IMG/VR virus record: IMGVR_UViG_3300040808_001284
Coordinates: 1-27,302 of that record
Source: a virus
DNA: 27,302 nucleotides
Strand: one strand, 5' to 3'
The translations under genes and the position numbers were made by a program. The stretch's first letter is position 1; every line of letters starts with the position of its first letter. Positions 1 to 27,302 of this stretch are shown piece by piece. Below the pieces are notes generated by a model, which saw only the letters and a list, made by a program, of their open reading frames with translations, searched no databases and had not been told where the DNA came from.

Positions 1-1
1 T

Positions 2-802
2 GGGTACTATGCCAACCGTCAGTCTAAATATGCTACCTTGGGTGCTGGTTTTATGGGCTACAATATTGGTATAGGCAGGAACACAAATGGCGGTCTTTCT
101 AGCAGCGCCACTACCTATGACTTTTTTGACAACAACATCTCAATAGGCAAAAATGCTGGAGGTTACTTAGTCAAAGGCGCAAACAACATATTCATTGGAG
201 AGGGCGCTGGGGCATCTGTGTCCACATCCTCAGGAACATCTAATAATATTGCGATAGGATTGGACGCTTTAAAAGCTATAAATCCGACTGTTGCGGCGGG
301 CAACAATATTGCTATTGGTCGTGAAGCCGGTGATGAGTTAACAGACGCGGATGATAATATTCTTATTGGCAGAAATGCGGGGACAACTGGCTCCCCCGGC
401 GGCCCTATAACAACAAGCGACAATAATATATGCCTTGGCGGCAATATGATTACAAACGCATATATAAAAGTTGCTTGGACTGTTACATCTGACATTCGTG
501 ATAAAACAAATGTTGGAACTGTGCCTCACGGCCTTGACTTTTTGTCTGAATTAACGCCGATATCTTATCAACATGTTGATGACAGAGAGAGCCGCAATCC
601 CACTGGCAATGTTCGATACGGATACAGCGCACAGGATGTTCTTGCTTTAGAAGGGGCAGATTCTGTTATCGTCAACAACAAAAACCCAGATAATTTGATG
701 CTAAACGAAACGCATATGATACCAGTATTACACAATGCAATTCTTGAGCTAAAAGAAGAAAACAAAGCCCTTAAAGCTCGGCTTGACGCAGCCGGACTGT
801 AG
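2..802 (+). CDS. Tail fibre/appendage protein, C-terminal part, with S74 intramolecular chaperone (5' truncated by window edge)
   Basis: The frame is open from the first bases, so the N-terminal part lies outside the window; about 266 residues are visible. Between about nt 130 and 450 the protein carries repeated units of the form NNI-x-IG-x-x-AG (NNISIGKNAG, NNIFIGEGAG, NNIAIGREAG, DNILIGRNAG), typical of trimeric beta-helical fibres. The last ~104 residues match the S74 peptidase/chaperone domain: SDIRDK at nt 488-505 supplies the Ser and the Lys five residues later that form the self-cleavage dyad, followed by GYSAQDV and a C-terminal coiled coil (ELKEENKALKARL). In this family the chaperone trimerises the fibre and cuts itself off before Ser. 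Receptor binding is the inferred role. It is the last gene of the tail-fibre region, followed 9 nt later by a small ORF. Confidence 0.9.
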   Translation, partial: GYYANRQSKYATLGAGFMGYNIGIGRNTNGGLSSSATTYDFFDNNISIGKNAGGYLVKGANNIFIGEGAGASVSTSSGTSNNIAIGLDALKAINPTVAAGNNIAIGREAGDELTDADDNILIGRNAGTTGSPGGPITTSDNNICLGGNMITNAYIKVAWTVTSDIRDKTNVGTVPHGLDFLSELTPISYQHVDDRESRNPTGNVRYGYSAQDVLALEGADSVIVNNKNPDNLMLNETHMIPVLHNAILELKEENKALKARLDAAGL

Positions 803-811
803 GAGAGCAAA

Positions 812-1075
812 ATGGCGACAAAAACATACAGAAACATTTTGAGGCACAGAAACGCAGATGGAGATGTTATCTTCCTTAGTGCAACTGTTTTCTATGCAGA
901 AGATGATTATACCGTTGGACACAAGTTTAGACTTCAGACCAACTACGAGCCTGATAGAGAAGCGTATGAAAAGCTTATGGAGTTGGTTGAGACTGAAGGC
1001 TTAACAATATCAGATGCGCCACCTTCATCACCTTCAGTTTCTCCACACTTAAATAGTGAAGAACCCACAGAGTAA
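812..1075 (+). CDS. Hypothetical 87-aa protein downstream of the tail fibre
   Basis: I do not recognise this protein. The start is supported by AGGAGAG about 6 nt upstream of the ATG, and it follows the fibre stop by 9 nt, so it is probably co-transcribed. The first ~65 residues look like a compact mixed alpha/beta domain (YRNILRHRNADGDVIFLSA, then an acidic stretch and EAYEKLMELV). The last ~20 residues are a Ser/Pro/Glu-rich, probably disordered tail (SDAPPSSPSVSP). There is no signal peptide, membrane segment or cysteine motif. A small fibre accessory or chaperone is possible from position alone; that is only a guess. Confidence 0.7.
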   Translation: MATKTYRNILRHRNADGDVIFLSATVFYAEDDYTVGHKFRLQTNYEPDREAYEKLMELVETEGLTISDAPPSSPSVSPHLNSEEPTE

Positions 1076-1090
1076 TTCAGGGGAGATTTT

Positions 1091-1246
1091 ATGGAATCTT
1101 TTTTTGAAACAGGGGAGGGGGTCTGTTCTGTTTGTGGAAGGGCGCATAACAAAGAGGAAGAGACTTGGACTTTTTCTGGTCAGGACAACGACAAGTTAGT
1201 ATGCTTTAAGGTAAAGTGTATTAAGGCTGCGGAAGAGTTAAGCTAA
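1091..1246 (+). CDS. Small cysteine-rich (zinc-ribbon-like) protein, 51 aa
   Basis: A short ORF with a strong ribosome-binding site (GGGGAG, 6 nt before the ATG). It fills the space between two neighbours and its stop TAA overlaps the next gene's ATG (TAATG). Residues include CSVC near position 12 and Cys at about 38 and 43, a spacing compatible with one zinc-binding site (CxxC plus CxxxxC), though the second pair is not the canonical CxxC. No known family is recognised. The coupling to the structural gene that follows suggests expression with the tail module. Confidence 0.65.
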   Translation: MESFFETGEGVCSVCGRAHNKEEETWTFSGQDNDKLVCFKVKCIKAAEELS

Positions 1247-3213
1247 TGCCAATGACAAAGCTACAATTTCAGCCGGGCATAAATACCGACAATACTTCAT
1301 ACTCCAATGAGGGGGGATGGGTTGATTGCAATAATGTTCGCTTCCGATTTGGCTATCCTCAGAAGATAGGCGGATGGAGCTATGAGGGCGCTACCTATAC
1401 TAATTTTTCCTTTGTAGGGCTTTCTAGGTCTCTTCACCCTTGGGTTGCTCTTCAGGGTGAAAAGTATTTGGGTGTTGGAACGCACAGGCGCTTGTATATC
1501 GCATATGGTGGCGGCAACACTAATATAACGCCCTATAGGCTTGTTACAGCCGCTGGTGCGGTGACTTTTGGCGCAATTCTTGGCTCGAAAACTCTTAATG
1601 TTTTCCACACTGGCCACGGGGCGAATGTAGGGGACTGGGTATTTTTTAGTGGTGCCGTTGGATTGGGTGGAATTATTAGCGCTGGTTTGTTGAACTCATC
1701 AATTGGTTACGAGGTTAAAAATGTTATCAATACAAATCAGTACCAAATAGAGGTATTTTTTAGTGCAGGAATTTCCGATTCTGGAAATGGAGGTTCTTCA
1801 GTTGTAGGATCTTATGAAATCAATATCGGACTCAATTCCTCTGTTGGTGGTCTTGGCTGGGGCGCGGGTACATGGAGTCGAGATGGATGGGGAGACGCTG
1901 CCAGTTCTGGAACTGGTGTTAATGCGAATTTACGGTTATGGTCTCAGGACAACTACGGGGAAGATCTTTTAGCAAACGTCCGTAATTCAAAAATATATTA
2001 TTGGGACAAAACAAGCACACTTGCGTCTCGTGCAGTTAGTCTTGTTGATGCTCCGGGAACCAAAAGGAGCGTTCCACAATTTTGCATGCAAGTCATGGTG
2101 TCGGATCGAGATCGTCATGTTCTTGCTTTTGGCGCAGATGATGTTGGCGCTTCTTCTGGCGCAACGGAAGGTAATGGCATTCAAGACCCCCTTCTCGTGC
2201 GTTTTTCAAGTCAAGAAAGTTTAGTTGATTGGTGGCCGGAATCCACCAATACTGCTGGAACGCTTCGCCTTGGCTCTGGGTCTACATTTGTTCAAGCGAT
2301 AGAAACAAAGCGTGAAATTCTGGTTTGGACTGATACGGCATTAAGCTCAATGCGGTTTATTGGCCCTCCATTTACTTTTGGCATTCAACAAATTGCATCT
2401 AACATCACAATAATTAGCCCGAATGCTGCTGTAGCTTCGGAAGATATTGTTTTTTGGATGGGGGACGATACTTTTTATGTTTATGACGGTAAGATCAGAA
2501 CGCTTCCATGCTCTGTTAAAACTAAAGTTTTTAGTGATTTAAATTATGCCGAAAAGGACAAGATTGTTGCTGGACTAAACTCTGAATTTAACGAAATATT
2601 CTGGTTTTATCCTTCCGCTGATTCTGACCCTTTTGGGACTGGTCTTGCAGAGAACAACCGATATGTGGCGTATAATTATGCGGAAAAAACATGGACGTTT
2701 GGAGACATGGATGGGGATGTTACTAGAACGGCTTGGCAAGACAGGGGCGTAGCTCAATATCCAATTGCTGTAGAGCCTTACTATGTTACATTTGGCACTT
2801 ATCCGGGATATAACTGTTCTATTACAGGACATGAATACGGAAATGATGATAATGGAAACGGCGCTTTTTCTGCATATATTGAATCTGCTTCAATTGATAT
2901 AGGAGATGGAGACAGATTTGCGTACATCTCTCGAATGATACCTGATGTAACCTTTACTGGCTCCACTTCTGGTTTTACCCCATCTGTTGATTTTACTATC
3001 AAAACCAGAGATTACCCAGGCAGCAATTTTGGCACGACAGTTTCTGGTGAAACAGAAAGAACAACGACCGTTCCTGTGGAACAATTTACTGAACGCCTTG
3101 ATCTCAGGACTAGAGGTAGATCTTTTGCCTTACGCCTTGATTCAGGCAGTGAAGGAACATTCTGGAAGCTTGGAAATCCAAGAGTTGATATTAAGCCTGA
3201 CGGTAGGCGATAA
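1246..3213 (+). CDS. Phage stabilisation/tail nozzle-like protein (P22 gp10 / T7 gp12 type)
   Basis: The 655-residue protein begins with KLQFQPGINTD, YSNEGGWVDCNNVRFRFG and PQKIGGW within the first 45 residues. This N-terminal signature recurs in marine podophage tail or 'stabilisation' proteins related to P22 gp10. The rest is rich in Gly, Ser, Asn and aromatic residues with alternating beta-strand character (for example VFWMGDDTFYVYDGKIRTLP and AYNYAEKTWTFGDMDGD), as expected of a beta-propeller that closes the tail. The start at 1246 is preceded by GGAAGAG at 8 nt spacing and overlaps the previous stop; an ATG at 1252 is the alternative. In the virion it would connect the portal/adaptor to the distal tail. 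The assignment rests on recalled N-terminal similarity and gene order, not on a search. Confidence 0.7.
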   Translation: MPMTKLQFQPGINTDNTSYSNEGGWVDCNNVRFRFGYPQKIGGWSYEGATYTNFSFVGLSRSLHPWVALQGEKYLGVGTHRRLYIAYGGGNTNITPYRLVTAAGAVTFGAILGSKTLNVFHTGHGANVGDWVFFSGAVGLGGIISAGLLNSSIGYEVKNVINTNQYQIEVFFSAGISDSGNGGSSVVGSYEINIGLNSSVGGLGWGAGTWSRDGWGDAASSGTGVNANLRLWSQDNYGEDLLANVRNSKIYYWDKTSTLASRAVSLVDAPGTKRSVPQFCMQVMVSDRDRHVLAFGADDVGASSGATEGNGIQDPLLVRFSSQESLVDWWPESTNTAGTLRLGSGSTFVQAIETKREILVWTDTALSSMRFIGPPFTFGIQQIASNITIISPNAAVASEDIVFWMGDDTFYVYDGKIRTLPCSVKTKVFSDLNYAEKDKIVAGLNSEFNEIFWFYPSADSDPFGTGLAENNRYVAYNYAEKTWTFGDMDGDVTRTAWQDRGVAQYPIAVEPYYVTFGTYPGYNCSITGHEYGNDDNGNGAFSAYIESASIDIGDGDRFAYISRMIPDVTFTGSTSGFTPSVDFTIKTRDYPGSNFGTTVSGETERTTTVPVEQFTERLDLRTRGRSFALRLDSGSEGTFWKLGNPRVDIKPDGRR

Positions 3214-3440
3214 TGGCAAGAGTCAATCAACCCCCCAGACTTCCCGATCCTACAGATGAGTATTCCGCTTCTTATCTTAGCGATCTTGTTAGGGCTTTAG
3301 AGGCGTACATTGAACAAGAAAGAACTCCGGGCGAAATGCGTGGTACGAAATTAACATTAACGAACTTGCCAACAAGCCCTACTGGCTTGGAAGTGGGTTC
3401 ACTGTGGAATGACACAGGAACAGTGAAGATAGTGACATAG
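3213..3440 (+). CDS. Conserved small phage protein, 75 aa
   Basis: The ATG overlaps the upstream stop (TAATG), implying translational coupling to the tail nozzle-like gene. The C-terminal half reads LTLTNLPTSPTGLEVGSLWNDTG followed by a short hydrophobic end, a pattern I recall from many short marine phage ORFs encoded among tail genes, with no assigned function. The N-terminal half is a predicted helix (SYLSDLVRALEAYIEQE) after a proline-rich start. It has no signal peptide or catalytic motif. It is the last gene before the promoter at 3432. Confidence 0.7.
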   Translation: MARVNQPPRLPDPTDEYSASYLSDLVRALEAYIEQERTPGEMRGTKLTLTNLPTSPTGLEVGSLWNDTGTVKIVT

Positions 3441-3459
3441 CAGGAATTTCCTGTATAAT
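3432..3459 (+). promoter_or_regulatory. Candidate sigma70-type promoter with a palindrome in the spacer
   Basis: GTGACA (3432-3437) and TATAAT (3454-3459) are separated by 16 nt. The spacer contains a perfect 13-bp inverted repeat, CAGGAATTTCCTG (3441-3453), abutting the -10. The -10 also runs into the recurring motif AATTGTTCG (3457-3465). The site lies 27 nt upstream of the first internal-virion gene (ATG 3487, AAGGA Shine-Dalgarno). Binding at the palindrome would block or reposition polymerase; no binding protein is known. Confidence 0.55.
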
Positions 3460-3486
3460 TGTTCGTGTTTAATAAGGATTTTGGTT

Positions 3487-4308
3487 ATGGGTTTATTAGA
3501 TGATTTAGCAAAAATAGCTCTGCCTGCTGTCGCTAGCAGTTTTTTGGGGCCTGTAGGTGGTACGCTATTTGGCGGGATTACTCAAAACCCAGCCATACAG
3601 AACGCCTTGCTTTCTGGTGGCATCGGCCTGTTGACTGGTCAGAAGCCCAAAGACGCACTTAAATCAGCGTTGTTAGGCGGCATTGGGCAAACGATATTTG
3701 GCGGTAAAGCTGGACAGGCTGCTGGTGCAGATGGTCAAAATCTTGCAAGTATGACTGCTGGCATGTCTCCCGGTGAATCTATGGCAAGGTTTGGGAATAC
3801 TCAAGCGGCTGGGACAGGATCAAAGATTATTCCAGCAGGCACTGGCACAGATCAAGCTATTGAAGCAATTGCACCCAGAACAATGTCCGCAGAGCTTTTG
3901 AAAGGAATTGGCGCTGCTGGTGATGGTGAAGGGAATCTTCTTTATAAAGTTCTGAACACACAGCTTGGCGAAGGATTGGCTGCTGGACTCGTAGCGCAGT
4001 TGCTTGCTGGTGATGACAAAGAAGACACAAGAACATCTTGGGAAAAACGCCCATACGCAGGCGGGAAAAATTATGGCCAGCTTGGCGGTGCAAACTATAA
4101 TCAAGGCGGCATGGCTTATTATCCGCGCCGTGATGGTGGGATTGACCCTAATGAGGGGTCAGGAACAAAAGATGATGTTCCGGCTATGTTGACGGCTGGT
4201 GAGTTCGTGATGACCCGTGATGCCGTACAGGGGGCTGGTGGCGGTGATTTACGTCAAGGCATAGATCGCATGTATAATATGATGGATAAGTTTGAAAGGA
4301 TGGCCTAA
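3487..4308 (+). CDS. Glycine-rich virion structural/internal protein with 'PAMLTAGEFVMTR' motif
   Basis: A 273-residue Gly/Ala-rich protein. The first ~80 residues are hydrophobic and glycine-rich (VASSFLGPVGGTLFGG, ALLSGGIGLLTGQ), the composition seen in phage internal virion proteins that associate with membranes during DNA ejection. Near the C-terminus is GTKDDVPAMLTAGEFVMTRD, a short motif widely recurring in podophage internal and tape-measure-like proteins. AAGGA lies 8 nt before the chosen ATG at 3487, and the gene is first after the promoter at 3432. By position it could play a T7 gp14-like role in the ejected core; that is inference from size, composition and order. Its stop overlaps the next start (TAATG). 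Confidence 0.65.
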   Translation: MGLLDDLAKIALPAVASSFLGPVGGTLFGGITQNPAIQNALLSGGIGLLTGQKPKDALKSALLGGIGQTIFGGKAGQAAGADGQNLASMTAGMSPGESMARFGNTQAAGTGSKIIPAGTGTDQAIEAIAPRTMSAELLKGIGAAGDGEGNLLYKVLNTQLGEGLAAGLVAQLLAGDDKEDTRTSWEKRPYAGGKNYGQLGGANYNQGGMAYYPRRDGGIDPNEGSGTKDDVPAMLTAGEFVMTRDAVQGAGGGDLRQGIDRMYNMMDKFERMA

Positions 4309-5213
4309 TGGCTACTCAAACAGTAGAACAGGTACAACGCCTAGCCCCATATCTTGAGGGGCTAGAGCAGCGCCTTTTAAATACGGCATTTGGACAATTT
4401 GATGATTCTGGCACACAGACAGAAAAGGGCTATCTTGATACTCCTTTAGGATTGCCACAGCAGCAAGTAGCTGGTCTTGACCCGCTTCAACAGGCAGCTC
4501 TTGATGCTGCCCCCGAAATGGTCGGATCTTACACGCCATTTACAGAGGGTGCATCTGCACAAACCATTGGCGGTCAAGCTGCATTAGCTGGTGGTCTTGG
4601 TATCTTGCAAGATCCTTCTACTGCCATCCAGCAGTACATGAACCCATATCAATCTAGCGTTATTGATGAAATAAATCGTCAAGCCGCAATGGAGCAAAAT
4701 AAATTGGCTGGCGCGTCTGTCAGCGCAGGCGCTTTTGGTGGCGCTCGTCAAGGCATTCAAGCGGCAGAGGCAGAAGGCCGCAGGCTTGCTGCTGTGGGTC
4801 AGGCGCAACAAAAAGGCTATCAAGACGCTGTTAATGCCGCGCAAAAATCAGCGCAGCTTATGGGCGGTCTTGGTCAGGCATATGGACAGCTTGCTGGCAC
4901 AACCGCCGACATTGGCCGCGTACAGTCTGAGCTTGGCCGCGCTGACCTTGGCATGCTTACGCAGCTTGGCGATATCGGACGCTCATTCCAGCAACAGCAG
5001 CTTGAAGCAGAGCGCCAGAACCTGTTGCAGACCGTGCAAGAGCCGTTTACACGACTTGAAATGGGTCAGTCTTTGCTCAAGGGCATCCCAAGTGCAGGAT
5101 TGTCATCAACATTCAAGTCAGCAACAACACCAAACACCAATCCTTTCTTAGCAGGCGTTGGTGCATATACAGCCCTGCAAGGTATTAAGCCAACTGGCCC
5201 AGCAGGGAAATAG
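4308..5213 (+). CDS. Internal virion-type structural protein (Gln/Ala-rich)
   Basis: A 301-residue soluble protein, coupled to its upstream neighbour by TAATG. Around residues 105-160 it carries YMNPYQSSVIDEINRQA and AGAFGGARQGIQAAEAEGRR, a pair of signatures common to a family of marine podophage structural proteins lying next to the large internal virion proteins. Residues ~150-260 are long Ala/Gln/Leu helices (coiled-coil-like). The C-terminus is low complexity (SATTPNTNPFLAGVGAY). It has no catalytic motif. It probably belongs to the virion core or tail; the exact position cannot be read from the sequence. Confidence 0.7.
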   Translation: MATQTVEQVQRLAPYLEGLEQRLLNTAFGQFDDSGTQTEKGYLDTPLGLPQQQVAGLDPLQQAALDAAPEMVGSYTPFTEGASAQTIGGQAALAGGLGILQDPSTAIQQYMNPYQSSVIDEINRQAAMEQNKLAGASVSAGAFGGARQGIQAAEAEGRRLAAVGQAQQKGYQDAVNAAQKSAQLMGGLGQAYGQLAGTTADIGRVQSELGRADLGMLTQLGDIGRSFQQQQLEAERQNLLQTVQEPFTRLEMGQSLLKGIPSAGLSSTFKSATTPNTNPFLAGVGAYTALQGIKPTGPAGK

Positions 5214-5223
5214 GGGTATATAA

Positions 5224-7206
5224 ATGGCTCAGAATCAGATACTACCTTTAGGCTCCGGTTTAGGGGCAATTAGAGCGCCATCTTTGCAAGGTGACGCAAA
5301 CGAGGCGGCGTTTCGCAGAGACGCTTCTAGTGGTGGAATACTGGGTCAATTATTAAGCAAATACCCTACTCAACAACAGGCCATTGACGCTCGCAAAGCC
5401 GCTCAATCTCGCATAAGTGATATACTTGGCGGTCTTATGGGGGCTGGGTCAGCAGGCAGTGAGCCTATGTTCATGCCTGATGAGTCTTCAGGCATGAATA
5501 TTGATGGCTCAGAGCCAACACAAACACCATTCTATCTTGGTGAAGCGGCTAGAGATATAGGCGGTCAGTTTGTAAAAGATTTTCGTGGCGCTGGCCGAAT
5601 GGTTACTGATGCAGAAAGATCTATTTTGCAAGGTCTTTTTACTGGTCCAAACATCAAAACAGGCAGAGATCTTTATGGAGATGAGTTTGGAAATATAGCC
5701 CCAGACGGCACTATGCCAAGGACCATGGATTTTGATGTTACTGATGTATCTTTTGGTGATGAATTTGGAAACATAGCTCCAGACGGCAGCATGCCTAGAC
5801 AAACAACGGAAATCACCTCTGTTGCCGATGACCTTGCGGCTATGGCAGGCGCAGAATCTCGTGAGGCTGATGAACGCTCACCTATGACGCTTATGGCAGA
5901 AGCGGAAGCGCAAGAAGGTGATGAGGCTTCTAAACAAGCAATTAGGAGGGTAACGGACAGATCAAAAGATCCATTTGAAGCCGCTCTTGCCGAGGCCATG
6001 AAGTCATATGAAGATGCAAAAGCCGGTGAAGACACAGGAAGCAAAGACATAGACTATTATAAAAAGCAATTTGCAGATGCCACAGGAATAGATGTAAGTG
6101 GAAAAGTAGATAAATCTCAGGCGCTTATGGCATTTGGTCTAGCTCTTATGCAGAATAAGGCCGGTAAAGGTTTTGACGTAGGAAAAATTCTTGACTCTGT
6201 TGGTAAAGCTGGTGAAGCAGCTATGCCTGCGCTAGAAAAGGCGCAAGACAGGGCCGCCGCAGGAAAGCTTGCAGCAGGAAAATTTGCACTGCAACAACTT
6301 GATAGTGACGAGAAGAGGCAGTACGAGTCATTAATAAGGCAAGAAGAAAGAATTGCAGAACTCAAAAAAGCTTCAGCTTCAGCGGCATCAGACAGAGCGC
6401 TTGAAATTACAAAACATGCAAATGACATGGAAAAAGCTAGACTTGAAACTAGAGCAGAAGTGGAGGCTGCATCAATAAAAGCTGGAGCAGATCTCAATAA
6501 ACTTCAGTTTGATTTTTCTGGAGAAAAAGCAGTAGAGCCTTTAACTTCTAAACCAAATATAAAAATGCACATAGCAAACAGAAAATCTGATGGAAGAGAA
6601 GTTTTTACAAAGCCTTCTACAGATGTTGATTTAATCGCAAAGGGCTACGCTGACGCCCTTGATGGAACTGCGTCTATTGACAACATGATTGATCTTGTTA
6701 CAGCGGCTTCAAATGAATTTCAGGGAGGATTATCGGGGGCGCAATTGGTAACTTTCCTAGACAATAAACTGTCAGCTTTTGGTATAGAAATGAATGTTGA
6801 GTATGGAACAGGAAGAAAACTAAGTCCCGTTACAGAGTTAAGAGCTGTTAAAGATAGGCTTATAGCCCAATATAAAAGATTCTTAACGCAAGAAACTGGA
6901 AATGGAATTTCAAATACTGATGTTGAAAGGCTTGCCGCGTCTTTGGGGGAAGTTGATTTTTTCACTAACCCCCAAGAAGCTATAAAAAGGCTTCAGGAAA
7001 CAAGGTTAATATTTACATCGTCTGAAGATGCTTTAAAAAGTGCGCTTTTATCTTATACCGATAAATCAAAATATCTTGACCCCAAGGCTTATGATGAAGT
7101 GCAAGCACAAATAAATAAATCAGCATTCGGTGCGGCAGGACTAGGAAAAGGGGCCATCCCTACTTTCAAAAATAAAGACGGCGTAACAGTCATAAAATTA
7201 TCATAG
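5224..7206 (+). CDS. Large internal virion-type protein (660 aa)
   Basis: The start is preceded by AGGGG about 8 nt upstream. The N-terminal third is low in hydrophobic content, acidic and contains two copies of a 15-residue element, GDEFGNIAPDG-[TS]-MPR. The middle (about residues 330-420) is a long charged Ala/Lys/Glu helical segment (KAQDRAAAGKLAAGK, RQEERIAELKKASASA) suggesting a coiled coil. The C-terminal ~230 residues look like a folded alpha-helical domain. The size and its place between a 301-aa and a 1052-aa protein match the middle member of a T7 gp14-gp15-gp16-like set. No enzyme motif is visible. Function as a component of the ejection apparatus is inferred. Confidence 0.6.
   Translation: MAQNQILPLGSGLGAIRAPSLQGDANEAAFRRDASSGGILGQLLSKYPTQQQAIDARKAAQSRISDILGGLMGAGSAGSEPMFMPDESSGMNIDGSEPTQTPFYLGEAARDIGGQFVKDFRGAGRMVTDAERSILQGLFTGPNIKTGRDLYGDEFGNIAPDGTMPRTMDFDVTDVSFGDEFGNIAPDGSMPRQTTEITSVADDLAAMAGAESREADERSPMTLMAEAEAQEGDEASKQAIRRVTDRSKDPFEAALAEAMKSYEDAKAGEDTGSKDIDYYKKQFADATGIDVSGKVDKSQALMAFGLALMQNKAGKGFDVGKILDSVGKAGEAAMPALEKAQDRAAAGKLAAGKFALQQLDSDEKRQYESLIRQEERIAELKKASASAASDRALEITKHANDMEKARLETRAEVEAASIKAGADLNKLQFDFSGEKAVEPLTSKPNIKMHIANRKSDGREVFTKPSTDVDLIAKGYADALDGTASIDNMIDLVTAASNEFQGGLSGAQLVTFLDNKLSAFGIEMNVEYGTGRKLSPVTELRAVKDRLIAQYKRFLTQETGNGISNTDVERLAASLGEVDFFTNPQEAIKRLQETRLIFTSSEDALKSALLSYTDKSKYLDPKAYDEVQAQINKSAFGAAGLGKGAIPTFKNKDGVTVIKLS
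5677..5799 (+). repeat. Tandem 15-codon coding repeat (GDEFGNIAPDG-T/S-MPR)
   Basis: Two units at 5677-5721 and 5755-5799, 78 nt apart, encode peptides identical at 14 of 15 positions. At DNA level they differ at about six third-codon positions and in one Thr/Ser codon, so the peptide rather than the DNA has been conserved since duplication. Confidence 0.8.
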
Positions 7207-7214
7207 GTTTTTAA

Positions 7215-10200
7215 ATGGGCCAATTAATAGTAGAACTTCCTAGTGGAAATTTGCAGTTCGAGTTTGCCGGAGAACAGCCGACAGCCGAAGAGCAATTCAA
7301 AATCGCAGAAGAGATAAGAAACAGACGCCGAGCAACGGCCCCTGAACTAAGAAGAGGAAAATCATTAGAAAATCCTAATCTTGACACAGATACCGGTGTA
7401 AAAAGCGGCTCGCTTCGGGCTGTCTTGTCTATGGCAGAAAACGCTGAAGAAGAAGATGCAAAATTAACAGAATTATTCGGCATGTCTAAAGACACTGACT
7501 TTCTGCGCGACAATCGCGGAAGGCTTGCACTTACCCCAGAAGGGGGCAAAAAGCTTGGTGTTGACTTACAGAAAAACACCCTTATTGATGAAGAGGGCTT
7601 GAGTTGGTATGACCTTGCCGACTTAACAAGCATGGGTGCGGATATTGCTGGTGGTATTTACGGCACGGTAAAAGGGGCGGCGTTGGGAACGGCTACAATG
7701 GGGCCGGGGGTTGGAACCTTTGTTGGCGGCGCTCTGGGCGCTGGTACAGGTACAGCGGCTGCTGGTGCTGTTGAAGAGGCTATTGAAGGGCTTCTTGGTG
7801 TGTCCAGACAAAACGCTAGTGAGATTACAAAAGATCTTGCATTAGACTTTGGTGTTGGCGCAGCCGGTGAGGTGGTGATTGGAGGCGCAATAAAAATTGC
7901 GGCTCCGTTTGTTCGTGGCTTGCGAGGGAAAAGACTAGAAGGTGAAGAGCTTCAAACAGTGGGAATGGGGCTTGCTGACGAAAAAGCTTCCCAGCGAATA
8001 CTGATGGCTCAAGCAAAAGAAATTTCCGAGCAAACAGGTCGCCCAGTTGATGAGGTTATGACCGAGATTTCAGGCCCAACAGGCATGGGCTTTGGCGAAA
8101 CTCGCGTTGGGTTTGGAGGCATTGCGCCAACCATTGATACTGCTGGCGGCACATCTCTCGCTGCTAGAGCGCAAAGAATTGGTGAAAAAATTAGAGGCAC
8201 AAGCAAGCGCCTCATGAGCAATTTTAAAACGCTTAACGATACATTCAACACTTACAAGTCTCAGCTTGGTTTGGCCGCTGATCAGCCTATATCTCAGTCT
8301 ATTGCAGACGAGGCTGGAGATGTATTAAAGGCTGGCATTCAGGGTAAAAATCAAGCTTTAATAATTGCAGAAGAAGAAGCTAGAAGCGGCGTTTTAAATC
8401 AATTTGACGAGCTTGCGAAAGAACTAGGCGCTGCTGCAAAGTTGGATGAGGGCATTAATGACTTTGTGTTTCAGTCTTTAGCAAAATCATTAAATCAATT
8501 TGATCAGCTAGCCACATCTAAATATGCCGCCATTGATAAGGTTATGAAAGATACTGTTGGTGATTCAGCTATATTCCCCACCAGTGGTTTAAAAGAAGTA
8601 GCTACTCAGCTTAAAAAGCGTCACGGCCCTGCCATAAAAGCAAGCACTGGAATTGGAGACAAGCTTGCCGATGAAGATTTGGTTGCAAAGGGTATTATAG
8701 ATGGTTTTGAAGCCCTTGGAAACAAAGCTTCTTTTGCTCAATTATATCTTTTGCGCAAAAAACTGTGGGATACAAATTTTGCCTTTAAAGGAATGAACGG
8801 AACTAATAAGCTTGATGATGCAATAAGAATGATTGACAACATGATGACGGAGCAAGCCGTTATCAGTACCGCGCAGTCTTCAGTAAAATCTCTCGGAGAT
8901 GAGGGAGTCCAGCTATTAACTAATGCTGCAAAGGAATTGGGACCGGCTCGCAAGTTTTATCTTGATGGTATGAACAAGATTGATAGCATGACGAGAGCCA
9001 CTGGCTTGAAAGAACTTAGAGACAATGTAGTAAGAAGTAGAAATTCTGGGACACCAATCGAAGACCTAATGCCTAATGTCACATTTATGTCTAAAATTAT
9101 TAAAAACGGTGACGCTCAGTCTGTAACTAAAACATTAGACGTTATTAGAGCGAATGCCCCAAAGGGCCAAAAAGACAAACTGACCAACGAATTTAGGGAG
9201 CGACTTGCTACTGAGTGGTTAACAAACGCCGTAAAGAAAACAAGTTTTAAGGCTGATGATGCATATGCATTTAAAGGTGCAAATTTTTCTCAGCAGGTTG
9301 ACGATTTGGGTTCCACAGGAGATGTTCTGTTTGGAAAGGCTCGTTATGCAAAGATAAAAAATCTTGCAGACCAAATAAGACAGACAACTATTCCTGGCAG
9401 AACATCAACGGTTGATATAGAAAGCGCATTACTGGGCGCTAGGTCTATGGGTGCGAAAGAGCCTCTTGTTACCGCTTTGCAAAATATAGCAAAAGCGCAA
9501 AAAGAGGCAGCAGATTTTCAATCAAATAGTATTCGCAAACAGATACTTGCTAATGAAAGCATAGACCCAATGGCTGCTGCAAGAGCGGTTGTTGTGTCAA
9601 ATAAAACTAATGAAATAAAATCAGTAATGGATTCATTAGATGATGCTGGTAGAGAAAAAGTAAGACAATTTTACTTATCTCAGTTGACTCAAGATTTTGG
9701 TGTAGATGCTCTTGTTGATGGAAAGGCTCTGAAAGGCATGTCCAATGCCTTTACAGCAGCCGCTGAAAAAGGAAAATTGCGAGCTGTTTTTGGTAAGCAG
9801 ACCGGAATTGATATGGAAAAGTTTGCAAAAATTTTGGCGGCAAACGCTAAAACTGCTCAAGGCGGTGATCTTGTTGCTGCTAATATTGCAGCAAGCCCGT
9901 TAGAAAACTTAGGAAAAATTATTCGATTCAGTGTTGTTGGTCGTTTATTAGATTCTGCCCCAATATATGGGCGAGTTGTAAAGGACTATGAGCGCATGTC
10001 AAAAGGACTAAGCCCTAAAGCAAAGTCAGAGCTTTTAGGGCAGTTGATTGGCGCTGCTGTAGCACAAACTCCAGGACAGGTAACTCAAGAAGTTGCAAAT
10101 GAAGGCATAAAGCAGGTGCAGGCATTAGCACAAGGCACAGGTCTTGATCAGCAACTGTCGCAGATACAAAGTCGCATGAACCCACCCGTGTCTGCATCAG

Positions 10201-10373
10201 GCATTGGTCAGGTAAATGTAACACAGCCGCTTGCGCCTAACACGCAGCAAGTTGGTGGGCCTCCTGCTAACGCAGCAACCATACGCCAGCAAGCGGCACA
10301 AAACCCAGCCGTTGCACAAGCGCTAGGAATTAATCCAGCCACAGCGACACTGCTTGGAACAGGACAACCTTAA
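7215..10373 (+). CDS. Very large internal virion/ejection-type protein (1052 aa)
   Basis: The largest gene of the window. Residues ~140-240 form a Gly/Ala-rich hydrophobic region (MGADIAGGIYGTVKGAALG, GTFVGGALGAGTGTAAAGAV, VGAAGEVVIGGAIKIAAPF) like membrane-interacting parts of phage ejection proteins. The remainder is long and mostly helical. The C-terminal ~80 residues are Gln/Ala/Pro-rich and probably disordered. I see no lytic transglycosylase or lysozyme catalytic motif, unlike T7 gp16, and the lysozyme is the separate gene 3 nt downstream. Position and length suit the gp16-like end of an internal virion protein set. The role in crossing the envelope during genome delivery is inferred. 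Confidence 0.6.
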   Translation: MGQLIVELPSGNLQFEFAGEQPTAEEQFKIAEEIRNRRRATAPELRRGKSLENPNLDTDTGVKSGSLRAVLSMAENAEEEDAKLTELFGMSKDTDFLRDNRGRLALTPEGGKKLGVDLQKNTLIDEEGLSWYDLADLTSMGADIAGGIYGTVKGAALGTATMGPGVGTFVGGALGAGTGTAAAGAVEEAIEGLLGVSRQNASEITKDLALDFGVGAAGEVVIGGAIKIAAPFVRGLRGKRLEGEELQTVGMGLADEKASQRILMAQAKEISEQTGRPVDEVMTEISGPTGMGFGETRVGFGGIAPTIDTAGGTSLAARAQRIGEKIRGTSKRLMSNFKTLNDTFNTYKSQLGLAADQPISQSIADEAGDVLKAGIQGKNQALIIAEEEARSGVLNQFDELAKELGAAAKLDEGINDFVFQSLAKSLNQFDQLATSKYAAIDKVMKDTVGDSAIFPTSGLKEVATQLKKRHGPAIKASTGIGDKLADEDLVAKGIIDGFEALGNKASFAQLYLLRKKLWDTNFAFKGMNGTNKLDDAIRMIDNMMTEQAVISTAQSSVKSLGDEGVQLLTNAAKELGPARKFYLDGMNKIDSMTRATGLKELRDNVVRSRNSGTPIEDLMPNVTFMSKIIKNGDAQSVTKTLDVIRANAPKGQKDKLTNEFRERLATEWLTNAVKKTSFKADDAYAFKGANFSQQVDDLGSTGDVLFGKARYAKIKNLADQIRQTTIPGRTSTVDIESALLGARSMGAKEPLVTALQNIAKAQKEAADFQSNSIRKQILANESIDPMAAARAVVVSNKTNEIKSVMDSLDDAGREKVRQFYLSQLTQDFGVDALVDGKALKGMSNAFTAAAEKGKLRAVFGKQTGIDMEKFAKILAANAKTAQGGDLVAANIAASPLENLGKIIRFSVVGRLLDSAPIYGRVVKDYERMSKGLSPKAKSELLGQLIGAAVAQTPGQVTQEVANEGIKQVQALAQGTGLDQQLSQIQSRMNPPVSASGIGQVNVTQPLAPNTQQVGGPPANAATIRQQAAQNPAVAQALGINPATATLLGTGQP

Positions 10374-10375
10374 TC

Positions 10376-10861
10376 ATGAATAAAGATCAGTTAAGAGAAG
10401 AACTCGCAGAGGACGAGGGCTGTAAGTATTTGATTTATTTAGATCATTTGCATCTCCCTACGTTTGGAATCGGCCACCTAATCAAAGAGCATGACCCCGA
10501 GTATGGTGAACCTGTTGGCACTGAGGTATCAGAGGACAGGGTTCGCAAGGCGTTTAATTTAGACATTGCCGTCACCATTGAAGACTGTCACCGCCTGTGC
10601 AGCAATGTTGGGGTAGACTTTAACGAGCTTGACCTGAAGTATCCAGACGCCGCTCTAGCGTTATGCAACATGACATTCAATCTTGGCTATCCGCGCTTTA
10701 GTAAATTTAAGCGTATGTGGGCAGCAGTAGCAGACGCTATGGAAGACCCTAAAGAATGGATGACTGTGGCCGCAGAGGCAGAAGACAGCCGCTGGTTTGA
10801 CCAGGTTCCCAATCGAGCTAAAAGGCTTACAGCGCGTTTTCGGGCGCTCGCTGATGACTAA
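10376..10861 (+). CDS. T4-type lysozyme / endolysin (GH24 muramidase)
   Basis: At 161 residues it has the usual length of T4-like lysozymes. The catalytic triad spacing is preserved: Glu14 (EDEG), Asp23 (YLD) and Thr29 (PTFGIGHL), the same 9 and 6 residue offsets as Glu11, Asp20 and Thr26 of T4 lysozyme. The end, RWFDQVPNRAKRLTARFRAL, is the typical GH24 C-terminal signature. It would cleave the N-acetylmuramic acid to N-acetylglucosamine bond of peptidoglycan. There is no signal peptide or SAR segment, so release would need a holin (none identified nearby) or it acts as a virion lysin, which its place directly after the internal virion genes allows. Confidence 0.92.
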   Translation: MNKDQLREELAEDEGCKYLIYLDHLHLPTFGIGHLIKEHDPEYGEPVGTEVSEDRVRKAFNLDIAVTIEDCHRLCSNVGVDFNELDLKYPDAALALCNMTFNLGYPRFSKFKRMWAAVADAMEDPKEWMTVAAEAEDSRWFDQVPNRAKRLTARFRALADD

Positions 10862-10970
10862 AAGCCCATGTGTCGGGATATGTGTTCTAGACAAAGAGCG
10901 CGTAAGATGTATTGGCTGCGGTCGAACCATCGAGGAGATTATTAACTGTGGGAAAAAATCAAACGACTGA
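10854..10970 (+). CDS. DUF1289-like mini-protein (38 aa, four cysteines)
   Basis: A very short ORF starting inside the lysozyme gene (8-nt overlap). Its sequence, SPCVGIC followed by LDKERVRCIGCGRTIEEI, is a close match to the DUF1289 pattern of short cysteine-rich proteobacterial proteins (SPC-x-x-x-C, then C-x-G-C-x-R-T-x-x-E). The four cysteines suggest zinc or Fe-S binding, but the biochemical role of the family is unknown to me. The normal family continues slightly further with a Trp; here the frame stops at 10970. Its stop lies inside the next gene, giving a run of overlapping genes. The match is from memory of the motif and is strong for such a short sequence. Confidence 0.75.
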   Translation: MTKSPCVGICVLDKERVRCIGCGRTIEEIINCGKKSND

Positions 10971-11112
10971 ACAGCCGCCCCAAAAATATTACAAACATTG
11001 CCCTCGTTGCGGAAATAAATTACGAACAATTGTTGTACATGGACATGAACAATGTTTAGAATGTGATCAAGTAATTTATGATTGTTGCCAAGGGGAGCAG
11101 TGCAATCCTTAA
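10948..11112 (+). CDS. Small zinc-ribbon protein, 54 aa, GTG start
   Basis: I chose the GTG at 10948 because GAGGAG lies about 10 nt upstream; a TTG at 10912 would extend it without a clear ribosome-binding site. The protein has CPRCGNKL and, 15-16 residues later, CLECDQVIYDCC, i.e. two CxxC knuckles of a classic zinc ribbon plus an extra CC. It overlaps the DUF1289-like gene upstream and the nuclease gene downstream in other frames. It may bind nucleic acid or protein; nothing specific can be said. Confidence 0.65.
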   Translation: MGKNQTTEQPPQKYYKHCPRCGNKLRTIVVHGHEQCLECDQVIYDCCQGEQCNP

Positions 11113-11527
11113 TTCACTTTCAAACGTAGATAATGGCGCAATAGGAGAGTACATATGCGCTCTCCGGTTGCTAAAGATGGGCGTTCAGTGCCGCATTGTT
11201 AACATGGGTACGTCTGACATAATTGCAGAGCTTGATGGAAGGGTCTACCGCATTCAAGTTAAATCAAGCCAGCTTAAAGCAAGACATGAGCCTAACAGAA
11301 ACAATGGATATCAATTTATAACATCAAAAGGCGGCAAAAAAACACGGCTCACAGAAGCTGATTGTGACATCGTTGCTATGGTTGCCCTTGACATAGAAAA
11401 CATTTGGTTTTCGCCTATACAGAAGGTTGCAAAGCAAGTGTCAAAAAGAATCCACCCCAGCAAGTTTTGCGAGAACACAATCGAATTAACGTGGAAAGAC
11501 ACTATTTCTTATCTGGAAAGTCTGTAG
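11078..11527 (+). CDS. PD-(D/E)XK endonuclease-like protein
   Basis: This 149-residue protein shows the PD-(D/E)XK fold signature: GAIGEY with Glu24 at the N-terminus, TSDIIAELDG with Asp47, and RIQVKSS with Gln60-Val-Lys62 as the third motif (Gln in place of Glu, as in several resolvase-like members). The order, spacing and length resemble small stand-alone nucleases such as archaeal Hjc-type resolvases and PF11645-like endonucleases. The likely role is cutting branched or recombining phage DNA. The start at 11078 lacks a clear Shine-Dalgarno and overlaps the upstream gene by 35 nt, so the start is uncertain; the conserved domain begins at about residue 18. Confidence 0.75.
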   Translation: MIVAKGSSAILNSLSNVDNGAIGEYICALRLLKMGVQCRIVNMGTSDIIAELDGRVYRIQVKSSQLKARHEPNRNNGYQFITSKGGKKTRLTEADCDIVAMVALDIENIWFSPIQKVAKQVSKRIHPSKFCENTIELTWKDTISYLESL

Positions 11528-11651
11528 CGTTTCCTATTTTTAGCTTACACACCTCACAGACAGCAGGCTCTTTGTCATAGTCTACTGCTGTACGACAGCG
11601 AGGGCATTGCCCCGTGTCTATAAGCTTTTGTATAGGCCCCTTTTCCTTCAT
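11502..11651 (-). CDS. Small zinc-ribbon protein on the minus strand (49 aa)
   Basis: A short minus-strand ORF whose ATG overlaps the stop of the upstream minus-strand gene (ATGA), a translational coupling arrangement. It reads CPRC near residue 16 and CEVC near residue 32, the two knuckles of a zinc ribbon. Its last 26 nt overlap the convergent nuclease gene on the + strand. It is absent if only long ORFs are considered. A function in DNA or protein binding together with its partner is plausible but not shown. Confidence 0.7.
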   Translation of the reverse strand: MKEKGPIQKLIDTGQCPRCRTAVDYDKEPAVCEVCKLKIGNATDFPDKK

Positions 11652-11827
11652 GCTGCTGACCCAATGCCGGACCTCACTTCATCTGCGTACCGGTCTTGAT
11701 ATGCGTCATAGACAAGCTTTGCAATTTGCTGGCTAACCTTTCGGTGTTCATCAGTAGAAAGCTTAACGAGTTTTTTGTGTGTGTTAATGTCTACAGCAAC
11801 TGACTTGTATTGCTTTGGATCGGCCAT
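11648..11827 (-). CDS. Ribbon-helix-helix-like small DNA-binding protein (59 aa)
   Basis: The start ATG at 11827 is preceded on the minus strand by GGGAGC about 8 nt upstream; an in-frame upstream start at 11851 is less well supported. The segment YKSVAVDINTHKKLVKLS followed by helical KVSQQIAKLVYDAY has the layout of a ribbon-helix-helix (Arc/MetJ-type) regulator: a basic beta strand then two short helices. It is transcribed divergently from the replication module 42 bp away, the place expected for an autoregulator or switch protein. It forms a two-gene operon with the zinc-ribbon gene. The family call is from pattern only. Confidence 0.6.
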   Translation of the reverse strand: MADPKQYKSVAVDINTHKKLVKLSTDEHRKVSQQIAKLVYDAYQDRYADEVRSGIGSAA

Positions 11828-11869
11828 TATAATGCTCCCATAAGTTAACAACAGTGGGCATATATTAGC

Positions 11870-12223
11870 ATGTTTAAGGGTTATCGCAAGTATAATAAAT
11901 ATGGCGCAAAGAAGACACAGTTTATGGGGTTCACATTCGACTCCAGATGGGAGGCGGAGCGTTGGGGGCAGTTAACCGCTATGGAACGCGCCGGGGCTAT
12001 ACGAGATTTAGAGAGACAAATAAAGTATGACATAGTTGTAAACGGTGAAAAGATTTGTAGGTATATTGCAGACTTCAAATACAAAGAAGTTGAGGAAGAC
12101 GGCTCCACAAAAGAAATTGTTGAAGATGCAAAGGGTGTGGAAACCGCTGATTTTAAACTAAAAAAGAAGCTAATGAAAGCCGTACACGGTATTGAGATAA
12201 AATTATCTAAGAAAAATAGTTGA
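11870..12223 (+). CDS. DUF1064-like phage endonuclease
   Basis: The 117-aa protein follows the DUF1064 pattern closely: KYNKYGAKKT at residues 7-16, FDSRWEAERW at 23-32, then the conserved AGAIRDLERQ-type segment, YIADFKYKE, and VEDAKGVET with KLKKKLM. These proteins are common in phages and carry a PD-(D/E)XK-like nuclease core (Glu28/Glu30, Asp in ADF, Glu-Asp-Ala-Lys). They are thought to process branched DNA or recombination intermediates. No Shine-Dalgarno precedes the ATG, and a TATATT at 11861-11866 sits only 4 nt upstream, so a leaderless transcript is possible. It is the first gene of the rightward replication block. Confidence 0.8.
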   Translation: MFKGYRKYNKYGAKKTQFMGFTFDSRWEAERWGQLTAMERAGAIRDLERQIKYDIVVNGEKICRYIADFKYKEVEEDGSTKEIVEDAKGVETADFKLKKKLMKAVHGIEIKLSKKNS

Positions 12224-12248
12224 CAATCATTTTGAGGTTTCCTAAATA
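12220..12248 (+). promoter_or_regulatory. Sigma70-like promoter of the replication module
   Basis: TTGACA (12220-12225), a 17-nt spacer and TAAATA (12243-12248) stand just upstream of the gene at 12285, which has AAAGGAGGG before its ATG. The -35 overlaps the stop of the DUF1064-like gene. Unlike three later promoters it has no GCAATNATTGC palindrome in the spacer. Confidence 0.65.
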
Positions 12249-12284
12249 TAAATCGTGGAAGCAATTAAACGAAAGGAGGGCAAC

Positions 12285-12722
12285 ATGCTTAACGCTCCAG
12301 CCCCATTTATTCCTAACGATCTTACGCCGGTCTATGAGCGGCGCAATGACGTTATGCAAAAGATTAGTGACCTTCAAAAAGAACTAAAGGTCATTAACAA
12401 TTCTCTCATCCAACAATTTGAAGATCAGGCTCGTCAGTACCTTGCTGATAAGGGCAAAGACTTTGGGCAAGCAACGCTCAAGTCTGATGGCTTTAAGATC
12501 ACTATCGACTTTCGTAAGAAGGTTGAGTGGGATCAGGGTCGGTTGATTTCTGCTCTTGATGCGATGGATGAAGATACGGCGAAGCACTATGCTTCTTTAA
12601 AGGTCTCTGTTGCAGAGGCCAAATTCCAACAAGCCCCACCAGAAATCAAAGCGGCTCTATCAGAGTGTCGCACTGTTCTTCTGCAAGGCACATCCGTAAA
12701 TATTGAGGTTGATAATGCTTAA
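12285..12722 (+). CDS. Conserved replication-module protein of unknown function (145 aa)
   Basis: The ATG at 12285 is preceded by AAAGGAGGG; a GTG 30 nt upstream is in frame but lacks such a site. Residues ~20-60 are a charged helix, probably coiled coil (DVMQKISDLQKELKVINNSL). A central segment FKITIDFRKKVEWDQGRL and the ending KAALSECRTVLLQGT recall a family found immediately upstream of Sak4-like ATPases in marine phages; I cannot name the family with certainty. The stop overlaps the ATPase start within ATGCTTAA. A role with the recombination ATPase is inferred from position only. Confidence 0.65.
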   Translation: MLNAPAPFIPNDLTPVYERRNDVMQKISDLQKELKVINNSLIQQFEDQARQYLADKGKDFGQATLKSDGFKITIDFRKKVEWDQGRLISALDAMDEDTAKHYASLKVSVAEAKFQQAPPEIKAALSECRTVLLQGTSVNIEVDNA

Positions 12723-13587
12723 AATTATTTCAGCAGAAGAGCGGCTTGCCGAAAAGCGCGGTCACAAGATTGTGATCGCGGGTAAGTCAGGGGTGGGCAA
12801 GACCAGTCTTGTCCGCACCCTAAACACTGACACAACACTCTTTATGGACTTAGAAGCAGGTGATGCTGCTATCGAAGGTGTAAAGGTTGATGTGTTACGT
12901 CCAAAGACATGGCAGGACTGCCGTGACTTTGCTTGCTTCTTGGGCGGTCCCAACGAAGCGCTAAACGATGATGCGCCGTACAGTAAGGCACACTATCAAT
13001 ATGTGTGTTCTATCTACGGCGATCCAGATCAGACGCTGGCTAAGTACGATACGATCTTTGTTGATAGTATCACAGTAGCTGGCCGTCTTTGCTTTAGTCA
13101 TTGCCAAAATCAGCCAGAGTCTCGCTCTGAGCGTTCTGGAAAGCTGGACACTCGTGCAGTCTACGGAATGCAGGGGCGTGAGATGATGGCTTGGCTAACG
13201 CACCTACAACATATCCGTGATAAGAACGTGATCTTTGTCGGCATCCTTGACGAGAGAACTGATGATTATGGACGTAATGAATACTCCCTTCAGATTGAGG
13301 GCAGTAAGACTGGGCGCGAATTGCCTGGCATCGTTGATGAGGTTTTGACGATGACAACATTGACAAGCGATGAAGGCAATCAGTTCCGTGCCTTTGTTTG
13401 TCAGACTCTAAACAAGTGGAACTATCCAGCTAAAGACCGCAGTGGTCGGTTGGATTTAATTGAAGAGCCACACTTGGGCAAGCTTCTTGAAAAGATGTCT
13501 GGTGGGGTAGCGCAGGTTGACAGGCCAATGGCGTTTGTCAATCCAAATGAAGTGGTTATTGCAGAAGGAGAAGAAAGCAATGCTTAA
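12715..13587 (+). CDS. Sak4-like RecA-fold AAA ATPase (single-strand annealing/recombination)
   Basis: The start ATG at 12715 (TGAGGT upstream) overlaps the previous stop by 8 nt. The 290-residue protein has Walker A GKSGVGKT at residues 23-30 and Walker B TIFVDS with Asp117, typical of the single-domain phage ATPases called Sak4 or AAA_24. Relatives bind ssDNA and promote annealing or exchange together with an SSB. The gene directly downstream encodes a DUF669-like candidate SSB, the usual partner. Length is normal and no motif is missing. Confidence in the fold is high; the exact recombination activity is by family. Confidence 0.88.
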   Translation: MLKIISAEERLAEKRGHKIVIAGKSGVGKTSLVRTLNTDTTLFMDLEAGDAAIEGVKVDVLRPKTWQDCRDFACFLGGPNEALNDDAPYSKAHYQYVCSIYGDPDQTLAKYDTIFVDSITVAGRLCFSHCQNQPESRSERSGKLDTRAVYGMQGREMMAWLTHLQHIRDKNVIFVGILDERTDDYGRNEYSLQIEGSKTGRELPGIVDEVLTMTTLTSDEGNQFRAFVCQTLNKWNYPAKDRSGRLDLIEEPHLGKLLEKMSGGVAQVDRPMAFVNPNEVVIAEGEESNA

Positions 13588-14206
13588 CCTAAACAACGTA
13601 CCTGCTCAAGAGTATGATAACACATCCTTTGAGTTAATTCCTGATGGCACAGTCGCTCGTGGCTTTGTTAAACTATCTGGTGGCGACATTGATCTGCCAG
13701 AGTTTGGCGCGGGTAACTTCTTTAAGTCGTCACAGTCAACAAGCGCCAAGTGGTTGCCGATTGAAGTAACCATTGCTGGTGGTGATTTTGATAAGCGTAA
13801 GGTGTGGCACAACATCTTTGTCGATGGCAACAAGCTTTCAGAGCGTGGCATTCCAGTTGCCAAAGAGATTGGTTTGCGCACTCTAAAGAGTATGATTGAC
13901 AGTGCGTTTAATCTGTCAGCCAAGGATGAGTCACCGCAAGCACAAGCTGCTCGTAGCCTTAACGGTGTTGGTGATCTGAATGGTCTTAGCATCTGCTTTG
14001 TAATCGGTATCGAAAAAGGTACCAATGGTTACGAAGACAAGAACAAGATCAAAGCTGTTCTTACCGCTGATGCCAAGGGCTTTATTGCCGCTGGTACCGC
14101 ACCTGTACAGGCTCCTGTTGCACAAGCACCTGCTTATGCTCCGCCGGTACAACAAGCCGCTGCACCACAACAACAAGGTGGTGTTACGCCATCTTGGGCG
14201 CAATAG
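13580..14206 (+). CDS. DUF669-like ssDNA-binding protein
   Basis: The ATG at 13580 overlaps the upstream stop by 8 nt, again within ATGCTTAA, with AGGAG about 10 nt before. Residues 1-160 show the DUF669 layout: an N-terminal YDNTSFELIPDGTV, a beta-rich core with DFDKRKVWHNIFVDG and later a helical AARSLNGVGDLNG followed by ICFVIGIEKGTNGY. The C-terminal ~45 residues are Ala/Pro/Gln-rich and end in TPSWAQ, an unstructured tail like those of SSB proteins. It likely coats ssDNA at the phage fork and works with the Sak4-like ATPase encoded just upstream. The family identification is by motif order. Confidence 0.75.
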   Translation: MLNLNNVPAQEYDNTSFELIPDGTVARGFVKLSGGDIDLPEFGAGNFFKSSQSTSAKWLPIEVTIAGGDFDKRKVWHNIFVDGNKLSERGIPVAKEIGLRTLKSMIDSAFNLSAKDESPQAQAARSLNGVGDLNGLSICFVIGIEKGTNGYEDKNKIKAVLTADAKGFIAAGTAPVQAPVAQAPAYAPPVQQAAAPQQQGGVTPSWAQ

Positions 14207-14215
14207 GAGGTCACG

Positions 14216-14482
14216 ATGTTGGGAAGCATTTTTAGAGCCATCTTTGGCATTCAAGAAACAGCACCACAAGCAGTCGAGTCAAACTATCCTCGTTACTGCG
14301 AGAAGCTGAAAACAATTCTTGAAAGTGGAAGGCCTTACACAATCTCCGAACTGCAAGTTAAGTTGGGTAAGCGTAAGGGTACTGTCTATCATGAGATGAG
14401 CGAACTGCGCAGTGGCGGTTTGGTGATCAGAAAGCAGTACGACAAATCAATCTCTGCAAACAAATATCGGATCGCAGAATGA
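14216..14482 (+). CDS. Winged helix-turn-helix protein (88 aa)
   Basis: The gene follows the SSB-like gene by 9 nt with a GGAGG site (AGGAGGTCACG before the ATG). Residues ~30-80 form a winged-helix pattern: LKTILESGRPYTISELQVKL, then KGTVYHEMSELRSGG and the wing VIRKQYDKSISANKYRI. This resembles bacterial or phage regulators of the MarR/PadR-like wHTH type, though no specific family is claimed. The stop TGA overlaps the helicase ATG (ATGA), so expression is coupled to it. It could regulate the module or help load the helicase; neither is shown. Confidence 0.65.
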   Translation: MLGSIFRAIFGIQETAPQAVESNYPRYCEKLKTILESGRPYTISELQVKLGKRKGTVYHEMSELRSGGLVIRKQYDKSISANKYRIAE

Positions 14483-16155
14483 TCTTGCGGGGATACCAAG
14501 AGGCGGCTATCAATGCCGCCTCTGACGCTTTAGATAAGCACGGCAATACACTTGTCGTGGCTCCTACAGGTGCCGGAAAGACAATCATGCTTTCCGCGCT
14601 TGTGGGTAAGCGTTATAACAAAAATAATAACATTCTTATTTTGCAGCATCGTGATGAGCTGGTTTCACAAAACTCCACAAAGTTTCACAAAGTAAATTCT
14701 TCCCTGACTAGCAGTATGTACAATGCTACAGAAAAAGACTGGTCAGGCGATGCTACATTCGCAATGGTTCAGACGCTCTCCCGCGAAAACAATCTGGCGA
14801 CTATGCCAAAGATTGACATGATCGTGGTTGATGAGGCGCACCACACTGTAGCCGACACATATCAACGTATCATTAACGCCGCAAAGGAGGCCAATGAGGG
14901 CGTTCAAGTGGTTGGCTTTACGGCTACACCTAACCGTGGCGACAAGAAGGGTCTGCGCGGCATATTCAGCAATTGCAGTCACCAAATCGAAATCTCTACG
15001 CTGATCAATGAAGGGTTTCTGGTAAGGCCAAAAACATATGTCATTGACGTTGGTGTGCAAGATGAGTTGCGCAATGTCCGCAAGACCATTGCCGACTTTG
15101 ATATGGATCAAGTCGAAAAGATTATGAACCGCCGCGCCATCAACCAGAAGGTTGTTGATGAGTGGATGGACAAGGCGCATGACAGAAAGACAATCGTGTT
15201 CTGTTCTACAATCAAACACGCACAAGATTTGTGTGAAGAGTTTGCTGATGCTGGCGTTGTCGCTGCAACAGTCACTGGCGACACACCAAAAGATGAGCGA
15301 GAAGAAATTCTAAATGATCTGGCTCATGGTGATATGCAGGTCGTGGTTAATGTTGCAGTGCTTACCGAAGGCTTTGATGCGCCGCCTGTATCTTGCGTTA
15401 TCCTGACACGCCCCTGCTCATATAAAGCCACAATGGTACAAATGATTGGGCGGGGCTTGCGCACAGTTGATGTTGATGAGTTTCCAGATGTGGTCAAAAC
15501 AAACTGCATCGTTATGGACTTTGGCACATCAGTTCTAACGCACGGCTCTCTTGATGACGCTGTTGATCTTGATGGCAGCGCAGGTAAGTCTGGCGGTGAT
15601 GCACCAATTAAAGTCTGCCCAGAGTGCGACTCAGAGGTTCCGCTTAGTGTTCGTGAATGCCCTATCTGTGGGCATGAGTTTGAAGGGCAGAACACAGAAG
15701 CTCTTGAGCATTTTGAATTAACAGAGGTCGATCTAATGGAACGCTCGCCGTTTCGCTGGATTGATTTGTTTGGAACAGGTTCGTGTTGGGCAGCAACAGG
15801 GTTTAACGGCTTTGCTATTGTAGCCGATTTAGGCCACATTTCTGCCGCAGTTGTTAAAAGAAATCAAGGCAGGGTAAGGCTGGTTAGTGTTGGCACGTTA
15901 CGCCAGGCTATGGCGGCGGCTGACGATTTCTTGCGAACCAATGAGGATGGAGATAGTGCAAAGAAAACAAAGCGCTGGCTCAATGATAGAGTTAGCGAAA
16001 AACAAAGAGATAAGTTAAATCGTCACGGTGTTCATGTGGGGGCATTCGACTTCTCGTGGACTAAGTACAAGGCAGCGTGTATGCTGAATTATGTCTGGAA
16101 CAAGCAGTTTATTGACGGAACAATCCAAAACATAATTCAGAAAGAAAGAGCATGA
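14479..16155 (+). CDS. Superfamily 2 DNA helicase (DEAH, SSL2-like) with C-terminal zinc ribbon
   Basis: The 558-residue protein contains the SF2 motif series: LRGYQ with a Q-motif-like Gln7, Walker A APTGAGKT (residues 28-35), DEAH at 118-121, GFTATPNR, and motif VI QMIGRGLRT. Residues 380-399 hold CPEC and CPICGH, four cysteines forming a zinc ribbon, followed by a ~160-residue C-terminal region of unknown fold. Phage proteins of this type unwind or remodel DNA in the replication module. ATGA coupling ties it to the wHTH gene before it and to the small gene after it. Motifs are complete, so it should be active. Confidence 0.92.
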   Translation: MILRGYQEAAINAASDALDKHGNTLVVAPTGAGKTIMLSALVGKRYNKNNNILILQHRDELVSQNSTKFHKVNSSLTSSMYNATEKDWSGDATFAMVQTLSRENNLATMPKIDMIVVDEAHHTVADTYQRIINAAKEANEGVQVVGFTATPNRGDKKGLRGIFSNCSHQIEISTLINEGFLVRPKTYVIDVGVQDELRNVRKTIADFDMDQVEKIMNRRAINQKVVDEWMDKAHDRKTIVFCSTIKHAQDLCEEFADAGVVAATVTGDTPKDEREEILNDLAHGDMQVVVNVAVLTEGFDAPPVSCVILTRPCSYKATMVQMIGRGLRTVDVDEFPDVVKTNCIVMDFGTSVLTHGSLDDAVDLDGSAGKSGGDAPIKVCPECDSEVPLSVRECPICGHEFEGQNTEALEHFELTEVDLMERSPFRWIDLFGTGSCWAATGFNGFAIVADLGHISAAVVKRNQGRVRLVSVGTLRQAMAAADDFLRTNEDGDSAKKTKRWLNDRVSEKQRDKLNRHGVHVGAFDFSWTKYKAACMLNYVWNKQFIDGTIQNIIQKERA

Positions 16156-16439
16156 ACCGTGGAAATCTTCAGGTTACATTGAATTTAGCTGATGATAGTG
16201 AGATAGAAATATCTTGTTTCATCCAAGTGAAAGATCCTAATGATGGTGAGGAGGTTCATGATAAGGTCATGGACGCGATCAGTGATTATATAGAGCAATA
16301 CGATAATATTCTTGTGGATGGCGATGCCGAAATATATTTTGGCGACTCCATCATGTATATGATTGCGTTTGGTCGCATGGAAGGAGAAGACGAAACATGG
16401 GGAATAGCAACAGCGGAGGGAACAATAACTCTCCACTAA
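16152..16439 (+). CDS. Hypothetical acidic protein, 95 aa
   Basis: The ATG overlaps the helicase stop (ATGA), so it is probably made with the helicase. The protein is strongly acidic with segments NLADDSEIEISCFIQVKD and DKVMDAISDYIEQYDN, suggesting a small alpha/beta fold. No known family is recognised. Its last 43 nt overlap the next gene in another frame. A DNA mimic or helicase partner would fit an acidic protein here, but this is speculation. Confidence 0.6.
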   Translation: MNRGNLQVTLNLADDSEIEISCFIQVKDPNDGEEVHDKVMDAISDYIEQYDNILVDGDAEIYFGDSIMYMIAFGRMEGEDETWGIATAEGTITLH

Positions 16440-16645
16440 AAACAATCGGGAAATTGTTCGCAAACATCGGGTGGGAAAAACGCCTTTGCGATCTCAATGA
16501 AGATGAAATCGTGGCTATCGCCGTGGTTTTTCAAGCCATAGAAGGGTTAGAAGATGTCTATACTCAGCAATACCTTACGGAAGTTTACATCAGATATGGA
16601 GGCGGCAGATTCTGCATTGAAACAGCAGAGGACATCCCATTCTGA
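16397..16645 (+). CDS. Hypothetical 82-aa protein, overlapping both neighbours
   Basis: Supported by AAGGAG about 9 nt before the ATG inside the upstream gene. Its first 43 nt and last 92 nt are shared with other frames, so roughly half of it is dual-coding. After a Ser/Asn/Gly-rich start (GNSNSGGNNNS) the remainder, LNEDEIVAIAVVFQAIEGLEDV, looks like a folded helical domain. No family is recognised. The AATTGTTCG motif (16452-16460) falls inside it. Confidence 0.5.
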   Translation: MGNSNSGGNNNSPLKTIGKLFANIGWEKRLCDLNEDEIVAIAVVFQAIEGLEDVYTQQYLTEVYIRYGGGRFCIETAEDIPF

Positions 16646-17348
16646 TGTTGCCGACTACATCATAAAAGAGTTAGATCGGGGGATTAAAGAAAAAGAATAT
16701 CATGCCCCGAAGCGAAGGTATTTAGGGGCATCTTCCCTCGGGGATCCTTGCTCTCGCAAGCTACAGTACCGGTATATGGGGCAGGAGAAAGACGAAGATA
16801 AAGGCTTTCCTGCTCAAACACTGCGCACGTTTGCGCTTGGTCATAGCATCGAAGATATGATGATATTGATCTTTCGTGACGCTGGGTTTGATTTGCGCAC
16901 GGAGCTGAAAGGCGAACAATTTGCTTTTGATACAGCAGATGGTGAGGTTCGGGGCCATGTTGACGGGATTATTGTTAGCGGCCCGTTGAACATAGGATAT
17001 CCAATGCTGTGGGAGTGTAAGTCAGCATCGGATAAGAAGTTTAAGGAATTTGTTCGTAATGGTGTCGCGGTGGCTAACCCAGTCTACGCAGCACAGGTGG
17101 CATTGTACCAAGCATATATGGATCTCGCAGAGCATCCCTGCTGCTTTACTGTGTTGAATAAAAACACAAGTGAGATATATATTGAGCTTGTTCCGTTCAA
17201 TGCGGAGCTTGCACAAGCTACTAGCGATAAGGCTGTAAACATAATAAAAGCGACAAGAGCAGAAGAGCTTTTGCCGCGTGTCGCGCAGAATAATGATTAT
17301 TATGGTTGCAAGTGGTGCGAATTTCGTAATACTTGCTGGTCTGAATAA
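16554..17348 (+). CDS. Cas4-like / RecB-family exonuclease with Fe-S cluster cysteines
   Basis: The 264-residue protein has PD-(D/E)XK nuclease motifs of the RecB/Cas4 type: His97 in GHSIED, Asp137 in VRGHVDG and Glu154-Cys-Lys156 in WECKSAS. Four cysteines in the Fe-S arrangement are present: Cys66 (GDPCSRK) and Cys252, Cys255 and Cys261 (CKWCEFRNTC). The family digests DNA ends to give ssDNA and usually pairs with annealing proteins, which fits the Sak4-like and SSB-like genes upstream. The start is placed at 16554; an ATG at 16596 is an alternative since upstream signals are weak. No CRISPR array accompanies it, so a recombination role is more likely than spacer acquisition. Confidence 0.88.
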   Translation: MSILSNTLRKFTSDMEAADSALKQQRTSHSDVADYIIKELDRGIKEKEYHAPKRRYLGASSLGDPCSRKLQYRYMGQEKDEDKGFPAQTLRTFALGHSIEDMMILIFRDAGFDLRTELKGEQFAFDTADGEVRGHVDGIIVSGPLNIGYPMLWECKSASDKKFKEFVRNGVAVANPVYAAQVALYQAYMDLAEHPCCFTVLNKNTSEIYIELVPFNAELAQATSDKAVNIIKATRAEELLPRVAQNNDYYGCKWCEFRNTCWSE

Positions 17349-17354
17349 AAGAAA

Positions 17355-17378
17355 GGGGACAGTCCAGAAAACTGCCCC
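17355..17378 (+). promoter_or_regulatory. RNA hairpin upstream of the primase-helicase gene
   Basis: GGGG then CAGT (17355-17363, one bulged A) pairs with ACTG then CCCC (17371-17378) around a 7-nt loop. It is not followed by a U-tract, but by CCGAGGTAACA, a ribosome-binding site. It may stabilise or control the start of the next message rather than terminate transcription. Confidence 0.45.
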
Positions 17379-17390
17379 CCCGAGGTAACA

Positions 17391-17426
17391 ATGCTTAACA
17401 GGAATCAATATAATGAGTGTAATTAG
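17391..17426 (+). other. Possible 11-codon leader ORF overlapping the primase-helicase start
   Basis: GAGGTAACA precedes an ATG at 17391 that encodes MLNRNQYNECN before TAG at 17424-17426, overlapping the primase-helicase ATG (17413) in another frame. Its first nine bases, ATGCTTAAC, repeat those at 12285 and 13580. Translation through it could re-open or couple initiation of the large gene. It is too short for composition-based support. Confidence 0.3.
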
Positions 17427-19590
17427 GTTTGGCAATACTACATCTAGTATTTCGGCAAATAATTTAGTCGAAGAAATTTCGCGCCGCGTACCGAAAAGCG
17501 AACAAATTCGCATCCTACGGGATACGTTTCCTGCTGGTCGTGTCGCAGGCAACACGTTTTATCTTGGGTCTTTGCTGGGCGATCCGGGGCAATCCATGAA
17601 AATTAATATTGATCCACACTCTCCAAACTTCATGAAGGGTCAGGATTTCAATGGTGGTGTTGGCATCGGGGGCATCGTAAAGATCTTAATGGAAGCTCGC
17701 GGCATGAAGCTCGGTGAAATCAAAGAAATGTTCGGGACTTATCTTGACCACAATGCGCCGCAAATTGTTCGGGATAACGGACCGGTAGAAAATCCTTTTC
17801 AGGCGGCAAAGCAACAGTTCAATGCCAACACTCCGTTTGACGCTGAGTATGTATATACGAATGCTGATGGTGAAGTGCTAGTATCTGTACGGCGCTATAA
17901 CGTCAAGGACATGGCTGGCAATCCTGTTCTAAATACAAACGGAAAGCCAAAGAAAGAGTTCCGTCCATTCATTGAGGGATCGCCATATTCAAAGTTTCCC
18001 GATATCAGGCCGCTATATAATATTCCTAATGTTCTAGCGTCTCGCCGCGTAATCTGGGTGGAGGGCGAGAAGTGCGCTGATGCTCTAAATAATGCAGGGC
18101 ATACAGCAACCTGTACAATCGGCGGGTCTGGTGCGCTGACAAAAAGGACGGCTGCACAATATGATTTCTCCCCGCTTCAGGGTAAGGAGTTGATCCTATG
18201 GCCTGACAATGACACTGCTGGCAAGAAGCTGGCCGATCTTATTCAGGATCTGGCAATTGCTGCTGGTGCGCGGTCTGTCACTATGCTCACACCACCGATG
18301 GGTAAGCCTGATGGTTGGGATGCGTCTGACGCTATTTCTGAAGGCTTTGATATTCAGGATTTCTTGCAGTCGAAGGCGAAGCCAACAAAGGTTTCTATCA
18401 ACCTGCTGGATGATACATTTTCTGCCTCGCGGTTTTCTGGTGATGCCCCAGTGCAGAAGTTCTTGATTGATGGCACGTTTCCGCTCGGGGTTCCGATTAT
18501 CTTTTCTGCTGCGGGTGATGCTGGCAAGGGCATGATGACGCTGGATATGGGAATGAAGATCGCATCGGGCAAGCCAATGACCAACGCATTCGGGGGTCTG
18601 GTTAAAGAGTTCGGGAACGTGGTGATCTTTACAGCGGAGGATGACGAGGGTGAGATGCACCGCCGGATTGATCGGCTTGATCCATTTCAGGAGCGTATGA
18701 ATTACGCTTATGACCTGAAGGTTGTACCACTGCCGAATGTCGGGGGCGTGTTCCCTATATTGACGGAAGTTAATGGTGAGTTCAGCACGAGTCAGGAGTT
18801 TGAGAAGATTTACGAACAAATCTTAAAAATGAAAGACCTGAAGCTCATTGTGTTCGATCCGCTCGCGTCTTTTGTTCATGCTGATGTCAATGCTGATCCT
18901 GCTGCGGGTGCGGCTCTTACCGGTCTGCTGGCACAGATTGCAACAGAAACAGGTGCCGCAGTTCTGATGTGTCACCACATGACAAAGGTTAAGGATGACG
19001 CTGTAATCAAGACGCCTGAACAAGCTCGCAATCTTATTCGGGGAACCAGTGCGCTTGTGGATGGTGTTAGATCTGCGTTTGCATTGTGGCAAGTGGACAC
19101 TGGTCGGGGTCAGAAAACTTGTGAGAAGCTTGGGGTTCCATATCAGCGTAATACCTGTTTTGACGGCGCTGTTGTGAAGTCCAACGGGCCTGCCAGTAGA
19201 AATGTTCGGCATTTTGTCCGGGATCCAAACACGGGTCTGCTGGTGGATAGAACCGAACAAATTGAAGCTCTAGACTCTGGCTCTGCTCGGGAAGCGAAGC
19301 TCGATGCGATGTGTGACTGGATTATTCACTGCGAGCGGCGTGGTATTGCTCTTACACATATGAGCGGCAACAACGCTGTTTCTCGGCGTGTAGAGGATGC
19401 TGATGCTCCTGAAGTGTTGCAGGGTCTTAGCAAAACAATTCTTGAAAGATATGTTCGGGAATTGCAGCAGGCCAGACGTATTGATAAGTTCCAGTTGACC
19501 GCAACAGGTGGTAAAATATGGCTCGGGGCAATTGATGGGCCTATGGCTCGGGGTGAATATGAAGCGGTAACAGGTAGGGACAATGTGTGA
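17413..19590 (+). CDS. TOPRIM primase fused to RepA/DnaB-like RecA-fold helicase
   Basis: The 725-residue protein has three parts. The N-terminal ~120 residues resemble a primase entry domain (FMKGQDFNGGVGIGGIVKI) but lack the usual CHC2-type zinc cysteines. The TOPRIM domain has VEGEK (Glu217-Gly-Glu219-Lys220) and PDND (Asp265, Asp267). The helicase domain has Walker A AAGDAGKGM with Lys372 (Gly where Ser/Thr is usual), Walker B LIVFDP with Asp482, and LMCHHMTK downstream, as in RepA/AAA_25 helicases. It would make primers and unwind phage DNA at the fork. It follows the hairpin and mini-ORF at 17355-17426; a further ribosome-binding site (AGGA, ~10 nt) precedes its own ATG. Confidence 0.88.
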   Translation: MSVIRFGNTTSSISANNLVEEISRRVPKSEQIRILRDTFPAGRVAGNTFYLGSLLGDPGQSMKINIDPHSPNFMKGQDFNGGVGIGGIVKILMEARGMKLGEIKEMFGTYLDHNAPQIVRDNGPVENPFQAAKQQFNANTPFDAEYVYTNADGEVLVSVRRYNVKDMAGNPVLNTNGKPKKEFRPFIEGSPYSKFPDIRPLYNIPNVLASRRVIWVEGEKCADALNNAGHTATCTIGGSGALTKRTAAQYDFSPLQGKELILWPDNDTAGKKLADLIQDLAIAAGARSVTMLTPPMGKPDGWDASDAISEGFDIQDFLQSKAKPTKVSINLLDDTFSASRFSGDAPVQKFLIDGTFPLGVPIIFSAAGDAGKGMMTLDMGMKIASGKPMTNAFGGLVKEFGNVVIFTAEDDEGEMHRRIDRLDPFQERMNYAYDLKVVPLPNVGGVFPILTEVNGEFSTSQEFEKIYEQILKMKDLKLIVFDPLASFVHADVNADPAAGAALTGLLAQIATETGAAVLMCHHMTKVKDDAVIKTPEQARNLIRGTSALVDGVRSAFALWQVDTGRGQKTCEKLGVPYQRNTCFDGAVVKSNGPASRNVRHFVRDPNTGLLVDRTEQIEALDSGSAREAKLDAMCDWIIHCERRGIALTHMSGNNAVSRRVEDADAPEVLQGLSKTILERYVRELQQARRIDKFQLTATGGKIWLGAIDGPMARGEYEAVTGRDNV

Positions 19591-19847
19591 TGTTAAAAGC
19601 TGATGGATTTAATGATGCTCTTATAGGAACAGCAGAACGCGCAGGAATGAGAGACGTTGCTGCTTATGATGCAGAAAAGTGTATTCAAATACTTATTGAT
19701 CGGGACGGAATGACGAGTCAAGAAGCTCATGAGTTTTTCCACTTTAATGTCTTAGATTGTTGGGTCGGTGAACAAACGCCTGTTTTTGTTTGGGTTGGCG
19801 ATTTTAATTTTGATTACGAAGAAGATGGTGATGTATGCGATGCCTGA
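19590..19847 (+). CDS. Hypothetical 85-aa protein
   Basis: The ATG at 19590 overlaps the primase-helicase stop (TGATG); a GTG one codon earlier is possible. The protein reads DGFNDALIGTAERAG, YDAEKCIQILIDRDGM and ends in a very acidic segment, FNFDYEEDGD. The combination of amphipathic helices, a FHFNVLDCWVG core and an acidic tail recalls short phage and bacterial proteins of unknown function. No catalytic motif is visible. It shares its end with the next gene in another frame. Confidence 0.6.
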   Translation: MLKADGFNDALIGTAERAGMRDVAAYDAEKCIQILIDRDGMTSQEAHEFFHFNVLDCWVGEQTPVFVWVGDFNFDYEEDGDVCDA

Positions 19848-20049
19848 TATAAAAGATTTGTTCGGGGAGTTCTCTACCCCGTTTAAAAAGCTGGAGATAA
19901 AAAAGCTCGCTGACCGAATGGAGGAAGCTCGGCGGAAGCAGCGGAAAATGCACATTACGAAGAATTGTTCGGATTGTGAGTCCGAGCAGGCCTGGTATAG
20001 CAGCGATCACGGTTTAACTTGGCAGTGCCATACACATAAAAAGGATTGA
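19840..20049 (+). CDS. Small basic zinc-finger-like protein (69 aa)
   Basis: The start is taken as the ATG at 19840, overlapping the upstream stop by 8 nt, as several genes here do; ATGs at 19831 and 19825 are alternatives. The N-terminal half is a charged helix (KKLEIKKLADRMEEARRKQRK). The C-terminal half has CSDC and, about 21 residues later, Cys-His-x-His (CHTHKK), a candidate C2-CH/H zinc site. AATTGTTCG lies at 19963-19971 inside the coding sequence. A nucleic-acid-binding role is possible but unproven. Confidence 0.55.
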   Translation: MPDIKDLFGEFSTPFKKLEIKKLADRMEEARRKQRKMHITKNCSDCESEQAWYSSDHGLTWQCHTHKKD

Positions 20050-20051
20050 TA

Positions 20052-20327
20052 ATGAAAAGAGCGGAAGTATTAGACACAGCGAAGGGCTATGTAACACAAG
20101 ATCGTGCAGCAGATCACGGGGACATGGAGGACAATTTTAAAAACATCGAAAGCTTTTGGTATTTGTGGGACAGCATCAAGCCGGATGATTTGCCTATCGG
20201 GATGGACACAGCAGTAAAGATGACTCTGCTGAAGATTGCCAGGATAGCGTCTAACCCGAATCACGAGGATAACTGGGTTGACGGTTGCGGATATCTTGCC
20301 TGCGGTGGAGAGCTGGCCGGGAAGTAA
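20052..20327 (+). CDS. DUF6378-like phage protein (91 aa)
   Basis: The protein follows a pattern common in phages: DRAADHGDMEDNFKNI near residue 20, a central helix with LLKIARIASN, and PNHEDNWVDGCGYLACGGE at the C-terminus. This matches the family I know as DUF6378, in which the NF, K-x-AR and H-x-DNW-x-D-x-GY positions are conserved. Its function is not established. The ATG at 20052 follows the preceding stop closely; a TTG 6 nt upstream is in frame but unlikely. The gene sits at the end of the replication block. Confidence 0.75.
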   Translation: MKRAEVLDTAKGYVTQDRAADHGDMEDNFKNIESFWYLWDSIKPDDLPIGMDTAVKMTLLKIARIASNPNHEDNWVDGCGYLACGGELAGK

Positions 20328-20353
20328 CACGAACAATTTTACGGGTTTGCGAT

Positions 20354-20581
20354 ATGTCGAAAAGAAAAAATAGGTATCAGAATATAGATGAGAGGTCTTG
20401 GGGAAGTCTCGAAGCTCACGATAAAGCGCAACGTGCGCTTGATATAGAGGGCTGGAAGAAAAACGCCGAGATGTTGCCGTATAATGCTTTTGCCGATGAT
20501 GTTCCTGATGATCTTGATCGTGATGGATACATATCCAGAAGCGTAACCCATGTTGCAAGCAAGAGCGTGTTGGAAGAATAG
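20354..20581 (+). CDS. Hypothetical 75-aa protein
   Basis: No family is recognised. The ATG at 20354 (MSKRKNRY) follows a 26-nt gap that contains CGAACAATT (20330-20338), the recurring motif in inverse orientation. The ribosome-binding site is weak. The protein begins basic, then shows RSWGSLEAHDKAQRALDI, a helical segment, and an acidic middle (ADDVPDDLDRDG). It ends 13 nt before the HNH gene. It could be a small partner of that nuclease, but position is the only support. Confidence 0.5.
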   Translation: MSKRKNRYQNIDERSWGSLEAHDKAQRALDIEGWKKNAEMLPYNAFADDVPDDLDRDGYISRSVTHVASKSVLEE

Positions 20582-20594
20582 CAGGAAGTTCGTG

Positions 20595-20939
20595 ATGGCG
20601 AAGGGCAACCGAAGAGAGGTTCAGCAAAGGTCACGGGCTAAACTACGAGGCCAAGCTAGGGATGCTTTAGGCGGGTGTTGCAAAAATTGCGGGTTTGATG
20701 ATCACAGGGTTTTAGAATTTGACCATATAGTGCCGGTGCTGTGGCGCACCAACGAATTAAAAAGAATGAATGGGCAACACAATACTAACGAAATAAATAG
20801 AATGTTAAGAAATGGGGAGGATCCGCGCACGGTGTACCAACTTTTATGTGCTAATTGCCATAGAATAAAAACACTGGAAAATCGAGCGCATGAAATACAT
20901 TATAAACCAAAGAAGGAGAAGGGGCATGAGTTACTTTGA
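20595..20939 (+). CDS. HNH endonuclease (114 aa)
   Basis: The ATG at 20595 has CAGGAAG about 7 nt upstream. The protein contains CCKNCGF, VLEFDHIVPVLW and LLCANCHRIKT: the two zinc-binding CxxC pairs and the HNH/beta-beta-alpha core (Asp-His in DHI, the second His in CHRIKT). The N-terminal region is basic and would bind DNA. Phage HNH proteins of this length are nicking or homing-type endonucleases, or assist terminase cleavage. Its 3' end overlaps the next gene's start by 14 nt. Confidence 0.88.
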   Translation: MAKGNRREVQQRSRAKLRGQARDALGGCCKNCGFDDHRVLEFDHIVPVLWRTNELKRMNGQHNTNEINRMLRNGEDPRTVYQLLCANCHRIKTLENRAHEIHYKPKKEKGHELL

Positions 20940-21408
20940 AAAAGCAATAAATTATACAAAACGTGATGAAGAGATTTATCATCAGCGCGAAGTGGAAGGA
21001 CGCACACTAAAATCTATTGGAGATGAATACGGTTTATCGTCTGAGAGGATCCGGGGCATTGCGGCAATAGTGTATAGAATGAAATTGCTGGAAAAAGAAA
21101 AGGGATCACGGTGGTCAAATCCTAAAATAATGAATGATATCAGGTGGACTAATGTTCGTGTTATAAATTGCCTTTACAACGAAAACGCTATGGAGTTGCC
21201 TATTGAAGAGTTTATAGAAACCTACAATTTTTATAAGCTAATGCGTATTCCAAATTTTGGCAAAAAGGCCATGCAAGAAGTTTGTGAAAAATTGGAAGAA
21301 CATGGATACAAAGACATTGACCATTTTCGATCAGCTAAAGCTTGCAATCGGCGAGCCTATGAAAAAAATGCGGCAATTGAAGCAGTTAAAAAAGTTATGA
21401 CGCTATAA
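20926..21408 (+). CDS. Transcription factor-like fusion: sigma region 4-type HTH plus RNA polymerase alpha-CTD-like domain
   Basis: The ATG at 20926 is preceded by AGAAGGAG at 7 nt. Residues ~20-50 (GRTLKSIGDEYGLSSERIRGI) match the sigma70 region 4.2 helix-turn-helix, keeping the ERIR core (Glu40, Arg43) that contacts -35 DNA. Residues ~76-128 match the alpha-subunit C-terminal domain: RVINCL corresponds to the R265/N268/C269 stretch (here Arg78, Asn81, Cys82) and IPNFGKKAMQEV to G296/K298/E302 (here Gly112, Lys114, Glu118); Ser299 is replaced by Ala115. The ~160-aa protein therefore combines two promoter-reading modules. It could recruit or redirect host RNA polymerase. Alignment is by eye. 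A strong terminator and an operator-bearing promoter follow immediately. Confidence 0.75.
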   Translation: MSYFEKAINYTKRDEEIYHQREVEGRTLKSIGDEYGLSSERIRGIAAIVYRMKLLEKEKGSRWSNPKIMNDIRWTNVRVINCLYNENAMELPIEEFIETYNFYKLMRIPNFGKKAMQEVCEKLEEHGYKDIDHFRSAKACNRRAYEKNAAIEAVKKVMTL

Positions 21409-21436
21409 CGCTATAACGTCACGGTGTACTGGAAGG

Positions 21437-21462
21437 GGGGTGTTGTACACCCCTCTTTTTCT
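21437..21462 (+). terminator. Rho-independent terminator
   Basis: GGGGTGT (21437-21443) pairs perfectly with ACACCCC (21447-21453) around a 3-nt loop and is followed by a T-rich tract (TCTTTTTCTT). It ends the operon of the HNH and sigma4/alpha-CTD genes, a few bases before a new promoter. Confidence 0.85.
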
Positions 21463-21464
21463 TG

Positions 21465-21493
21465 TTGACATACTGTGCAATAATTGCTATATT
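21465..21493 (+). promoter_or_regulatory. Sigma70 promoter with spacer palindrome GCAATAATTGC
   Basis: TTGACA (21465-21470) and TATATT (21488-21493) are 17 nt apart, near-consensus. The palindrome GCAATAATTGC (21477-21487) fills the part of the spacer touching the -10. A leader GCTTAACAAAGGAGG (21502-21516) follows, identical to that of the promoter at 26373. It drives the gene at 21522. Confidence 0.85.
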
Positions 21494-21521
21494 AAGTTAT
21501 TGCTTAACAAAGGAGGTCAGT

Positions 21522-21755
21522 ATGACTGTCAAAAATTTCTATCAAAACCTTGCGGAATACTGGGATGCACCGAATGACAATCATATGCAGGAATTTCAGC
21601 CAGAAGCTGATTGCATGGATGAGGTCGTTGCTGGTGTAAGTAAGGCGTGGGCAGCAGTTGATGCCTATTGCAAGGCTAAAGGCATGTCACAGGATGACAT
21701 GGAAGATTTTGCCGATGAGTTAATTGGTAAAGTATTAAGAGAAGGAGAGTTTTAA
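21522..21755 (+). CDS. Hypothetical acidic protein, 77 aa, first gene of the 21465 promoter
   Basis: The start is supported by AAGGAGG and follows the promoter within 30 nt. The protein is acidic and mainly helical (DEVVAGVSKAWAAVDAYCKAKG, DDMEDFADELIGKVL). No family is recognised and there is no membrane segment. The stop overlaps the next ATG (TAATG). Early expression from a strong, operator-bearing promoter suggests an early host-interaction role, which is inference from context only. Confidence 0.7.
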   Translation: MTVKNFYQNLAEYWDAPNDNHMQEFQPEADCMDEVVAGVSKAWAAVDAYCKAKGMSQDDMEDFADELIGKVLREGEF

Positions 21756-21949
21756 TGTACGAGGTACGCATTACAAAAAGTATTGAACGAGGAATGTTCA
21801 ATGTGGATTTAGTTGCATGGGAGCGCAATGGAAGTGGCGTTGCTCATGGAAAGGCATTCAAGGTCAACAGAAAGGCAGCGGACAAAGAGGCCGCTAGGGT
21901 TGCTGATCTTTATAAGGCAGAAATTGTCGATAAGACGAAGGGAGAGTAA
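21755..21949 (+). CDS. Hypothetical basic protein, 64 aa
   Basis: Coupled to the upstream gene by TAATG. It begins with a beta-rich segment, YEVRITKSIERGMFNVDLVAWER, and ends in an Ala/Lys-rich helix (KAADKEAARVADLYKAEI). This simple beta-beta-alpha layout is common in small phage proteins. No family is recognised, and no motifs or cysteines are visible. It is probably co-transcribed from 21465 with its neighbours. Confidence 0.6.
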   Translation: MYEVRITKSIERGMFNVDLVAWERNGSGVAHGKAFKVNRKAADKEAARVADLYKAEIVDKTKGE

Positions 21950-21950
21950 A

Positions 21951-22361
21951 ATGTTGTACTTTGCTTATGGATCAAATCTTGATGTGTTTCAGATGCAGCA
22001 CCGATGCCCAAAGGCAGAGCCGTTAGGTGCGGCTTACTTCCCGAATTGGAAGTTAGTGTTCCGTCACGTTGCCGATATCGAGCCGGAAGATGGTGCGATG
22101 CTGCCAGTTGGTATCTGGGATGTGACAGATGATTGCTTGAAAGCTTTAGATCGTTACGAGGGTGTAAAGCATGGTTTGTACCGCAGGGTATTTATCAATG
22201 GTCTTTTGACGTACCGCATGAATAATACCGACATTGCGCCGCCAGCCAAAGGCTACTTTGACACGATCATGAGGGGCTACAAAGATTTCGATCTTGACGA
22301 AACCTATTTGTGGGGGGCGGCTCTTGATGCCCAAAACCACATGACTGAAAAAACTGCTTGA
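21951..22361 (+). CDS. Gamma-glutamylcyclotransferase-like (GGCT/AIG2 fold) protein
   Basis: The 136-residue protein begins with FAYGSNLD, the phosphate/substrate-loop signature of the GGCT fold, and contains ALDRYEGV with the conserved catalytic Glu position. It ends after a FDLDETYLWGAAL segment. Such enzymes convert gamma-glutamyl amines or peptides to 5-oxoproline; in phages the substrate is unknown. The start at 21951 follows a GGGAGAG ribosome-binding site. It lies in the operon from 21465. The second operator-bearing promoter begins inside the last codons of this gene. Confidence 0.8.
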   Translation: MLYFAYGSNLDVFQMQHRCPKAEPLGAAYFPNWKLVFRHVADIEPEDGAMLPVGIWDVTDDCLKALDRYEGVKHGLYRRVFINGLLTYRMNNTDIAPPAKGYFDTIMRGYKDFDLDETYLWGAALDAQNHMTEKTA

Positions 22362-22386
22362 CAATGATTGCAATCATTGCTTGAGT
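22358..22386 (+). promoter_or_regulatory. Promoter with spacer palindrome GCAATCATTGC (weak -10)
   Basis: TTGACA (22358-22363) overlaps the end of the GGCT-like gene. After 17 nt lies TTGAGT (22381-22386), a poor -10. GCAATCATTGC (22370-22380) is a perfect inverted repeat at the same phase (7 nt after -35) as at 21465 and 26373. Because of its weak -10 it may need an activator, which could bind the palindrome. Confidence 0.65.
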
Positions 22387-22421
22387 ATATGTGTCTTAAC
22401 AAACAAAACGAGGTAACAACG

Positions 22422-22622
22422 ATGTTTGAGTTAATTGATCCAGCGTATCCAGATGCCGCAAGTGACGAGCGTCTGGTTCCGATCTTGTCTGAAATTATGA
22501 AGTTGCAGACCGAGATCCAAAGCGCACAGTGGGAAGGCCGCGATGCTACAGCGTTGTCGCAGCGGCTGCGGTCTTTAAACAAGTCTTACATGGATGGAGC
22601 GGTTTATGAGCCACAGTTCTGA
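22422..22622 (+). CDS. Hypothetical 66-aa protein
   Basis: The ATG at 22422 is preceded by CGAGGTAACAAC, a Shine-Dalgarno-like site, and follows the 22358 promoter. It reads ELIDPAYPDAASDERL and then a helix, VPILSEIMKLQTEIQSAQ, with SQRLRSLNKSYMDG near the end. It looks like a small helical protein of unknown function with no motif. Its last 17 nt overlap the next gene's start. Confidence 0.6.
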   Translation: MFELIDPAYPDAASDERLVPILSEIMKLQTEIQSAQWEGRDATALSQRLRSLNKSYMDGAVYEPQF

Positions 22623-22800
22623 AAAATGGTGCCGCGTTTGGTGGCGTGACGGTCAATGCGGTGAAATGTTCAAAGAAAATAAATTAGGTGAGATGGCCTT
22701 GCGTTATGGCTTTGATCCATATGATTTTGTCGCTAATGAACAAGTTGATTTAACAGACGGAGACGGCGATATCGTGGGGGGTGTGATCTATGACTGTTAA
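22606..22800 (+). CDS. Hypothetical 64-aa protein
   Basis: The ATG at 22606 lies within the upstream gene and has GGAG 7 nt before it. The sequence WCRVWWRDGQCGEMFKENK followed by GEMALRYGFDPYDFV is Trp-rich and acidic at the C-terminus (DLTDGDGDIVGG). No family is recognised. Its stop overlaps the protease start, suggesting coupled expression of the two. Confidence 0.55.
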   Translation: MSHSSEKWCRVWWRDGQCGEMFKENKLGEMALRYGFDPYDFVANEQVDLTDGDGDIVGGVIYDC

Positions 22801-23164
22801 ACGTATTGATATGGCGCTTCATGTGCAGCAGCTATGCGCTGAGAATAATATCACGGTAACATACCAGTCTATGCATGACGATGTTCCGCGTTACTACGCA
22901 CAGCCAGCTAGGCGGTTGATCTGCATTAGGCCAACAAAAAATACAGGGTACTATGTTAGTGCGCTGCATGAGTTGGGGCATATTCTTGGCGATAAACAAA
23001 AAAACGACAATACAGTGCTTGAAAGAGAGTTGTATGCGTGGATTTGGGCTAGACAAAAGGCTCTTGTATGGACTGAAACAGCGGAGCGCATTATGCGCCG
23101 TGCTATGGATAGTTACGGCTGGAAAGCGCACCAAAAGCAAGTGTGGGAAAGGACGTTTGTGTGA
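22790..23164 (+). CDS. ImmA/IrrE-like zinc metalloprotease (124 aa)
   Basis: The protein contains [12 protein letters not shown], the HEXXH zinc site, and about 20 residues later [10 protein letters not shown], an acidic segment matching the third zinc-ligand region of ImmA/IrrE (COG2856) proteases. Family members cleave repressors or regulators such as ImmR/DdrO, and several occur in phages. Here there is no N-terminal HTH domain, so it is the minimal protease only. The substrate is unknown; a host or phage repressor is a natural guess. It starts inside the preceding gene and its TGA overlaps the next ATG. Confidence 0.8.
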
Positions 23165-24030
23165 TGCAGGTAATTACGAGAAAAGAGGCTATCGCGCAGG
23201 GGTTGAGCCGGTATTTTACCGGCTTGCCTTGCAGTAAGGGAGGGGTTGGATACCGCAGGGTTACAACAAGAACGTGCCTTTGTGATTTATGTTCTGAAAT
23301 TAGGAACAAAAACGCAAATTTGCGCAGAAATTTAGAAAGAAAAAATAGACACCCAATGCACTGTGAGGCTCAAAGATTTATTGGTAATTGTAAAAGCAAA
23401 TCTGGCGTTGATGTCTCTTTTGATGAAGCAATTAACCATTTAAAATCTAGGCAACAAGCAGAAAAAATGGGGCAAATTCATTTCCACTCTAAAGTCCCAT
23501 GCAAAAGGGGACATATTTGTAAAAGGTACACAAAATCAGGTTCTTGTTACGAGTGCGAAAAGTCAAAAGGCAAGCGCATGGCTCAAAAGCACAAAGACAA
23601 AAGAAAAAAATATATGGAATCTTGGCGTCCAGCCAACAAAGATACAGTAAGAAAAAATTGGTCTGACTATTACGCAAAGAACGGAAAGGAAATAAGGAGG
23701 GTATGCCGCGAATGCCCTAAAAAACGCGCCATGGCAGCCGAAGCAAGGATGCGGAGAATAGCTAGGGTTAAGAAAGCCACGCTATCTCAACTAAAACCTA
23801 GTGATTTTAAGCACATTTACTTAGCTAGAGAAATCATGTCCATTGAACATGGGGTTGATTACGAGGTTGACCACTATTATCCCCTTCGTGGCAAAACTAT
23901 TTGCGGCCTTCATGTACCGTGGAATTTGCAAGTCATTACGGCAGAAGAAAACAGAATGAAACTAAACAAAATGCCGGAGGATTTCTATGGCGAAGATTGT
24001 ACACCACCAACATGGGAGGTCGCCGCATGA
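23164..24030 (+). CDS. HNH-type endonuclease with two zinc-finger-like modules
   Basis: The 288-residue, strongly basic protein starts at 23164 (TGATG overlap). It has two copies of a cysteine module: [15 protein letters not shown] with CLCDLC (about residues 18-45) and [14 protein letters not shown] with CYEC (about 110-140), each of the form PC-x-x-G...R...C-x-x-C. The C-terminal part has [25 protein letters not shown] and a terminal Asn-rich/basic helix with ENRMKLNK, the HNH core of homing-type nucleases (Asp-His, His and Asn positions). It would bind and nick or cut DNA and may spread by homing. Similar phage HNH genes are mobile. Confidence 0.8.
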
Positions 24031-24236
24031 GTAAGAATGGCAGCCCGATGGATCGCGGGGCGGCAGACAGATACTATGGTCGCTCTTATGATCCGCATTG
24101 GTACCCAGATGGCACATATAATGGGGAAAGGGTCGAGTTAAAAGACATGACACCAGATGAAATTGTGTCTTACACTAAAGGCTACAAAGAAGAGGATAGC
24201 CGCAAAGATTGGGGCGAAGGAGTTAAAAATGTCTGA
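24027..24236 (+). CDS. Conserved small phage protein (69 aa, AADRYYGR type)
   Basis: The ATG at 24027 has GGGAGGT 6 nt upstream, inside the previous gene. The sequence [20 protein letters not shown] with [15 protein letters not shown] and KDWGEG matches a short conserved phage protein family that I recognise by its RGAAD-x-YYGR and PHWYP positions; its function is unknown. No catalytic motif is obvious. Four-base overlap with the HNH gene implies translation coupling. Confidence 0.7.
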
Positions 24237-24525
24237 GCAAAATAGAATGTATTGGGGTCTAAAAGAGTTGCGGTTCCTGATGGATGAGGATGTTGCTCTT
24301 GATCGGATCAAGGAAAAGGTCGATGCGTTGATGAATGTATCGCTTGGCTGTCAGTGCAGCGAGCGGTATAACTATGTTGTTGACCAGCAGAAACGGGTTG
24401 TAGAGGTGGACGGGAGCGAAATTGTTCGGCTTACTACAGCAGATGTAAAGTGCCACTGGAACGTGGATCTTCACATGAGGCCCGGAACAAGTGAAATTGT
24501 TCGTATTGAAGCAAGGAGGGTATAG
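24229..24525 (+). CDS. Hypothetical 98-aa protein with two SEIVR segments
   Basis: GAAGGAG lies 7 nt before the ATG at 24229. The N-terminal 30 residues form a helix (LKELRFLMDEDVALDRIKEK), and the rest is beta-rich with LGCQCSERYNYVV. Two short repeats, GSEIVRLTT and TSEIVRIEA, both encode AATTGTTCG in the same codon phase. No family is recognised. The stop overlaps the next GTG start (TAGTG). Confidence 0.6.
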   Translation: MSEQNRMYWGLKELRFLMDEDVALDRIKEKVDALMNVSLGCQCSERYNYVVDQQKRVVEVDGSEIVRLTTADVKCHWNVDLHMRPGTSEIVRIEARRV

Positions 24526-24731
24526 TGGGAGTTCCGTCAAGAGAAGATATTATTGCGGCGTTGCGTCTGCCGGAAGTCGCGCCAGCAAAGCATAGGGTTC
24601 ATGTTAGAACAGATGTTATAACACCAGCGCAAAAGTCGGTGAAAGATCGGCTTAAAAGGTCTTGGGCTGCTAGCCTAGAAGATCAGTTGCGTAGGAAGGC
24701 TGGTGTGAAAAGGTCAAAATGGGATGGCTGA
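24525..24731 (+). CDS. Small basic protein, 68 aa, GTG start
   Basis: The GTG at 24525 is supported by AAGGAGGGTATA (6 nt spacing) and overlaps the preceding stop. Basic and helical, it reads VPSREDIIAALRLPEVAPAK, then AQKSVKDRLKRSWAA and ends in RRKAGVKRSKW, consistent with nucleic-acid binding. It is the last gene before the iteron-rich non-coding region. Function is unknown; binding the adjacent repeats is conceivable but untested. Confidence 0.6.
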   Translation: MGVPSREDIIAALRLPEVAPAKHRVHVRTDVITPAQKSVKDRLKRSWAASLEDQLRRKAGVKRSKWDG

Positions 24732-25017
24732 TCATGTGGTAAATAAATACCACATTAACCATAATTCGGTTAACTTTTACTTACCTACTTACCTAGTTAC
24801 CTATAGGTAAGTAAAACGTAGGTAAGTAATAAGTTACTGAATATATTAACGAAATCGGTTTACTTACCTGCCCCGATTTCTTCTGTAGGTAAGTTAAGAG
24901 TTGGGTGTAAGTCATTGAAAAGGCCTATGGTTACAAAGTTTCCTATGGTTACATATATATATATATGGGTAGGTAGTGTAACCTACCCCATATACGAAAG
25001 TTAGAAAGACGCGCAAC
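24732..25017 (+). repeat. Iteron- and inverted-repeat-rich non-coding region (candidate origin or terminase site)
   Basis: No gene is visible in 286 nt. ACTTACCT is present in three tandem copies (24779-24802, third copy AGTTACCT), and its complement AGGTAAGT occurs at 24805, 24820 and 24887; a further ACTTACCT is at 24862. Inverted repeats: ATGTGGTA/TACCACAT (24734-24755), TTAACC/GGTTAA (24755-24773), GAAATCGG/CCGATTTC with an iteron in the loop (24851-24880) and GGGTAGGT/ACCTACCC (24967-24988). CCTATGGTTACA is directly repeated 18 bp apart (24924 and 24942), followed by an (AT)n tract. Such density fits a replication origin or packaging/terminase recognition site next to the small terminase gene. 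Confidence 0.75.
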
Positions 25018-25323
25018 ATGCAACAAAACGGACTGAGTTCTTGCTCGATATGCAGCAAGCTTCATGATGCAGGAAATCTGATTGAGTTGAACGGCAACGC
25101 TATCTGCTTTCCGTGTTCAATGTATGTGCAGTGGGAAGATATTGATGAGGTGCGCAGGCCAAGTGATTACGATGACGCTTTGGATCAGCAGCACGAAAAT
25201 AAAATCATTTCACTTATGCTAGAATTTGCGGGGCTTCAAGAAACAGCGTCAGGGGTGATATACTACCCAGACGAACACCACGATAATGTTTACCATTTAG
25301 TGGGAACGAATAGAGAGGATTGA
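25018..25323 (+). CDS. Zinc-finger-like protein, 101 aa
   Basis: The ATG at 25018 follows the iteron region; the upstream ribosome-binding site is weak. Residues ~9-36 have CSICSKLHDAG and AICFPC, two CxxC pairs consistent with a zinc ribbon or LIM-like knuckle. The rest is acidic and helical (DYDDALDQQHENKIISLMLEF) with a final HHDNVYHL. No precise family is named. It is immediately upstream of the small terminase gene, so it may belong to packaging or to early control. Confidence 0.6.
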   Translation: MQQNGLSSCSICSKLHDAGNLIELNGNAICFPCSMYVQWEDIDEVRRPSDYDDALDQQHENKIISLMLEFAGLQETASGVIYYPDEHHDNVYHLVGTNRED

Positions 25324-25325
25324 AT

Positions 25326-25865
25326 ATGCCAAAGGTCGGAGAAGATTTGCCAAAAGAAATGCGCCTTGCGGGATACAAAAGGCTCAAGCCAATACAGCAG
25401 GAGTTCTTAAACAATTACTTGCATAAAGACATGACACAGACAGCAGCAGCGAGAGAGGCGGGATATAAGAATGCCTCCGTGTCCGCTGTACGGCTGCTAA
25501 AAAACCCAGTGGTGGCAGAACGCCTGCAAGAGATGCGCCTAGAGACACAGGCCAAATTTGGCGTAACAATCGACAAGTCTATTCGGGATTTAAAAAAGCT
25601 TCGGGATCAAGCGTGGGAGAACGGGCGATTTAGCGAAGCTATTCGTGCTGAAGAGCTGCGTTTGAAGGCAGCAGGGCTACTTATCAACAAGCAGCACGTT
25701 GTCAAGGAGGATATTACAGCACAAACAAAAGAACAAATTGCCGATAAATTGGCTGAATTCAAGCGTTTGGCTGAGTCGCGCATGGTAAACGTAACACCAG
25801 ATGTAGACGTTATCGAGCATGAACCACAAAATATAGTGGATGATACAGAGGATGCGGTAGAATAG
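25326..25865 (+). CDS. Terminase small subunit (TerS-like)
   Basis: The ATG at 25326 follows GAGAGGA by about 6 nt. The 179-aa protein has the small-terminase pattern LKPIQQEFLNNYLHKDMTQTAAAREAGY followed by VRLLKNPVVAERLQEM, the HTH DNA-binding region of Terminase_2-type subunits. The middle is a charged coiled-coil-prone helix and the C-terminus is acidic. It would recognise the packaging site and load the large subunit, which is not in this window. The iteron region 300 bp upstream is an obvious candidate target. Identification is by motif, without a search. Confidence 0.85.
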   Translation: MPKVGEDLPKEMRLAGYKRLKPIQQEFLNNYLHKDMTQTAAAREAGYKNASVSAVRLLKNPVVAERLQEMRLETQAKFGVTIDKSIRDLKKLRDQAWENGRFSEAIRAEELRLKAAGLLINKQHVVKEDITAQTKEQIADKLAEFKRLAESRMVNVTPDVDVIEHEPQNIVDDTEDAVE

Positions 25866-26077
25866 TACCACACACCCCGTGCGGGGGGAGGAGGCGGTCT
25901 TCGGGGCCTGCTCGGGGCCTTGTAGGCGTAGATTTGTTCGGGTTCGGGGCCTGAATCGGGCCTTTTCGGGGCCTCGGGCTAGGGTTTCTGAGGGTTTGCG
26001 GGCGCTCTTCTCCGATGACAAACGGGGCCTGCTCTGGATCGGGCCTCGGGAACCGTATAATTGTTCGGGATCGGGCC

Positions 26078-26143
26078 GGGAATCAGCAGCTCGTACGGGA
26101 AAACGTACGCATAGACACTAGTGGCAATGTAGGCATCGGGACG
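26078..26143 (+). pseudogene. Tail-fibre coding fragment (RIDTSGNVGIGT)
   Basis: The + frame from 26078 encodes 22 residues ending RIDTSGNVGIGT, a motif characteristic of phage tail fibre and S74-containing proteins. It lies in GC-rich non-coding DNA with no flanking fibre domain. It is best read as a relic or a captured recombination segment rather than a functional gene. Confidence 0.6.
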
Positions 26144-26148
26144 GGACA

Positions 26149-26160
26149 GAACAATTGTTC
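26149..26160. repeat. Perfect palindrome GAACAATTGTTC (copy 1)
   Basis: Twelve-base perfect inverted repeat, followed by G to form AATTGTTCG (26153-26161). GAAC-N4-GTTC geometry resembles known repressor sites, but no regulator is identified. Confidence 0.8.
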
Positions 26161-26219
26161 GGAATCGGGGGTTGACCCCGGGCCTGAATCGGGACATCAT
26201 TGAGTCCTCCCTTGGTCTG

Positions 26220-26256
26220 CCCCTGGTACAGTCTCCTCCGTGCCAGGGGCTTTCTC
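26220..26256 (+). terminator. Strong hairpin, possible terminator of the terminase transcript
   Basis: CCCCTGGTAC (26220-26229) pairs with GTGCCAGGGG (26240-26249), ten pairs with one G-U, around a 10-nt loop. Only CTTTCTC follows, a weak T-tract, so terminator function is uncertain. Confidence 0.5.
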
Positions 26257-26274
26257 GTCCCCGGGCCTGAATAC

Positions 26275-26286
26275 GAACAATTGTTC
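26275..26286. repeat. Perfect palindrome GAACAATTGTTC (copy 2)
   Basis: A second perfect copy, 126 bp after the first, preceded by CG to give CGAACAATT. It follows CCCCGGGCCTGAAT (26259-26272). A similar arrangement recurs at 27234-27261. Confidence 0.8.
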
Positions 26287-26309
26287 TGCTTGCCCCCGGC
26301 CCGCAGTGC

Positions 26310-26339
26310 AGCAACGGCAATGTAGGTATTGGGACAACA
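26310..26339 (+). pseudogene. Second tail-fibre coding fragment (SNGNVGIGTT)
   Basis: In a different frame from the first, the DNA encodes SNGNVGIGTT. The 20 bases shared with 26123-26142 differ at two positions, both third codon positions in GNVGIGT. The remains of two fibre sequences, or a diverged duplication, lie in non-coding DNA. Confidence 0.55.
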
Positions 26340-26372
26340 AAATCTTTTTTTTATTTTTTGTTGTTTTTCTTG

Positions 26373-26402
26373 TTGACACTATCTGCAATAGTTGCTTATA
26401 TA
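26373..26402 (+). promoter_or_regulatory. Sigma70-like promoter with spacer palindrome (GCAATAGTTGC)
   Basis: TTGACA (26373-26378), then TTATAT (26396-26401) after 17 nt. GCAATAGTTGC (26385-26395), one mismatch from a perfect inverted repeat, begins 7 nt after the -35, as at 21465 and 22358. The leader GCTTAACAAAGGAGG (26410-26424) is identical to that at 21502. It drives the gene at 26430. Confidence 0.8.
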
Positions 26403-26429
26403 TGGGTGTGCTTAACAAAGGAGGACGAA

Positions 26430-26594
26430 ATGAACCCTTTATTTTTTTCTGGCGAACTGCCAATGGATCACGGACCTTGCCTTAATCACGAGGCAAGAAG
26501 TTTAGCTGATTACTGGGTTGAGATTGGTGAGGTTTTAAATTGGGATCATGCATATGAAAGTGCATGGGAGTGCATTGAAGGGAGAGCGAAATGA
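26430..26594 (+). CDS. Hypothetical 54-aa protein, first gene of the 26373 promoter
   Basis: The ATG at 26430 has AAGGAGG 6 nt upstream. The sequence FFSGELPMDHGPCLNHEARSLADYWV continues helical and acidic (GEVLNWDHAYESAWECIEG). No family is recognised. Its stop overlaps the next ATG (ATGA). It is likely expressed early with the following three small genes. Confidence 0.65.
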   Translation: MNPLFFSGELPMDHGPCLNHEARSLADYWVEIGEVLNWDHAYESAWECIEGRAK

Positions 26595-26815
26595 AAACAC
26601 CACAAGTAAAGCCTGATTGGAAAACTGGCATCTATATTGGTAACGGTGTAGTCGCCGTACCTACAGCAGACCAGAAGGTACAAGCGGTAGTAGACGCAAT
26701 TAACTGTGTAATGGAGGGAATTGGCGTAGACGAGGGCGATAATCAGGAAGCTATGTTGCACGAGTTAGCATGGCAGTTGGTAAATGTGACGAGGGGAGAA
26801 AAAAATGAAAACTAA
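26591..26815 (+). CDS. Hypothetical 74-aa protein
   Basis: Coupled to the gene before it (ATGA). Central segment GIYIGNGVVAVPTADQKVQ followed by a helix AVVDAINCVMEGIGVD suggests a small alpha/beta fold; the C-terminus is acidic. No family is recognised. Its 3' end overlaps the next gene by 11 nt. Confidence 0.6.
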   Translation: MKTPQVKPDWKTGIYIGNGVVAVPTADQKVQAVVDAINCVMEGIGVDEGDNQEAMLHELAWQLVNVTRGEKNEN

Positions 26816-26993
26816 AACATATGATGTGCAAATCGAGGCCATTGTCACCAAGACAATTCGCGTCAATGCGATTGATGAGGATGCTGCCTATGAACTGGCG
26901 CATGAATTTTTCGTTGTTGCTAATGACGGAAATGAAGAGCGTTACGAGCAGAATGAAAAAAACATCTGGGAAGTGGAGGAAGGAAATGCGTAA
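26805..26993 (+). CDS. Hypothetical 62-aa protein (possibly DpnD/PcfM-like)
   Basis: The sequence starts with YDVQIEAIVTKTIRVNAIDEDAAYELA, which has the beta-strand then helix layout of the small DpnD/PcfM-like C-terminal family; the match is weak and only by pattern. The C-terminal half is acidic. The ribosome-binding site GAGGGG lies ~8 nt upstream. Function is unknown. Confidence 0.5.
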   Translation: MKTKTYDVQIEAIVTKTIRVNAIDEDAAYELAHEFFVVANDGNEERYEQNEKNIWEVEEGNA

Positions 26994-27156
26994 GCTAGGT
27001 AACACATTAATCGGGATCGGGTTCATTGGGCTGTGCTTTGCATCGGCTGTGGAGCCAGACCCAGCAGTAACGGGATCATTCTTCGTTCACGCGGGCATCA
27101 TTATGATCTTCGCGCTAACGATGGTAACGGGAGTCGTCACTGCTCGGGCTTCATAA
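26986..27156 (+). CDS. Small membrane protein, 56 aa
   Basis: The ATG at 26986 follows GGAGGAAGGAA and overlaps the previous stop. Two hydrophobic segments are visible: NTLIGIGFIGLCFASAV (about residues 6-22) and FVHAGIIMIFALTMVTGVV (about 33-51), separated by a short polar/acidic loop (EPDPAVTGS). A hairpin membrane protein of this size could be a holin, but no holin signature or lysis neighbour supports this; an early-expressed membrane effector is equally possible. Confidence 0.65.
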   Translation: MRKLGNTLIGIGFIGLCFASAVEPDPAVTGSFFVHAGIIMIFALTMVTGVVTARAS

Positions 27157-27192
27157 CCCGAACAATTTCTGAATCGGGCTTCGGCTCGGTCG

Positions 27193-27232
27193 CAGCAGCA
27201 CGGGTTCTGGTTCCTGTGCTGCTGTTTTTTTT
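27193..27232 (+). terminator. Rho-independent terminator
   Basis: CAGCAGCAC (27193-27201) pairs perfectly with GTGCTGCTG (27216-27224), followed directly by eight T residues. It ends the operon from the 26373 promoter. Confidence 0.9.
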
Positions 27233-27233
27233 G

Positions 27234-27302
27234 CCCCGGGCCTGAACAGTACAATTGTTCGTAATTGGCCCGGATTCAGCTCGTAAATCTTTTTTATTTT
27301 TT
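27234..27302 (+). repeat. Start of a second repetitive cassette at the window edge
   Basis: CCCCGGGCCTGAA, then ACAATTGTTCG (27251-27261), then GGCCCGG and AAATCTTTTTTATTTTTT. The order parallels 26259-26360. CCGGGCC/GGCCCGG forms a stem enclosing GAACA/TGTTC. The window ends in the T-rich part. Confidence 0.6.

What the first reader, a model, noticed from the sequence alone, without database searches (positions are those of the whole stretch)
21465..26401. Three promoters share a GCAATNATTGC palindrome at one fixed phase
At 21465, 22358 and 26373, TTGACA is followed after exactly 6 nt (palindrome starting at the 7th) by GCAATAATTGC, GCAATCATTGC or GCAATAGTTGC, ending directly before the -10 region. 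Two also share the 15-nt leader GCTTAACAAAGGAGG at the same distance from the -10. This is the geometry of a repressor (or, at the weak-10 promoter, activator) regulon controlling small early genes. The promoter at 12220 lacks it.
Basis: partly seen in the sequence, partly recalled or inferred. Interest (0 to 1): 0.75.

Follow-up and report, generated by a model that had tools for sequence, protein, structure and literature searches.

The report
Phage repressor regulon with spacer operators
Three promoters of an uncultured marine phage carry the same small DNA palindrome between their two core elements, and comparison with over a hundred related phage contigs indicates it is the docking site of a phage-encoded repressor whose gene lies just beyond the end of this contig and which also controls itself.

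Summary
In detail: TTGACA-N6-GCAATNRTTGC occurs exactly three times in the window (0 of 100 shuffles reach 3). The same promoters, 1-5 per contig, fill a lineage of uncultured marine phages. In a set fetched without using the motif, 89 sites were found against 4 for the reversed-pattern control. The spacing is not strictly fixed: -35 and -10 stay about 17 bp apart while the dyad sits 6, 5 or 4 bp after TTGACA. Evidence: all 31 TerL-selected relatives with at least 4 kb upstream have it; its own operon promoter carries the dyad; the dyad sequence changes with its recognition helix (96:0 versus 0:10); and a close relative with a different Xre keeps the promoter skeleton but has a different dyad. 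Four sequenced phages sharing TerL lack both. Mechanism: autoregulated repression by blocking RNA polymerase, as in Aca and Cro proteins. New member of a known kind; no wet-lab test exists.

The parts
21465..21493 (+). Promoter 1: -35 TTGACA 21465-21470, operator dyad GCAATAATTGC 21477-21487, -10 TATATT 21488-21493; directly follows a GC-rich hairpin with T-run (about 21435-21460)
   Evidence: orthologous promoter in the closest relative at L151 1143
21502..21516 (+). Shared leader GCTTAACAAAGGAGG with ribosome-binding site, before ATG 21522
   Evidence: the same leader recurs in relatives
21522..22361 (+). Operon under promoter 1: 77-aa protein, 64-aa protein, GGCT/AIG2-like protein (21951-22361)
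22358..22386 (+). Promoter 2: -35 22358-22363, dyad GCAATCATTGC 22370-22380 plus overlapping near-dyad ACAATGATTGC 22361-22371, weak -10 TTGAGT 22381-22386
   Evidence: orthologue at L151 2036
22422..24030 (+). Genes after promoter 2 (66 aa, 64-68 aa, 124 aa, 288-295 aa), function unknown
26373..26402 (+). Promoter 3: -35 26373-26378, dyad GCAATAGTTGC 26385-26395, -10 TTATAT/TATATA 26396-26402
   Evidence: orthologue at L151 5803
26410..26424 (+). Shared leader GCTTAACAAAGGAGG before ATG 26430
26430..27156 (+). Small genes after promoter 3 (54, 74, 62 aa and a short membrane-like protein)
27288..27302 (+). T-rich stretch ending the contig; in the closest relative (L151) the matching position 6583 lies 14 bp before a fourth dyad promoter (6597), and the Xre operon promoter (9003) and Xre gene (9295-9687) follow

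Best explanation
The palindrome is the operator of a phage-encoded Xre-family (lambda-repressor-like HTH) protein of about 120-135 aa, made from a two-gene operon (an ~80-aa protein, then Xre) between the amidoligase and terminase large-subunit genes. The operator lies between the -35 and -10 elements of strong host-sigma70-type promoters, so a bound dimer should exclude RNA polymerase. The phage would first express several small-gene operons with host polymerase; as Xre accumulates it shuts them off and, through a dyad in its own promoter that is often imperfect, limits itself. Shown here: the sites, their conservation, the Xre gene, the dyad in its promoter, and co-variation of operator with recognition helix. 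Inferred: DNA binding, the direction (repression), the timing, and that the window's own phage encodes this Xre, since its contig ends first.
For: Conservation: 40 of 46 related records hold TTGAC-N7-GCAATNNTTGC (up to 2 mismatches), with 2 control hits in all (most of these records were chosen by the motif). Xre-selected, motif-independent set (80 loci, 731 kb): 89 sites versus 4 control; GYAAYNRTTRC 372 versus 12 hits; TTGACA at offsets -12/-11/-10 = 54/14/2. Co-occurrence: 31/31 TerL-selected contigs with at least 4 kb upstream have Xre, with 47 dyad promoters versus 0 control there; four sequenced phages sharing TerL (HTVC027P, HTVC023P, 023Pt_psg01, DSL-LC04) lack both over their whole genomes. 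Autoregulation: a dyad about 282 bp before the Xre start in many loci, also L099, and relaxed forms GCAATCTTTGC, GCAACTATTGC, GCATTCATTGC. Specificity: Xre with S[HPK]RMYCYYE: 96 GYAAYnRTTRC sites, 0 GAAAYnnRTTTC; with SYRMYCYYE: 0 and 10. Swap: L300 (SERGYRCYE) is TerL sister of SHRMWNHYE phages; promoters matching over their flanks differ in the dyad, TTGACATGTTGCAATCATTACATTATATTAGTATTAATTAAA (L307) versus TTGACATGGAGGAACTCAATGCTTATATTAGTATTAATTAAA (L300). Fold: HTH domain like HigA2, Aca10, Aca2.
Against: No binding, footprint or expression data. The window itself lacks the Xre gene. The operator/helix association is not corrected for phylogeny; the 10 GAAA-type sites come from few lineages, mostly one orthologous promoter. 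Some Xre loci with the common helix show no exact dyad in the stretch held, e.g. L249, L258, L213, L264. The weak -10 at 22381 could mean activation there. For a few divergent Xres (SARMYRYYE, SYRQYMYYE) the dyad in the spacer is imperfect.
Confidence: 0.78

Rival explanations
1. The same Xre protein binds the dyad but activates, or does both: represses promoters with good -10 elements and activates the one with a weak -10 (22358).
For: The 22358 promoter and its orthologues keep a weak -10 (TTGAGT or TTAGGT) with a perfect dyad; two overlapping dyads there.
Against: The dyad occupies the spacer, where Aca-type proteins repress (PMC9410906); most sites sit in near-consensus promoters that need no activator.
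Confidence: 0.1
2. Another phage regulator, most plausibly the conserved RHH-like protein (window 11651-11830, minus strand), binds the dyad.
For: RHH is conserved across the lineage (12 of 46 records, 9 of 22), 98-100% identical in several contigs.
Against: No dyad at its own promoter; present in phages without the GCAAT-type dyad and more similar to the window's there (49-53%) than in type-A phages G047-G049 (33-42%); operator sequence follows the Xre helix.
Confidence: 0.05
3. A host regulator uses the dyad and phages sharing that host converged on it.
For: The promoters are host-sigma70 type and many of the phages are marine (inference).
Against: A scan of 84,980 species genomes for the promoter-dyad-TAT pattern gave 8 scattered hits, none in a marine alphaproteobacterium by title; two precede Xre-type genes of Tenericutes and Clostridium. 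The dyad changes with the phage Xre.
Confidence: 0.03
4. The dyad is only a promoter element (extended -10 TGC plus a fortuitous left arm), with no dedicated binding protein.
For: The right arm TTGC supplies the TG of an extended -10 when the dyad abuts the -10.
Against: The left arm is strongly conserved too; the dyad slides 0-2 bp relative to -35/-10, so TG is then out of register; both arms change together in other subfamilies (GAAATnnATTTC, GTAATnnATTAC).
Confidence: 0.03

Closest known systems
Anti-CRISPR-associated repressors Aca2, Aca1, Aca10 (acr-aca operons)
   Same: Xre-type HTH with a C-terminal extension; second gene of a short phage operon after a small protein; inverted repeat inside the core promoter; autoregulation (PMC8434428, PMC9410906). 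HTH domain matches Aca10 Z 9.7, Aca2 Z 9.0; Aca2 sequence E 4.7e-4.
   Different: Here several dispersed promoters (five in G007) appear to be controlled, not one operon; no known anti-CRISPR gene identified; no DUF1870 match; operator is a short 5-1-5 or 5-2-5 dyad.
Cro/CI-type phage repressors (lambda, P22 C2, 434)
   Same: HTH fold (P22 C2, 434); operator in promoters; divergent promoter pairs with dyads on both sides occur in some relatives (L041, L046).
   Different: No paired second repressor, integrase or lysogeny module was seen; operators are scattered over the small-gene region rather than grouped in one switch.
Mycobacteriophage L5-type stoperators (from general knowledge)
   Same: One repressor with many short dispersed sites in a phage genome.
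   Different: Stoperators lie largely between genes and block elongation; these sites sit in promoter spacers.
Toxin-antitoxin autoregulators HigA2, MqsA
   Same: HTH domain fold (HigA2 Z 10.1, MqsA Z 8.0) and, from general knowledge, autorepression.
   Different: NCBIfam MqsA model far below its cut-off (21.5 versus 61.8 bits); no toxin partner recognised.
HTVC023P-type pelagiphages (HTVC023P, HTVC027P) and phage 023Pt_psg01
   Same: TerL 55-60% identical.
   Different: Lack both Xre and dyad.

Membership tests
Xre/lambda-repressor-like HTH regulators | Helical HTH domain of the lambda-repressor type | tested here: met
   AlphaFold2 model pLDDT 84, helices 14-23, 28-35, 39-47, 54-66; HTH matches with Z up to 10 over about 60 residues. 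Pfam HTH_3/HTH_19 mostly below the gathering score, HTH_3 just above for L099.
Xre/lambda-repressor-like HTH regulators | Binds an inverted repeat as a dimer | not testable with these tools
   Only inferred from the dyads and their co-variation with the recognition helix.
Aca (anti-CRISPR-associated) proteins | Inverted repeat inside the core promoter of its own operon | tested here: met
   Dyad in the spacer of the Xre operon promoter in many loci.
Aca (anti-CRISPR-associated) proteins | Gene follows a known anti-CRISPR gene | tested here: inconclusive
   A conserved ~80-aa gene overlaps or abuts the Xre start in 98 of 110 loci but matches no Pfam, PHROG, NCBIfam or PADLOC family and no PDB fold; no anti-CRISPR library was on hand.
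Aca2 family (DUF1870) | Sequence match to the family | tested here: not met
   No DUF1870 hit in Pfam; only weak similarity to Aca2 chains, E 4.7e-4.
RstR and MqsA families (NCBIfam) | Score above curated cut-off | tested here: not met
   NF041951 at most 26 versus 80 bits; TIGR03830 at most 23 versus 61.8 bits.
MerR-type spacer activators | Dyad in an overlong 19-20 bp spacer | tested here: not met
   Spacers are about 17 bp.
Temperate phage immunity repressors | Lysogeny module (integrase etc.) | tested here: inconclusive
   None recognised among the proteins scanned, but contigs are partial and not all genes were scanned.

The most novel reading that the evidence does not exclude
These phages form immunity-like groups without lysogeny: the Xre repressor of the phage already in the cell would shut the small-gene promoters of any incoming phage with the same operator, so repressor and operator sets are repeatedly replaced together. 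The L300 versus L303/L307 pair (near-sister TerL, different Xre and different operators in matching promoters) would be one such switch.
Probability: 0.12. Interest if true: 0.65.

Novelty: new member of a known kind. Interest (0 to 1): 0.5.

Why it matters
It gives a regulatory circuit and a named regulator to a large group of uncultured marine phages whose gene control is unknown, and it supplies a natural series of repressor-operator pairs (at least four distinct dyads paired with distinct recognition helices) that could be used to read the specificity code of a small HTH protein. The small genes under these promoters, including the one coupled to Xre, become candidates for takeover or counter-defence functions, by analogy with acr-aca operons.

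Tried and rejected
(1) Sigma4/alpha-CTD fusion as dedicated promoter factor: in only 5 of 46 related records. (2) wHTH 14216: no match in long type-A contigs G047 and G048. (3) RHH: conserved but does not follow operator type. (4) Host promoter class: only scattered genome hits. (5) Close phages in GenBank: megablast of the window found none; tblastn of the fusion and of Xre found none. (6) A planned Xre-minus control among TerL-selected IMG/VR contigs was impossible because all 31 had Xre; four GenBank phages served instead. (7) The trees did not separate 'operator follows Xre' from shared descent in general; only the L300/L316 versus SHRMWNHYE contrast is informative. (8) PDB fold search of the coupled small protein: nothing significant. 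(9) Library search for a described precedent found general phage repressor papers only.

Full report
Observation. The window is a 27,302-bp linear IMG/VR virus contig. The pattern TTGACA-N6-GCAATNNTTGC occurs three times, all as described, and nowhere else even with two mismatches; shuffles give 0.15 on average and never three. Promoters 1 and 3 share the leader GCTTAACAAAGGAGG at the same distance. Promoter 2 has a weak -10 and two overlapping dyads. The promoter at 12220 has none.

Relatives. Most of these contigs share a terminase small subunit, a gamma-glutamyl-cyclotransferase-like gene and an amidoligase, and many a primase. Their large terminase is 55-62% identical to pelagiphages HTVC023P and HTVC027P, phage 023Pt_psg01 and phage DSL-LC04. 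With two mismatches allowed, 40 of 46 related records hold such promoters, against two control hits; most of these records were picked by the motif, so the motif-independent sets below carry the weight.

The regulator. Clustering of proteins pointed to an Xre-type HTH gene in 15 of the 18 genome sets compared, always between the amidoligase and TerL genes where both are seen. The window ends before that place: it is 87-97% identical to contig G007 in matching blocks and stops where G007 has, 14 bp on, a fourth dyad promoter at 6597, then a fifth at 9003 in front of the Xre operon and Xre at 9295-9687. Fetching 80 loci by Xre alone gave 89 dyad promoters against 4 for the reversed pattern, and 372 palindromes against 12. 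An unbiased offset scan put TTGACA at -12 (54), -11 (14) and -10 (2) from the dyad; with relaxed -35 the same three offsets dominate. The -35/-10 distance stays about 17 bp, so the dyad is an element of its own that may shift by up to two base pairs.

Autoregulation. In many loci the dyad lies about 282 bp before the Xre start, in the promoter of a two-gene operon whose first gene encodes ~80 aa and overlaps or abuts the Xre start (98 of 110 loci). In other subfamilies the operon promoter carries a relaxed dyad such as GCAATCTTTGC, GCAACTATTGC or GCATTCATTGC, which would suit a weaker self-repression (inference).

Specificity. TerL-selected contigs with enough upstream sequence all carry Xre (31 of 31), but the GCAAT-type dyad is present mainly with close Xre forms. 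Divergent Xre forms have other dyads in the same spacer position: GAAATACATTTC, GTAATATATTAC, GGCACTGATGCC and a GMAAYATAYTGC type. Counting sites in promoter context, Xre with S[HPK]RMYCYYE in the recognition helix (54 loci, 569 kb) has 96 GYAAYnRTTRC and no GAAAYnnRTTTC; with SYRMYCYYE (11 loci, 95 kb) it has 0 and 10 (Fisher 3e-14, not corrected for descent; the ten are mostly the Xre operon promoter itself). The contrast between L300/L316 and the SHRMWNHYE phages is more telling: they are sisters in the TerL tree, L300 shares about 85% DNA identity with them around TerL, yet the Xre helices differ, and promoters whose flanks align have GCAATCATTAC in one and GGAACTCAATGCT in the other.

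Controls and rivals. The four GenBank relatives have neither Xre nor dyad over their whole genomes. The fusion and wHTH candidates are too sparse. The RHH protein is widespread but its similarity does not follow operator type, and its own promoter lacks the dyad. No sign of a host promoter class was found in a scan of 84,980 species genomes; two of the eight hits there precede Xre-type genes of Tenericutes and Clostridium, which shows that this sort of dyad suits Xre proteins.

Mechanism and comparison. The model of Xre (pLDDT 84) has an HTH domain like HigA2, Aca10, Aca2 and MqsA. Published Aca proteins bind inverted repeats within the core promoter, repress, and in most cases lose repression when the repeat is scrambled (PMC9410906, PMC8434428). 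By this analogy the Xre protein most likely represses by excluding RNA polymerase. Repression itself, timing, and the host are not shown. The kind of mechanism is known; the multi-promoter phage regulon, the lineage and the set of co-varying repressor-operator pairs are new to the material searched.

Noticed in passing
window 20926-21405 (+): A 160-aa protein joining a sigma-70 region 4-like HTH to an RNA polymerase alpha C-terminal-like domain (Pfam RNA_pol_A_CTD 5e-6, Sigma70_r4 4e-5); found in 5 of 46 related records. Unusual combination, function unknown.
   Followed up: partly
window 11651-11830 (-): Small RHH-like gene on the strand opposite to its neighbours, 98-100% identical in several contigs and recognisable across the whole lineage; possibly a second conserved regulator with an unknown target.
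   Followed up: partly
L162 7766-8008 and orthologues (98 of 110 Xre loci): Conserved ~80-aa protein whose gene overlaps or abuts the Xre start; confident AlphaFold model (pLDDT 91), no known family or fold. Candidate antirepressor or counter-defence protein.
   Followed up: partly
window 26151, 26277, 27251 and 11026: Second palindrome ACAATTGT, often as (G)AACAATTGTTC, near GC-rich repeats (CGGGCCTGAATCGGGCC) between operons; also seen between genes of relatives.
   Followed up: no
window 24778-24870: Cluster of direct and inverted GGTAAGTA/TACTTACC repeats in a non-coding stretch.
   Followed up: no
L124 6039 (-) and L128 3409 (+): Tenericutes and Clostridium MAG promoters with TTGACA-N6-GCAATTATTGC directly before Xre-type genes: independent use of a similar operator.
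   Followed up: no
L041 5714-/5760+, L046 121-/177+, L067 6234-/6281+: Divergent promoter pairs about 50 bp apart, each with its own dyad; in several the outward transcript has no obvious gene.
   Followed up: no
relatives, e.g. L153 12187-12612 and 17787-18944: A gamma-glutamyl-cyclotransferase-like gene and an amidoligase with a winged-HTH-like tail (DUF3489) recur together across the lineage.
   Followed up: no
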